This document shows positions 1 through 64,000 of a DNA stretch of 64,000 nt, in pieces. Positions within the stretch are counted from its first letter, which is position 1, and every line of letters starts with the position of its first letter. Under the pieces are notes generated by a model. That model was not told the origin of the DNA and searched no databases. It saw only the letters and a program-made list of their open reading frames with translations. The DNA is from Stutzerimonas kunmingensis. Lineage in GTDB: Bacteria; Pseudomonadota; Gammaproteobacteria; Pseudomonadales; Pseudomonadaceae. Location of the stretch: positions 992,001 through 1,056,000 of the forward strand of contig NZ_CP090366.1 in the NCBI RefSeq assembly GCF_021432085.1. Reading direction: 5' to 3'. The translations under genes and the position numbers were made by a program.

Positions 1-333
1 GCCGGGCATGAAGTCGCCGGCCAGGCCCGCCAGCTGGTCGTTGGCATTGAACACCAGGCTGACGCGCTCCTGCTGGCGCGGACTGCCGCCCGGCTGGATG
101 CTGTACAGGTAGTCCCAGCGGTTGGCATGGAAGGTGTCGGTGATCAGCGGGTTGCCCATGATAAACCGCACCTGCTGGCGGGTCATTCCGGGGCGCAACT
201 GGTCTATCATGTCCTGCGTGACGACATTGCCCTGTTGAATGTCGACCTTGTAAACCCCGGGGAATGAACAACCGGCGAGTGCGACCAGACCTGCGAAGGA
301 GAGGCTGGCCAGCATGAGCTTGGTGTTTTGCAT
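1..333 (-). CDS. bamE: Outer membrane protein assembly factor BamE (OmlA/SmpA), 3' end outside window
   Basis: Lipoprotein subunit of the BAM complex that inserts beta-barrel proteins into the outer membrane. The first 111 codons are visible; the end runs off the left edge. The N-terminus is a lipoprotein signal peptide with lipobox LAGC (Cys22), followed by the SmpA/OmlA fold with the family motifs [16 protein letters not shown] and NRWDYLYSI. The gene is divergent from fur, the standard Pseudomonas omlA-fur arrangement, so about 95 bp must hold both promoters. Family assignment is firm; only the C-terminus is unseen. Confidence 0.95.
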
Positions 334-354
334 CGGTGGGTGACTTCCACTATC

Positions 355-383
355 TTGGCTGGGCAAAGAACCCGGATCATACC
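355..383 (+). promoter_or_regulatory. Possible sigma-70 promoter of fur
   Basis: TTGGCT (355-360) and CATACC (378-383) are separated by 17 bp in the short gap between the divergent bamE and fur genes. The -10 is a poor match, so this is a candidate only. Confidence 0.35.
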
Positions 384-428
384 CGTATTGAAGGAGGCTG
401 CGAAACAGCAGCAGCGAGAAAGCCAACC

Positions 429-833
429 ATGGTTGAAAATAGCGAACTACGTAAAGCTGGTCTCAAGGTAACTCTGCCGCGGGTCAAGATCCTGCAGATG
501 CTGGACACTACCGATCGCCGTCACATGAGCGCCGAAGACGTCTACAAGGCGTTGATGGAAGCGGGTGAGGATGTCGGTCTGGCGACGGTCTATCGCGTGC
601 TGACCCAGTTCGAGGCGGCCGGCCTGGTAGTTCGGCATAACTTCGATGGTGGTCATGCCGTCTTCGAGCTTGCCGACGGCGGGCACCATGACCACATGGT
701 CTGCGTTGACAGTGGTGATGTCATCGAGTTCTTCGATCCCGAGATCGAAAAGTTGCAGAAAGAGATCGTCAAGCGCCACGGTTACGAGCTGGTGGATCAC
801 AACCTTGTGCTCTACGTGCGCAAGAAGGATTGA
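429..833 (+). CDS. fur: Ferric uptake regulator Fur
   Basis: Iron-sensing transcriptional repressor, 134 aa, the usual Pseudomonas length. The N-terminal winged helix carries the recognition segment [19 protein letters not shown] (about 48-66). The metal-binding C-terminal half has HHDHMVC (86-92) and the conserved [12 protein letters not shown] tail. It has one Cys (Cys92) in place of the paired CxxC structural zinc motif of E. coli Fur, as is typical for Pseudomonas. The ORF is open further upstream (to 336), but start 429 gives the canonical [16 protein letters not shown]-terminus. A strong terminator follows. Confidence 0.97.
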
Positions 834-846
834 TCTCCTGTGCATG

Positions 847-873
847 AAAAAGGCGGCCGCGGCCGCCTTTTTT
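847..873. terminator. Bidirectional terminator between fur and recN
   Basis: A perfect GC-rich palindrome (AAGGCGGCC / GGCCGCCTT) is flanked by an A-run on the left and a T-run on the right. It lies between the convergent ends of fur (+) and recN (-), so it can stop transcription from both sides. Confidence 0.9.
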
Positions 874-890
874 GTGCCTGTCCGTCGGGC

Positions 891-2564
891 TCAGGCCTGG
901 GCCGAGGTGACCATCTGCCGGGCATGCGCCAGTGATTGTTCGGTGAGGTCGACGCCGCCGAGCATCCGCGCGATCTCCTCGACCCGGCCGGCCTGATCCA
1001 GTTCGGTCACTGCTGTGCGAGTCTCGTCGGCGCCTCGAGCCTTGTGCACGAACAGGTGGTGATGGCCTTGGGCGGCGACCTGCGGCAGGTGGGTCACGGT
1101 CAGTACCTGTCCGCGCTCGCCGAGGCGGCGCAGCAGTTGTCCGACGATCTCTGCGGTGGGGCCACCGATGCCAACGTCGACTTCATCGAATACCAGTGTC
1201 GGTACGCGGGACGTCTGGGCCGTGATGACCTGAATTGCCAGGCTGATGCGTGACAGCTCACCGCCCGAGGCGACCTTGGCCAGCGGTCGCAGTGGCTGGC
1301 CCGGGTTGGCGCTGACCAGAAACTCGACCTGCTCCAGGCCGTAGGGCATCAGTTCGCCTTCGGCTGCAGGCTTGAGTTGCACGCTGAATCTGCCGCCTGG
1401 CATACCCAGTCTTTGAATCTCTACCTCGACAGCGCTGGCCAGTTGTTCGGCCGCGGCCTGGCGCATGCGGCTGAGTTCGCCGGCTTTTTCTTCGTAGTGC
1501 CGAGCGTAGGCCGCCAGTTCTTCACCGAGGCGCTCGACTGCTTCGTCGTCGGCGTTCAGCCCTTCTAGCTCCTCCAGCAGCTGCTGGTGGAGGTTGGGCA
1601 GTTCGGTCGGTTGCACGCGGTGCTTGCGAGCGAGGGTGTAGATGGTATCCAGCCGCTCTTCCAGCATCTGCTGGCGCTCCGGATCGGCGTCGAAGTGATC
1701 GACGAAGCGGTTCAGCTCGCCGATCGCCTCTTCGACCTGAATCTGCGCGCTCGCCAGCAGATTGACTGCTTCGCTCAGGGCCTGAGGTTGGTTCTGGAAG
1801 GCGCTCAGACGCTGCAGGCTGCTGGTCAGTGCCGACAGCACGTTGCCGGCATCGCTCTCGCTGCACAGCTCCATGACCTGGCGGCAGGCGCCGAGCAACT
1901 GCTCAGCGTTGGCCAGGTTCTTGTGTTCGCGCTCGAGTTGCTCCAGTTCGTTCTCGCCCAGCGCCAGGTTCTCCAGCTCTTCCAGCTGGTAGCTGAGCAA
2001 TTGGTGGCGTGCGCGCTGTTCGTCGCCACTGTTGCTCAGGCGTTCCAGGGTCTGTCGCGTCTGCCGCCAGCGCTGGGCGGCCAGCTGGACCTGTCGCGCC
2101 AGCTCCTGGTTGCCGCTGTACTCATCGAGCAGGCGCCGATGGGTGTCGGTCTTCAGCAGGGATTGATGCTCGTGCTGGCTGTGGATATCGATAAGTAGCT
2201 CGCCCAGCGACTTGAGGTCGCCCTGCGGACAAGGGGTGCCGTTGATGTAGCCGCGGGAACGACCTTCGGCGGTGATGACGCGACGCAGGATGCAGGGCCC
2301 GTCATGGTCCATGTCGCGCTCGGCGAGCCAGGCGCGGGCGTCGGGAATATCATCCAGGTCGAAGCTGGCAAGAATGTCGGCCTTGTCGGCGCCGATGCGC
2401 ACCACGCTGCTGTCGGCCCGGTCGCCCAACGTCAGGCCGAGGGCATCGAGCATGATCGACTTGCCTGCGCCGGTTTCTCCGCTGATGACGCTCATGCCGC
2501 GTTTCAGCTCGAGGTCGAGGTGCTCGACGATGGCGTAGTTGTGGACCGATAGATGAACCAGCAT
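891..2564 (-). CDS. recN: DNA repair protein RecN
   Basis: SMC-like ATPase of recombinational double-strand-break repair, cytoplasmic, 557 aa (full length). Walker A is GETGAGKS at residues 29-36. A long central coiled coil rich in Glu/Leu/Gln follows. The ABC signature ASGGELSRI and Walker B LVFDEVDVGIGG lie in the last quarter, followed by VLTVTHLPQVAA. A LexA-type box lies 25 bp upstream of the start. The gene is monocistronic, convergent with fur and divergent from grpE, as in other pseudomonads. Confidence 0.97.
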   Translation of the reverse strand: MLVHLSVHNYAIVEHLDLELKRGMSVISGETGAGKSIMLDALGLTLGDRADSSVVRIGADKADILASFDLDDIPDARAWLAERDMDHDGPCILRRVITAEGRSRGYINGTPCPQGDLKSLGELLIDIHSQHEHQSLLKTDTHRRLLDEYSGNQELARQVQLAAQRWRQTRQTLERLSNSGDEQRARHQLLSYQLEELENLALGENELEQLEREHKNLANAEQLLGACRQVMELCSESDAGNVLSALTSSLQRLSAFQNQPQALSEAVNLLASAQIQVEEAIGELNRFVDHFDADPERQQMLEERLDTIYTLARKHRVQPTELPNLHQQLLEELEGLNADDEAVERLGEELAAYARHYEEKAGELSRMRQAAAEQLASAVEVEIQRLGMPGGRFSVQLKPAAEGELMPYGLEQVEFLVSANPGQPLRPLAKVASGGELSRISLAIQVITAQTSRVPTLVFDEVDVGIGGPTAEIVGQLLRRLGERGQVLTVTHLPQVAAQGHHHLFVHKARGADETRTAVTELDQAGRVEEIARMLGGVDLTEQSLAHARQMVTSAQA

Positions 2565-2588
2565 GGCAAGGGCTCCCGATTTGCGTGG

Positions 2589-2604
2589 CTGGCTATTTAT
2601 ACAG
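2589..2604 (-). promoter_or_regulatory. LexA (SOS) box upstream of recN
   Basis: On the minus strand this 16-mer reads CTGTATAAATAGCCAG, a CTG-N10-CAG match to the gammaproteobacterial LexA operator (CTG TATATATATA CAG). It lies about 25 bp before the recN ATG. recN is a classic SOS gene, so site and target agree. LexA binding is inferred. Confidence 0.8.
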
Positions 2605-2685
2605 TGGTTTTCCTGGGCGCTACAAGTACTGAAGGATGAATGTGCGGTTGCTCGTCATTTCGCTGGGCGCTCTTCGCTTTCCGCC

Positions 2686-2713
2686 CTTGAAGCCTGTTTT
2701 CGCGCCCCCATAT
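2686..2713 (+). promoter_or_regulatory. Sigma-32 heat-shock promoter of grpE-dnaK-dnaJ
   Basis: CTTGAAG (2686-2692), a 13-bp spacer, then CCCCATAT (2706-2713) closely match the RpoH consensus CTTGAAA-N11-16-CCCCATNT. It sits 53 bp before the grpE start, as expected for a heat-shock operon. Confidence 0.9.
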
Positions 2714-2765
2714 AGCGGCACAAGCGCGGGTTTGCTGCCCGCTGATCGTATAGAGAGGAGGACCT

Positions 2766-3335
2766 ATGGCCGACGAGCAGAACCTGGATAACCAGAACCC
2801 GGAAGCGCCCGAGCATTCGGAAGCGGACGTAGCCGAGGATCTGGCCGCCCGCGTGCAGTCGCTGGAAGAGCAGCTGGCCGCTGCGCAGGACCAGTCACTG
2901 CGCGTTGCGGCTGAGCTGCAGAACATCCGCCGGCGCGCCGAGCAGGATGTGGAAAAGGCGCACAAGTTCGCCCTGGAAAAGTTTGCCGGTGATCTGCTTG
3001 CCGTTGCCGACAGTCTCGAGCGTGGCCTTGAGCTGTCCAGTGCTGATGACGAGGCGGTCAAGCCCATGCGTGAGGGCGTCGAGCTGACCCTCAAGCTGCT
3101 TCAGGACACGCTGGCGCGTCACCAGCTCGAGCAGCTCGATCCGCATGGCGAGCCGTTCAATCCTGAGCATCACCAGGCCATGGCCATGGAAGAAAGCACC
3201 CATGTCGAGCCGGGCAGCGTGCTCAAGGTGTTCCAGAAAGGTTACCTGCTCAACGGTCGCCTGCTGCGTCCGGCGATGGTCGTCGTCAGCAAGGCGCCCG
3301 TCGATGTGCCGCCTTCGATTGATGAGAAGGCTTGA
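2766..3335 (+). CDS. grpE: Nucleotide exchange factor GrpE
   Basis: Co-chaperone that releases ADP from DnaK, cytoplasmic, 189 aa (normal). It has an acidic N-terminal tail, a long coiled coil (about 25-90) and the C-terminal beta domain with [11 protein letters not shown] and [21 protein letters not shown]. The start has a strong ribosome site (GAGGA, about 5 bp before the ATG) and lies just downstream of the sigma-32 promoter. First gene of the heat-shock operon. Confidence 0.97.
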
Positions 3336-3434
3336 AATCCGGTTGCCGACCCCCATCTGGTAGCCAAGCGTTTTTGTGTTACCCGCAGCCGGTAAAACAG
3401 GCGCGGATCAATCGAAATTTGGAGAGCGAATTAA

Positions 3435-5348
3435 ATGGGCAAGATCATCGGTATCGACCTGGGAACCACCAACTCCTGCGTCTCGATTCTGGAAAACGGC
3501 AAGGCCAAGGTAATTGAAAATGCCGAAGGCGGCCGTACCACTCCGTCGATCATCGCGTACGCGAGCGACGGCGAAATCCTGGTTGGTCAGTCGGCCAAGC
3601 GCCAGGCAGTGACCAACCCGCACAACACCCTGTATGCGGTGAAGCGTCTGATCGGTCGTCGCTTTGACGAAGACGTCGTGCAGAAAGACATTCAGATGGT
3701 CCCTTACAAGATCGTCAAGGCGGACAACAGCGACGCCTGGGTCGAGGTGAATGGCCAGAAAATGGCGCCGCCGCAGATCTCCGCTGAAATCCTGAAGAAG
3801 ATGAAGAAGACCGCCGAGGACTACCTCGGTGAGCCGGTGACCGAGGCGGTGATCACCGTTCCGGCCTACTTCAACGACAGCCAGCGTCAGGCCACCAAGG
3901 ATGCCGGTCGTATCGCCGGTCTGGACGTCAAGCGCATCATCAACGAGCCGACCGCGGCTGCGCTGGCATACGGCATGGACAAGGCCAAGGGCGACCACAC
4001 CGTGATCGTCTATGACCTGGGTGGCGGCACCTTCGACGTGTCGGTGATCGAGATCGCCGAAGTCGATGGTGAGCACCAGTTCGAAGTGCTGGCCACCAAC
4101 GGTGACACTTTCCTCGGCGGTGAGGACTTCGACATTCGCCTGATCGACTACCTCGTCGACGAGTTCAAGAAAGAAAGCGGTATGAACCTCAAGGGTGACC
4201 CGCTGGCAATGCAGCGCCTGAAGGAAGCTGCCGAGAAGGCCAAGATCGAGCTGTCCTCCAGCCAGCAGACCGACGTCAACCTGCCGTACATCACCGCTGA
4301 CGCGTCTGGTCCGAAGCACCTGAACGTGAAGATTTCCCGCGCCAAGCTGGAAGCGCTGGTCGAGGATCTGGTGCAGCGCACCATCGAGCCTTGCCGCATT
4401 GCGCTGAAGGATGCCGGCGTCGACGTTTCGAAGATCGACGACGTGATCCTGGTCGGTGGCCAGACCCGTATGCCGCTGGTTCAGCAGAAGGTCGCTGAGT
4501 TCTTCGGCAAGGAAGCGCGCAAGGACGTCAACCCGGACGAAGCCGTCGCAATGGGTGCTGCCATCCAGGGCGCCGTGCTGGCCGGTGACGTGAAGGACGT
4601 GCTGCTGCTCGACGTATCGCCGCTGACGCTGGGTATCGAAACCCTGGGTGGCGTAATGACTCCGTTGATCGAGAAGAACACCACTATCCCGACCAAGAAG
4701 TCGCAGGTGTTCTCCACTGCGGACGATAACCAGAGCGCCGTGACCATTCATGTGCTGCAGGGCGAGCGCAAGCAGGCTACGCAGAACAAGTCGCTGGGTC
4801 GCTTCGATCTGGCCGAGATCCCGCCGGCACCGCGTGGCATGCCGCAGATCGAGGTCACCTTCGACATCGACGCCAACGGCATCCTGCACGTGTCTGCCAA
4901 GGACAAGGCCACTGGCAAGCAGCAATCCATCGTGATCAAGGCCAACTCGGGTCTGTCCGAGGAGGAAATCGAGCAGATGGTCCGCGATGCCGAGGCGAAT
5001 GCCGAGGAAGACCGCAAGTTCGAGGAGTTGGCCACCGCACGTAACCAGGGCGACCAGCTGGTGCACGCCACTCGCAAGATGCTCACCGAAGCCGGCGACA
5101 AGGCCAGCGACGATGACAAGGCGGCCATCGAGAAGGCGCTTGGCGAGCTGGAAGTGGCCATCAAGGGCGACGACAAAGCTGAGATCGAAGCGAAGATCGC
5201 TGCCGTCTCCCAGGCTTCCACTCCGGTCGCGCAGAAGATGTACGCCGAGCAGGCTCAGGCGGGCGAAGGTCAGCCGGCCGACGAGCAGGGCAAGCCGGGT
5301 GACGACGTAGTCGACGCCGAGTTCGAAGAGGTCAAGGACAACAAGTAA
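3435..5348 (+). CDS. dnaK: Chaperone protein DnaK (Hsp70)
   Basis: ATP-dependent Hsp70 chaperone, 637 aa. The actin-like ATPase domain (1-~385) has [27 protein letters not shown] and VGGQTRMP. The interdomain linker [15 protein letters not shown] is followed by the substrate-binding domain and helical lid, ending in an acidic tail EEVKDNK typical of bacterial DnaK. A ribosome site GGAGAG precedes the ATG. The grpE-dnaK gap is 99 bp. A long antisense reading frame over this gene is a codon-bias artefact. Confidence 0.99.
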
Positions 5349-5370
5349 GCCCTGGCTTGCTTCCGCTCCA

Positions 5371-5397
5371 GCCCGTCCCGACTTCGTTCGGGCGGGC
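5371..5397 (+). other. Hairpin in the dnaK-dnaJ spacer
   Basis: GCCCGtCCCGA pairs with TCGGGCGGGC around a 6-nt loop, with one bulged T and no T-run. It may attenuate or protect the dnaK message relative to dnaJ, giving the usual DnaK excess. Function is inferred. Confidence 0.5.
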
Positions 5398-5470
5398 CCG
5401 ACCGCTGCGCGGGGGCTTGCTCCCGCGTCGGCGTGTCTGGAGGGCATGAAATTGAGGGTTCAGGATAGTT

Positions 5471-6601
5471 ATGGCCAAACGCGATTTTTATGAGGTGCTG
5501 GGCGTCGAGCGCGGCGTCAGCGAGGCGGAGCTGAAAAAGGCTTACCGGCGCCTTGCGATGAAGCATCACCCGGACCGCAATCCGGGGGACAAGGCGGCTG
5601 AAGACGCCTTCAAGGAGGCCAATGAGGCCTACGAAGTACTCTCCGATCCGAGCAAGCGTGCTGCCTACGATCAGTACGGCCACGCCGGTGTCGATCCGCA
5701 GATGGGTGCTGGCGCAGCCGGTGCCGGTTACGGTGGTGCGAACTTCTCCGATATCTTCGGCGACGTGTTCAGCGATTTCTTCAGTGGCGGCCGCGGCGGC
5801 GGCCGTGGCGGCGCACAGCGTGGCAGCGATCTGCGCTACACGCTCGAACTTGATCTCGAAGAGGCAGTGCGCGGCACCACCGTGACCATTCGCGTGCCGA
5901 CCCTGGTCGAGTGCAAGACCTGCGATGGTTCCGGCGCGAAGAAGGGCACGAGTCCGGTTACCTGTACCACCTGCGGGGGTATCGGCCAGGTGCGCATGCA
6001 GCAAGGTTTCTTCTCGGTACAGCAGACCTGCCCGCGCTGCCACGGCAGCGGCAAGATGATTTCCGATCCGTGCGGCAGCTGCCATGGGCAGGGGCGCGTG
6101 GAGGAGCAGAAGACACTCTCGGTCAAGGTGCCTCCGGGTGTCGATACCGGTGATCGCATTCGTCTGTCTGGCGAAGGCGAGGCGGGCACTCAGGGTGGCC
6201 CGGCCGGCGATCTGTATGTGGTGGTCAATGTGCGCGAGCACGCGATCTTCCAGCGCGATGGCAAACATTTGTATTGCGAAGTGCCGATCAGCTTTGCCGA
6301 TGCCGCTTTGGGTGGCGAGCTGGAAGTGCCGACCCTGGATGGCCGCGTCAAGCTGAAGATTCCTGAGGGTACCCAGACCGGCAAGCAGTTCCGCTTGCGT
6401 GGCAAGGGGGTCGCGCCGGTGCGCGGTGGTGCGGCGGGCGATCTGCTGTGTCGGGTCGCGGTGGAGACGCCGGTCAACCTGAGCAAGCGTCAGCGTGAGA
6501 TGCTCGAGGAGTTTCGCGGCACGCTGCAGGGTGACACCTCGCATTCCCCCAAGGCCAGTGGCTGGTTCGAAGGTGTGAAGCGCTTTTTCGGTGATGTATG
6601 A
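5471..6601 (+). CDS. dnaJ: Chaperone protein DnaJ (Hsp40)
   Basis: Type I J-protein that stimulates the DnaK ATPase and delivers clients, 376 aa. The J domain carries the HPD motif at residues 33-35. A Gly/Phe-rich linker (about 77-118) follows. Four zinc repeats of the CxxCxGxG type are visible ([32 protein letters not shown]), then the C-terminal client-binding domains. Last gene of the grpE-dnaK-dnaJ operon. Confidence 0.98.
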
Positions 6602-6616
6602 CAAGGGCCTATGGGT

Positions 6617-7485
<869 letters not shown>

Positions 7486-7540
7486 TTCGCTGCGTCGGCT
7501 GGCAGCGTCGCGCCCCGTTCGAGTGCGTTTGCCGGCTATT

Positions 7541-7570
7541 TTGGCTGGACCCGAAAGGCGGTTTTATGTA
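7541..7570 (+). promoter_or_regulatory. Candidate promoter of carAB
   Basis: TTGGCT (7541-7546) and TATGTA (7565-7570) are separated by 18 bp, 132 bp before the carA start. It would place the transcript start close to 7577, at the 5' arm of a possible antiterminator structure. Confidence 0.5.
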
Positions 7571-7610
7571 AGCTTCCCGCTTTAGTGTGTCCACTAAAAG
7601 TTGCGCAGAA

Positions 7611-7709
7611 ATGAATCAAACAAAAAGCGGGATGACCTTCACACGTCATCCCGCTTTTTTACAATCTGCGTCTGCTCCAGCCTTGATCTACGGGAGGTCT
7701 CTTGACTAA
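7611..7709 (+). CDS. Putative carA leader peptide, 32 aa
   Basis: ATG at 7611 opens a 32-codon frame ([16 protein letters not shown]...GRSLD). It reads through both arms of the terminator hairpin (7622-7660) and stops at 7707-7709, overlapping the carA TTG start at 7702 by 8 nt. This geometry matches the E. coli pyrBI leader, where a ribosome following closely behind RNA polymerase melts the attenuator. The ribosome site is weak; an in-frame GTG at 7587 is an alternative start. Translation is inferred. Confidence 0.5.
7622..7660 (+). terminator. Attenuator hairpin in the carA leader
   Basis: AAAAAGCGGGATGAC (7622-7636) pairs perfectly with GTCATCCCGCTTTTT (7645-7659) across an 8-nt loop, with a run of T residues. 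It is a full intrinsic terminator placed 42 bp before carA. An upstream CCCGCTTT (7576-7583) can pair with AAAGCGGG in its 5' arm, giving an alternative fold. Confidence 0.85.
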
Positions 7710-8850
7710 GCCAGCCCTTACGCCAGCCATTCTGGCTCTTGCCGATGGCAGCATCTTTCGCGGCGAATCCATCGGCGCCGATGGGCAAACCATTGGTGAG
7801 GTGGTGTTCAACACCGCCATGACCGGCTATCAGGAAATCCTCACCGATCCTTCCTACGCCAAGCAGATCGTAACCCTGACCTATCCTCATGTCGGCAATA
7901 CTGGTACCACGCCGGAGGATGCCGAGTCCTGGAAAGTCTGGGCTGCGGGTCTGGTTATTCGCGACCTGCCGCTGATTTCCAGCAACTGGCGCGACAAGCA
8001 ACCCCTGCCTGACTACCTCAAGGCCAATGGCACCGTTGCCATCGCCGGCATCGATACTCGTCGCCTGACCCGTATCCTGCGTGAGAATGGTGCGCAGAAC
8101 GGCTGCATCCTGGCTGGTAGCGACGCGACAGAAGAGAAAGCGCTGGAGCTGGCGCGCAGCTTCCCCGGCCTCAAGGGCATGGATCTGGCGAAGGAAGTCA
8201 GCGTCAAGGAGCGTTACGAGTGGCGCTCCAGTGTCTGGTGCCTGAAGGATGACGGCCATGCCGAGATTCCCGCCAGCGAGCTGCCCTACCATGTCGTCGC
8301 CTTTGATTACGGCGTGAAGTACAACATCCTGCGCATGCTGGTCGCCCGCGGTTGCCGCGTCACCGTGCTTCCGGCACAGACGCCTGCCAGCGAAGCTCTG
8401 GCGCTGAACCCGGACGGTATCTTTCTGGCCAACGGTCCGGGTGACCCCGAGCCTTGCGACTACGCGATCAAGGCGATCCAGCAAGTGCTCGAAACCGACA
8501 TTCCGGTGTTCGGCATCTGCCTTGGTCACCAGTTGCTGGCGCTCGCCTCCGGCGCCACGACCGTGAAGATGCCCAACGGCCACCACGGTGCGAACCACCC
8601 GGTTCAGGATCTGAAGTCCGGTGTGGTGATGATCACCAGTCAGAACCATGGCTTTGCCGTGGACGAAGCTAGTCTGCCGGCCAATGTGCGTGCGACACAC
8701 AAGTCGCTGTTCGATGGCACCCTGCAGGGCATCGAGCGCACCGACAAGGTTGCCTTCAGCTTCCAGGGTCACCCCGAAGCGAGCCCGGGGCCGCATGACG
8801 TCGCGCCGCTGTTCGACCGTTTCATCGAAGCCATGGCCAAGCGCCGCTAA
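7702..8850 (+). CDS. carA: Carbamoyl-phosphate synthase small (glutaminase) subunit
   Basis: Hydrolyses glutamine and channels ammonia to CarB for carbamoyl phosphate, feeding both pyrimidine and arginine synthesis. 382 aa. The N-terminal small-subunit domain is followed by a class I glutamine amidotransferase domain with nucleophile motif FGICLGHQ (about 268-275) and the His-Glu pair in [11 protein letters not shown]. The start is TTG, supported by GGGAGG 5-10 bp upstream and by the family N-terminus MTKPA. carB follows after 36 bp. Confidence 0.96.
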
Positions 8851-8886
8851 GCCTGTCGACTGACCAAAGGATTCGAGAGTAAGAAA

Positions 8887-12104
<3,218 letters not shown>

Positions 12105-12108
<4 letters not shown>

Positions 12109-12581
12109 CAAAATTTCCAATGACCATCCAGGGCGCTCGCGCCCTGGAAGACGAACTCAAGCATCTGAAGACCGTTTTGCGTCCGCAGATCACCCAGGCG
12201 ATCGCCGAGGCGCGCGAACTGGGCGATCTCAAGGAGAACGCCGAGTATCATGCCGCGCGTGAGCAGCAGGGCATGGTTGAGGCGCGTATCCGCGACATCG
12301 AGGGTCGACTGCAGAACGCCCAGGTGATCGACATCGCCAATATCCCGCCGACTGGCAAGGTAATCTTCGGTACCACTGTGGATATCGCCAATGTCGAGAC
12401 CGACGAGCAGGTGACCTACCAGATCGTCGGCGACGATGAAGCTGACATCAAGCAGGGCAAGCTTTCGGTCAGTTCGCCGATTGCCCGCGCATTGATCGGC
12501 AAGGAAGAAGGTGATGTCGTAGCCGTCAAAACGCCCAGTGGGTTGATCGAGTACGAGATTGTCGAAGTCCGCCACGTCTGA
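12105..12581 (+). CDS. greA: Transcription elongation factor GreA
   Basis: Stimulates RNA polymerase to cleave back-tracked transcripts, 158 aa. The N-terminal antiparallel coiled coil has [19 protein letters not shown] with the catalytic acidic tip. The C-terminal FKBP-like domain has VIFGTTVDI and [20 protein letters not shown]. Its ATG overlaps the carB stop (ATGA), so it is likely translationally coupled to carB. Confidence 0.97.
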
Positions 12582-12990
12582 CCGACAGCCGGCGCGGGCT
12601 GGCATCATCACCTGGCAGCTGGCCCAGACATTCTGGGTCGGCGGCTTGTGGCTGCTGCAATTTCTGGTCTTGCCTGCCCTTGGGCGCGTCGGGCTGGCAC
12701 CTTTATTGGTCGATGAGATCGCTGGCAGCCTGAAGCCGCTGCTGGTCGGCTTTGCCGCACTCTGTAGCGCGCTGCAGGCGCTGGTGTTGGTTCAGGTGAT
12801 GGGGCTGCGCGGCTTGTGGCGTGACGTTCGCGGCCAGCTTTTGCTGACAGTGATGATGCTCGCGGGCAGCCTGTTGTTGATGCGGGCGGGCTGGTTCGAA
12901 TCGCTCTACTGGGCCAGCTTCAGCTTTCTGGCGATGGCGCTGTGTGGCCTGATGCTGGTCTTGCAGCCCGCTCCGGGACGCGAGTACTGA
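12559..12990 (+). CDS. DUF4149-type small membrane protein
   Basis: 143 aa, with four predicted membrane helices (about 18-40, 56-80, 91-108, 113-135). The N-terminal [25 protein letters not shown] wording is that of the DUF4149 proteins commonly found after greA in pseudomonads; function unknown. The start is TTG 12559, overlapping the greA end by 23 nt, and no other initiation codon lies before the conserved region. Coupling to greA is inferred. Confidence 0.75.
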
Positions 12991-13023
12991 GCGCGCGGCA
13001 GATTGAGTCTGCCGCGCACGATC

Positions 13024-13335
13024 TCAGGCCTGGAAGCGGTGAATGTTCGAAAGCTGCTTGTTCGGCTTCGGATTCTTGCGGTACACCAAGGCCATCTTGC
13101 CGATGGTCTGTACCAGCTCGCACTTGCCGACCTTGCACAGTTCTTCCATCAGCGCGCGGCGGTCTTCACGCTCTGCGAGGCGGAACTGGATCTTGATCAG
13201 CTCATGGTCGTTCAGGGCCCGCTCGAGTTCGGCTTGAACGCCTTCGGTCAGTCCGTTCTCGGCTACGATCAGGACCGGTTTCAGATGGTGGCCGATGGAT
13301 TTGTACTGCTTCTTTTGCTCGTTGGTGAGCGGCAT
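13024..13335 (-). CDS. yhbY: Ribosome assembly RNA-binding protein YhbY (CRM domain)
   Basis: 103 aa, a single CRM domain: LTNEQKKQYKSIGHHLKPV near the N-terminus and the glycine-loop-like VAENGLTEGVQAELERAL. Members associate with pre-50S ribosomes. It is convergent with the DUF4149 gene. In other pseudomonads it is divergent from rlmE/ftsJ, but here the next gene is ftsH, 480 bp away. Confidence 0.93.
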   Translation of the reverse strand: MPLTNEQKKQYKSIGHHLKPVLIVAENGLTEGVQAELERALNDHELIKIQFRLAEREDRRALMEELCKVGKCELVQTIGKMALVYRKNPKPNKQLSNIHRFQA

Positions 13336-13817
13336 ATGTCGACCCTTGCGTCAGAACCTTGAAAAACGGCGGCTAGTGTAACCGAGAGGTGCATGACCGC
13401 ACAGATGAGGTGTCAGCTTGGGGCATGCTGTATCCGTCCGTACCCACAAAAAGTTCTTCTTCGGTGGCTGGGGTCGTGCGTCGAATGTCTCTGGATCCGC
13501 GTCAGATATCAGCTGACGAAAAATCATGCCGGCCTTGTGATTGTCCATACGGCCCCAATATGGGTTGCAGAGTTGCGTCGCGGGGCGCGCTGCTTCAAAA
13601 AATGTAGCGAATAGCGCTCGGTGCAAAATGCCATATCTTGCGGTCTATCGTGCAGGCTTCAGTTGAATGGACGGCTCGGTGTTACAAGGGCTAGGCTGTT
13701 TCATAGGGTTACAGACCGGCTGCCAGTTCCAGTACGTTGTGTAGTAAGTTAGGCCGAGCAACCAACCGGCCGTCATGCGGCCCGCAGACAACGGGTTTGC
13801 TCCAGAGGGTAGTTAAT
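13336..13817. other. Gene-free gap between yhbY and ftsH (rlmE absent)
   Basis: No frame in these 482 bp gives a recognisable protein. It is visibly richer in A/T than its surroundings. The 23S rRNA methyltransferase gene rlmE (ftsJ) is expected here by synteny, but no remnant of its N-terminal or SAM-binding motifs was seen. The region must contain the promoters of yhbY and ftsH; no strong match to a known consensus was found. Confidence 0.6.
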
Positions 13818-15737
13818 TTGAACGACATGGCAAAAAACCTGATTCTGTGGCTGATCATCGCCGCCGTCCTGGTCACGGTGATGAACAACTTCTCCAGCCC
13901 CAGCGAGCCGCAGACGCTGAGCTATTCCGACTTCCTCGAGCAGGTCAAGGAAGGGCGCGTCGAGCGTGTGACGGTCGATGGTTTCGTGATCATCGGCAAG
14001 CGCAGCGAAGGCGATACCTTCAAGACCATTCGCCCGGCGATTCAGGACAATGGTCTGATCGGCGATCTGCTCGACAACAACGTGCTGATCGAGGGCAAGC
14101 AGCCTGAGCAGCAAAGTATCTGGACCCAGCTTCTTGTTGCCAGCTTCCCGATTCTGGTGATCATCGCTGTATTCATGTTTTTCATGCGGCAGATGCAGGG
14201 CGGTGCGGGTGGCAAGGGTGGGCCGATGAGTTTCGGCAAGAGCAAGGCGCGCCTGCTTTCCGAAGATCAGGTCAAGACGACCTTTGCTGACGTCGCCGGC
14301 TGCGATGAGGCGAAGGAAGAAGTCCACGAGCTGGTCGAGTTCCTGCGTGATCCTGGCAAGTTTCAGCGTCTCGGCGGTCGCATTCCGCGTGGTGTGCTGA
14401 TGGTCGGCCCGCCCGGCACTGGTAAGACGCTGCTGGCCAAGGCGATTGCAGGTGAAGCCAAGGTGCCGTTCTTCACCATTTCCGGTTCGGATTTCGTCGA
14501 GATGTTCGTCGGTGTCGGTGCCAGTCGTGTCCGCGACATGTTCGAGCAGGCGAAGAAGCACGCGCCGTGCATCATCTTTATCGACGAGATCGATGCAGTC
14601 GGCCGTCATCGTGGCGCAGGTCTCGGTGGTGGGCACGATGAGCGCGAGCAGACCCTCAACCAGTTGCTGGTGGAGATGGACGGTTTCGAGATGAACGACG
14701 GGATCATCGTCATTGCGGCGACCAACCGTCCCGATGTGCTCGATCCTGCGCTTCTTCGTCCAGGGCGTTTCGACCGTCAGGTTGTAGTCGGCCTGCCGGA
14801 TATTCGTGGTCGCGAACAGATCCTGAAGGTGCACATGCGCAAGGTGCCGATCAGCGAGAACGTCGAGCCGGGTGTAATTGCGCGGGGCACTCCGGGCTTC
14901 TCCGGTGCGGATCTCGCCAATCTGGTCAACGAGGCTTCGCTGTTTGCCGCGCGCTCCAACAAGCGCATCGTCGAAATGCGTGAGTTCGAGCTGGCCAAGG
15001 ACAAGATCATGATGGGCGCCGAGCGCAAGTCAATGGTCATGTCCGAGAAGGAGAAGCTCAACACTGCTTACCACGAAGCAGGTCATGCCATCGTCGGGCG
15101 CGTGGTCCCCGAGCATGATCCTGTATACAAGGTTTCCATCATTCCTCGCGGTCGAGCGCTAGGCGTCACCATGTTCCTGCCGGAGGAGGATCGTTACAGC
15201 CTGTCAAAGCGGGCGCTGATCAGTCAGATCTGCTCCTTGTTCGGAGGACGGATTGCGGAAGAGATGACACTGGGCTTCGAGGGTGTCACCACGGGTGCGT
15301 CGAACGACATCATGCGCGCCACGCAGTTGGCGCGGAACATGGTGACCAAGTGGGGCTTGTCGGAGAAGCTTGGGCCGTTGATGTACGCCGAGGAAGAGGG
15401 CGAGGTGTTTCTCGGTCGCAGTGCTGGCAGCCAGCATTCCAATGTATCCGGTGAAACCGCGCGGCTGATCGATGAAGAGGTCCGCAGCATCATCGACCAC
15501 TGCTACGGAACGGCCAAGCAGATCTTGACCGATAATCGTGACAAGCTGGATGTTATGGCCGAAGCCTTGATGAAGTACGAGACCATTGATGCGCCGCAGA
15601 TCGACGACATCATGGCTGGGCGCACACCTCGGGAGCCGCGTGATTGGGAAGGCGGCTCGGGCGCGTCCGGTACGCCAGTCGTGCCTGATGATAGTCGCCC
15701 GCAAACCCCGATCGGTGGTCCTGCCGGCGAGCATTGA
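13818..15737 (+). CDS. ftsH: ATP-dependent zinc metalloprotease FtsH
   Basis: Inner-membrane AAA+ protease for quality control and LpxC/sigma-32 turnover, 639 aa from TTG 13818. AGAGGGT lies 7 bp before the TTG. An ATG at 13827 (636 aa) is the alternative but sits 16 bp from that site. TM1 is at about 6-24 and TM2 at about 105-124, with a periplasmic domain between. Then come Walker A GPPGTGKT, Walker [12 protein letters not shown], the second region of homology ([20 protein letters not shown]) and the zinc site HEAGH. Confidence 0.97.
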
Positions 15738-15783
15738 TGGCATGCGCAAGCCGATGGCTGCATCGGGCGCGTGAAAATCGGAG

Positions 15784-15821
15784 TACACCAGAAGGGGCGC
15801 ATATGCGCCCCTTCTGGTGTA
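15784..15821. terminator. 38-bp perfect palindrome after ftsH
   Basis: Each 19-nt arm is an exact reverse complement of the other (core GGGGCGCATATGCGCCCC), centred between 15802 and 15803, 46 bp after the ftsH stop. There is no T-run beyond the stem. It probably acts as a terminator or mRNA 3' stabiliser, but an operator for a dimeric protein is possible. Confidence 0.7.
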
Positions 15822-15908
15822 AATTGTCCAGCCCGCTGCGCCATGGTGGTGCAGTTGGTGTGGGGGCGCCTATTCAGGGTGTCCGGCCTGAAAGCTCAAG
15901 GCTCGTAA

Positions 15909-16760
15909 ATGACCGAATCTCTTTCCCCCGCTCGGCTGGTATGTGGCAGCCGGGTTCTCGATCTTTCCCGTCCTCATGTGATGGGGATTCTCAATGTCAC
16001 ACCCGATTCTTTCTCTGATGGTGGTCGCTTTGCCGAGCGCGAGGCAGCCCTGCGGCATGCCGAAGCAATGGCCGTGGCTGGGGCTACGCTGATCGATGTT
16101 GGTGGCGAGTCTACGCGCCCTGGCGCGCGCGCCGTCTCGCCGACCGAGGAGCTGGAGCGGGTCGCACCGGTCGTAGAGATGATCGCGCGGGAGCTCGACG
16201 TGGTCGTTTCGGTGGATACGTCCACGCCCGCAGTCATCCGCGAGTGTGCGCGGCTGGGCGCTGGGCTGATCAACGACGTGCGCTCGCTGCAGCGCGACGG
16301 TGCGCTGGATGCCGCGGCTGATGCTGGCCTGCCGGTCTGCCTGATGCACATGCGCGGCGAGCCAGGTGATATGCAGAGGGATCCCCGCTACGACGACGTT
16401 GTGGAGGAGGTTTGTTCGTTTCTTGAGCAGCGAATGGGTGCGTGTGCTGCAGCGGGAATCCCGCTCGATCGCATCGTCCTCGATCCCGGCTTCGGCTTCG
16501 CCAAGACGCTGAACCATAATCTTGTGCTGTTTAGGCGTATGGAGGTGCTGCATCGACTGGGGCGGCCGTTGCTGGTCGGTGTCTCGCGTAAGAGCATGAT
16601 CGGGGCCGTGCTGGATCGGCCAGTTGATGAGCGCTTGTACGGCAGTCTGGCTTTGGCGGCGCTCGCCGTAGGCAAGGGCGCGCAAATTGTGCGCGTCCAT
16701 GACGTTGCCGAGACGGTTGATGTAGTTCGAATGATTGCTGCAGTGCAGGCGGCGCAATAG
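15909..16760 (+). CDS. folP: Dihydropteroate synthase
   Basis: Joins p-aminobenzoate to 6-hydroxymethyl-dihydropterin pyrophosphate in folate synthesis (sulfonamide target), 283 aa. Signature [17 protein letters not shown] (about 18-34), [22 protein letters not shown], and the C-terminal [14 protein letters not shown]. It lies between ftsH and glmM as in E. coli and pseudomonads, 10 bp before the glmM start. Confidence 0.97.
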
Positions 16761-16770
16761 GGAAGGCACC

Positions 16771-18108
16771 ATGACTAGAAAATACTTCGGTACCGATGGC
16801 ATCCGTGGGCATGTCGGACAGGCTCCGATCACCCCAGACTTCATGCTCAAGCTGGGTTGGGCAGCTGGCATGGCCTTTCGCAAGCAGGGAAAGTGCCGGA
16901 TTCTGATCGGAAAGGACACGCGTATTTCGGGCTACATGTTCGAGTCAGCATTGCAGGCGGGCTTGTCGGCGGCTGGCGCGGACGTACTGTTGCTTGGGCC
17001 TATGCCGACGCCCGCAGTCGCCTATCTGACGCGTACCTTCCATGCTGAGGCGGGTATTGTGATCAGCGCCTCGCACAATCCGCATCACGATAACGGAATC
17101 AAGTTCTTTTCCGGTCGCGGCACCAAGCTTCCTGATGAGGTGGAGCTGATGATCGAGGAGCTGATCGATGCGCCGATGACCGTGGTCGACTCGGCACAGC
17201 TTGGCAAGGCATCCCGCATCAATGACGCGGCTGGCCGTTATATCGAGTTCTGCAAGAGCAGCGTGCCAACCAGCACTGATTTCTCCGGGTTGAAGCTGGT
17301 GATCGACTGCGCGCATGGCGCGACCTACAAGGTTGCACCCAGCGTGTTCCGTGAGCTGGGCGCAGAGGTGGTGGTTATAGGTGCGCAGCCGGACGGTCTG
17401 AACATCAATGCCGATGTCGGCTCCACTCATGTCGGGCAGCTGCAGAAGGCGGTTGTCGATCATGGTGCGGATCTGGGCATAGCCTTCGATGGCGACGGTG
17501 ACAGGGTGATGATGGTCGACCACACCGGTGCGGTCGTGGATGGCGACGAACTGCTTTACATCATCGCGACTGATTTGCAGGAGCGAGATCGGTTGGCTGG
17601 CGGCGTTGTTGGCACGCTGATGAGTAACCTGGGGCTTGAGCTTGCCTTTAAAGCCCGGGAGATACCGTTCACCCGCGCCAAGGTGGGAGATCGCTACGTG
17701 ATCGCGGAGATGCTTGAGCGTGGCTGGGCATTGGGTGGTGAAAACTCCGGGCATATAGTCTGTGCGCAGCACACCACCACGGGCGATGCGATCATCGCGG
17801 CGTTGCAGGTTGTGCTGGCGCTTCGTCGGCGCGGCCAGACGCTCGCGCAGGAGCGACTGGCTTGGCACAAGTGCCCTCAGGTGCTGATCAACGTGCGCTT
17901 TTCTGGCGAGCGCGATCCAATTTCGCATCCTAGCGTGCAAGCTGCCTGCGACAGTGTTACCGAGCGCATGGGTGGTCGTGGCCGCGTACTTTTGCGCAAG
18001 TCCGGGACCGAGCCGCTGGTACGTGTCATGGTTGAAGGCGATGACGAAAGTCAGGTGCGTGGCATGGCTGAGGAGCTGGCGAAGATCGTTACCGAAGTTT
18101 GTGCGTAA
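16771..18108 (+). CDS. glmM: Phosphoglucosamine mutase GlmM
   Basis: Converts glucosamine-6-P to glucosamine-1-P for UDP-GlcNAc, hence peptidoglycan and LPS; 445 aa. [10 protein letters not shown] near the N-terminus, the phosphoserine loop [17 protein letters not shown] (Ser about 102), the metal loop FDGDGDRV and the phosphate-binding [12 protein letters not shown]. The start is ATG 16771 after GGAAGG; the frame stays open upstream but only this start fits the family. Confidence 0.97.
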
Positions 18109-18173
18109 TCGCGCTTGCCAGGGCGTTTGCTGTTGAGTAACATCTGCGCCCACTTTGACCGATGAGGTAAAGC

Positions 18174-18929
18174 ATGCGTCGCCCCATGGTAGCTGGTAAC
18201 TGGAAAATGAACGGTACCCGCGCTAGCGTCGCAGAGCTTGTCGAGTCTCTCCGGATGCAGGTTTTGCCTGCGGATGTCGAGATTGCGGTGTTTCCCTCCG
18301 CTGTGCATGTCTCTCAGGTTCTGGATGGTGTTGATGGTGAGCATGTTGCCGTCGGTACCCAGGATTGTGCGGGGCAGAATGGCTTCGGGGCGCTGACCGG
18401 TGAGGTTTCGGCTGAGCAGTTCGCTGATTTCGGTTGTAAGTGGGTTCTGGTTGGTCACTCCGAGCGTCGCCTGTTGTTGGGTGAGACGGACGAAGTGGTC
18501 AGTCGCAAGTTTTCTGCTGCGCAGGTGGGTGGTCTTAAGCCTGTGTTGTGCCTGGGTGAGACGCTTGAAGAGCGACGGGCAGGCAAGACGCTCGAAGTGG
18601 TTGGGCGTCAGTTGGCGCGAGTGCTGGATGATCGTGGTGTCGCCGCATTTGAGTCGGCGGTTATTGCTTACGAGCCTGTTTGGGCGATTGGTAGTGGCTT
18701 GACCGCAACGCCTGAGCAGGCGCAGGAAGTACATGCTGCCATTCGAGAGCAGTTGTCGCGTCATGATGGCCGCATCGCTGAAGGCGTAAGGCTTCTGTAC
18801 GGTGGCAGCGTCAAGGCGGAGAATGCCGCTGAGCTGTTCGCGATGGCGGATATTGACGGGGGGCTGGTTGGTGGGGCCTCTCTGAAAGCGGATGAATTTG
18901 GTGCGATCTGTCGCGCCGCGGGGAACTGA
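18174..18929 (+). CDS. tpiA: Triose-phosphate isomerase
   Basis: Interconverts dihydroxyacetone-P and glyceraldehyde-3-P, 251 aa. Catalytic residues are visible: Lys11 in GNWKMNG, His in VGHSERR and Glu in [11 protein letters not shown], plus the phosphate loop [23 protein letters not shown] precedes the ATG. secG follows within 4 bp, so the two are co-transcribed. Confidence 0.98.
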
Positions 18930-18933
18930 ACAG

Positions 18934-19317
18934 ATGTTGCAGACTGTCGTGATTGTGGTGCATCTGCTGGTTGCTCTAGGTGTTGTTGCGCTGGTGCTGC
19001 TGCAGCAGGGCAAGGGTGCAGATGCTGGTGCTTCGTTCGGCTCGGGTGCTTCGGCAACTGTTTTCGGAAGCCAAGGTTCTGCTACCTTTTTGAGTCGGCT
19101 TACTGCTATACTCGCCGGCGTTTTTTTCGTGACCAGCCTGGGTTTGGCGTTCTTCGCGAAACAGCAGGCTGATCAGTTGTCCCAGGCGGGGCTGCCGGAT
19201 CCAGCTGTGCTGGAAGTGCCGGCCAGCAAGCCAGCAGTCGAAGACGTCCCTGTGCTCGAGCAGCGCAAGTCGGCGGATTCTGCTGGTGATCTCCCTGAGG
19301 TGGAGGAAGGGCAATAA
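18934..19317 (+). CDS. secG: Protein-export membrane protein SecG
   Basis: Small subunit of the SecYEG translocon, 127 aa. It has two membrane helices (about 3-24 and 52-72) joined by the conserved [19 protein letters not shown] loop and [12 protein letters not shown]. The C-terminal 50 residues are variable and Glu/Pro-rich. ATG 18934 is 4 bp after the tpiA stop. It is followed directly by tRNA-Leu, the usual secG-tRNA-Leu junction. Confidence 0.95.
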
Positions 19318-19324
19318 GGTTTTT

Positions 19325-19410
19325 GCCGAGGTGGTGGAATTGGTAGACACGCTACCTTGAGGTGGTAGTGGCCATAGGCTGTAGGGGTTCGAGTCCCCTC
19401 CTCGGTACCA
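19325..19410 (+). tRNA. tRNA-Leu (anticodon GAG)
   Basis: 86 nt including an encoded CCA. Acceptor arms GCCGAGG and CCTCGGT pair. The anticodon stem CTACC/GGTAG encloses loop TTGAGGT (anticodon GAG at 19359-19361). A long class II variable arm and the TTCGAGTC T-loop follow. It lies 7 bp after the secG stop. Confidence 0.97.
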
Positions 19411-19416
19411 AACAAG

Positions 19417-19446
19417 CAGGCCCGCCTAGTGCGGGCTTTCTTGTGT
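19417..19446 (+). terminator. Hairpin after tRNA-Leu
   Basis: GCCCGC ctagt GCGGGC followed by TTTCTTGTGTTTT. A terminator or processing hairpin between the two tRNA genes. Confidence 0.65.
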
Positions 19447-19506
19447 TTTAAGGGTTTTAAGTTGACCTGTATTAGGCGCGAGTCGTATAATTCGTGCCCA
19501 GTTTGA

Positions 19507-19583
<77 letters not shown>

Positions 19584-19590
19584 GTCAATA

Positions 19591-19617
19591 AAGAGCCCCT
19601 GTACAGGGGCTTTTTAT
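19591..19617 (+). terminator. Terminator after tRNA-fMet
   Basis: AGCCCCTGTACAGGGGCT stem followed by TTTTT, 8 bp after the tRNA. An intrinsic terminator; partial read-through into rimP-nusA is known for this operon type in E. coli. Confidence 0.85.
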
Positions 19618-19710
19618 TAGCTTGAGGCCAGGTCGCCGGCATTTACAGGCGGTCAAAGGGATGGGCGTTTCGCCCATTTTTCATTTGTACAGCATGCGCG
19701 AGGGACTTCG

Positions 19711-20169
19711 ATGTCGAGCAAGCTAGAACAGTTGCAGGCCTTGTTGGCCCCGGTGGTTGAGGCGCTTGGCTATCAGTGCTGGGGTATTGAGTTCATTTCC
19801 CAGGGGCGGCATTCACTGCTGCGAGTCTATATCGACCATGCCGACGGCATCCTCATCGACGACTGCGAGAAGGTCAGCCGTCAATTGAGTGGTGTGCTCG
19901 ACGTGGAAGATCCGATCAGCGTGGACTACACCCTTGAGGTTTCTTCTCCCGGTATGGATCGGCCCCTGTTCACCATTGAGCAGTACACCGCCCATGTCGG
20001 TGACCAGGTAAAAATAAAGCTGCGCTCGCCCTTCGAGGGCAGGCGCAATTTCCAGGGTCTTCTCCGTGGGGTGGAAGAGCAGGATGTCGTGGTGCTGGTA
20101 GATGATCATGAATACCTGCTGCCGATCGACATGATCGATAAGGCCAACATCATTCCCCGTTTTGACTGA
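19711..20169 (+). CDS. rimP: Ribosome maturation factor RimP
   Basis: Needed for 30S subunit maturation, 152 aa. Family wording: [23 protein letters not shown] at the N-terminus, [20 protein letters not shown], and [15 protein letters not shown], then the SH3-like C-terminal domain. First protein gene of the rimP-nusA-infB operon. Confidence 0.97.
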
Positions 20170-20216
20170 GAACGGTTCCCGCGGACCCCAATGGATTGCG
20201 AAAGGCGAGGCGTACG

Positions 20217-21698
20217 ATGAGCAAAGAAGTACTGCTGGTTGTGGAGTCGGTGTCCAATGAAAAGGGCGTACCGGCTAGTGTGATTTTCGAAGCGCTGGAG
20301 CTGGCCTTGGCCACGGCTACCAAGAAGCGTTACGAAGACGAAGTTGATCTGCGTGTAGAAATCAATCGCCAGAACGGCAGTTACGAAACGTTCCGTCGCT
20401 GGACCGTGGTCGACGATGAGCATTTCGATGATCCAGCCCATCAGCTGGCGCTCGATCAGGCTCAGGAGCGCAATCCAGACGCCAAGCTCGGTGATGTGTT
20501 CGAAGAGAAGATCGAGTCTATCGAATTCGGGCGTATCGCCGCGCAGACCGCCAAACAGGTGATCGTGCAGAAGGTCCGCGAGGCCGAGCGTGCGCAGGTG
20601 GTAGAAGCCTACCGCGATCGTCTGGGCGAGATCATTTCCGGTACTGTCAAAAAAGTTACCCGCGACAGCGTAATCGTCGATCTGGGCAACAACGCCGAAG
20701 CATTGCTTGCCCGAGAAGACATCATTGCGCGTGAAACTTTCCGCGTCGGTGCCCGTGTTCGCGCACTGCTCAAGGAAATTCGCACTGAGAACCGCGGCCC
20801 GCAGTTGATTCTGTCGCGTACTGCGCCGCAGATGCTGATCGAGCTGTTCCGCATCGAAGTGCCAGAAATCGCCGAAGGCCTCATTGAGGTCATGGGGGCG
20901 TCGCGTGATCCTGGTTCGCGGGCCAAGATCGCCGTTCGCTCCAAGGACAAGCGCATCGATCCGCAGGGCGCCTGCATCGGCATGCGCGGTTCGCGGGTTC
21001 AGGCCGTCTCTGGCGAAATCGGCGGCGAGCGCGTCGATATCGTCCTGTGGGATGAGAACCCGGCTCAGTTTGTCATCAATGCGATGGCTCCGGCTGAAGT
21101 GGCGGCGATCATCGTCGACGAAGACGCTCACGCCATGGATATCGCGGTTGCCGAAGACAATCTGGCGCAGGCGATCGGCCGTGGCGGTCAGAATGTGCGT
21201 CTGGCCAGTCAGCTTAGTGGTTGGACGCTCAACGTCATGACTGAAGCGGACATCCAGGCCAAGCAGCAGGAAGAAACCGGTGACATCCTGCGCAACTTCA
21301 TTGATGAGTTGGACGTTGATGAGGAACTTGCACAGGTGCTGGTGGAAGAGGGCTTCACCTCCCTCGAAGAGATTGCCTATGTCCCCATGGAGGAAATGCT
21401 TGGCATCGAAGGCTTCGACGAAGACATCGTCAATGAGCTGCGTACGCGGGCCAAAGATCGCCTGCTGACCAAGGCCATCGCCAACGAGGAGAAGCTTGCG
21501 GATGCTCAGCCGGCTGAAGATCTGCTGGCACTCGATGGCATGGATAAAGAACTGGCGGTCGAGTTGGCCGTGCGGGGCGTCATCACCCGCGAAGACCTGG
21601 CCGAGCAGTCTATAGACGACCTGCTCGACATAGACGGCATCGATGAAGAGCGTGCCGGCAAGCTGATCATGGCCGCCCGAGCCCATTGGTTCGAGTAA
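20217..21698 (+). CDS. nusA: Transcription termination/antitermination factor NusA
   Basis: RNA polymerase-binding factor for pausing, termination and antitermination, 493 aa (normal). N-terminal domain (1-~125), S1 domain ([24 protein letters not shown]), two KH domains ([36 protein letters not shown]) and two C-terminal acidic repeats, typical of gammaproteobacteria. Start 20217 gives the canonical [17 protein letters not shown]; the frame is open upstream. Confidence 0.98.
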
Positions 21699-21726
21699 GT
21701 AATTAGCGGCCTGAGGAGAGAAATGC

Positions 21727-24228
21727 ATGACGCAAGTCACGGTGAAAGAACTGGCCCAGGTGGTCGCCACACCGGTCGAGCGACTGCTTCAGCAGATGCG
21801 TGAGGCAGGACTGTCGCACACCAGCGCCGAGCAAGTAGTGACCGATAACGAGAAACAGGCCCTGTTGGCCCATTTGAAAAGCAGCCACGGGGCGAAAGTG
21901 GACGAGCCGCGCAAGATCACCTTGCAGCGTAAGACCACTACCAAACTCAAGGTTGGCGGTAGCAAGACCATCAGCGTTGAAGTGCGCAAGAAGAAGACCT
22001 TCGTCAAGCGCAGCGCCGAGGAAATCGAAGCCGAACAGCGTCGCGAAGCCGAGGAGCAACGCGCGGCTGAAGAGGCTGCTCGCCTGAAGGCCGAGCAGGA
22101 CGCGCGCGAGCGTGCCGAAGAAGAAGCACGCCGTCAGGCTGAGTCGGTCAAGCCTCAGGGCGAGGCCTCTACGCCAGCAGCTGTTGAGCCGGCGGTGAGC
22201 GCCGAACCTGCACCGGTTGCGGTCGAGCCTGTAGCTCCTGCGCCTGAGCGTAAGAAGGAAGAGCCTCGTCGTGTCGAGAAGCCACGCAGTGATGACGACG
22301 AGCGTCGTGATCGCAAGCATGCGCAGCATCGTCCTTCGCTCAAGACCAAGGCTCCGCTGGCGCGTACCGTACGTACCGGTGAAGACGAGGCTGATGGTTT
22401 CCGTCGCGGCGGTCGCGGCAAGTCCAAGCTCAAGAAGCGTAATCAGCATGGGTTCCAGAGCCCAACAGGACCTGTAGTGCGCGAAGTGTCGATCGGCGAA
22501 ACCATCACCGTGGCCGAACTGGCCCAGCAGATGTCGGTGAAAGCGGCCGAAGTCATCAAGTTCATGTTCAAGATGGGCTCGCCCGTCACTATCAACCAGG
22601 TGCTGGATCAGGAAACTGCTCAGCTGGTTGCCGAAGAGCTGGGCCACAAGGTCAAGCTGGTCAGCGACAACGCTCTGGAAGAGCAGTTGGCCGAGCTGCT
22701 GAAGTTCGAAGGTGAGTCGGTCTCGCGTGCGCCGGTCGTGACCGTGATGGGTCACGTTGACCATGGCAAGACCTCGCTGCTCGACTACATTCGTCGCGCC
22801 AAGGTGGCTGTCGGCGAGGCTGGTGGTATCACCCAGCATATCGGTGCCTATCACGTCGAAACCGAGCGTGGCATGGTTACCTTCCTCGACACCCCTGGTC
22901 ACGCTGCGTTTACCGCCATGCGTGCTCGTGGTGCCAAGGCCACCGACATCGTGATCCTGGTGGTCGCGGCGGATGACGGCGTGATGCCTCAGACGCAGGA
23001 AGCCGTCCAGCACGCCAAGGCTGCCGGCGTACCGATCGTGGTCGCGGTGAACAAGATCGACAAGCCGGATGCGAATCCGGACAACATCAAGAACGGCCTG
23101 GGCGCGCTCGACGTGATTCCGGAAGAGTGGGGCGGCGACACGCCGTTCATTCCGGTCTCCGCGAAGATGGGTACCGGCGTCGACGAACTGCTCGAAGCCG
23201 TTCTGCTGCAGGCCGAGCTCCTCGAGCTCAAGGCAACGCCGTCTGCGCCTGGTCGCGGTGTGGTGGTCGAGTCGCGCCTTGACAAGGGTCGCGGTCCGGT
23301 AGCCACCGTGCTGGTTCAGGACGGTACCCTGCGTCAGGGTGACATGGTCCTGTGTGGCGTCAACTTCGGTCGCGTTCGTGCGATGCTCGACGAGAACGGC
23401 AAGCCTGTGAAGGAAGCCGGCCCGTCGATTCCGGTCGAGATCCTCGGCCTGGATGGTACGCCGGAAGCCGGTGACGACCTGACCGTTGTGGCTGACGAGA
23501 AGAAGGCCCGTGAAGTTGCGTTGTTCCGCCAGGGCAAGTTCCGCGAAGTGAAACTGGCTCGTGCCCATGCCGGCAAGCTGGAGAACATCTTCGAGACCAT
23601 GGGTCAGGACGAGAAGAAGACGCTCAACATCGTGCTCAAGGCAGACGTGCGCGGCTCGCTCGAAGCGCTGCAGGGCTCTCTCAACGGCCTGGGCAACGAC
23701 GAAGTGCAGGTTCGTGTGGTGGGTGGCGGTGTCGGTGGTATCACCGAATCCGATGCCAACCTGGCACTGGCCTCCAACGCCGTGCTGTTCGGCTTCAACG
23801 TTCGGGCTGATGCGGGGGCGCGCAAGATCGTCGAGGCCGAAGGTCTGGACATGCGCTACTACAACGTCATCTACGACATCATTGAGGACGTCAAGAAGGC
23901 GCTCACCGGTATGCTCGGCAGCGACGTTCGCGAGAACATCCTCGGCATCGCCGAAGTTCGTGACGTGTTCCGCTCGCCGAAGTTCGGCGCCATCGCCGGT
24001 TGCATGGTCACCGAGGGCTTGGTGCATCGCAATCGCCCGATCCGCGTCCTGCGCGACGATGTCGTCATCTTCGAAGGCGAGCTGGAATCGCTGCGCCGCT
24101 TCAAGGATGACGTCGCGGAAGTCCGTGCCGGCATGGAGTGTGGTATCGGCGTGAAGAGCTACAACGACGTCAAGGTCGGCGACAAGATCGAAGTGTTCGA
24201 GAAGGTCGAAGTGGCGCGTTCGCTGTAA
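21727..24228 (+). CDS. infB: Translation initiation factor IF-2
   Basis: GTPase that places fMet-tRNA on the 30S subunit, 833 aa. IF2_N domains lie at the N-terminus (about 1-55) and before the GTPase (about 256-305). Between them is a long charged Glu/Arg/Lys/Ala-rich linker (about 95-240). The G domain has G1 [10 protein letters not shown]3 DTPGHAAF and G4 NKIDKPDA. The C-terminal fMet-tRNA-binding domain includes [19 protein letters not shown] second ATG at 21723 is out of frame. It forms an operon with nusA and rbfA. Confidence 0.98.
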
Positions 24229-24245
24229 GCAAGCGTCAATCTGAT

Positions 24246-24304
24246 AGCTGGAAGCAAGGAGTCGGTGGCCGCCTGAATGCGGTCACTGCTTCGAGCTTCC
24301 AGCT
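24246..24304. repeat. Long imperfect hairpin between infB and rbfA
   Basis: Outer arms AGCTGGAAGC (24246-24255) and GCTTCCAGCT (24295-24304) are exact complements. Inner arms GTGGCCGC and GCGGTCAC pair with one G-U. The same AGCTGGAAGC arms occur in the hairpin before pnp. Probably an intergenic repeat inserted within the operon. Confidence 0.65.
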
Positions 24305-24330
24305 TTCGGCTTTTAAACGGGTGGAAATTT

Positions 24331-24720
24331 ATGGCCAAAGAATTCAGTCGTACCCAGCGTATCGGCGATCAGATGCAGCGCGAACTGGCGCTGCTCATTC
24401 AGCGTGAGATCAAGGATCCGCGTTTGGGTCTGGTCACCATCACTGCGGTCGACGTCAGTCGTGATCTTTCCCACGCGAAGATCTTCATTACCATCATGGG
24501 GCAAGATGACGACCAGGAGGCGGTCAAGGGCAACCTGCGCATCCTTAACGACGCTGCCGGATTCCTGCGCATGCAGCTGGGCAAGAGCATGAAGCTGCGC
24601 ACTGTTCCGCAACTGCATTTCAACTACGACGCCAGCATTCGTCGTGGTGTCGAGTTGAGCTCGCTGATCGAGCGCGCAGTGGCGGAAGATCGCAAGCACA
24701 GCGACGAGCGCGGAGAATAA
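24331..24720 (+). CDS. rbfA: 30S ribosome-binding factor RbfA
   Basis: Cold-shock protein for 16S 5'-end maturation, 129 aa. KH-fold wording: [24 protein letters not shown] and [20 protein letters not shown], with [15 protein letters not shown] near the end. ATG 24331 is preceded by GGTGGAAATTT; the upstream open frame lies inside the intergenic hairpin. The stop is 2 bp before the truB GTG. Confidence 0.97.
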
Positions 24721-24722
24721 GC

Positions 24723-25640
24723 GTGGCACAGGTCAAGCGTGTACGCCGTAACGTCAATGGCATCATCCTGCTCGACAAGCCGCGCGGGTTCACCTCCAAT
24801 GCTGCGTTGCAGAAGGTCCGCTGGTTGCTCAACGCGGAAAAAGCTGGGCATACCGGAAGTCTCGACCCTCTTGCCACTGGTGTGTTGCCGCTGTGTTTTG
24901 GCGAGGCCACCAAGTTCTCGCAGTACCTTCTGGACGCGGACAAGGCCTACGAGACGGTCATGCAGCTGGGGGTCACCACGACCACTGCTGATGCCGAAGG
25001 TGAGGTTCTGGAGCGCAAGCCGGTAGCGGTTACCGTCGAGAAGTTGGAGGCGCTGTTGCCGCAGTTTCGCGGTGACATCCTGCAGGTGCCGCCGATGTAT
25101 TCGGCACTCAAGCGCGATGGCCAGCCGCTGTACAAACTGGCGCGTGCCGGAGAGGTGGTGGAGCGCGAGCCGCGTTCTGTTAATATTGCGCGCTTGGAGT
25201 TGCTCTCGCTCGACGGCGACAAGGCGCGACTGGTCGTTGCGTGCAGCAAAGGCACCTATATCCGCACCTTGGTCGAAGACATCGGCCAGTTGCTCGGCTG
25301 TGGTGCGCATGTTGCCGAGCTGCGGCGAACCCAGGCCGGGCCGTTCGACCTGTCGCAGACGGTAACGCTCGAAGCGCTTGAGCAGTTGCATGGTGAGGGT
25401 GGTGCCGAGGCGCTGGATAGTCTCTTGCAACCGGTGGACAGCGGACTTGAGCATTGGCCGTTGTTGCAGTTGTCCGAGCACAGTGCCTATTACTGGCTGC
25501 ATGGACAACCGGTGCGGGCGCCAGAAGCTCCCAAGTACGGCATGGTTCGCGTACAGGATAACAATGGTCGCTTCATCGGCATCGGTGAAGTGAGCGAAGA
25601 CGGGCGCATCGCGCCACGTCGGTTGATTCGGTCGGAATGA
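24723..25640 (+). CDS. truB: tRNA pseudouridine(55) synthase TruB
   Basis: Makes pseudouridine 55 in the T-loop of tRNAs, 305 aa. The catalytic motif [12 protein letters not shown] carries Asp48. Other family segments are [28 protein letters not shown] and [14 protein letters not shown]. The C-terminal domain is the extended type seen in gammaproteobacteria. GTG start just after rbfA. Confidence 0.97.
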
Positions 25641-25645
25641 CCGTT

Positions 25646-25669
25646 ACGCGGCGCGTTCGCGCGTTGCGT
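25646..25669 (+). terminator. UUCG-tetraloop hairpin after truB
   Basis: ACGCGGCGCG and CGCGTTGCGT pair across a TTCG tetraloop, with two G-U pairs in the middle. There is no T-run. It may be a weak terminator or processing site separating truB from rpsO. Confidence 0.5.
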
Positions 25670-25754
25670 CAGAGGGTGGCTGTCAGCAGGCACGGTCATT
25701 TCTCTTTATTAAACACGGGATGATTCCCGGCCTGTTCACTCAAGGAGCCCTATC

Positions 25755-26024
25755 ATGGCACTGAGCGTTGAAGAAAAAGCCCAGATCGTTAACGAGTACA
25801 AGCAAGCTGAAGGCGATACCGGTTCTCCGGAAGTGCAGGTAGCCCTGCTGACCGCCAACATCAACAAGCTGCAGGACCACTTCAAGGCCAACGGCAAAGA
25901 CCACCACTCGCGTCGTGGTCTGATCCGTATGGTTAACCAGCGCCGCAAGCTGCTGGATTACCTGAAGGGTAAGGACACCACTCGTTACAGCACCCTGATC
26001 GGTCGTCTGGGTCTGCGTCGCTAA
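25755..26024 (+). CDS. rpsO: 30S ribosomal protein S15
   Basis: 16S rRNA central-domain binder, 89 aa (exact family length). Signatures [33 protein letters not shown] and [30 protein letters not shown] precedes the ATG. The 85-bp leader could contain the S15 autoregulatory pseudoknot known in E. coli, but I could not verify a fold. Confidence 0.98.
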
Positions 26025-26047
26025 GACGCGCCCGCGCTGGAAGCCGG

Positions 26048-26107
26048 AAGCTGGAAGCCTGAAGTTGAAAGTGGGATATCCCTCGATCAGCTTCGGTCTT
26101 CCAGCTT
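26048..26107. repeat. Long imperfect hairpin between rpsO and pnp
   Basis: Arm AAGCTGGAAGCCTGAAG (26048-26064) pairs with CTTCGGTCTTCCAGCTT (26091-26107) at 15 of 17 positions. The loop contains the palindrome GGGATATCCC (26073-26082). The outer arm AGCTGGAAGC is shared with the infB-rbfA hairpin. It could serve as the RNase III-type processing site that often precedes pnp, or be an unrelated dispersed repeat. Confidence 0.6.
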
Positions 26108-26188
26108 TTGGCTTTCTTGCAGGTCGTTTCGGGCCGACTCCCGAACGTTCTGCCAATTTCCCCAAGGCAACAAAGAGAAGGAAAAACC

Positions 26189-28294
26189 GTGAATCCGGTA
26201 ATCAAGAAGTTTCAATTCGGTCAGTCGACCGTAACCCTGGAAACGGGTCGTATCGCCCGCCAGGCCTCCGGCGCAGTGCTGGTCACCGTCGATGACGACG
26301 TGACCGTACTGGTCGCTGTCACTGGCGCCAAGACCGCCGACCCGAGCAAAGGCTTTTTCCCGCTCTCGGTCCACTACCAGGAAAAGACCTACGCAGCCGG
26401 CAAGATCCCCGGCGGCTTCTTCAAGCGTGAAGCGCGTCCTTCCGAAAAGGAAACCCTGACCTCGCGTCTAATCGATCGTCCGATCCGTCCGCTGTTCCCG
26501 GAAGGCTTCCAGAACGAAGTGCAGGTCATCTGTACCGTCGTTTCCACCAGCAAGAAGACTGACCCGGACATCGCCGCGATGATCGGTACTTCGGCTGCTC
26601 TGGCTGTTTCCGGCATTCCGTTCGACGGCCCGATCGGTGCCGCACGCGTGGCTTTCCATCCGGAAACCGGCTACCTGCTGAACCCGAACTACGAGCAGCT
26701 CAAGGCCTCCAGCCTGGACATGGTCGTAGCCGGCACCAAAGACGCCGTACTGATGGTCGAATCGGAAGCCAAAGAGCTGACCGAAGATCAGATGCTGGGC
26801 GCCGTCCTGTTCGCCCACGACGAGTTCCAGGCTGTGATCAAGGCGGTCGAAGAGCTCGCCGCTGAAGCCGGCAAGCCGCGCTGGGACTGGACCGCTCCGC
26901 GGGCCAATACCGCACTGCTGGATGCCATCCGTGCCGAGTTCGGCGAAGCCGTCTCCCAGGCCTACACCATCACCATCAAGCAGGACCGCTACGCGCGCCT
27001 GGGTGAGCTGAAGGACCAGGTCGTTGCCAAGTTCTCCGGTGAAGAAGGCCAGCCGTCTGCCGGCGAAGTGAAGGATGCCTTCGGTGAGATCGAATATCGC
27101 ACCGTTCGCGAGAACATCGTCAATGGCAAGCCGCGCATCGACGGTCGCGACACCCGTACCGTTCGCGGGCTGAACATCGAAGTCGGCGTGCTCGACAAGA
27201 CCCACGGTTCGGCACTGTTCACCCGTGGCGAGACCCAGGCCCTGGTCGTTGCGACCCTCGGCACTGCCCGTGACGCGCAGCTGCTCGACACCCTCGAAGG
27301 CGAGAAGAAAGACCCCTTCATGCTGCACTACAACTTCCCGCCGTACTCGGTGGGCGAGTGTGGTCGCATGGGTGCTACTGGCCGTCGCGAAATCGGCCAC
27401 GGTCGTCTGGCCCGTCGTGGCGTCGCCGCCATGCTGCCGAGCGCCGACGAATTCCCCTACACCATCCGTGTAGTGTCGGAAATCACCGAATCCAATGGTT
27501 CGTCCTCCATGGCTTCCGTCTGCGGTGCTTCCCTGGCCCTTATGGACGCTGGTGTGCCAATGAAGGCTCCGGTGGCCGGTATCGCCATGGGTCTGGTCAA
27601 GGAAGGCGAGAAGTTTGCCGTTCTGACCGACATCCTCGGTGACGAAGATCACCTGGGCGACATGGACTTCAAGGTAGCCGGTACCGCCAAGGGCGTGACC
27701 GCGCTGCAGATGGACATCAAAATCCAGGGAATCACCGAAGAGATCATGGAGCAGGCGCTGGAGCAGGCTCTGGAAGCTCGCCTGAACATCCTCGGCCAGA
27801 TGAACCAGGTCATCGCCCAGTCACGCAGCGAGCTGTCGGCCAACGCGCCGACCATGATCGCCATGAAGATCGACCAGGACAAGATCCGCGACGTGATCGG
27901 CAAGGGCGGCGCTACCATTCGCGCTATCTGCGAAGAGACCAAGGCCTCGATCGACATCGAAGACGATGGCTCGATCAAGATCTTCGGCGAAACCAAGGAA
28001 GCGGCAGAGGCGGCCAAGCAGCGCGTACTGGGCATCACCGCTGAAGCCGAAATCGGCAAGATCTACGTCGGCAAGATCGAGCGCATCGTCGACTTCGGCG
28101 CGTTCGTAAACATCCTCCCGGGCAAGGATGGCCTGGTGCACATCTCGCAGATCAGCGATCAGCGTATCGAGAAAGTCACCGATGTGCTTAAAGAAGGTCA
28201 GGAAGTGAAGGTGCTGGTGCTGGACGTGGACAACCGCGGCCGTATCAAGCTCTCCATCAAGGACGTTGCCGCCGCTGAAGCCTCTGGCGTTTGA
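26189..28294 (+). CDS. pnp: Polyribonucleotide nucleotidyltransferase (PNPase)
   Basis: 3'-5' phosphorolytic exoribonuclease and degradosome partner, 701 aa from GTG 26189 (normal length; AGAAGGAAAAA precedes it). Two RNase PH domains (first at about 10-145; second at about 325-460 with [15 protein letters not shown]), then KH ([17 protein letters not shown]) and S1 ([28 protein letters not shown]). The frame is open to 26108, but that stretch is the intergenic hairpin. Confidence 0.98.
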
Positions 28295-28312
28295 CAGCTG
28301 GCAGTTGAACAG

Positions 28313-28334
28313 AAGGGCCTTCGGGCCCTTTTTG
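28313..28334 (+). terminator. Terminator of pnp
   Basis: AAGGGCC ttc GGGCCCTTTTTG, 19 bp after the pnp stop: a short GC stem with a T-run, ending the rpsO-pnp transcript. Confidence 0.9.
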
Positions 28335-28369
28335 TTTGGTCGTGATATTTATTCAATGCCTGTACGAGA

Positions 28370-28415
28370 TTGCAAGATGCACGCAGCGGCCGGGGGAAAC
28401 TTGCAATGTGCAAGT
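28370..28415 (+). promoter_or_regulatory. Paired putative activator-binding sites upstream of the BON gene
   Basis: ACTTGCA atg TGCAAGT (28399-28415) is a perfect 7-3-7 inverted repeat. TTGCA aga TGCA (28370-28381) shares the same TTGCA-N3-TGCA core. Centres lie about 31 bp apart (three helical turns), and 70-100 bp upstream of the sigma-54 promoter. This is the usual layout of enhancer sites for a sigma-54 activator; the activator is not identified. Confidence 0.6.
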
Positions 28416-28438
28416 AAATCGTTAATTGCTGCCATGCA

Positions 28439-28451
28439 TAACTTATTGATT
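28439..28451 (+). promoter_or_regulatory. IHF-like site between enhancer and sigma-54 promoter
   Basis: TAACTTATTGATT exactly fits the reverse complement of the IHF consensus WATCAANNNNTTR, in a strongly A/T-rich stretch. Its position between activator sites and promoter is where IHF bends DNA at sigma-54 promoters. Confidence 0.6.
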
Positions 28452-28477
28452 ATTAAGGATAAAAAAATAAATTCAAG

Positions 28478-28493
28478 TTGGCACAACGCTTGC
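28478..28493 (+). promoter_or_regulatory. Sigma-54 promoter of the BON-domain gene
   Basis: TTGGCACaacgcTTGC has the invariant GG (-24) and GC (-12) exactly 10 nt apart and matches TTGGCAC-N5-TTGC. It lies 66 bp before the ATG at 28559. Confidence 0.85.
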
Positions 28494-28558
28494 GCTGTTA
28501 TTCGTGCATCTGAGGCCGGAGTCATGCCCCAGAAACCACGAGAACAGGAGTGACATCT

Positions 28559-28927
28559 ATGAAGACTACTCAGACACTTACTGCCGCTGCCATCGCCGCT
28601 GCTCTTAGCCTGCCGTTCGCCGGCGCCGCTCTGGCCGATACCACGCCTGCCATCGACAAGACCGATACCGTCATGCTGGCCGCCAACACTATGGACGATG
28701 CCGGTGATGCTGCTTCCGATACCTGGATCACCACCAAGGTGAAATCCACCCTGCTGGCCGAAGACGCGACTCCCGGCATGGACATAGAAGTGGAAACCAA
28801 GGATGGCGTTGTTTCGCTGTCCGGGACCGTAGCTACCGAAGCCGAGAAAGAAGCTGCCGTGGCCAAGGCCAAGGGCATCAAAGGCGTTCGTGAAGTCTCT
28901 GCCGACGGCCTGAAAGCCGCCGAGTAA
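28559..28927 (+). CDS. Periplasmic BON-domain (OsmY-like) protein
   Basis: 122 aa. An N-terminal Sec signal peptide (about 1-27, ending near GAALA-DT) and one BON domain (about 52-120: DTWITTKVKSTLLAED...GVVSLSGTVATEAEKEAAV...IKGVREV). BON domains are thought to bind phospholipid or envelope surfaces, and OsmY-type proteins respond to osmotic or envelope stress. ATG 28559 sits 8 bp after AGGAG. The gene follows pnp as in P. aeruginosa, is monocistronic, and is preceded by a sigma-54 promoter with enhancer-like sites. The exact role is unknown. Confidence 0.85.
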   Translation: MKTTQTLTAAAIAAALSLPFAGAALADTTPAIDKTDTVMLAANTMDDAGDAASDTWITTKVKSTLLAEDATPGMDIEVETKDGVVSLSGTVATEAEKEAAVAKAKGIKGVREVSADGLKAAE

Positions 28928-28967
28928 CAGAGTTCTCCTCGCCAGTCGCTGGCGGGGCGCAAATCAG

Positions 28968-28996
28968 AAAACCCCACTCTATAGTGGGGTTTTTTG
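28968..28996. terminator. Bidirectional terminator between BON gene and DUF2845 gene
   Basis: AAAACCCCACTcTATAGTGGGGTTTTTT, with an A-run and T-run on either side. It lies between the converging BON-domain gene (+) and the DUF748/DUF2845 operon (-). Confidence 0.9.
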
Positions 28997-29000
28997 TGTC

Positions 29001-29312
29001 CTAGTTTCCTCGCTCACTGGTGATCTGCCGGAGACGATTGCCTTCGAATCGCAGGAAATGGAGCATGCCGTTGTTCGGCCCGTAGACCCATTCCTCGACC
29101 GGCACCTCCTGTTGGTAGCCATGATCATCAACGATCTCCTTGTAACCTACCAAGGCGGCGCTGGATGGCTCGCCGCATTTGCTGCGAACCTCGGCCGTGG
29201 TGGCTTCCAGGCTCACCAGGCGGCTGTTGCAGCGATAGGTAGAAGAGGCCTGCGCTTGCAGGGTGACCAGCAACAGGCAAAGCAGAAGTGTGGCGGGAAC
29301 GCGACGGTCCAT
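29001..29312 (-). CDS. DUF2845 periplasmic protein, copy 2
   Basis: 103 aa with a signal peptide (about 1-22, cleavage near AQASS). The mature part fits DUF2845: YRCNSRLVS, two conserved Cys (YRC, SKCGEP), VEEWVYGPNNGMLHFLRFEGNRL. Function unknown; proteins of this family are small secreted Pseudomonas proteins. It is clearly a paralogue of the next gene (29331-29630), with which it shares an operon; the gap is 18 bp. Confidence 0.8.
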   Translation of the reverse strand: MDRRVPATLLLCLLLVTLQAQASSTYRCNSRLVSLEATTAEVRSKCGEPSSAALVGYKEIVDDHGYQQEVPVEEWVYGPNNGMLHFLRFEGNRLRQITSERGN

Positions 29313-29330
29313 CGGTATGGCTCCAGGGGA

Positions 29331-29630
29331 TCAGTTGGCTCTGCGGGTTTCAATGCGAACCAGGCGGTTGCCTTCGAAGGTCAGGATGCTGAGCATGCCA
29401 TTACGCGGACCGTAAACCCATTCCTCCAGCGCGAACTCCTGGCGGTCGTTACGGCTGAGCGTGTAGCCGACAAGATCGCGGTGCTGCGGCACGCCGCACT
29501 TGCTTTCCACTTCGAAGGCGCGGTCACCCGTGGTGACGAGCTGGCTCCCGCAACGAAGGGTATCGGCGTGAGCCCCGGAAAACGCGGCCAGCAGTACACA
29601 AGCAACAACGTATTTACGCGAGATCATCAT
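29331..29630 (-). CDS. DUF2845 periplasmic protein, copy 1
   Basis: 99 aa, signal peptide about 1-22 (FSGAHA-DT). Mature part LRCGSQLVTTGDRAFEVESKCGVPQ and LEEWVYGPRNGMLSILTFEGNRLVRIE, the DUF2845 pattern with the same two Cys as its neighbour. The ATG overlaps the DUF748 stop (ATGA at 29627-29630), so it is translationally coupled. Tandem duplication with 29001-29312 is evident from shared motifs. Confidence 0.8.
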   Translation of the reverse strand: MMISRKYVVACVLLAAFSGAHADTLRCGSQLVTTGDRAFEVESKCGVPQHRDLVGYTLSRNDRQEFALEEWVYGPRNGMLSILTFEGNRLVRIETRRAN

Positions 29631-32515
29631 TCACTCCCCAGGTGCATCGCCGTCGCGACCTTACCGTCGCTTCCCTGTTCGGTTGTGCCGGTGTCCAGCA
29701 GGTACACCCGCTCCGAGTCCAGGCCCACGTCTACCAGATAGCCCTTTATCGCGGCCGCACGTTCGCGGCTGAGGCGGCGCAGCAACGCTGCACTGTCCCT
29801 CCAGGAATCGAGCACGGCCTTGCGCATCTGTGCGGCGCGCTCTTCGTCGTCCAGTTCACGCCACTCGGCTAGCGGCTGCTGCTTGAGGCGACTGCGGTAG
29901 ATGCCTTCCAGCAACGCGGCCTCGTCTTCCGCTTCGACCTGGATCTGACTGGCGTCCGCGGGCACCTTGTCGCCACGACGCTGCAGGATTCGATACTGGG
30001 TTTCGCGGAACTCCTGCTGTAGGCGTTGCTCGGCCAGCAGCGCGCCATCGACGGCAGCGGCGCTCATGCCTTCCACCTCCAGGCGTAGAGCCGGACGTTG
30101 CTTCAGGGCTGAGGCCAGCGTGTCCAGACGTTTGCGCGCTTCGCTATCCAGCTCGCTGCTGGCCGGTTCGAAGCCGACATGGCTGAGGTCGGCGTCGCTT
30201 CCGCCGGCCAGTCCGGCTATGAACTTGAATGGCGCCTGGGCTGCGCGAACCACCAGATTGCGCAGCGTCTGCCAGACGATCGGCATGACGCTGAACTGCG
30301 GGTCGTTCAGGTTGCCCTGCACCGGCAATTCGATGGAGATGGTGCCCTTGCTGTCCTTGAGCAGGGCGACCGCCAGCCGAACAGGCAGATCCACGGCATC
30401 AGGACTGTCGACCTTCTCGCCAAGCTGCAGCTGCTCCAGAACGACCTTGTTTTCTGCGTTTAGACGACCCTGCTCAATCCGGTAATGCAGATCCAGATTG
30501 AGGCGGCCCTTGCGGATCTGGTAGCCGGCGAATTTGCCGGAGTAGGGCGTCAGCGTGGTCAACTCGACCTGGCGGAAGCTCGTGGCGATGTCGAGGCTCT
30601 GCAGTGGATCGAAAGGCGTCAGGCTGCCCTTGATGCTGACCGGCGCATACTGATCCACCTTGCCGGCGACATTTACCGAGGCGGCTTTCTGCTTGCGGTT
30701 GTCCAGGGTGCCGATATTTCCGTTGAGCGACTGGATGGCGGTGACGAAGGGCGGTCGCAGGCTGAAGTCGGCAAAGTTCGCCGAGCCGTCGGCAATGGCA
30801 ATGCCGCCGATACGGATAGCCAGCGGCTCGGAGGAGTCTTGTGCCTGTGCGTTGTCATCCCCAGCCTCACTGCGCTCGACCAGCAGGTCGTTGATGTTGG
30901 TGCTCAGGTCCGGGTTGATGATGAAGCGCGCATAAGGCTGGCTGAGGTCGACGCGCTCGATTGCCAGGCCGCTCGGGTGCTGGTAGTCGAGGCCGCTGAG
31001 TTGCAGGCGCTGCCATTTGACGAAATCGCGATTGTTGATCGTGTCCAGCGTATGCAGCTGAGTGGCGTCTACGCTGCCCCGAACGCTGAAGGCCAGCGGC
31101 TCGGTGGACTTCAGCTCGACCTCGAGTTCGCTGGCCAGCAGGCCGCTGCGGACTTCCAGATGGACCAGTGGGCTGAGATAGGCCTGAGCGATGCGCAGGT
31201 CGATATCTCGCGTGGTCACCGCCAGCTTGCCGCTCACGGGGCTCATCTGTAGTTGCCCGTTGGCCTGGATGGCGCCTTGCTTGCCGACTCCGGTTTCCAG
31301 TTCAAGGGAGAAGGGGCTGGTGCCGAGGCTGTCGAATTCGCTGATGTTCAGATCTAGCGGGCCCAGCTCCAGCGCGACTTCGTCGTCCGGGACGCGGTCG
31401 ACGAGATGGACCCGGTAGTCGCGCAACTGAGCGTCGCGTAACAACACCTGCCAGGGTGCGTTGGCTCCCTTTGCTGTGTCGTCCGTGGCCGGCGCGTCGG
31501 CATCTGTCTTGTCGCTGGTCGAGGCGAACAGTTTCTGCCAGTCGAGTTCTCCGTCCGCTTCCCGGGCCGCCCAGGTTTCCAGATTGCGGCTGCGCAGTTT
31601 GCCAATGCTGATCTGCTGCCTGGCTAGGTCAAGCGACGTTTCGCTCAGCTCGAGTCGCTCCATGCGGATCAGCTTGTGCCCATCAGGGCTGTCGAGGGCC
31701 AATGGGCCGAGTGCGGCCTTGGCATTCTCCAGTCGCAGCGCGAGGTCATCGCTGAGGTCCAGGCGATAGTTCGTGCTGAACTGGAGACTGCCATCCTTGA
31801 GTGTCAGCGGCACGGCGTCGCGTACATAGGGCCACAGGTCCTTGAGCTGGAGATCGCTGATCTGTAACTGACCGCTGGATGTCAGTGGTTGCAGGCTGAT
31901 ATCGCCCTGCCAGTCGATGCGCCCACCGCTCGGCCCGCTGGCGGTTAGACGGGCATCGGCGCTGCCGTCGCTGCGGGTGGCGAGATTGTGTAGTTCGAAA
32001 TCCAGTGAATCGTAGACCAGGGCAATGGGTTCGCTCGGACGCTGGTCCATGAAGGTTAGGCGGCCGCCTGCCAGCTGCAGACGATCCATGCGCAGCGGAA
32101 AGATGTCACCGCCCTCGCTGGTCGTCGGCTCTGATTCAGGCACCTCGAACAGCTGGCTGAGATTGAGCGTGCCATCTTCGGCGAAGCGCACCTCGACGTC
32201 CGGCTCGATAAGCTCGACATTGGCCAGGTGCAGCGTGCGTTCCCAGAGGCTGTCCCACTGCAGGTCGAGAAAGAGCCGCTCGAAGGCCAGCTGACGATCG
32301 TCCTGCTCGCCGATGCGCAGGCCGAACAGCGAGAGCTCGAGGCTGAACGGGTTGAATTCGATACGTTGCAGGCTGGCCGGCACGGTTGCGTAGGCCGCAA
32401 GCTGCTGATTGGCGATGCGCTGGGCGATACCCGGCAGGATCAGAAAGCCAAGCAGGCTGTAGCAGATCAGCACGAGCGCCACCCCGGTGAACGCACGCTT
32501 CATTCCATTGGGCAT
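29627..32515 (-). CDS. DUF748 (AsmA-like) envelope protein
   Basis: 962 aa. An N-terminal membrane anchor (about 8-32), then a long AsmA/TamB-like beta-rich repeat region with DUF748 wording (FNPFSLELSLFGLRI, LDLNISEFD, GSLTPFDPLQSLDIA, YQIRKGRLNLDLHY). Such proteins span the periplasm and are linked to outer-membrane lipid homeostasis. The C-terminus has OmpA-like pieces (FEPASSELDSEARKRLDTLA and RERAAAIKGYLVDVGLDSER) separated by an approximately 85-residue insertion. First gene of an operon with two DUF2845 genes. An internal ATG 12 nt downstream is an alternative start. Confidence 0.8.
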   Translation of the reverse strand: MPNGMKRAFTGVALVLICYSLLGFLILPGIAQRIANQQLAAYATVPASLQRIEFNPFSLELSLFGLRIGEQDDRQLAFERLFLDLQWDSLWERTLHLANVELIEPDVEVRFAEDGTLNLSQLFEVPESEPTTSEGGDIFPLRMDRLQLAGGRLTFMDQRPSEPIALVYDSLDFELHNLATRSDGSADARLTASGPSGGRIDWQGDISLQPLTSSGQLQISDLQLKDLWPYVRDAVPLTLKDGSLQFSTNYRLDLSDDLALRLENAKAALGPLALDSPDGHKLIRMERLELSETSLDLARQQISIGKLRSRNLETWAAREADGELDWQKLFASTSDKTDADAPATDDTAKGANAPWQVLLRDAQLRDYRVHLVDRVPDDEVALELGPLDLNISEFDSLGTSPFSLELETGVGKQGAIQANGQLQMSPVSGKLAVTTRDIDLRIAQAYLSPLVHLEVRSGLLASELEVELKSTEPLAFSVRGSVDATQLHTLDTINNRDFVKWQRLQLSGLDYQHPSGLAIERVDLSQPYARFIINPDLSTNINDLLVERSEAGDDNAQAQDSSEPLAIRIGGIAIADGSANFADFSLRPPFVTAIQSLNGNIGTLDNRKQKAASVNVAGKVDQYAPVSIKGSLTPFDPLQSLDIATSFRQVELTTLTPYSGKFAGYQIRKGRLNLDLHYRIEQGRLNAENKVVLEQLQLGEKVDSPDAVDLPVRLAVALLKDSKGTISIELPVQGNLNDPQFSVMPIVWQTLRNLVVRAAQAPFKFIAGLAGGSDADLSHVGFEPASSELDSEARKRLDTLASALKQRPALRLEVEGMSAAAVDGALLAEQRLQQEFRETQYRILQRRGDKVPADASQIQVEAEDEAALLEGIYRSRLKQQPLAEWRELDDEERAAQMRKAVLDSWRDSAALLRRLSRERAAAIKGYLVDVGLDSERVYLLDTGTTEQGSDGKVATAMHLGSE

Positions 32516-32600
32516 GACCGGAAGTATTCCTGGCGGATGGTTGCCTTGGAGTATGGCACGCGTACGCGGTTCCCCGAATCGAACGATACGGGCAATGCGC

Positions 32601-33617
32601 TCAAAGCCGCAGAATCAGGGTCTTCAGTGGGGGCAGCCCATCGCGCGAGGGGAAGTCGGCAGCCGGTGCCAGCGCCTGCCATTCGCGTACCGGCCTGCCG
32701 GCCTTCTCGGCGCAGCGCCGCACCAGGGGCCGCCACTCATCCATCGATACCTTCGCCAGGTTGTTGCAGCAGATCAGCACCCCATCTTCAGCGGTTGCCA
32801 GCAACGCCGGTTTGAGCAGGCTCTGATAGTCGCGCAGCAGGTCCACCGTGCCGAAGGCGCTGCGTGCCCAGGCGGGCGGATCGAGCAGTACCAGATCGAA
32901 CTGACGTTGTACCAGGCGCGGGTAGTCCGGCAAGGCTCGTCCGCGACGGGCGCTGACCGGCAGACCGGCCAATTGGCGGATCGCCGGGAAGTAGTCGGAA
33001 TGTACGAACTGCATCGGCGGTAGGGAAGGGTTCAGCGCGCCGTTCTCCCGACCCACTGCCAGGTTGCGCTCGGCGAAATCGACATTCCAGACTTCCGCTG
33101 CACCGCCTGCGGCAGCACACAGGCCGACGCCGCAGGTGTAGGAAAACAGATTGAGTACCGACTTGCCGGCGCTGTGTTGCTTGACCCAGCCGCGGGCGTT
33201 GCGCAGGTCGAGGAACAGCAGTGGGTCCTGCCCGCTGTGGCGGCCTCGCACGCGATAGCGCAGGCCCCACTCATGGGCGACCTGATCTTCCAGCGCCACA
33301 TCCTCAGGTTGATGCGCCTGGTTGCTGCGGTCGATCCGTGAGTTGCTCTGCGAGCGATCGTTGTAGATGAGCTGGAGCGGTTGCCCGAGAAAGTCGGTGG
33401 ATTCGTCATGGATGCTCTGCAGCGCTTGCGCGTCGAGCGCTTGATGGAAGCTTTGCACCATCAGCTGTGGGCCGTAGCGATCGACCGTCAAGCCGGCCGC
33501 GCCTTCCTGGCTGCCATGGAACAGCCGGTAGCAATCGGTGCCTTGCTGCTGCAATTCGTCGAGCAGTGGGCGGCGGCTATCGAAGGCGGCGCGCAGCGCC
33601 TGGGCGAGGGATGACAT
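32601..33617 (-). CDS. RlmI-like class I SAM-dependent RNA methyltransferase
   Basis: 338 aa from ATG 33617 (a TTG at 33656 would extend it by 13 aa). Motif I VLNLFSYTCGVGLCAAAGG and motif IV FDLVLLDPPAWA identify an RlmI/RlmK-type (COG1092) methyltransferase; the N-terminal part has FHGSQEGAAGLTVDRYG. It lacks the N-terminal PUA domain of E. coli RlmI, so substrate (rRNA position) cannot be assigned. The gene stands alone between DUF748 and the MpaB-like gene. Confidence 0.8.
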   Translation of the reverse strand: MSSLAQALRAAFDSRRPLLDELQQQGTDCYRLFHGSQEGAAGLTVDRYGPQLMVQSFHQALDAQALQSIHDESTDFLGQPLQLIYNDRSQSNSRIDRSNQAHQPEDVALEDQVAHEWGLRYRVRGRHSGQDPLLFLDLRNARGWVKQHSAGKSVLNLFSYTCGVGLCAAAGGAAEVWNVDFAERNLAVGRENGALNPSLPPMQFVHSDYFPAIRQLAGLPVSARRGRALPDYPRLVQRQFDLVLLDPPAWARSAFGTVDLLRDYQSLLKPALLATAEDGVLICCNNLAKVSMDEWRPLVRRCAEKAGRPVREWQALAPAADFPSRDGLPPLKTLILRL

Positions 33618-33681
33618 GCGCGGCGACTCGAAATAGAAGGGCGCGCAGTCTATCAAGAATCGCTGCGCTGGTTGCCTGGCG

Positions 33682-34557
33682 CTAGCGTGGCGGCAGGCCC
33701 ATGCGTCGACGCGCGCGGTGTACGGAGCCGCTGCGTACGGCCCAGCGCACTACCGGCGCGGTGCTGCGAACCCCGGTGCGGATCAGCTGGCGTCGGCTTT
33801 CGCTCAGTGTCAGGCCAAGCATTTCCTGAGCCCATTCGGGCAAGAGCTCGACACCAGCGTGCAGCATCAGCGTTCCGAAGGGCCTGAGCAGGGGGCTGGG
33901 CGCCGGGGCGGTACGCAGTATCTGCAGGATTTCCAGCGCACGCTCGTCGCTCCGGAGCTGGGGGCTGGTGCGCTTGAGATAAGCCTCGATCTGCGCGCGC
34001 GAACGCGGCACGTCACCGGCGCCGAGGCGCTCGGCGATCAGCGCCACCTCGGCGTAATAGCGATCCTGTTCGGCCGCCGGCAGGTCAGGATTGAGGTAGC
34101 GCAAGTGTGACTTGAGAAAGCTGCTGACCTCGGCGACGTGCACCCAGGTCAGCAGGTTGGGATCCGATGCGGCGTAGGGACGACCATCCGGCGCCGTACC
34201 GGATACGCCTGCATGAATCCGCTTGACCCGCTCGATCAGTCGGTCGGCATCGGCGTGGCTACCGAAGGTAGTGGCGGAGATGAACTGCCCGGTGCGCCGC
34301 AGGCGGCCGAGCAGGTCCTCGCGAAAATTAGAGTGATCCCAGACGCCGGACAGCGCCAACGGGTGCAGCGCCTGCAACAGCAATGCGGAAATTCCGCCGA
34401 CCATCATCGAGGTGAAGTCGCCATGCACCCGCCAGCACACTGACTCAGGCCCGAACAGGCCGGGATCGCCCGGAGGATTTTCGTAATCGACACCGCCGAT
34501 CGCCAGCCCGGTAAGGCTGAGCACGCGGGTTTCGATATGACGGCGAATGAATTCCAT
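33682..34557 (-). CDS. MpaB-like oxygenase family (DUF2236) protein
   Basis: 291 aa from ATG 34557. Family wording: VCWRVHGDFTSMMVGGISALLLQALHPLALSGVWDHSN, RLRRTGQFISATTFG, and LTWVHVAEVSSFLKSH with conserved His residues (HGD, HPLA, WVHV) that are the probable heme/metal ligands of the MpaB/latex-clearing-protein fold. Enzymatic substrate unknown. The open frame extends upstream to 34827 but overlaps pgi and has no family similarity there. Confidence 0.75.
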   Translation of the reverse strand: MEFIRRHIETRVLSLTGLAIGGVDYENPPGDPGLFGPESVCWRVHGDFTSMMVGGISALLLQALHPLALSGVWDHSNFREDLLGRLRRTGQFISATTFGSHADADRLIERVKRIHAGVSGTAPDGRPYAASDPNLLTWVHVAEVSSFLKSHLRYLNPDLPAAEQDRYYAEVALIAERLGAGDVPRSRAQIEAYLKRTSPQLRSDERALEILQILRTAPAPSPLLRPFGTLMLHAGVELLPEWAQEMLGLTLSESRRQLIRTGVRSTAPVVRWAVRSGSVHRARRRMGLPPR

Positions 34558-34650
34558 GGCGACAGCGCTGTTGGCTTGGCAAGCGGCGATGTTACCTGAA
34601 CAGACGCAGAGGGCTCGCCAATTGGCGGTGGTAACGGGGGAAGGAGGAGA

Positions 34651-34683
34651 GACCGGACAGCAGCGCCGCACTGTTGTCCGGTC
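34651..34683 (-). terminator. Terminator hairpin after pgi
   Basis: GACCGGACA...TGTCCGGTC arms (9 bp plus an inner CAG/CTG) are read on the minus strand 11 bp after the pgi stop. Followed by TCTCTCC rather than a pure T-run. Confidence 0.7.
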
Positions 34684-34694
34684 GAGGGGCGATA

Positions 34695-36359
34695 TCAGCC
34701 GCGGTGGCGACCACGGAAGAAGTCGATCAGGCCCTGGGTGGAGGCATCCTCTGCGGGCGCAGCATCGAAGCGGGTCATCTGGTTGTAGACGGCCTTGCCC
34801 AGATCCTTGCCGAGCTCCACGCCCCACTGGTCGAAGGAGTTGATCCCCCAGATCACGCCCTGAACGAAGACCTTGTGCTCGTACAGCGCGATCAGTGCGC
34901 CGAGGCGGCCGGGGCTGATGGTTTCCATCACCACGGTGTTGCTCGGGCGGTTGCCGGGGATCACCTTGTGCGGGGCGAGACGCTGCACCTCGGCTTCGCT
35001 GAGGCCCTTGGCGCGCAGTTCAGCCTCGGCTTCTTCGCGCGTCTTGCCGCGCATCAAGGCCTGGCTCTGCGACAGGCAGTTGGCGTAGAGCCACTCGTGG
35101 TGATCGGCGACAGGGTTGTGGCTGACCACGGGCACGATGAAGTCGGCCGGGATCAGCGGTGTGCCCTGGTGCAGCAGCTGGTGGTAGGCGTGTTGGCCGT
35201 TACAGCCGACACCGCCCCAGATCACCGGGCCGGTGGTGCAGGACACCGGTGTGCCGTCCTGGCGCACGCTCTTGCCGTTGGACTCCATGTCCATCTGCTG
35301 CAGGTGTTTGACGAAGTTGCGCAGGTAGTGGTCGTAAGGCAGGAACGCGTAGCTCTGTGCACCCCAGAAGTTGTGGTACCAGACGCCTAGCATCGCCAGC
35401 AGCACCGGCATGTTGCTTTCGAACGGCTCGCTGAGGAAATGCTGGTCCATGCTGTAGGCGCCGGACAGCAGATCCTTGAAGTTGGACATGCCGATCGCCA
35501 GGGCGATGGGCAAGCCGATCGCCGACCACAGCGAATAGCGACCGCCGACCCAGTCCCACATCGGAAAGATGTTCTTTTCGCGGATACCGAATTCGACCGC
35601 CGCCTGCTTGTTGCTGGTGACGGCGATGAAGTGGCGGTAGAGCTTCTCTTCGGTGCCGCCCTTGCCCAGATACCAGGTGCGTGCGGCCTGGGCGTTCTTC
35701 AGCGTCTCGAGGGTGCCGAAGGTCTTGCTGGAGATGATGAACAGCGTGGTTTCGACATTCAGCTTGGCGGTCACTTCGCGGAATTCGCTGCCGTCGATGT
35801 TCGCCAGGTAGTGCGTGCGTACGCCGTGCTGAGTGAACGGCAACAGCGCCTCGGATACCAGCTGCGGGCCGAGGAACGAGCCGCCGATGCCGATGTTCAC
35901 CACGTCGGTGATGGTCTTGTCGCTGAAGCCGCGCCATAGGTTGTTGTGGATGCGGGTGACGATGTCGGTCATCTGCGCCAGCGCGGTGTGCACGTCACGC
36001 ATGATGTTCTTGCCGTCGACCATCACCGATTCGCCCATCGGGCGGCGCAGGGCGGTGTGCAGCACGGGACGGTTTTCCGAGGCGTTGATGCGCTCGCCTT
36101 CGAACATCGCATGGGCTGCCTGCTCGACGCCAGCCTCGCGGGCCAGGTTCACCAGCAGGGTGCGAGTCTCGGGCGTGATGAGGTTCTTCGAGTAGTCGAG
36201 AAACAGGCCGCTGCAGGAAACCGACAGATCATCGAAGCGCGTCGGGTCGGCCTTGAATGCTTCGCGCATGCTGAAGTTCTGCATGGCCAGGCGGTGTTCT
36301 TCCAGGGCCTTCCAGGACGGCAGGCCGGTGACATCGAGCGGATGCTGGTAGTAGCTCAT
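34695..36359 (-). CDS. pgi: Glucose-6-phosphate isomerase
   Basis: Interconverts glucose-6-P and fructose-6-P, 554 aa. Signatures [33 protein letters not shown] and [13 protein letters not shown], with the catalytic His in [20 protein letters not shown] lies about 10 bp before the ATG. It is followed by a hairpin terminator. In Pseudomonas this enzyme mainly serves gluconeogenesis and exopolysaccharide precursors. Confidence 0.98.
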
Positions 36360-36663
36360 GGTGATGCGGCTTCCTTTGCTTTGACAGGCCGCTGAACCCC
36401 TGCAGTTGCACGCGCAGGCGCGCGTTGGTCGCGACGGGATTCAGTAATGTGTATGACCGTGCGGGCGCGCCGGCACTCCTCCTGAATGCTGCGGATGCTG
36501 GCCGAACCCGGCTTTCACCGAGCCGGTGAAGGCACATCCTATGCCATCAGAGTCAGCTCAGACAGGGGAAACCCCCACTCCGTTCCGGGCCATTGCCTTC
36601 TATTCTGCTCGAGCCCGTGCTTTCACTCTCGCACCTATCGACCATTCAGCCATGTTCAAACGA
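36360..36663. other. Gene-free stretch between pgi and panD terminator
   Basis: About 300 bp with no supported gene. It should hold the pgi promoter and 5' UTR on the minus strand. A small CCGGCT/AGCCGG inverted repeat is present near 36510-36526. No clear consensus promoter was identified. Confidence 0.5.
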
Positions 36664-36696
36664 AGAAGCCCGAAGTGCAGAACACTTCGGGCTTCT
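36664..36696 (-). terminator. Terminator of the pcnB-folK-panBCD transcript
   Basis: AGAAGCCCGAAGTG cagaa CACTTCGGGCTTCT: a perfect 14-bp stem, 24 bp past the panD stop, followed on the minus strand by TCGTTTG. Confidence 0.85.
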
Positions 36697-36720
36697 ATTC
36701 GACGACACCTGAACGGTGGC

Positions 36721-37101
36721 TCAGGCGACCTGTACCGGGATTGCGTTGCTGGTATGGCTCAGCTCGCCGTCGGCACCCATGTAAAGCACATGCGGTTTGA
36801 AATTGGCCAGCTCGGCCTCGCTGTAGTGGGCGTAGGCGCAGATGATCAGGCGGTGACCGACACCGGCCTTGTGAGCAGCGGCACCGTTGACCGAGATGAT
36901 CTTCGAACCTTCCTCGCCGCGGATGGCGTAGGTGGTGAAGCGCTCGCCATTGTCGACGTTGTAGATCTGGATCTGTTCGTATTCACGGATGCCGGCCAGG
37001 TCCAGCCACTCGCCGTCGATGGCGCAGGAACCTTCATAATCGAGCACCGAGTGAGTTACCTGGGCGCGGTGCAGTTTGGCCTTGAGCATGATGGCGTGCA
37101 T
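36721..37101 (-). CDS. panD: Aspartate 1-decarboxylase
   Basis: Pyruvoyl enzyme making beta-alanine for pantothenate, 126 aa. The self-cleavage site Gly24-Ser25 is visible in YEGSCAIDG; other signatures are [14 protein letters not shown] and [21 protein letters not shown]. Last gene of the pan cluster, followed by a terminator. Confidence 0.98.
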
Positions 37102-37184
37102 GGCGGGGTCCTCCGGGTGCGCAAGCGGCGCAGAGTGTGCCTTAAGCCTCGAACGTGATCAAGGCTGCGGGCAAATGGCTGGGA

Positions 37185-38045
37185 TCAGGCCGATGTGTGG
37201 ATGTCCACCAGCAGGTTGTCGATCAGCCGCGTCTTGCCCAGGTAGGCGGCGGCGAGGATGACCAGCTCGGTGGAGCGCTCGCTGACTGGCTGCAGGTCGA
37301 TTGCGTTGCGAATCTCCAGATAGTCCGGACGCAGGCCGGCAGCCTGCAAAGCGCTCAGGCCTTCGGCGATCAGCGCCGGGTAGTCGCGGCGACCGCCCCG
37401 GATCGCTACGTCCAGCTGGCTCAGGGTGCGGTACAGCGACGGAGCCGTGGCGCGCTCGTCTGCACTCAGATAGCCGTTGCGTGAAGACAGCGCCAGGCCA
37501 TCGGCGGCGCGAACGATCGGCTCCGAGAGGATCTGCACCGGCATGTTCAGATCGCGGACCATGGTGCGGATCACCGCCAGCTGCTGGAAGTCTTTCTGAC
37601 CGAATACGGCGAGGTCCGGCAGCACCATGTTGAACAGCTTGCTGACCACGGTGGATACACCGTCGAAATGCCCGGGGCGGCTGCCACCGCAGAGACCTTC
37701 GGAAACGCCGGGCACGCGAACGATGGTCTGCTGGGCCTGGCCGTGCGGATAAATCTCTTCGACGCTCGGCGCAAAGAGCAGGTGGCAGCCGGCTTCGAAC
37801 AGCTTGTCCTGATCCGCAGCGAGGGTGCGCGGGTAGTTGTCCAGGTCTTCGTTGGGGCCGAACTGCAGTGGATTGACGAAGATGCTGGCGACCACGAAGT
37901 CGGCGCGCTGCCCGGCCTTCTTCACCAGCGCGATGTGGCCGGCGTGCAGGTTGCCCATGGTCGGTACGAAGCCGATGCGCTTGCCTTCCCCACGAGCGCG
38001 GGACACTGCGGCACGCAGGTCGGCGATGGTCTTGACGATGTTCAT
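37185..38045 (-). CDS. panC: Pantothenate synthetase (pantoate-beta-alanine ligase)
   Basis: Joins pantoate and beta-alanine using ATP, 286 aa. The HIGH-like motif is [11 protein letters not shown] (about 32-42), with FVPTMG before it, then [31 protein letters not shown] and the KMSKS-like LSSRNGYLS. The start overlaps the panB stop by 4 nt, so translation is coupled. Confidence 0.98.
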
Positions 38046-38842
38046 GCGGAGAAACCGTGTTCGACTGCGGGGAATTCGGTGGCCTTGACGGCTTTCACGT
38101 AGCCGGCGATGGCGGACGGGATGTCACCGTGCTCGCGCATGAAGTTCTTGACGAACTTCGGTACGCGGCCACCGAGCGAGAGCCCGAGCATATCGTGCAA
38201 CACCAGCACCTGGCCGTCGGTGTCGCTGCCGGCGCCGATGCCGATCACCGGAATCTGCACCGCCCGGGTGATGCGCGCAGCCAGTTCGCTGGGTACGCAT
38301 TCGAGCAGCAGCATGGCTGCACCGGCGGCTTCCAGCGCCTTGGCGTCCTCCAGCATCTGAAGTGCCTGGGCTTCCTCGCGGCCTTGTACCTTGTAACCGC
38401 CGAAGATGTTGACCGCCTGTGGCGTCAGGCCCATGTGTGCGCAGACTGGAATTCCACGCTCGGCCAGCAGGCGGATCGACTCAGCCAGCCAGGCAGTGCC
38501 TTCCAGCTTGATCATGTGTGCGCCAGCCTGCATCAGCACGGCCGAATTGTTCAGGGTCTGCTCGGTGGTGGCGTTGGCCATGAACGGCAGGTCGGCGACG
38601 ATCATCGCGCCACGATTACCGCGTTTGACGCTGGCGGTGTGATAGGCCATGTCGGCAACGGTGACCGGCAGGGTGCTGTCGTGACCTTGCAGGACCATGC
38701 CGAGTGAATCGCCGATCAGAAGCATCTCGACGCCCGCATCGCAGGCGGTCTTGGCGAAGGTGGCGTCATAGCAGGTGAGCATGACGATCTTTTCGCCCTT
38801 CTGCTTGAGCCCTTGCAGCGTGGTCAGGGTTACGTCTGGCAT
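38042..38842 (-). CDS. panB: 3-methyl-2-oxobutanoate hydroxymethyltransferase
   Basis: First step of pantoate synthesis, 266 aa. Signatures [47 protein letters not shown] and [23 protein letters not shown] 38842 gives the family start [10 protein letters not shown]; the frame is open to 38905. Operon with panC and panD. Confidence 0.98.
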
Positions 38843-38969
38843 GAATGCCGTCCTCTTCGAGCCTCGGAGGTCAGGGTTGCCGCGCGGTGCACCGGTTGGG
38901 TGCATGGGGCCGCGGATGGCAGAGGGCGCTTATAGTCCCGGCGGCGACAGAGTAAGTCAATCGCGAGTG

Positions 38970-39497
38970 TTACCCGCGCGTTACGTTCGTTACCGCGGCG
39001 GTGACACCGTCATCGCCAAGCCGCTCGAGACCGCTGAAGGGGCAGGCAGCGAGCAGGTCGACGAGTCGGCGACCATCGGCCAGCAGCAACTCCGCCGGAG
39101 CGACTTCAGCGAGCGGGTAGAGCACGAATGCGCGGGCTTGCAGGTGATAATGCGGAACCTGCAGACGGGGTTCGGCGATCAGGCGATCGCCGAACAGCAG
39201 GATGTCCAGATCCAGCGTACGCGGGCCCCAGCGCTCCGCCTTGCGCTCGCGACCCTGGGCCTGCTCGATGCGTTGCAGGGCGTCGAGCAGATCGAGCGGC
39301 GCGAGACTGGTGTCCAGTGCGGCTACGGCGTTGACGTAACGTGGTTGGTCGGCTGGTCCGAGTGGGTCGCTGGCATAGAGTGACGATACTGCTGCGAGAC
39401 TGCTCTGTGGCAAGTCAGCCAGCGCTTGCAGGGCGCCGCGCAGTTGCTTTTGCGGATCGGCCAGGTTGCTGCCCAGGCCGATGTAGACGCGTTCCAT
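38970..39497 (-). CDS. folK: HPPK: 6-hydroxymethyl-dihydropterin pyrophosphokinase
   Basis: Folate-pathway kinase, 175 aa, preparing the substrate of FolP (15909-16760). Signatures YIGLGSNLADP near the N-terminus and the catalytic segment RWGPRTLDLDILLFGD (about 90-105). It starts one base before the pcnB stop ends, so the two are coupled; panB follows after 127 bp. Confidence 0.97.
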   Translation of the reverse strand: MERVYIGLGSNLADPQKQLRGALQALADLPQSSLAAVSSLYASDPLGPADQPRYVNAVAALDTSLAPLDLLDALQRIEQAQGRERKAERWGPRTLDLDILLFGDRLIAEPRLQVPHYHLQARAFVLYPLAEVAPAELLLADGRRLVDLLAACPFSGLERLGDDGVTAAVTNVTRG

Positions 39498-40892
39498 TTA
39501 CTCGGCCGGGTTGGCGGCGTTGTCGCCCGGACCACGGCGGCGGCGCCCCCCGCGACGACGCTTCTTCGCTCCGCCGGCTTCTTCCTTGTTGCTGAGGCCG
39601 CGAATCATGTTGCGACGTTCGCTGTCGCTGGCTTCCTGATATTCGGTCCACCAGTCGCCTAGGCCGTTGGTTTTCTCTCCGGCGCTTTCGCGTAGCAGAA
39701 GGAAATCGTAGCCGGCGCGGAAGCGCGGATTTTCCAGCAACTGATCGGCGCGGCGCCCCTGGCGGCGCGGCAGGCGCTCCTGCATGTCCCAGATCTCGCG
39801 CATGGGGATGGTGAAGCGTTTCGGAATCGCAGTGCGCTGGCACTGCTCCCAGATGATGTCGTGCGCCGCTTCCTGCATCGCCGGGATCGGCGGCATGCCA
39901 CGGTCCTGCAGTTCCAGTACGCGGGCGGGCAGGGCGGGCCAGAGCAGTGCGGCAAAGAGGAATGCCGGCGTCACAGGTTTTCCCTGCTGAATGCGCAGGT
40001 CGGTGTTGGCCAGGGCGTTGCGGATCAGCGTGCCGGCGTATTCCGGGTTGCGCTCGAGTGCTGTGGCGCTCGCCGGGAACAGCGGGGCGAAGAGATCGTA
40101 TTCGAGCAGTAGCTCGAAGGTGCGCTCGGCCTTGCCGCCGAGGAATAGCTTGAGCACTTCGTCGAACAGGCGTGCCGAGGGAATGCCGTCGAGCAGGTCG
40201 GCGAGGTCGACGATGGGTTCGGCGCTGTGCCGTTCGATCTCGAAGTCGAGCTTGGCGGCGAAACGCACCGCACGCAGCATGCGCACCGGGTCTTCCTGGT
40301 AGCGCTGCTCGGGGTCGCCGATCAGACGGATCAGGCGATTGCGGATGTCGTGTACGCCACGGGTGTGGTCGAGGATGCGCTCGGTAGTCGGATCGTAATA
40401 CAGCGCATTGATGGTGAAGTCGCGGCGCTGGGCGTCGTCTTCGAGGGTGCCATAGATGTTGTCACGCAGGATGCGGCCGCTCTCGTTGCGCGAAGCGAGA
40501 TGGCTGGCGTCGTCGTCATCCTCTTCCGGATGGTTGGCGCGGAAGGTGGCGACCTCGATGATCTCGCGACCGAAATGAACATGCACCAGCTTGAAACGGC
40601 GTCCGATCACGCGAGCGTTGCGGAATTCGGCGCGGACCTGTTCGGGGGTCGCGCTGGTCGCGACGTCGTAATCCTTGGGATTCAGCTGCAGCAGCAGGTC
40701 GCGCACGCATCCGCCGACCACATATGCCTCGTAACCCGCCTGCTGCAGTCGTTCGACCACGCTCACCGCGTAACGACTGATCTCGTTGCGATGCAGGGAA
40801 TGCTGCCGGCTGGACAGAATTTCAGGTGTGCGGCGGGGATGCGGGATGCGGCGCAGAGGAAGACGAAAAGACTGGAACAGCTTTTTCAGCAT
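39498..40892 (-). CDS. pcnB: Poly(A) polymerase I
   Basis: Adds 3' poly(A) to RNAs to promote decay, 464 aa. Nucleotidyltransferase motif AYVVGGCVRDLLL and DYDVATSATPEQV (metal Asp pair), then RDFTINALYYDP and RIRLIGDPEQRYQEDPVRMLRAVRFAA-type segments. The C-terminal tail is very basic (KKRRRGGRRRRG), as in the family. ATG 40892 is preferred over an upstream TTG. It lies just downstream of crcZ, the order known from P. aeruginosa. Confidence 0.97.
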   Translation of the reverse strand: MLKKLFQSFRLPLRRIPHPRRTPEILSSRQHSLHRNEISRYAVSVVERLQQAGYEAYVVGGCVRDLLLQLNPKDYDVATSATPEQVRAEFRNARVIGRRFKLVHVHFGREIIEVATFRANHPEEDDDDASHLASRNESGRILRDNIYGTLEDDAQRRDFTINALYYDPTTERILDHTRGVHDIRNRLIRLIGDPEQRYQEDPVRMLRAVRFAAKLDFEIERHSAEPIVDLADLLDGIPSARLFDEVLKLFLGGKAERTFELLLEYDLFAPLFPASATALERNPEYAGTLIRNALANTDLRIQQGKPVTPAFLFAALLWPALPARVLELQDRGMPPIPAMQEAAHDIIWEQCQRTAIPKRFTIPMREIWDMQERLPRRQGRRADQLLENPRFRAGYDFLLLRESAGEKTNGLGDWWTEYQEASDSERRNMIRGLSNKEEAGGAKKRRRGGRRRRGPGDNAANPAE

Positions 40893-41114
40893 GGGGGGCA
40901 ACTGTGTGGCGGAAGACGGGCCGGTGTCGCGAATGGCCGCGAAACCTGCGCGGATTCTAGCACCGAGAGTGCTGGATGTTGAACGATGCGCAGGGAGGTG
41001 TCAAAAAGCATCGTGCGCCGCGTCACGCAGGCAGTGCTTGGCGCAGGGCGGAGGCCACGCGATTGTCGAGCAGTAAGACTGCTGTGAAGGAAAATGGGTA
41101 AGCCCCGGATAGCA

Positions 41115-41140
41115 CAAAGGGGAGCCGAAGCTCCCCTTTG
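41115..41140 (-). terminator. Terminator of crcZ
   Basis: AAAGGGGAGC cgaa GCTCCCCTTT: a perfect 10-bp stem with a GNRA-like/UUCG-type loop, read on the minus strand as the 3' end of CrcZ. Confidence 0.85.
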
Positions 41141-41478
41141 AATACTGTTGCGTGCTTTATTGTTATTAGTCGCTCAGGCGTTGCTGTTTTTGTTGTTCGC
41201 CTGTTCCATCGGGCCGTGGCCGTCAGGAGCACTCCACACTGGGAGCTAATAGCAAACGGATTTCTTTGGTCGCTGACTTTGCCTTGATCTTCGATCCAAC
41301 CAGTGCGGGCCCTGCTGATGCAGTTTTTTGTTGTTCTCGGCCTGGTCGTGGGGCGAACCCCGTGGCAAGTCCTCTCCAAAAGAATCAGTTAGCTGCGCCT
41401 CCGCCTTCTTGTCGTTATTTTGCTGGAGCCGTTACGTCTTGTTCTTATTGTGGGATCTGCTTGTTATTGTTGTTGTGC
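41115..41478 (-). ncRNA. crcZ: CrcZ small RNA (antagonist of Hfq/Crc)
   Basis: About 364 nt on the minus strand between cbrB and pcnB, the known crcZ position. The predicted 5' end reads GCACAACAACAATAACAAGC. At least five A-rich CA motifs of the AANAAYAA type can be read (near 41461-41475, 41440-41450, 41406-41420, 41324-41336, 41186-41197, 41156-41167). CrcZ uses such motifs to sequester Hfq/Crc and relieve carbon catabolite repression. It starts at a sigma-54 promoter and ends at a strong hairpin. Identity is from position, promoter and motifs; ends are predicted. Confidence 0.92.
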
Positions 41479-41488
41479 CTATAAGTAA

Positions 41489-41503
41489 GCAGTTGCCGTG
41501 CCA
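41489..41503 (-). promoter_or_regulatory. Sigma-54 promoter of crcZ
   Basis: On the minus strand TGGCACggcaaCTGC, with GG (-24) and GC (-12) separated by 10 nt. It places the start at about 41477-41478. CbrB-activated sigma-54 transcription of crcZ is established in pseudomonads. Confidence 0.9.
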
Positions 41504-41522
41504 GATTTTGAAAGTTCTTATT

Positions 41523-41535
41523 TATCAACGACTTG
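41523..41535 (+). promoter_or_regulatory. IHF-like site in the crcZ control region
   Basis: TATCAACGACTTG is an exact match to WATCAANNNNTTR, located between the CbrB-type upstream site and the sigma-54 promoter. Confidence 0.6.
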
Positions 41536-41563
41536 GTCATTATCTAGACTGAGACGGGCAATA

Positions 41564-41600
41564 AAAAACCGGGGCAGCGTTACCGTTGCTCCCGGTTTTT
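41564..41600 (-). terminator. Terminator of cbrB
   Basis: AAAAACCGGG...CCCGGTTTTT arms with a further imperfect inner stem. It has A/T runs on both sides and lies 29 bp after the cbrB stop, separating cbrAB from crcZ. Confidence 0.85.
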
Positions 41601-41626
41601 GTTACGAGTCATGGCGGGCGGTAACA
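41600..41626. promoter_or_regulatory. Probable CbrB upstream activator site
   Basis: TGTTAC (41600-41605) and GTAACA (41621-41626) form an inverted repeat 15 bp apart, directly after the cbrB stop and about 100-130 bp upstream of the crcZ promoter. It resembles the TGTTAC-type CbrB sites described for crcZ in other pseudomonads. Confidence 0.75.
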
Positions 41627-41628
41627 GA

Positions 41629-43041
41629 TTACCCGGCCGCGCTACTCGACTTGCGCCGCGGAATGCCCAGGCGCTGGCGGCGTTCCCACAGACATTTGCG
41701 GCTGATGCCCAGCTTGCGAGCCAGCTCGGTCTCGGTCATGTGATCCTGATGCTCGAGCACGAAGTGCTGGAAGTAGTCCTCCAGCGACAGATCCTCGGTC
41801 GGCTCGTTGCCCGTGGCAATGCCGCGAATGGTGCCAAGGGGCTCGTCGAAATCGTCGTCCAGTTCGTCCAGCTCGATATCGATGCCCAGCAGCTCGGCAT
41901 CGATCTCCGGGCTTTCGCTGAGAATGGCTGCGCGCTCGATCGCGTTTTCCAGCTCGCGAACGTTGCCCGGCCACGAGTAGTGACGGATCGCCTGCTCGGC
42001 ATCGCGGGAAAAATGCAGGTCGTCGCTGCTCATGCGCTCACCCTGGCGTGCCAGGAACGCTTTGGCGATCTCCAGCACGTCACCACCCCGCTCACGCAGC
42101 GGCGGCAGCTTGAGCGCAATGACGTGCAGCCGGTAGTAGAGGTCTTCACGGAACTGCCCGGTCTTGGCCAGGGTTTTCAGGTCGCGGTGAGTGGCGGCGA
42201 TGAGGCGCACATCGACCTTCTGCGATTGCACCGAGCCAACCCGGCGGATCTCGCCTTCCTGCAGGACCCGGAGCAGACGTGCCTGTGCCTCGAGCGGCAG
42301 TTCGCCGATCTCGTCGAGAAACAGAGTGCCACCGTCAGCGGCTTCGACCAGCCCGGCGCGGCCAGCGCTGGCGCCGGTGAAGGCGCCTTTCTCGTGCCCG
42401 AACAGTTCGGATTCGATCAGCGTTTCCGGGATGGCCGCGCAGTTGACGGAAATCATCGGGGCCTTGGCGCGGCGCGAGAGGTTATGCAGAGCGCGGGCGA
42501 CCAGTTCCTTGCCGGTGCCCGATTCGCCCTGGATCAGCACGTTGGAATCGGTCGGTGCGACCTTGCGGATCTTGCCGAACAGGTCCTGCATGGGCGCGCA
42601 GTGGCCGATGATGCCGATGTCTTCTCGGTCGGTTGTCGCTGAGGCGGCGCTTGCGCCACGGGAGGGCTGCGCCTGTACCGCGGTGTTGTGCTGATGGTCG
42701 GTGAGGATGCGTGCCACGGTCTGCAGCATCTCGTCATGGTCGAACGGTTTGGCGATGTAGTCGACTGCGCCCATCTTCATCGAGTCCACGGCCGAGCGCA
42801 GGCTGGCGTAGCTGGTCATGATCAGCACCGGCGTACCTTCGGCGAGCTTGATCAGCTCGGTGCCGGGGGCGCCGGGAAGTCTCAGGTCGCTGACGATGAG
42901 GTCGAAACCCGGGATGCTGTAGCGCTCCTGTGCTTCCTGCACCGAGCCGGCTTCGCTGACCTCGTACTGGTTACGCTCGAGGAGGCGTCGCAGGGCGGAG
43001 CGGATGATGGTTTCGTCTTCGACGATCAGAATGTGTGACAT
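41629..43041 (-). CDS. cbrB: Sigma-54-dependent response regulator CbrB
   Basis: NtrC-type activator for carbon/nitrogen balance, 470 aa. The receiver domain has phospho-acceptor Asp52 (IVSDLRLPG) and [11 protein letters not shown]. The AAA+ domain has Walker A GESGTGKE, the sigma-54 contact loop GAFTGA (in [11 protein letters not shown]) and DEIGELP. The C-terminus is a Fis-type helix-turn-helix ([24 protein letters not shown]). Partner kinase CbrA lies 62 bp upstream. It activates crcZ, whose control region begins at the end of this gene. Confidence 0.96.
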
Positions 43042-43102
43042 CAGTACTCTCTCGACGGTCTGGAGGCATAACCGGTAAAGGGCCGGTACGGCAGTCGCCT
43101 CT

Positions 43103-46060
43103 TCAACTTACGGCATGGGACGCTTCGACATGCCGCGGCAGGGTGATGCGAAAACGGGTGCCGCGCTGTGTTTCCGGGTCGGCCGGGCTGTCGATATCGA
43201 TCTGGCCATAATGCTCTTCAATGATCGAATAGACCAGCGCGAGGCCCAGGCCGGTGCCTTCGCCAGGGTCCTTGGTGGTGAAGAATGGCTCGAACAGCCG
43301 GTCCTGGATGTCCTTCGGAATGCCGCTGCCTTCGTCTTCCACCGTCAGGTACACCGTCTGTTCGGCAACTTCGCTGCTGATGCGGATCAAGCCGCCTTGC
43401 GGCGACGCGTCGCGGGCGTTGGATAGCAGGTTGATCAGCACCTGGGCGAGGCGCTGCGGATCGCCCTCGGCGAAGTGCGTCGGATCGCAGATGTTGATGA
43501 ACTGCACTTCGGTGCGGTTGCGGTTGAGCGAGAGCAGGCCGATGGCGTCCTGCGTCACCTGCGCCAGGCTCACCGGATACAGCTGGTGCTGGCGCTCGCC
43601 GGCGTGGGCGAAGCTCATCAGCGATTGCACGATGCGCGATACGCGTTTGGTCTGCTCGATGATTTGGCCGCTGATCTCGACGATCTCCCCGTCGCCTTCG
43701 CGTTCGTCCCGCAGGTTCTGCGCCAGGCAGGCGATGCCGGTGATCGGGTTGCCGATCTCGTGTGCCACGCCGGCGGCCAGGCGGCCAATGCTCGCCAGGC
43801 GTTCGGAGTGAACCAGGCGGTCTTCGAGCTGCTGTGTTTCGGTCAGGTCCTCGACCAGCAGCACGAGGCCGCTGTTGCCCGGTGCCAGTGGCTCAGCAAT
43901 GGCTGCCTTGTGCAGATTGAGGCAGCGGCGATGCCCATTGTGTGCTAGCCGCTGCTTGTGCAGGTGTTCATCGGCCTGCTCGATGAAGTCGCTCAGCAGG
44001 CTGCGCCAGGGTTCGGCGATGGTCGTCAGGCGCGAGCCGACGACTTGCAGCGCGGGGATCTCGGTGAGTTCCTCGAGCGCACGGTTCCACATGAGGATTT
44101 CCTGATCCTTGGCCAGCGAGCAGACGCCCATGGGCAGCTCCTGCAGTGTTTGCCGGTGATAGCGGCGCAGGGCGTCCAATTCCGCGGCCAGGCCGGTCAG
44201 GCGCGAGTGATACTCCTCCAGCCGGCTTTCGATGAAGTGGATGTCCTCGGTGATGTAGCCGTCGGCACCGTTCTTGTAGGCCAGGAAATTCTCGACGATA
44301 TCCTGGGCTACGCTGGGGCCCATCAGGCCGGACAGATTGGCTTCGATACGATCGCGCAGGCGGCGCAGCGCGTAGGGGCGATGCTCGTCGAACGGTAGCT
44401 GCAGATCGCGCAGGGCCTGTTCCACCTCCCGTTGCGCGGTCTTGGCGCCCAGTGGCTTGGCCAGCTGAGTGGCGAACTCCTGTGGTGAGGCGGCGATCAG
44501 TTCGCGCCGTTGCGGGCGGCGGACGTTCTCTACGGCGCAGGCCTCGGCAGCGCTCTGCTCCTCGGGGCTGGTTTCACTGAAGATCGAGAACAGCGAGAAC
44601 GCCAGGACGTTGACCGCCAGTGACGCGATTGCCGCCAGGTGCCAGCTGGTGTCGTCCAGTACATAGACGACGTTGAACAGCGGAATGTAGAAGCCGTCCA
44701 GGTTGCCCACCAGCGGTAGCAGCATGGTCACTACCCAGACGCCGATGCCGGCCAGCAGGCCCGCGATGTAGCCGCGGCGATTGGCGGTCGGCCAGTAGAG
44801 CACGGACAGCACGCCCGGCAGGAACTGCAGGGTGGCGACGAAGGCGACGATGCCGAGGTTGGACAGGTCCTGCTCGGCACCGAGCAGCAGGTAGAAGCCG
44901 TAACCGGCCATGATGATGGCGAAGATCAGGCTGCGGCGCGTCCACTTCAGCCAGCGGTAGATGTTGCCTTCGCTGGATGGCTGATACAGCGGCAGCACCA
45001 AGTGGTTGAGCGCCATGCCCGATAGCGCCAGGGTGCTGACGATGATCAGCCCGCTGGATGCCGAGAGACCGCCGACGAAGGCCAGCAGCGCCAGGGTTTC
45101 GCTCTGTGCGGCGATGCCCAGGCCCAAGGTGAAGTACTCGGGGTTGGTGCTGACCCCCAGCTTGAGTCCGGCCCAGAGGATCAGCGGCACGGCCAGGCTC
45201 ATCAGCAGCAGATAGAGCGGCAGGCCCCAGCTGGCGCTCACCAGGCCGCGAGGATCAAGGTTCTCGGTGAAGGTCATGTGATACATGTGCGGCATCACGA
45301 TGGCCGAGGCAAAGAACACCAGCAGCAGTGTGCGCCAGGGCCCTTCCTGCAAGGGCGTGTGCAATGCCTGCAGCGCCGACTGGTTCTGTAGCAGCCAGAT
45401 CTCCAGCTGATGCGGGCCGCCGAATACCACATACAGGGCGTAGAGGCCGATGGCACCGAAGGTCACCAGCTTGACGATGGATTCGAAGGCGATGGCAAAC
45501 ACCAGGCCTTCGTGCTTCTCCCGCGTGGCGATGTGGCGGGCGCCGAAGAGGATGGTGAACAGCATGATCATCAGGCAATAGCCCAGCGCCACGCGCTCCT
45601 GCAGCGGCTCCAGAGTGAGAATGCCGATGGCGTCGGCCACCGCCTGGATCTGCAGGGCGAGCAACGGCAGCATGCCGATCAGCATGACCAGCGTGGTCAG
45701 CGCCCCGCTCCAGGTGCTGCGAAAGCGGAAGGCGACCAGATCGGCCAGTGACGAGAGTTGGTAGGTGCGGGTGATCCGCAGTATCGGATAGAGCAGCACC
45801 GGCGCCAGCAGGAAAGCACCGCAGACCCCGAGATAGGTAGCGAGAAAGCCGTAACCGTACTGGTAGGCCAGACCTACCGTGCCGTAGAAGGCCCAGGCGC
45901 TGGCGTAGACGCCCAGCGACAATGTGTAGGTCAGCGGGTGGCGGATTACCCAGCGAGGAATCAATCCGCGCTCGCTGACCCAGGCGACGCCGAACAGCAT
46001 GATCAGGTAGGCAACGCTGATCAGGATCAGGTGGCTCAGGCTAAAGCTCGTCTGCATCAC
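43103..46060 (-). CDS. cbrA: Sensor histidine kinase CbrA
   Basis: Two-component sensor, 985 aa. The N-terminal ~500 residues form a multi-helix transporter-like domain of the sodium/solute symporter (SLC5) type. A linker and PAS-like region (about 640-740) come next, then HisKA with His767 ([12 protein letters not shown]). The HATPase domain has N box [12 protein letters not shown]1 VEDEGSGIP and G2 GTGLGLALV. The start overlaps the small upstream gene cbrX by 20 nt. It works with CbrB to switch on crcZ when preferred carbon is scarce. Confidence 0.96.
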
Positions 46061-46217
46061 GCTGGCTCTGGAGGATGAAGGTCACCACGATGAGGATCAG
46101 CCACAGCACGTAGGGCCGATACCAGGCCCCGTTGGGGTCGATCCACCAGTCCATGATGGCGGGGGAGAACAGATAGATCCCCACCACCAGGAGCAGCACC
46201 AGTCGGTAGATATACAT
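46041..46217 (-). CDS. cbrX: Small membrane protein CbrX upstream of CbrA
   Basis: 58 aa from ATG 46217. One long hydrophobic stretch (RLVLLLVVGIYLFSPAIM) and a second (YVLWLILIVVTFILQ) separated by the WWIDPNGAWYRPY loop, so two membrane helices; the tail is QSQRDADEL. It matches the small ORF termed cbrX in P. putida, which overlaps and is translationally linked to cbrA. Overlap with cbrA here is 20 nt. The open frame extends upstream but without coding character. Confidence 0.85.
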   Translation of the reverse strand: MYIYRLVLLLVVGIYLFSPAIMDWWIDPNGAWYRPYVLWLILIVVTFILQSQRDADEL

Positions 46218-46312
46218 GCCGGGTCTCGTGTCGGAAGTGGGGCGATGGTAGAGCAGCGGCGGGCGGCAAGCCACCTGCGGCAGGCAAAAGCTGGCGCAGC
46301 GTGGCAATCCGC

Positions 46313-47218
46313 CTAGCGCAGCTGCGATTCGGCCAGTGTCCGTGTGCGAGGGATGCGCTGAGCGTCCCAGTGCGGCACCGCCCAGGCGAGGATGTCGGCT
46401 GGCAGTGCGTCGTTCAGCTCTGTGGGCGGTTGCTGGCCCAGTGCGCGCAAAGCACGCAGCAGCAGCGAACTGGCCTCGTGAGGCTGCAAGGGTGGCGAGC
46501 GGTAACTCTTGCCCAGCTTGTGTCCATCCGGCTGGATGATCAGCGGCAGGTGCAGATAGCGCGGCTGGGGTAGACCGAGCACTTCCTGCAGGTACAGCTG
46601 GCGCGGCGTGGAGTCGAGCAGATCGGCACCGCGTACGACGTCGGTTACTCCCTGCCACGCGTCATCCAGCACCACCGCCAGCTGATAGGCGATCAAGCCG
46701 TCGCGACGGCGAATCACGAAGTCGCCGACCTCGCGACCCAGATGCTGGCGGAATTCGCCCTGCACGCGGTCGGTGAAGCCGTACTCGCGATCAGGCACCT
46801 GCAGGCGTATGGCGGCGGCGTCGAGACCGTGGCCGGCGTTGCGGCAGAAACCCGGGTAGGGGCCCGGATAGTCTTCGAGCTGCTTGCGCGAGCAGGTGCA
46901 GGCATACGCCAAGCCTGCATCCAGCAGGCGCTCGATGGCGGCGCCGTAGGCGACCTGACGCTCGCTCTGGCGCAACATTTCGCCGTCCCATTCGAATCCG
47001 TAGCTCGACAGCGTTTCGACGATGGCTCGCTGGGCGCCGGGCATCTCCCGTGGCGGGTCGATGTCTTCCATGCGCAGCAGCCAGCGGCCGCCGACCGCGC
47101 GGGCGTCAAGATAGGAAGCGAGGGCGGCCACCAGTGAGCCGAAATGCAGATAGCCGCTGGGTGTCGGGGCAAAACGGCCGACGTAGCGATGGGCTTGGGA
47201 CGGGGCAGGAAAGGGCAT
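46313..47218 (-). CDS. gluQ: Glutamyl-Q tRNA(Asp) synthetase
   Basis: Attaches glutamate to queuosine 34 of tRNA-Asp, 301 aa. Short GluRS-like catalytic domain without an anticodon-binding domain: RFAPTPSGYLHFGSLVAAL (HIGH-type motif), zinc ligands in CTCSRKQLEDYPGPYPGFCR, and the KMSKS-like HKLGKSYRS. It lies just downstream of dksA, an arrangement known in gammaproteobacteria. Confidence 0.96.
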   Translation of the reverse strand: MPFPAPSQAHRYVGRFAPTPSGYLHFGSLVAALASYLDARAVGGRWLLRMEDIDPPREMPGAQRAIVETLSSYGFEWDGEMLRQSERQVAYGAAIERLLDAGLAYACTCSRKQLEDYPGPYPGFCRNAGHGLDAAAIRLQVPDREYGFTDRVQGEFRQHLGREVGDFVIRRRDGLIAYQLAVVLDDAWQGVTDVVRGADLLDSTPRQLYLQEVLGLPQPRYLHLPLIIQPDGHKLGKSYRSPPLQPHEASSLLLRALRALGQQPPTELNDALPADILAWAVPHWDAQRIPRTRTLAESQLR

Positions 47219-47281
47219 GTTGGGGCCGGCGCTATCTGGGATGGCGGGGCGGATGAAACGCTGCAGAGCCTGGAAATGAAG

Positions 47282-47301
47282 CGGGGCGCCGAAGCGCCCC
47301 G
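47282..47301 (-). terminator. Hairpin between dksA and gluQ
   Basis: CGGGGCGC cgaa GCGCCCCG, perfect 8-bp stem read on the minus strand just after dksA, without a T-run. dksA-gluQ terminators with partial read-through are known in enterics; the same is plausible here. Confidence 0.7.
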
Positions 47302-47308
47302 TTCGGGA

Positions 47309-47755
47309 TCAGGAACCGATCTGCTTTTCCTTGATCTCCGCCAGCGTCTTGCAGTCGATGCAGAGCGTAGCGGTAGGGCGGGCTTCCAGTCGGCGGATGC
47401 CGATCTCGACGCCGCAGGAATCGCACCAGCCGTACTCGTTGTCTTCGATCAGCTGCAGCGTCTCGTCGATCTTCTTGATCAGCTTGCGCTCGCGGTCGCG
47501 GGCGCGCAGTTCCAGGCTGAACTCTTCTTCCTGGCTGGCACGGTCGGCCGGGTCAGGGAAGTTGGCAGCCTCGTCCTGCATGTGGTGCACGGTGCGATCG
47601 ACCTCTTCCATCAGCTCCTGTTTCCACTTGTTCAGGATGCCGGTGAAATGGGCGCGCATATTGTCGCTCATGTATTCCTCGCCCTTGCTTTCCTTATAGG
47701 GCTCGAAGGCGCGAATCAGTTGCTTGCTCGACGGTGTTTCTTTGGTAATGGGCAT
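47309..47755 (-). CDS. dksA: RNA polymerase-binding transcription factor DksA
   Basis: ppGpp co-factor of the stringent response, 148 aa. The coiled coil carries the [20 protein letters not shown] tip (with the functional Asp residues) and the C4 zinc finger is CDSCGVEIG...LCIDCK. This is the long, zinc-binding DksA1 type. Confidence 0.98.
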
Positions 47756-47946
47756 GGATGAACGCCTCTCGCTATGTCCATTGCGCAGGATGATTTGTCC
47801 CTTGCCGGCCCGTGCCGGCCCTGCGGCTGCAAGCGGGCGAACTTACCAGATCGGATCGGGGCGCGCTACTCCCGAATCCAACAGTAACTGCAGCGGTATC
47901 GGGACCTTGGGTAGAATTCACGTTTCGTTCTCAACAGGAAGGTCAG

Positions 47947-49119
47947 ATGACCTCGTCATACAGTGCGCGCAGCCGCGCAATCGAACCTTTCCACGTCATG
48001 GCGCTTTTGGAGCGGGCCAACCAACTGCAAGTTCAAGGCCACGACGTCATTCATCTGGAAATCGGCGAACCGGACTTCACCACCGCAGCGCCCATCGTGG
48101 CTGCAGGTCAAGCCGCGCTGGCCGCTGGGCATACGCGCTACACACCCGCCCGCGGCCTGCCGCAGTTGCGTGAGGCAATCGCCGGCTTTTACGCGCAGCG
48201 CTATGGATTAACCATTGACCCCGAACGCATCCTGATTACGCCCGGTGGTTCCGGCGCGTTGCTGCTGGCTGCCAGCCTGCTGGTGGATCCTGGCAAACAC
48301 TGGCTACTGGCCGATCCAGGTTATCCGTGCAACCGACACTTCCTGCGACTGGTGGAGGGCGCTGCGCAACTGGTGCCGGTCGGCCCGGAGGTTCGTTATC
48401 AGCTGACCCCGGAACTGGTCGAGCGCTACTGGGATCGCGACAGCGTCGGTGCGCTGGTCGCGTCGCCGGCCAATCCGACCGGGACGCTGCTGGATCGCCA
48501 GGAGCTGGCTGGGCTTTCGGCAGCGCTGAAAGCGCGTGGCGGCCATTTGGTGGTCGATGAGATCTACCACGGGCTGACCTATGGCGTGGACGCGGCAAGC
48601 GTGCTGGAAGTCGACGACGACGCCTTCGTGCTCAACAGCTTCTCCAAATATTTCGGCATGACCGGCTGGCGCCTGGGCTGGCTGGTGGCCCCGCCGGCTG
48701 CGGTTCCGGAGCTGGAAAAGCTCGCGCAGAATCTCTACATCAGCGCGCCGAGCATGGCTCAGCACGCGGCCCTGGCGTGTTTCCAGCCGGCGACGCTGGA
48801 GATTCTTGAGGCACGCCGCGGCGAGTTCGCCCTCCGCCGTGATTTCCTCTTGCCAGCCTTGCGGGAGCTTGGCTTCGGTATCGCGGTCGAGCCGCAGGGC
48901 GCGTTCTATCTGTACGCCGACATCAGCGCCTTTGGCGGCGATGCCTATGCGTTCTGCCAGCACATGCTGGAAACGGAGTTCGTCGCGATCACCCCAGGCC
49001 TGGATTTCGGTCGTTTCCAGGCCGGACATCATGTGCGTTTCGCCTACACCCAGGACCTGCCGCGCCTGGAACAGGCTGTCGAGCGCATTGCCCGCGGCTT
49101 GCGCAGCTGGCAATCCTGA
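47947..49119 (+). CDS. PLP-dependent class I/II aminotransferase
   Basis: 390 aa from ATG 47947 (AGGAAGGT upstream). Fold type I aminotransferase: [38 protein letters not shown], and the PLP-lysine segment [17 protein letters not shown]. The C-terminus has FYLYADIS and RFAYTQ. The substrate cannot be set from sequence; relatives are annotated as aspartate/alanine-type. The ATG of sfsA overlaps its stop. The open frame upstream of 47947 is non-coding. Confidence 0.9.
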
Positions 49120-49826
49120 TGCGTTTTGCGCAACCGCTGGAGCAGGGGCGACTGGTCAGGCGCTACAAGCGTTTTCTTGCCGATATCATCACCGACGAGG
49201 GCGAAGCGCTGTGCATCCACTGCCCCAACACCGGCTCGATGCTCAATTGCATGGGCGAGGGTGCGCGAGTGTGGTTCCAGCGCAGCAGCGATCCACGGCG
49301 CAAATTGCCGGGGACTTGGGAGCTGGTCGAAACCCCGCAGGGGCGGTTGGCATGCGTGAACACGGCGCGGGCCAATCCGCTGGTCGAGGAGGCGCTGCTG
49401 AACGGGCAGATTGCCGAGCTGGCCGGTTTCACGACGCTCAAGCGCGAGGTGGCTTATGGCGTGGAGAACAGCCGGGTGGATTTTCGTCTCGACTACGCCG
49501 GGACTGCCGCCTTCGTCGAGGTGAAGAGTGTCACCCTCGGCTTTGCCGAAACGCCAGTGGCGGCCTTTCCCGACGCCGTAACGACACGCGGCGCCAGGCA
49601 CCTGCGTGAGCTGGCGACGCTGGCCCGTGCCGGTGTGCGTGCGGTGCAGCTGTACTGCGTCAATTTGAGCGGCATCGAAGCAGTGCGGCCGGCCGAGGAG
49701 ATCGATCCGGCCTATGCCGCTGCGCTGCGGGAAGCGCAGGCGGCAGGCGTGGAAGTACTGGCTTACGGCGTCGATATTTCCGTCGAGGAGTTGCGTATTA
49801 CTGGCCGATTGCCGGTATTGCTCTGA
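49119..49826 (+). CDS. sfsA: Sugar fermentation stimulation protein SfsA
   Basis: 235 aa. Family wording: [67 protein letters not shown] and [16 protein letters not shown]. It contains a PD-(D/E)XK-like core (D...EVK) of unproven nuclease or DNA-binding role. Translationally coupled to the aminotransferase gene. Confidence 0.95.
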
Positions 49827-50098
49827 TGGGTGGACGGTCGTGACGGTTGGAAAATTTTTCTGCCCGGCTCGGGAACAAAGCGCCTTTCGTCTGGCCTCAA
49901 CGAGGCTGGAAACCACATCCATCACTCACGGGAAGGCTCTGCTCCGCTGTTCGACGCGGCGTTACGACGCGTTCCAGCCCGTTTTCGATGGCTCCTGCGG
50001 CGTCAGCGCGACATCTCTGATGCGCGTGTAGCGCCGTGGATGAAACTAATTTCGGACGCTCGCGCCTGGCGCGGGCGTCGTCGATGAGGCTACAAAGA
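49827..50098. other. Non-coding stretch between sfsA and the rmlD-like gene
   Basis: About 270 bp with no supported gene. It contains the near-palindrome GAAAATTTTTC (near 49850) and a GCGCGGGCG-rich end. Probably the promoter region of the rmlD-like gene. Confidence 0.45.
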
Positions 50099-51019
50099 AT
50101 GCGAATCCTCGTTTGCGGTGCCGGCGGCCAAGTGGGTCGAGAACTGGTGGAACGGGCAGCAAGTTTCGGGCTGGAGGTGCTGGCGCCTGCACGGGCCCAG
50201 CTGGATATCGCGCAACCCGAGCAGGTTGCGGCAGTGATGCGTCAACGTCCTGGGCTGATCATCAATGCGGCCGCCTATACCCATGTGGACAATGCCGAAT
50301 CTCATCGTGAGCAGGCCTATGCGGTGAACCGCGACGGCGCGCGCCACCTCGCCGAGGCGGCCGAGCACGCTGGCGTTCCGTTGTTCCATATATCCACCGA
50401 CTATGTGTTCTCCGGTGAGGCCGATCGCCCCTATACCGAGAGCGACGAAACCGGTCCGACCGGCGTCTACGGAGCGAGCAAGCTGGCGGGCGAGGAAGCG
50501 ATCCGAGGGCGTCTGCAATCGCATCTGATCCTTCGCACCAGCTGGGTTTACGGCGTGCACGGGCACAACTTCGTCAAGACCATGCTGCGGCTCGCCCAGC
50601 AGCGCGATGCGCTTGGTGTGGTGAGCGACCAGATAGGCTGCCCGACCCAGGCTGGCAGCATCGCTTCGGTGTTGCTCGAACTGGCACGCCGCTACGCAGC
50701 CGGCGCGGATCTCGCCTGGGGGGTGTACCACTACAGCGGCGTACCGGCTTGTTCGTGGTATGACTTCGCCGTGGAAATCTTCCGTCAGGGCGAAGGCGCC
50801 GGGCTGATCTCGCGGCAGCCGACGGTGTCGCCGATTGCCACGGCGCAGTACCCGACTCCCGCCCGGCGGCCGGCCTGGTCGGTGCTTGACTGCAGCCGCT
50901 TCGAGTCGACCTTTGGCCTCGCGCCCCGTCACTGGCAGGACGACCTGGCCGATGTGCTGGCGATCCTGCGTCAGCAGGAGCACCCGGCGATCAGCCGTGA
51001 GCGGTCCTCCCGCGCCTGA
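50099..51019 (+). CDS. dTDP-4-dehydrorhamnose reductase-like protein (RmlD family)
   Basis: 306 aa from ATG 50099 (an in-frame ATG at 50084 adds five residues). Short-chain dehydrogenase fold: CGAGGQVGRELV (NADPH loop), STDYVFSGEADRPYTESD, and YGASK with the catalytic Tyr-Lys. WVYGVHGHNFVKTMLRLA and DQIGCPTQAGSIA are RmlD wording. There is no rmlA/B/C or other sugar gene nearby, so a role in dTDP-rhamnose synthesis is not supported by context. Confidence 0.85.
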   Translation: MRILVCGAGGQVGRELVERAASFGLEVLAPARAQLDIAQPEQVAAVMRQRPGLIINAAAYTHVDNAESHREQAYAVNRDGARHLAEAAEHAGVPLFHISTDYVFSGEADRPYTESDETGPTGVYGASKLAGEEAIRGRLQSHLILRTSWVYGVHGHNFVKTMLRLAQQRDALGVVSDQIGCPTQAGSIASVLLELARRYAAGADLAWGVYHYSGVPACSWYDFAVEIFRQGEGAGLISRQPTVSPIATAQYPTPARRPAWSVLDCSRFESTFGLAPRHWQDDLADVLAILRQQEHPAISRERSSRA

Positions 51020-51131
51020 CAGAAAGTGCACGGCAGTTACCCGGCGCCGTGCGATTTCCCTGACCTCCGGTGTATTCTTGCGCCCCCGCGCCAAGGCGTG
51101 GCCTGACGTTCGGCTCTAGAAGGGGCGCAGC

Positions 51132-52031
51132 ATGGTAGTGGTGTTGGCAATACTGCCGATCTTCGGTCTGATCACGCTCGGCTATCTGTTCGGCTGGCGG
51201 CAATGGCTCAACAACGAAGGAGCGGCCGGGCTGGCCAGTGTCACCTTCAAGCTGTTCATGCCGGCAGTGCTGTTTACCGGGATCGCCCGCGCCGAGCTGA
51301 GTAACGGCATGTCGCCAATGCTCCTGCTGGCCTATTTCGTACCGGTGCTGCTGGTGTTCCTGCTGGTCAATCTGGTCGCTCACCGCCGCGCCGGGCGCGC
51401 CACTCCGCTTGGTCTTACGGCCGCCTACTCGAACAACGTATTGGTCGGCATCCCGCTGGTGACCACGCTGCTTGGCGCTGAAAGCCTGGTTTATGTGTTC
51501 GCCATCCTGGTGTTTCACAGTCTCGTCCTGTTCTCGCTGCAGAGCTTCTACGCGGCACTGGGTGACGGCGACAAGGTCAGCGCTCCGGCGCTGCTGAGGA
51601 ATCTGGCGAATCCGCTGATCATCGGTCTGGTGCTCGGTGCCCTGTTGAATCTATCCGGGCTCGAGCTGCCCGAGCCGCTCTGGCGCGTCGCTGTATGGCT
51701 GGCGCAGGCGGCATTGCCCTGTGCGCTGATGGTGCTGGGCATCAGCCTGTCGCGCTATCGCCTGCGGCCAAACGGGACGGCGCTGCTGCTGACGCTGGTC
51801 AAACTGGCGGCGTTTCCGGCACTGGTCTGGTGGCTGAGCGGGTTGCTGCCAGGGCTGAATCAGGATGCACGCAACGTGCTGGTGCTGCTTGCAGCCTGCC
51901 CGAGCGGCGTTAACGTGCTGGCGTTCGTCAAGCATTCCGAGGACACGCGAGCGGTAAGCTCGACCGTGTTTCTCTCGACCGTGACTGCAGTCATCAGCCT
52001 GCCGCTATGGATGCTGCTTGCTGCTGGCTAG
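51132..52031 (+). CDS. AEC family transporter (auxin efflux carrier-like)
   Basis: 299 aa with about ten membrane helices. AEC features: the N-terminal half has PIFGLITLGYLFGW and FKLFMPAVLFTG, and the mid-region has the family NNVLVGIPL motif. The C-terminal half has FPALVWWLSG and ASPSG-like AACPSGVNVLAF. Substrate unknown; relatives export malate-type or other anions. AGAAGGGG precedes the ATG. Confidence 0.88.
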   Translation: MVVVLAILPIFGLITLGYLFGWRQWLNNEGAAGLASVTFKLFMPAVLFTGIARAELSNGMSPMLLLAYFVPVLLVFLLVNLVAHRRAGRATPLGLTAAYSNNVLVGIPLVTTLLGAESLVYVFAILVFHSLVLFSLQSFYAALGDGDKVSAPALLRNLANPLIIGLVLGALLNLSGLELPEPLWRVAVWLAQAALPCALMVLGISLSRYRLRPNGTALLLTLVKLAAFPALVWWLSGLLPGLNQDARNVLVLLAACPSGVNVLAFVKHSEDTRAVSSTVFLSTVTAVISLPLWMLLAAG

Positions 52032-52126
52032 TCAGCGATTAGGGCTCCGCTGCTGTTTTGACGAACGGCTCCGGGACAGGACTGTCACAAAAATCACAGA
52101 CCTGAAAAAAAACCGGAGAGCACGGC

Positions 52127-52213
52127 ATGTTGAAATTCATCGGCGGGACCGCAGGCATCATCTTCATCATCGGCCTGATCGTGGTGATCGGGATATTCAA
52201 GCTGCTGTTCTGA
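52127..52213 (+). CDS. 28-residue hydrophobic membrane peptide
   Basis: An ATG at 52127 opens a 28-codon frame: MLKFIGGTAGIIFIIGLIVV and then IGIFKLLF. It is almost entirely one membrane helix, with Lys at both ends. GGAGAG lies 7 bp upstream (52114-52119), and an intrinsic terminator follows 14 bp after the stop, so it looks like a complete one-gene unit. Function unknown; it could be a small regulatory membrane protein or a type I toxin-like peptide. Confidence 0.7.
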   Translation: MLKFIGGTAGIIFIIGLIVVIGIFKLLF

Positions 52214-52227
52214 CGAGCAGGGGCGAC

Positions 52228-52259
52228 AGGCCGGCCGGCGCAAGCCCGCCGGCCTTTTT
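52228..52259 (+). terminator. Terminator after the 28-aa gene
   Basis: AGGCCGGC cGGC gcaa GCC cGCCGGCCT followed by TTTTC; arms are exact complements. It also lies before the converging gene at 52276. Confidence 0.85.
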
Positions 52260-52275
52260 CATGCGCGACTATTTG

Positions 52276-53031
52276 TTAGCTGCGCGGTTCCTGCGCCGAG
52301 GTTGCCATGATGTCCTCGAGTCGCAGGCCGGTCAGCCCGTGGATGGTGCGCCAGAGGTAGAAGAAGATCGCCATCATCATCAACATGCTGGGAATGGCGA
52401 TCATCGGGTAGCTGAGCAGGGTCATGCGGCCCAGTTCGGCGTTGAAGGCTTCGCTGCCGGCGGGGCTGTTGACGATCCATTTGGCCAGCACGTAATTCAT
52501 GAACGACGAGAAGAAGAAGGTGCCGCTGAGCAGGTAGGTCGCCCGCAGCAGCCGCGTTTCGAAGTGTTCGACCTGGCCGTTTTGCTCGAGCTGTTCGTGG
52601 ATCTTGTCCACGTTGAGCACTTTGGGGTTGTACAGCAGGGTGCGAATCAGCGGGTAGCGGGTGCGCGTCGAGGCCAGCACGGCGATGCCGATGATGCCGG
52701 GAACCGCTGCTTCCTTGATGGCGAGCCACTGAGTATCGAGCTGAAGCAGCCCGATGCCGCCAGTCAGCAGCACGCTGATCAGGCCGAGCAGGGCTATCCA
52801 GTTGAACTTGCGGTATTTGGCCAGCTCCCACAGCCCCCAGCCTAGCGGAAAGGCCAGGGCAAGCAGCAGTGCACCATCGGCGCCGAAGCGGTCTTCACCA
52901 CTTAGCTTCATCAGGATCAGCGAAGGAATCAGGATGCTGACGGCCAGGTCGATTAGCGGGCGCGGTTTGTGTTCGGCGTGGGTCTGGTCGGTATCGGTCA
53001 TGACATCGGGTTGGTCTGGAGAGGGTTGCAT
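52276..53031 (-). CDS. VC0807-like multi-pass membrane protein
   Basis: 251 aa from ATG 53031; starts at 53064, 53052 or 53001 are also possible. About five to six membrane helices (LIDLAVSILIPSLILM, GALLLALAFPLGWGLW, IALLGLISVLLTGGIGLL, GIIGIAVLAS, then two near the C-terminus). The pattern LIDLAVSILIPSLIL...LGWGLWELAKYRKFNW resembles the VC0807 family (often mislabelled MFS). Function unknown. Convergent with the 28-aa gene. Confidence 0.65.
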   Translation of the reverse strand: MQPSPDQPDVMTDTDQTHAEHKPRPLIDLAVSILIPSLILMKLSGEDRFGADGALLLALAFPLGWGLWELAKYRKFNWIALLGLISVLLTGGIGLLQLDTQWLAIKEAAVPGIIGIAVLASTRTRYPLIRTLLYNPKVLNVDKIHEQLEQNGQVEHFETRLLRATYLLSGTFFFSSFMNYVLAKWIVNSPAGSEAFNAELGRMTLLSYPMIAIPSMLMMMAIFFYLWRTIHGLTGLRLEDIMATSAQEPRS

Positions 53032-53101
53032 GATCGCCTGTGTTGCGGTCATTCGCCATACCATCTTCGTCGGGATGGCGATTGGTATCGTTTCCCCAGC
53101 A

Positions 53102-54046
53102 TCAATGTTCGGACGCTGCGCTGCGTTTCGCGCGCCATTGGCCGTACTCGAATATCAGTACGACGATCATGGCTAGAGCGAAGGGCAGTAGCAGATAGAA
53201 ACCGCGGAACACGATGAGTGCTGCCAGCACATCCACCGTGGGAATTTCCGGAAGGGCGGCTACGAAGGTCAGCTCCAGCACACCGAGCCCGCCGGGTGCG
53301 TGGGACAGCAATGCCAGGGTGAAGGAGGCGAGGAATACGCCAAGGACGGTCAGATAGCCCGGGCTGTGTTCCGGCGGCAGCGCGAAGTAGATGATCGCCG
53401 CGGCGCAGAGCAGCTCAAGCGGGCCCGCCAGCAGCTGACGGCCGACGATCGGCAGTCGCGGGTACTCGATGTGCCATTTTCCCAGCCGCCACGGTGGCAA
53501 CTGACGCCATGCGCCGAACGCATAGAGCGCGACCAGCATGAGCAGGGTCGAACCGACGGCGATGGATACCCAGCTGTCGCTATCGACAGCCCGATGAAGA
53601 AGCTGCGGTTTCAGAATCAGCACGGCACCCCCGGCAAGCAGGGTGCCGAGCGCGAAGGTCAGCGAGCAGAAGACGATCAGGATGCCGATTTCCTGGGGCG
53701 TCAGGCCCCGGCTGCGGTAGGCGCGATAGCGCACCAGGGCGCCGGAAAACACCGATGCGCCGATGTTGTGCGCCAGCGCGTAGGTGGTGAAGGAACAGAG
53801 TGCGATGAACCACCAGGACATCTTCTTGCCCAGATGAGCCATCGCGATGCGGTCGTACCAGGCCAGCGCGACATAGGCGCCCAGGGTCGACAGCGCGGCC
53901 AGCAGCCAACGCCGCGCGCCGATCGCCTGCAGGCTGTCGGTAAGCTCGCTGAGCGAGATGTTGCGCACTTCGTGGTACAGCAGGTAGCCGGACAGCAGCA
54001 CGGCCAGGACTCCGATGAGGGTCCAGGCGACATCGCTCCGCTTCAT
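53102..54046 (-). CDS. YbhN/UPF0104-type (lysylphosphatidylglycerol synthase TM-like) membrane protein
   Basis: 314 aa from ATG 54046 (GGAGCC 8 bp upstream). About eight helices. Family wording: ALSTLGAYVALAWYDRIAMAHLGKK, TTYALAHNIGASVFSGALVRYRAYRSRGLT and LLSHAPGGLGVLELTF. It resembles the flippase part of MprF, but has no aminoacyl-transferase domain; lipid transport is inferred. Confidence 0.82.
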   Translation of the reverse strand: MKRSDVAWTLIGVLAVLLSGYLLYHEVRNISLSELTDSLQAIGARRWLLAALSTLGAYVALAWYDRIAMAHLGKKMSWWFIALCSFTTYALAHNIGASVFSGALVRYRAYRSRGLTPQEIGILIVFCSLTFALGTLLAGGAVLILKPQLLHRAVDSDSWVSIAVGSTLLMLVALYAFGAWRQLPPWRLGKWHIEYPRLPIVGRQLLAGPLELLCAAAIIYFALPPEHSPGYLTVLGVFLASFTLALLSHAPGGLGVLELTFVAALPEIPTVDVLAALIVFRGFYLLLPFALAMIVVLIFEYGQWRAKRSAASEH

Positions 54047-54418
54047 AATCACGTGGCTCCTTGATGGAAGAGGATTGGCCACGTCTTGCGCTGAAGCACA
54101 CTCATCCCTGATCGACCGCCATGCCAAACCTCCACCTGTTCTCGAATCGTCAAACAATCGGCAGCTGGCGGCCGGTTTTGTTCAGTTTTTCACCCGAGTG
54201 GTCTTCTCGCTCGGACCGGCAGGAGGAGGTTCCGCTTGGATTGGTATCCCGCAGGAGAGCGCCGATGCCTGGGCGGTCGTCTGGGCATCGGTAGCCTGAG
54301 GCGATGCTGTGCATGTGGTGCAGGGGATGTAGAAGCGGTGCCAGTGCGGTGCTTGCCTGGAGATGGGGATGTCGACTGTTGTCAGGGATTGGAAGCCTGC
54401 GGGGACGGTAGGGCGCGG
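54047..54418. other. Non-coding stretch between the YbhN-like gene and the hybrid kinase gene
   Basis: About 370 bp without a supported gene. It holds the promoter of the YbhN-like gene and, at 54262-54291, a CCGATGCC/GGCATCGG hairpin lying about 130 bp beyond the kinase stop. Nothing else was recognised. Confidence 0.5.
54262..54291 (-). terminator. Possible terminator of the hybrid kinase gene
   Basis: CCGATGCC and GGCATCGG are exact complements across a 14-nt loop, downstream of the minus-strand kinase gene; no T-run. Confidence 0.4.
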
Positions 54419-57268
54419 TCAGTCGACGCTCTCTGCCTGCTTGACGCGAACCCAGTGGTCGACAAGTTCGCGCAGGTTCGAGAGTTCCACCGGCTTGGCC
54501 ATATGACCGTCCATGCCTGCTTCTCGCGCGCGGTCGCGGTGCTCGCTGAGGATATGCGCAGTCAGGGCAACGACGGGAGTACGCCGGCGCGCATTCCTGA
54601 CTTCCCATTCACGCAGCTGGTGGGTGGCCTGAAAGCCGTCGAGCACGGGCATCTCGCAATCCATCAGGACCAGGTCATACGGCTGCGCCTTGATCGCCTC
54701 CAGCGCCTCTTCGCCGTTGCAGGCGGTGTCCGGTTGCAGGTTGAGTTTGTTCAACATGCCGCGGATAACCTTGGTGGAAATACTGTTGTCCTCGGCGACC
54801 AGGATGCGGAAGTCACTAGGGACTTCGAGCGCGGGCAGGTTCTGCGGCACCGTTGCCTGGCGCTGCTGGGTGCCCGGCTGGCGCTGCGCGAGTTCGTCAG
54901 CCAAGGTGGTCTTCAGCGTGTAACCGGCGACCGGTTTGGCGAGGATGCGCTTGATACCCGCATTGCGCGCAATGATCTTGCTCGGTGCGCTGCTCATGCC
55001 GGTGAGCATGATCAGCAGGACGTCATGGTTGAGGCTGTAATCTTCCTTGATCTTGCTCGCCAGCTGCATACCGGTCATGCCGGGCATGTCCTGATCGAGC
55101 AGGACCACATCGAAGTATTCCTTGAGGTGCGCCTTGGTCCGCAGCAGGGCCAACGCCTCCTTGCCCGACGCAACGGCGCTAACCTCCAGGCCCCAGCCGC
55201 TGCATTGCTGGACCAGTACCTTGCGGCAGGTGTCGTTGTCATCGACGATCAGCAGGCGAGTGCCTTGCAGTGGCCCGTCCAGGTCGGCATTGCTCTGCGC
55301 CAGCCCTTCACTGGCCAGCGGCAGGCTGATCCACAAGGTGTTGCCCTGGCTGGTGCCAGTCTGGATACCGAAATCACCATCCATCAGTTGCACCAGCTGG
55401 CGCGCGATGATCAGCCCCAGGCGCCCGCCATGGCGTGTCGCCGCAAGAAAGTCATGACTGTCGACTGCGGCATTGAGCAGTGCGTCGCGCTCGTACGCCT
55501 CGAGTGGACGCCCACTATCCTGCACGGTGATGCGCAGGCGCGGGCTCTCGGGCGGTCCGTCGACCGCGGCGATCAGCAGCACCTCGCCCTCGTCGGTCTG
55601 CTTGAAGGCATTCTCCAGCAGGTTGAGAAGGGTCTGGCGCAGACGGGTCGGATCGCCGGTCACGACCTGCGGCAGCTGCGGCTGGATAAAGCTGATCAGC
55701 TCGACCTTCTGCTGTTCGGCCTTGGCGCGGAAGATGCTCAGACAGTCTTCGATCAGCGCGTTGAAATCGAACTGCACGTCATCCAGCTCGATCTGGCCAG
55801 ATTCCAGCTTGGAAATGTCGAGAATCTCGTTGATCAGATTGAGCAGTTCGTTGCCGGAGCTATGAATCGTCTGGACGTAGTCGCGTTGCTTGGCCGACAG
55901 CGATGTGCCCAGCAGCAACTCGCTCATGCCCAGCACGCCGTTCATTGGCGTTCTCAGTTCATGGCTGATCTTGGACAGGAAATCGGCCTTGGTCTTGAGT
56001 TCCGCGCTGCTGACGGCCGCTGCGGTGAATTGGGTGCGGCTGTCGGTCTGGCGCTGCCGTTGACGTTCGAGCAGGGCAAAGCTGAGTAGTAGCCCTGCGA
56101 GGGTCGCGAGGCTGAACAGGCCGCCAGTCAGCCAGCCCGGGTCGAGCTGGTCGAAGCCCAGCAACATGGGCATGAAGAAGATCATGCCTACGTTGAACAG
56201 GGTCGTTCCGGCCACCACCAGGCGCGCCGGCTGATAGCCCTGGCGCCAGTGATAGATCGCGACGAACAGAGTGCTGCACGATGCGGCCAGCACCAGCGAA
56301 TAGATCAGCCAGCTGTACCACGGCCACTGACCGAGCAGGATGCTGGCTGCCAGCGCCAGTACCAGGTTGAGTTCGATGCCCAACAGCCAGGTGATCCAGG
56401 TTCGCCTGCGGTGATGGAAGAAACCCAGCGTGTAGCCGAGCAGCGCGGCGCTGGCGGCCATCGCCGACAGGTCGGCGATCAGCGGCTGACTGTAGGTCAG
56501 CCAGGGCAGCCACGCCGCCATGACCCCGAGATTGGCCATGGCGCAGGCCAGCAGGGCGCCGTGCAGCAGGCTCAGCCAGATATGCGTGTAGCTGAGCGTG
56601 TAGGCAAAGCGCAGCAGGTTGTAGATCATCAACAAGGCCAGTGCTCCGAAGAGCGCGCCGAATAGGTAGGCAGGCTTGCTCAGGCTGACCAGGCCGGCTT
56701 CATCGATGGTCTTGAACCAGGTCATCACCGGATGGCTGGACTGCAGGCGGATATAGGCCTCGCGTGGCTGCCCGTCATTGGGAAGGCTGAACAGGTACGC
56801 CCGGTTGGGCAGTGGCCGGGCGCTGAAGGGGCGAAGTTCCCCGGTCGCCGTATGCTGCTCGAGCTTGCCGTCACGCAGCAGGTAGAAGTCCAGATACTGC
56901 ACTCGCGGTGCAAACAGCCACAGCCACTTCGGTCGTGTCAGTGACGGCAGGCTGACCTGCAGCCAGACGGCTCGGTCGCTGGCCGGAGCGCTGTAGGAGA
57001 GTTTTTCGAGACGCTGGAACAGTGCGCGCTGGGAAACCACCTCGTCGAGCGTAAGCCCTCCCGACTGGTCGATCAGCATGCGCCAGTTCTGTGGCACGGA
57101 ATTGGGTGGAGCGGATAGTGCTGGGGAGGGCGGCGACTGGGTAATGGACGCCAGGGCCGGAAGCGGGATCAGGTTGATCAGCAGCAGGCCGAAGAAAACA
57201 GCGATGGCAATCCGGAGCCGACCCACTTGAGAAGTCCGTTCATGTGTGTGACGGCCGATTATAGCCAT
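54419..57268 (-). CDS. retS: RetS-like hybrid sensor histidine kinase
   Basis: About 949 aa from ATG 57268 (GTG 57226 is an alternative). N-terminal signal/TM, a periplasmic 7TMR-DISM extracellular domain (about 60-200) and a 7-TM segment. HisKA has the phospho-acceptor His in SKISHELRTPMNG. The HATPase and two receiver domains follow (first GTRLLIVDDN...LLDQDMPGMTG; second FRILVAEDN...LMDCEMPVLDG). Double receivers and the retS-purD-purH-fis neighbourhood match P. aeruginosa RetS, which antagonises GacS. The G1 box reads DSGRP in place of DxGxG. Confidence 0.88.
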   Translation of the reverse strand: MAIIGRHTHERTSQVGRLRIAIAVFFGLLLINLIPLPALASITQSPPSPALSAPPNSVPQNWRMLIDQSGGLTLDEVVSQRALFQRLEKLSYSAPASDRAVWLQVSLPSLTRPKWLWLFAPRVQYLDFYLLRDGKLEQHTATGELRPFSARPLPNRAYLFSLPNDGQPREAYIRLQSSHPVMTWFKTIDEAGLVSLSKPAYLFGALFGALALLMIYNLLRFAYTLSYTHIWLSLLHGALLACAMANLGVMAAWLPWLTYSQPLIADLSAMAASAALLGYTLGFFHHRRRTWITWLLGIELNLVLALAASILLGQWPWYSWLIYSLVLAASCSTLFVAIYHWRQGYQPARLVVAGTTLFNVGMIFFMPMLLGFDQLDPGWLTGGLFSLATLAGLLLSFALLERQRQRQTDSRTQFTAAAVSSAELKTKADFLSKISHELRTPMNGVLGMSELLLGTSLSAKQRDYVQTIHSSGNELLNLINEILDISKLESGQIELDDVQFDFNALIEDCLSIFRAKAEQQKVELISFIQPQLPQVVTGDPTRLRQTLLNLLENAFKQTDEGEVLLIAAVDGPPESPRLRITVQDSGRPLEAYERDALLNAAVDSHDFLAATRHGGRLGLIIARQLVQLMDGDFGIQTGTSQGNTLWISLPLASEGLAQSNADLDGPLQGTRLLIVDDNDTCRKVLVQQCSGWGLEVSAVASGKEALALLRTKAHLKEYFDVVLLDQDMPGMTGMQLASKIKEDYSLNHDVLLIMLTGMSSAPSKIIARNAGIKRILAKPVAGYTLKTTLADELAQRQPGTQQRQATVPQNLPALEVPSDFRILVAEDNSISTKVIRGMLNKLNLQPDTACNGEEALEAIKAQPYDLVLMDCEMPVLDGFQATHQLREWEVRNARRRTPVVALTAHILSEHRDRAREAGMDGHMAKPVELSNLRELVDHWVRVKQAESVD

Positions 57269-57342
57269 GCCTTTGTCGGCCTGTAATGCGTGCGGCAGCG
57301 ATAAAACTTGGCGCCGCACGCATTCCTGGCGCCTGGCTACGC

Positions 57343-58635
57343 TCAGCTGTCGCCCAGCTCCCGGGAGATGGCGCGATAGCCGATATCTTTGCGATAGAAA
57401 CAGCCATTCCAGAGGATTTTTTCCGCCAGACGGTATGCCTGCTGCTGCGCCTCGGAGACGGTGCGGCCGATGGCCGTTGCGCAAAGCACGCGGCCACCGG
57501 CGGTGACGACCTGGCCCTGGTCGTTCAGAGCGGTACCGGCATGAAACACCTTGCCATCCAGCGCAGCGGCATCGTCCAGCCCTTCGATCACATCGCCCTT
57601 GGCGTAATCGCCCGGGTAGCCGCCAGCAGCCAGCACCACGCCGACGGTCGGGCGCGGATCCCAGGTCGCCTCGACCTTGTTCAGCGCCTTGGCCAGCGCG
57701 GCTTCGACCAGCAGCACCAGCGAGGATTCGAGGCGCACCATGATCGGCTGGGTTTCCGGGTCGCCGAAGCGGCAGTTGAACTCGATGACCTTGGGCTTGC
57801 CGGCCTTGTCGATCATCAGTCCGGCGTACAGGAAGCCGGTGTAGACATTGCCTTCGGCAGCCATGCCGCGCACGGTCGGGTAGATCACCTCGTCCATCAC
57901 GCGCTTATGCACATCGGCGGTGACCACCGGAGCCGGCGAATAGGCGCCCATGCCGCCGGTGTTCGGGCCGCTGTCGCCGTCGCCGACGCGCTTGTGGTCC
58001 TGGCTGGTGGCCATCGGCAGCACGTTCTCGCCGTCGACCATGACGATGAAGCTGGCCTCTTCGCCATCCAGGAATTCTTCAATGACTACGCGCGCGCCGG
58101 CGTCGCCGAAGGCGTTGCCGGAGAGCATGTCGCGCACCGCTTCCTCGGCTTCGGCCAGGGTCATGGCGACGATCACGCCCTTGCCGGCGGCCAAGCCGTC
58201 GGCCTTGATGACGATCGGCGCGCCTTTTTCACGCAGGTAGGCCAATGCCGGCTCGACTTCGGTGAAGTTCTGGTAGTCGGCAGTGGGAATCGCGTGGCGC
58301 GCCAGGAAGTCCTTGGTGAAGGCCTTGGAGCCTTCCAGCTGCGCGGCGGCGGCGGTCGGTCCGAAGATGTCCAGGCCGCGCGAACGGAACAGGTCGACTA
58401 CGCCCTTCACCAGCGGTGCTTCCGGACCGACGATGGTCAGTTGTACGTTGGCAGCGGCAAAATCCGCCAGTTGCTCGATGGCCAGAACGTCGATGGCGAC
58501 GTTCTCGCACTTGGCTTCAGTGGCGGTGCCGGCGTTGCCCGGGGCGACGAAGACCTTGGCAACGCGTGGATCCTGCGCGACCTTCCAGGCCAGGGCGTGC
58601 TCGCGGCCGCCGCTGCCGATGATCAGTACATTCAT
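57343..58635 (-). CDS. purD: Phosphoribosylamine-glycine ligase
   Basis: ATP-grasp enzyme of purine synthesis, 430 aa. Signatures MNVLIIGSGGREHALAWK, VIKADGLAAGKGVIV, GGMGAYSPAP and FNCRFGDPETQ. ATG 58635 gives the canonical start. Downstream of purH and upstream of retS on the same strand. Confidence 0.98.
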   Translation of the reverse strand: MNVLIIGSGGREHALAWKVAQDPRVAKVFVAPGNAGTATEAKCENVAIDVLAIEQLADFAAANVQLTIVGPEAPLVKGVVDLFRSRGLDIFGPTAAAAQLEGSKAFTKDFLARHAIPTADYQNFTEVEPALAYLREKGAPIVIKADGLAAGKGVIVAMTLAEAEEAVRDMLSGNAFGDAGARVVIEEFLDGEEASFIVMVDGENVLPMATSQDHKRVGDGDSGPNTGGMGAYSPAPVVTADVHKRVMDEVIYPTVRGMAAEGNVYTGFLYAGLMIDKAGKPKVIEFNCRFGDPETQPIMVRLESSLVLLVEAALAKALNKVEATWDPRPTVGVVLAAGGYPGDYAKGDVIEGLDDAAALDGKVFHAGTALNDQGQVVTAGGRVLCATAIGRTVSEAQQQAYRLAEKILWNGCFYRKDIGYRAISRELGDS

Positions 58636-58669
58636 GTGTCTCTCCTGGGGGAGGGGCTTGCGGCCCATC

Positions 58670-58697
58670 GGTGGAAAACGCTGCGCGGTTTTCCACC
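58670..58697. repeat. Intergenic palindromic element between purH and purD
   Basis: GGTGGAAAAC and GTTTTCCACC, perfect 10-bp arms around an 8-nt loop, within the 236-bp purH-purD gap. Similar GGTGGAAAACGC...CGTTTTCCACC stems are common dispersed intergenic repeats in Pseudomonas genomes. It may also stop purH transcription. Confidence 0.6.
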
Positions 58698-58871
58698 CTA
58701 CGAGTCTGGTGTCGGGCTGTGCCCGGCGTATTCGAATCTTTCGGGTCGCGATGAAGCGTCTGGATGCAAGGCGGCGGGGGGCTCGACGAGCGCAGTTGCC
58801 TCGATGGCAATGAGCATCGGCGAGTCCGCCGCCAACGCCGCAGACGGGCGTTTCAGCGCGGCCATGTCACC

Positions 58872-60476
58872 TTAGTGGCGGAAGTGGCGCATGCCGGTGA
58901 ACACCATGGCAATGCCGGCTTCGTCAGCCGCGGCGATCACTTCGTTGTCACGCATCGAGCCGCCCGGCTGGATCACCGCGGTGATGCCGGCCTTGGCCGC
59001 ATTGTCGATGCCATCGCGGAACGGGAAGAAGGCGTCCGAGGCCATTACCGCACCCGGAACCGGCAGGCCGGCATGTTCGGCCTTGATCGCGGCGATGCGC
59101 GCGGAGTTGACGCGGCTCATCTGGCCGGCACCAACGCCGACGGTCTGGCGGTTCTTGGCGTAGACGATGGCGTTAGACTTGACGAACTTGGCCACTTTCC
59201 AGGCGAAGATCAGGTCATGGATTTCCTGCTCGGTCGGCGCGCGCTGGGTGACGATCTTCAGGTCTGCTTCGGTGATCATGCCGATGTCGCGGCTCTGGAT
59301 CAGCAGGCCGCCGTTGACGCGCTTGTAGTCCCAGCCCGGGCTACGCTCGGCCGGCCATTCGCCGCACTCGAGCAGGCGCACGTTGGCTTTGCTGGCGACG
59401 ACGTCGCGCGCGGCTTGAGAGACCCTGGGTGCGATGATCACCTCGACGAACTGACGCTCGACGATGGCCTGGGCGGTTTCGCCGTCCAGCTCGCGGTTGA
59501 AGGCGATGATGCCGCCGAACGCCGACTCGCTGTCGGTGGCGTAGGCCAGATCGTAGGCCTTGCGGATGCCGCCTTCATCTTCCGGTACCACGGCGACGCC
59601 GCAGGGGTTGGCATGCTTGACGATCACGCAGGCAGGCTTGGTGAAGCTCTTCACGCACTCCAGCGCGGCGTCGGTGTCGGCCACGTTGTTGAACGACAGC
59701 TCCTTGCCCTGCAGTTGCTTGGCAGTGGCGACGCAGGCTTCGTCCGGCTTTTCGACATAGAAGGCGGCCTGCTGGTGCGGGTTCTCGCCGTAGCGCATGT
59801 CCTGCGCCTTGATGAACTGCATGTTGTAGGTGCGCGGGAACAGGCTGCGATTTTCGGTGCTGAGCTGCTCGGTGCTCTGGTCGATACCGCCCAGGTAGTT
59901 GGCGATCATGCCGTCGTAGCCGGCGGTGTGCTCGAACGCCTTGAGCGCCAGGTCGAAGCGCTGGGCGTAGGTCAGCCCGCCGTTCTTCAAGTTGTCGACC
60001 ACTGCCGCGTAGTCCTCGGCATTGACCACGATGGCGACGTCCTTGTGGTTCTTCGCCGCGCTGCGGACCATGGTCGGGCCGCCGATGTCGATGTTCTCGA
60101 TGGCGTCCGGCAGGGTGCATCCGGGCTTGGCCACCGTGGCTGCGAACGGATAGAGGTTGACCGCCACCAGATCAATCGGCGCGATGCCATGCTCGGCCAT
60201 CACTGTGCCATCCAGGTCGCGGCGGCCGAGGATGCCGCCGTGGATCTTCGGGTGCAGGGTCTTCACCCGGCCGTCCATCATCTCCGGGAAGCCGGTGTAG
60301 TCGGCCACTTCGACAGCCGCGATGCCGTTGTCACGCAGCAGCTTGAAGGTGCCGCCGGTGGAGAGGATCTCGACGCCGAGGGCTTCGAGGTCGCGGGCGA
60401 AGTCGACGACGCCGGTCTTGTCGGACACGCTGATCAGCGCGCGGCGCACGGGAAGGCGGGTGGTATGGTCGGTCAT
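58872..60476 (-). CDS. purH: Bifunctional AICAR transformylase/IMP cyclohydrolase
   Basis: Last two steps of IMP synthesis, 534 aa. The N-terminal MGS-like cyclohydrolase domain has [33 protein letters not shown] and [15 protein letters not shown]. The C-terminal transformylase has [30 protein letters not shown] and the catalytic Lys-His pair there, plus [15 protein letters not shown]. It lies between purD and fis. Confidence 0.98.
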
Positions 60477-60552
60477 TGACGTTTCCTAGAGGCTACAGGC
60501 TTGAGTCCGCGAAGGCGGCAGGTGCGGACAGCCGCGCCTGCCAGCTGCCGCG

Positions 60553-60873
60553 TCAGAGCAGGTCGTACTGTTTGAGTTTCTTGCGCAGGGTGCCGCGGTT
60601 CAGGCCCAGCAGCTCGGAAGCCTTGGTCTGGTTACCCTTGACGTAGTGCATCACGGTTTCCAGCAACGGCGCTTCCACTTCGGAGAGTACGAGGTTGTAA
60701 ACGTCCGTGACGTCTGCACCTTCGAGGCGGGCGAAATAGTTGTGCAGCGCTTTCTCGACGCTGCCTCGCAGCGTCTGCCCCGCTTCGCTCGGCGTGTTCA
60801 GGTGCTGCTTGAGGTTCACGTTGTCACTCACGGATGTTGTTCCACTTACCAATGTTTCATTCAACAGCGTCAT
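60553..60873 (-). CDS. fis: DNA-binding protein Fis
   Basis: Nucleoid-associated protein, 106 aa. The C-terminal helix-turn-helix has [20 protein letters not shown] and [13 protein letters not shown], with [17 protein letters not shown] before it. It overlaps the dusB stop by 4 nt, forming the conserved dusB-fis operon. Confidence 0.97.
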
Positions 60874-61883
60874 GCGGCCACCTCTGTTCCATCCACCGAG
60901 CCAGGCCCTGAGCGTTGTTCGGCAAAGAACTGCTGAATGCTGAAGGCCTGTGCATCCCTGTCTTCCAGATGATTGAAACGGGCGCGGAAGTCCCGCGCGC
61001 CCGGCAGTGTTGCGAGATACCAGCCCGCGTGCTTGCGGGCGATACGGACTCCCATCACCTCGCCATAGAATTCATGCAGCGCCTGCACATGCTCCAGCAG
61101 GGTGCTTTCAACTTCGTCCAGCGTCGGCGCCGCGAGCAGCTCGCCGGTGCGCAGATAATGCTCCACTTCGCGAAAGATCCACGGGCGACCCTGCGCCGCA
61201 CGTCCGATCAACAGGCCGTCCGCTCCGGTTGCCTGTAGTACCTGGGCCGCCTTGTGCGGCGAATCGATATCGCCATTGGCGAACACCGGAATCGACACCG
61301 CCTGCTTGATGGCGGCGATGGTGTCGTACTCGGCTTCGCCGGTGTACAGGTCGGCGCGGGTGCGGCCGTGAACGGCAAGTGCTGCGATGCCCGATTGCTC
61401 GGCGATACGCGCGACGGTCAGGCCGTTCTTGTTCTGCCGATCCCAGCCGGTGCGAATCTTCAACGTCACCGGAACGGTCACGGCACCGACCACGGCTTCG
61501 AGGATATCCGCGACCAGCTTCTCGTCACGCATCAACGCCGAGCCGGCGGCCTTATTGCAGACCTTCTTTGCCGGGCAGCCCATGTTGATGTCGATGATCT
61601 GCGCCCCCAGCTCCACATTGCGCTGCGCCGCCTCGGCCAGCATCTGCGGGTCGCCACCGGCGATCTGCACTGAGCGGGGTTCGGGCTCGTCCGCATGGGG
61701 AATGCGCAGGCGAGATTTGCGACTGTTCCACAGACGCACATCGCTGGTGAGCATTTCCGAGACCACCAGGGCCGCGCCGAAGCGGCGGCACAACTGGCGG
61801 AACGGCTGATCGGTCACGCCGGCCATGGGCGCGAGGATCAATCGATTGGTCAAGGTGTAAGGGCCGATGCGTACCGCTGACAT
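60870..61883 (-). CDS. dusB: tRNA-dihydrouridine synthase DusB
   Basis: FMN-dependent enzyme reducing uridines in tRNA, 337 aa. TIM-barrel signatures: [15 protein letters not shown], the catalytic Cys in [42 protein letters not shown], and FANGDIDSP with [15 protein letters not shown]. First gene of the dusB-fis operon. Confidence 0.97.
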
Positions 61884-61943
61884 GAAGATTCCCTGCTTGG
61901 GGCCTGCTTGTTAGGTAGATCGGGACTGCAAAAAAGGGTGGGC

Positions 61944-61972
61944 ATAATACCCGCTACGCATGACGGGTTAAA
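61944..61972 (-). promoter_or_regulatory. Sigma-70 promoter of dusB-fis
   Basis: On the minus strand TTTAAC, a 17-bp spacer, TATTAT, ending 61 bp before the dusB ATG. The -10 is a good match (5 of 6) and the spacing is optimal. A GC-rich tract directly downstream of the -10 could act as a stringent discriminator, but this is not certain. Confidence 0.7.
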
Positions 61973-62084
61973 GGCTGTTTTGAACAAATTCTGAACAGTG
62001 GTCGCCTTATCGCCGGGAGTTTGGACACGCCCGCCGCCCGCGCGATGAGCGCCGGCGGCGGCAGTCTGAACTGCAAGCTCGTCG

Positions 62085-63329
62085 TTATTTGGGCGAATGG
62101 AAACTCAGGCTGTAGTTAACCGCCTTTGCGCCCGGGTCGAGGATATCCAAGGCGATATGGATGGGAACCTGCGGTGGCATCTGGGCCTGTCCTGCCAGTT
62201 CTCCAGAAAGATATTCGCTGGGCTTGAAACTGCGGCTGGCGATCAGTTTGCCGTTGAGGTCGGCAAAGCGGATTTCCAAAAGCGGAAACGGCTGTGCAAA
62301 GGCCGCGCGGTTGTAGAGGATCGCGTCGACGACCAGCGCGCCGGTGAACTCGGGATGGCTGCGCACCACCAGGTTGCTGCTCTTGATCTGGCCAATGTCG
62401 ACCAGGGCCGGCAGTTCGCAGCCAACGGTCGGGCAGATACGCTCGAACCAGCTGCGATACTGCTGCTGCCTCGACAGCTCATCGTAGTTGTAGGCAACGT
62501 ACTGGGTACCCAGCGCAAGCAGTGCCAACAGGTTCAGTACGCTCCAGCCGAGCCAGCGTCCCCAGGGTTTCTTCGCTTCCTGCCAGTCCAGTTGCAGTGG
62601 CTCATCGTCGAGCTCGAACAGCGGCTCGTCGCGCAGGTCGGGCTCGCGGCGTGTCGCTGCAGGATCTACGGCAGGGGCGAGCTGTTCGGAAGCCGATGGC
62701 CTTGCCAGTTCAGGTTCGACCCTTTCGTCGTGCGCCTGCTGGGCCTCGGCGATCGCGAGCGGCGTGGGACTGGCTGCCAATGGGCTCAGCGGTTGCGGAG
62801 ACTCCGAGGTGACCGGGGTGAAGCTGACCACCTCATCGCTCGGGCTCGCCGGCGACTGCGTGACGCCTTGTTCGGCGCTCAGCAGGATCTCGGCCCAGCT
62901 TTCGTCCTGCGTGGAGGATATCTCCGGTAGCGGATCGCGAGGCCTGGTTGCCCCGTCGCCGTTGGCTTCGAGGCTGAGCAGGTCGCGAGATAATTCGCGC
63001 TCCTGCCGCTCCAGTTTGGCCAGCTCTTCGTCCAGGTCGAGGCTGTCCAGGTCCAGGTCATCGTGAATCCACAGCGTTTCATCGGCCTTGGCGGTTGGCG
63101 CCGGCATGGTAGCCCTGGGATGCTCGGTAGCCTGCGTCTGGATCGACTTGTCGAGGGGAGTTGTCAGTGGTTGCGTTGGGTCCAGCTCATCGCGCAGCAG
63201 ATGATGGGCGGCGTTGAAGACTTCCATGCAGGCGCCGCAACGCACTGCGCCGCGGGCCGCGCGCAACTGGCTGCGGGCGACGCGAAAGCGGGTGCTGCAG
63301 TTGGGGCACTGGGTGATGAAGCTGGTCAT
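62085..63329 (-). CDS. Zinc-ribbon/DUF3426 membrane protein
   Basis: 414 aa. The N-terminal MJ0042-type zinc ribbon is CPNCSTRFRV...CGACMEVF (four Cys, about 8-34). A long acidic, low-complexity linker (about 60-245) follows, then one TM helix (WLGWSVLNLLALLALGTQYV, about 252-272) and a C-terminal DUF3426 domain with CPTVGCELP and VVRSHPEF. The function of such proteins is not established. It sits just downstream of prmA, as in P. aeruginosa. Confidence 0.88.
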   Translation of the reverse strand: MTSFITQCPNCSTRFRVARSQLRAARGAVRCGACMEVFNAAHHLLRDELDPTQPLTTPLDKSIQTQATEHPRATMPAPTAKADETLWIHDDLDLDSLDLDEELAKLERQERELSRDLLSLEANGDGATRPRDPLPEISSTQDESWAEILLSAEQGVTQSPASPSDEVVSFTPVTSESPQPLSPLAASPTPLAIAEAQQAHDERVEPELARPSASEQLAPAVDPAATRREPDLRDEPLFELDDEPLQLDWQEAKKPWGRWLGWSVLNLLALLALGTQYVAYNYDELSRQQQYRSWFERICPTVGCELPALVDIGQIKSSNLVVRSHPEFTGALVVDAILYNRAAFAQPFPLLEIRFADLNGKLIASRSFKPSEYLSGELAGQAQMPPQVPIHIALDILDPGAKAVNYSLSFHSPK

Positions 63330-63438
63330 GCGTCTTTCCGCGCGAAGGTGCCGGCTAGTCTAGCGTATGCCAGTCGCGCAGCGGCAGGGGCTGCGGCGCC
63401 TGTTGTGCAAGTGTGCGGGCGAGGTCGCAAGGCGCTGC

Positions 63439-64000
63439 TCAGGCACGTCGGACGCCGCTGATGCGTACCCAGCCATCTTTGTCGGCGGTTGGATCGAGCT
63501 CGAACGCATCGCTGTAGGCGGCGCGTACCTCTTCGGCCTGTTCGGCGAGGATGCCGGACAGTGCCAGGCGGCCGCCGGCCTTGACCAGTGAGGTGATGCG
63601 CGGCGCCAGCGAAACCAGCGGGCCGGCAAGGATGTTGGCGACCACCACGTCGGCAGCCTTTTCCGGCAGCTGTTCAGGCAGGTGGAGCGCGAAACGCTCT
63701 GCGGCGATGCCGTTGCGCTCGGCGTTGTCGCGTGAAGCGTCCAGCGCCTGGGTATCGATGTCGGTGCCGACGGCATGCTCGGCGCCCAGCAACAGGCCGG
63801 CGATCGCCAGGATGCCCGAGCCGCAGCCGAAATCCAGCAGGGACTGGCCCTGCAGAGGCTGGGCATCCAGCCACTCGAGACAAAGTGCGGTAGTGGGGTG
63901 GGTGCCGGTACCGAACGCCAGGCCAGGATCCAGCAGCAGGTTGACCGCGTCGGGCTCCGGCGCCGCGTGCCAGCTGGGGACGATCCACAGGCGGCGGCCG
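63439..64000 (-). CDS. prmA: Ribosomal protein L11 methyltransferase, N-terminus outside window
   Basis: The last 186 codons are visible (the 5' end runs off the right edge). The SAM-binding motif [15 protein letters not shown] follows the family [18 protein letters not shown] segment. The PrmA signature [15 protein letters not shown] and the C-terminal [12 protein letters not shown] are present. Trimethylates L11. It precedes the DUF3426 gene and dusB-fis. Confidence 0.95.

Follow-up and report, generated by a model that had tools for sequence, protein, structure and literature searches.

A LuxO-type sigma-54 control region upstream of a BON-domain gene in Stutzerimonas kunmingensis recurs beside algB-kinB, with AlgB as candidate activator

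Introduction

Alginate production, biofilm formation and responses to light converge on AlgB as a hub. In Pseudomonas aeruginosa it is described as having a GAFTGA motif, as being dephosphorylated by the phosphatase KinB and as being phosphorylated by the kinase BphP, and the same 2019 study gives as 'not known' the genes that act after AlgB in repressing biofilms (PMC6932827). The mucoidy of kinB mutants is reported to require RpoN (PMC8829089), and KinB is reported to block AlgW-dependent proteolysis of MucA (PMC6979010, citing Damron 2009). The same protease is reached by MucE of P. aeruginosa, which ends in SVRDELRWVF (PMC8545111), the WVF end activating AlgW, with the result that MucA is cleaved and AlgU is freed (PMC3819740, PMC8545111). 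MucE orthologues are reported in P. aeruginosa only.

A second described system is that of the Vibrionaceae, in which the word TTGCAWWWTGCAA is given as the enhancer site of LuxO, apparently common to SypG, and in which sites of this kind are paired before the sigma-54 promoter of qrr1 (PMC10162802). The qrr promoters combine a sigma-54 promoter with two upstream sites of the TTGCAWWWTGCAA type and a response regulator of the NtrC family, and they are among the known systems closest to the locus described here.

A sigma-54 control region between pnp and the BON gene

In the window, which is the whole stretch of 64,000 nucleotides (64 kb) of S. kunmingensis DNA that was analysed, the pnp open reading frame ends at position 28294 and is followed by an intrinsic terminator on the + strand (28311-28332, from the terminator scan), which separates pnp from the gene of a BON-domain protein. 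The two operators, the IHF site and the sigma-54 promoter that a first-pass annotation had placed in this interval were all found there when the sequence was read. Operator 1 (TTGCAAGATGCA, 28370-28381, + strand), also recovered by the operator search, has the consensus ATTGCA-N3-TGCACGC in the upstream regions of Stutzerimonas, and operator 2 (ACTTGCAATGTGCAAGT, 28399-28415, + strand) is a perfect 17-bp palindrome, ACTTGCA-ATG-TGCAAGT, with the consensus AAC(A/T)TGCA-N3-TGC(A/T)AGT in the aligned upstream regions of the genus. The distance from core to core is 31 bp, or approximately three helical turns, which bears out the integral helical spacing proposed earlier. An exact IHF consensus site (TAACTTATTGATT, 28439-28451) lies on the - strand, where it reads AATCAATAAGTTA, and is followed on the + strand by a sigma-54 -24/-12 promoter of the form TTGGCAC-N5-TTGC (TTGGCACAACGCTTGC, 28478-28493), which was identified by sequence reading and by its conservation. 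The transcript is expected to start at about 28505, upstream of a Shine-Dalgarno sequence, AGGAG (28546-28550, + strand), and of the gene itself, which runs from the ATG at 28559 to the TAA at 28927 on the + strand (ORF list and Pfam) and encodes a protein of 122 amino acids. A terminator-like inverted repeat with a T run, 93% complementary and with a 4-nt loop, follows at 28965-28996 (+ strand); it came from the inverted-repeat search and is absent from the list of the terminator scan. The description of this locus as a single small BON gene with a terminator of its own agrees with what we found.

The operator word had been described as matching no familiar site, a statement that did not survive comparison with the literature. 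Judged by its letters the word is of the known LuxO/SypG type, because it equals the published LuxO site. Operator 2 matches TTGCA-N3-TGCAA exactly and operator 1 with one mismatch, the A/T-only centre WWW of the LuxO site being present in neither (ATG, AGA). The likeness to the qrr promoters has its limits, since these give a small RNA, whereas the product here is a periplasmic BON protein, and since the activator linked to the sites here is AlgB, encoded next to kinB, in Pseudomonadaceae. The NCBIfam LuxO model does recognise AlgB, with a score of 350 bits that stays under its cut-off of 800.

A single BON domain was recognised in the protein (Pfam PF04972, score 69.6 bits, cut-off 27), and its sequence predicts a signal peptide and export. 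It had been called OsmY-like, and it does resemble OsmY of Escherichia coli in being, as predicted, exported and in its BON domain. The assignment does not extend to the OsmY family itself, as the protein scores 59.4 bits with the NCBIfam OsmY model, far below the 174 bits required, and the two also differ in their control. OsmY has two BON domains, in contrast to the single one found here.

The counterpart in P. aeruginosa is presumably PA4739, which we take to be the gene next to pnp. PA4739 is reported as a BON protein detected without residues 1-32 (PMC5594050), and beta-lactams are reported to raise its expression in PAO1 by approximately 4-6 log2 units and to lower it in two Liverpool epidemic isolates (PMC10654054). 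An envelope-stress role of the BON protein is likely, because PA4739 responds to beta-lactams. In the literature consulted we found no link of AlgB to a BON domain, to PA4739 or to PA5482; the KinB-RpoN array (Damron 2012) may list the gene.

A structured or known RNA was also considered for this locus and was rejected, with no Rfam match near the gathering score between 28290 and 29100, and no stable fold of the BON leader was found (z = +1.05). On the minus strand beyond the terminator-like repeat there are two tandem paralogues of DUF2845, a family of unknown function (29001-29312 and 29331-29630), which adjoin the gene of a DUF748/OmpA-like protein (29627-32515).

Conservation of the control region and the question of chance

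From the 64-kb window alone the operators are not significant, since a single operator with at most one mismatch is found twice in it, against 2.5 expected, and this lone count is what speaks for the elements being chance matches. The picture is different once the location of the operators and the genomes of relatives are considered. The exact 13-mer occurs once in the whole genome, and a sigma-54 site with one or two operators ahead of it is found in only two places there, with no match in the reversed control. Relatives of the BON gene were found in all 56 genomes of the genus Stutzerimonas, and in 54 of them the gene is preceded by TGG-N9-TGC; the two loci without this element (L045 and L048) were left out of the upstream alignment and counted as misses in the conservation tests. 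The operator pair before the sigma-54 site is present in 32, 53, 54 and 54 of the 56 genomes when 0, 1, 2 and 3 mismatches in total are allowed in the operator cores, against 0, 0, 0 and 0.05 in shuffled controls and none on the reverse strand. The spacing of the operators is 31 bp in 49 genomes and 32 bp in 5, and the exact IHF site occurs in 31 of the 56 (0.3 expected in shuffles). In the alignment of the 54 upstream regions the operators, the IHF site and the promoter stand out as conserved islands in diverged DNA. The region presents, relative to shuffles, the features of a sigma-54 promoter: a -24/-12 element, upstream operators and an IHF site between them.

A strict pattern (TGCA-N3-TGC, 16-26 bp, TGCA-N3-TGC, 50-80 bp, TGGCAY-N5-TTGC) was then applied to 398 Pseudomonadaceae genomes and matched in 171, of which 89 have it in at least two places and 82 in one according to the genome table; the reversed control gave no match in the 398. 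Conservation has already refuted the reading of these elements as chance matches, to which we give practically no weight.

The conservation of the sigma-54 arrangement in 54 of the 56 genomes strongly supports the control by RpoN that had been proposed from the window. Outside the genus the comparison with relatives, one of the checks suggested in the first-pass annotation, gave a divided answer: the operators are kept in Stutzerimonas, but in another, large genus (g15), in which all 59 genomes searched have both AlgB and a relative of the BON gene, the arrangement was found with at most three mismatches in 13 of the best 30 of 59 BON loci and no sigma-54 site in the other 17. These 17 loci need another promoter, which fits a reading in which the sigma-54 promoter exists but contributes little and the BON gene is transcribed mainly from a different start, by a stress sigma factor of the AlgU or RpoS type. 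The rise of PA4739 under beta-lactams in PAO1 (PMC10654054) would fit an envelope-stress sigma factor equally. We nevertheless regard this reading as unlikely, on account of the whole sigma-54 arrangement being kept in 54 of the 56 genomes of the genus and of a sigma-70 scan of positions 27800-29400 that gave no promoter on the + strand, a scan whose coverage does not extend to AlgU and RpoS promoters. Some lineages appear to have given up the control of the BON gene by AlgB, since the 17 of 30 loci of g15 have no sigma-54 site and since three genomes of the window's own genus (G001, G015 and G049) have the strict pattern at neither of its two places, with AlgB kept.

A second control region beside algB-kinB

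In the window's genome the strict pattern is found at two places, G000:C1:1020371, before the BON gene, and G000:C1:200737, and a one-operator pattern finds the same two places only. The second control region points away from an AlgB-like gene and begins at a distance of 116 bp from that gene's start codon. The regulator has 448 amino acids, with a receiver, a sigma-54 AAA+ and a Fis-type HTH domain, and its gene overlaps by 4 bp the next one, which encodes a protein of 595 amino acids with a Pfam KinB_sensor match of 147 bits against a cut-off of 27. By these sequence features the regulator and the adjacent kinase are algB-kinB, the name AlgB for the regulator being one that we assume from the linkage to kinB. 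A genome-wide search for the operator near sigma-54 promoters, which had been proposed as the way to the activator, leads in this manner to algB-kinB, and the activator described before as unidentified has a candidate in AlgB, because the same control region recurs beside its gene. The KinB-AlgB-RpoN regulation of alginate and biofilm in P. aeruginosa is thereby another of the known systems closest to this locus.

The recurrence extends over many genomes. We inspected 101 sites, 20 chosen across genera and 81 from 80 loci (80 of 120 stretches) of a named scan, with some genomes possibly in both sets. Among them, 37 diverge from algB (AlgB with at least 70% identity), 44 others precede BON genes, and 20 are of other kinds, namely 17 in non-pseudomonad phyla or classes, 2 before small-peptide genes and 1 at a contig end (L175, which ends 91 bases past the promoter and was counted as 'other'). 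The 84 pseudomonad sites, which include three labelled as Gammaproteobacteria only (L124, L147 and L180), accordingly comprise 44 before BON genes, 37 divergent from algB, 2 before genes of small exported peptides (L111 and L142, matching P. profundi and P. saliphila) and the one at the contig end. Many of the 37 also have BON genes downstream, and the genes behind the algB-divergent promoter vary, including BON/DUF2383 genes, a DUF2383 gene (NCBIfam PA2169 family) and, in many loci, genes of small proteins ending in WVF. The chain of PDB entry 3kkb, which we take to be the sensor domain of P. aeruginosa KinB, found matches in 27 of 37 loci compared and none in the other 10; with a best identity of 39.5%, P. 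aeruginosa itself is ruled out among the 27.

The best NCBIfam match of AlgB is TIGR02915, a family of PEP-CTERM response regulators, with 386 bits against a cut-off of 502.6. This match suggests, from sequence similarity, a common origin of the regulators of alginate and of exosortase-type polysaccharides.

AlgB as candidate activator

We consider it very probable, on the evidence of the sequences, that AlgB, together with KinB, and sigma-54 directly activate the BON gene. Among the 15 Fis-type HTH domains found in the genome, that of AlgB alone has a helix of the form [AST]TL[YW]R, a motif drawn after the sequences had been seen; in AlgB it reads DASTLYRKRKQYGL. Presence of AlgB and of the arrangement were also compared in 20 genomes, 17 of them outside the genus, starting from an AlgB survey of 30 chosen genomes, most of which belong to genera where the strict pattern is absent. 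Left out of the comparison were one AlgB-bearing genome (G059), whose BON matches fall in a single multi-domain gene beside algB, and AlgB-less genomes with weak or absent BON matches. The arrangement precedes the BON gene, with at most three mismatches, in 8 of 15 genomes with AlgB and in none of 5 without it, in a sample that is small and uncorrected for common descent. The 7 AlgB-bearing genomes without the arrangement at the BON gene include two of the window's genus (L045 and L048). Within one genus (g16), G070 has AlgB and the sites, and G085 has neither.

In the proposed mechanism, oligomers of phosphorylated AlgB would occupy both LuxO-type sites, which lie near -129 and -98, the phosphate being removed by KinB and added by the phytochrome BphP, if S. 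kunmingensis resembles P. aeruginosa in this respect. IHF would bend the DNA between the operators and the promoter, allowing AlgB to open the sigma-54 holoenzyme at 28478-28493, and the product would be a short single-gene mRNA for the periplasmic BON protein. AlgB would also drive the operon that is read away from algB.

A different sigma-54 activator with a LuxO-type helix might instead bind both promoters, in which case the sites beside algB would simply control the divergent operon. One site is apparently common to LuxO and SypG in V. fischeri, and the S. kunmingensis genome encodes further activators with related YRK/YRR helices (NTLYRK, RTLYRR and PTVYRR). We hold this to be very unlikely, given that in pseudomonads no activator other than AlgB shows genetic linkage to these sites (37 of 84), that among the 15 domains its helix alone is of the kind seen beside such operators in other phyla, and that the BON sites are absent in all 5 AlgB-less genomes compared. 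The evidence from other phyla comes from the 17 non-pseudomonad sites. In 10 of these loci an AlgB-like activator is encoded, and in the other 7 none was found. All 8 activators with a readable C-terminus have the [AST]TL[YW]R helix, and a search for the GAFTGA motif in the 17 loci found one.

Some of these distant sites merit a note of their own. Paired operators with a sigma-54 promoter are present in L129, L144, L162, L163, L179, L182, L184 and L200, from Desulfobacterota and others, where they adjoin the genes of other activators, with helices of the STLYRK/TTLWRK type. The sites in L200, L138 and L196 precede genes of small proteins that are presumably NifX/NifB-like, a name that we take from sequence. 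Matches to the double-operator pattern were also found in the alphaproteobacterial loci L173 (Kordiimonadaceae), L191 (Altericroceibacterium) and L194 (Kiloniellaceae), in none of which an AlgB-like activator was seen; the candidate site of L173 seems to be followed by polysaccharide-type genes.

Small proteins ending in WVF beside algB

Among the genes beside algB we found a recurrent small frame with the C-terminal end of MucE. When frames of 40-160 amino acids were considered, an end of the form W-x-F was found at 17 of the 37 algB-divergent sites, at 2 of the 20 other sites and at none of the 44 BON sites, and all 19 end in WVF. The count extends to further loci. In g12, a genus that includes P. 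otitidis and for which frames of 30-160 amino acids were taken, 14 of 16 further loci have such a frame (12 WVF, 2 WTF), and in g15 it is present in 19 of the best 30 of 59 algB loci (18 RWVF, 1 KWIF). The algB loci of other genomes have a WVF frame in at least 10 of 16; for these and for the loci of g15 a stretch of 1.5 kb was read, so the peptide counts are lower bounds. In all there are 62 W-x-F matches, with some genomes counted twice, of which 2 are not beside algB and three end in WTF or WIF. The peptide occurs in 9 of the 13 AlgB genera examined (g1, g2, g5, g6, g11, g12, g14, g15 and g16), and none was seen within the stretch read beside algB in g4, g8, g9 and g17. By way of control, both strands of 86 BON loci were read, and none of their 2,204 small frames has a W-x-F end, and the 64-kb window has one (WAF) among 492 small frames, and no WVF.

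The peptide of the window's genome has 78 amino acids and is encoded beside algB (L099:2310-2546, equal to G000:C1:201546-201782). Its gene has a sigma-54 promoter of its own, CTGGCACGGCGCCTGCAA, with an exact IHF-type site and variant operators upstream, and the words of this promoter and its operators are found again in the 10 loci of the genus that were aligned. Because the strict and one-operator patterns require TTGC at -12, they miss this promoter, which has CTGC and came to light when the sequences were read and aligned. All 19 peptides of g15 are preceded by a sigma-54 site, approximately 260-350 bp from algB, and variant operators, mostly 31-32 bp apart, are present in 27 of the best 30 of 59 algB loci with at most three mismatches and in 21 with at most two, against 0.05 and 0, respectively, in shuffles. 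In Pseudomonas sp. JM0905a (L122 and L311) a tandem of two sigma-54 promoters, each with a complete double operator, lies beside algB, and in L311 the second operator pair and promoter lie 182 bp before the frame of a WVF peptide.

A hydrophobic N-terminal stretch is present in the three peptides that were checked, with 19-residue hydropathy maxima of 1.70, 1.97 and 1.56. The peptides are thus, as far as can be predicted from sequence and with an anchor deduced from the hydropathy of three examples, small envelope proteins that end in WVF as MucE does. They differ from MucE in their control and distribution, the mucE promoter of P. aeruginosa being reported as AlgU-dependent (PMC3819740), whereas the peptides beside algB often lie behind a sigma-54 promoter and are present in many species. 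The window's genome also encodes a PDZ-domain protease that is DegS-like, its 337 bits falling short of the model cut-off of 423.

We lean, by a modest degree, towards a wider proposal, in which AlgB and sigma-54 would directly drive an envelope set consisting of the BON protein as a co-induced helper, the BON/DUF2383 operon and the WVF peptides, and in which the peptides would activate AlgW, leading to the destruction of MucA and the release of AlgU. This would be the missing step from KinB-AlgB-RpoN to AlgW-dependent alginate. If true, WVF peptides under the control of AlgB and RpoN would be the link from the loss of KinB to AlgW, MucA and AlgU, and would give a simple and testable answer to the question of how KinB-AlgB-RpoN reaches AlgW and the envelope-stress sigma factor. 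A counter-observation is reported from Azotobacter, in which algB is dispensable for alginate and homologues of kinB and mucE were not found (PMC6979010). The part that would be new is the wiring of AlgB to the WVF peptides, since we found no link of AlgB to a peptide of this type in the sections of the literature available to us. The arrangement described here would also serve as a sequence signature of likely AlgB targets, by which the AlgB regulon could be read from many Pseudomonas genomes.

In three algB loci of the P. aeruginosa group (L105, L301 and L309) no WVF peptide was found, and the promoter is followed by the gene of a small membrane protein, which we take to be DUF1328-like.
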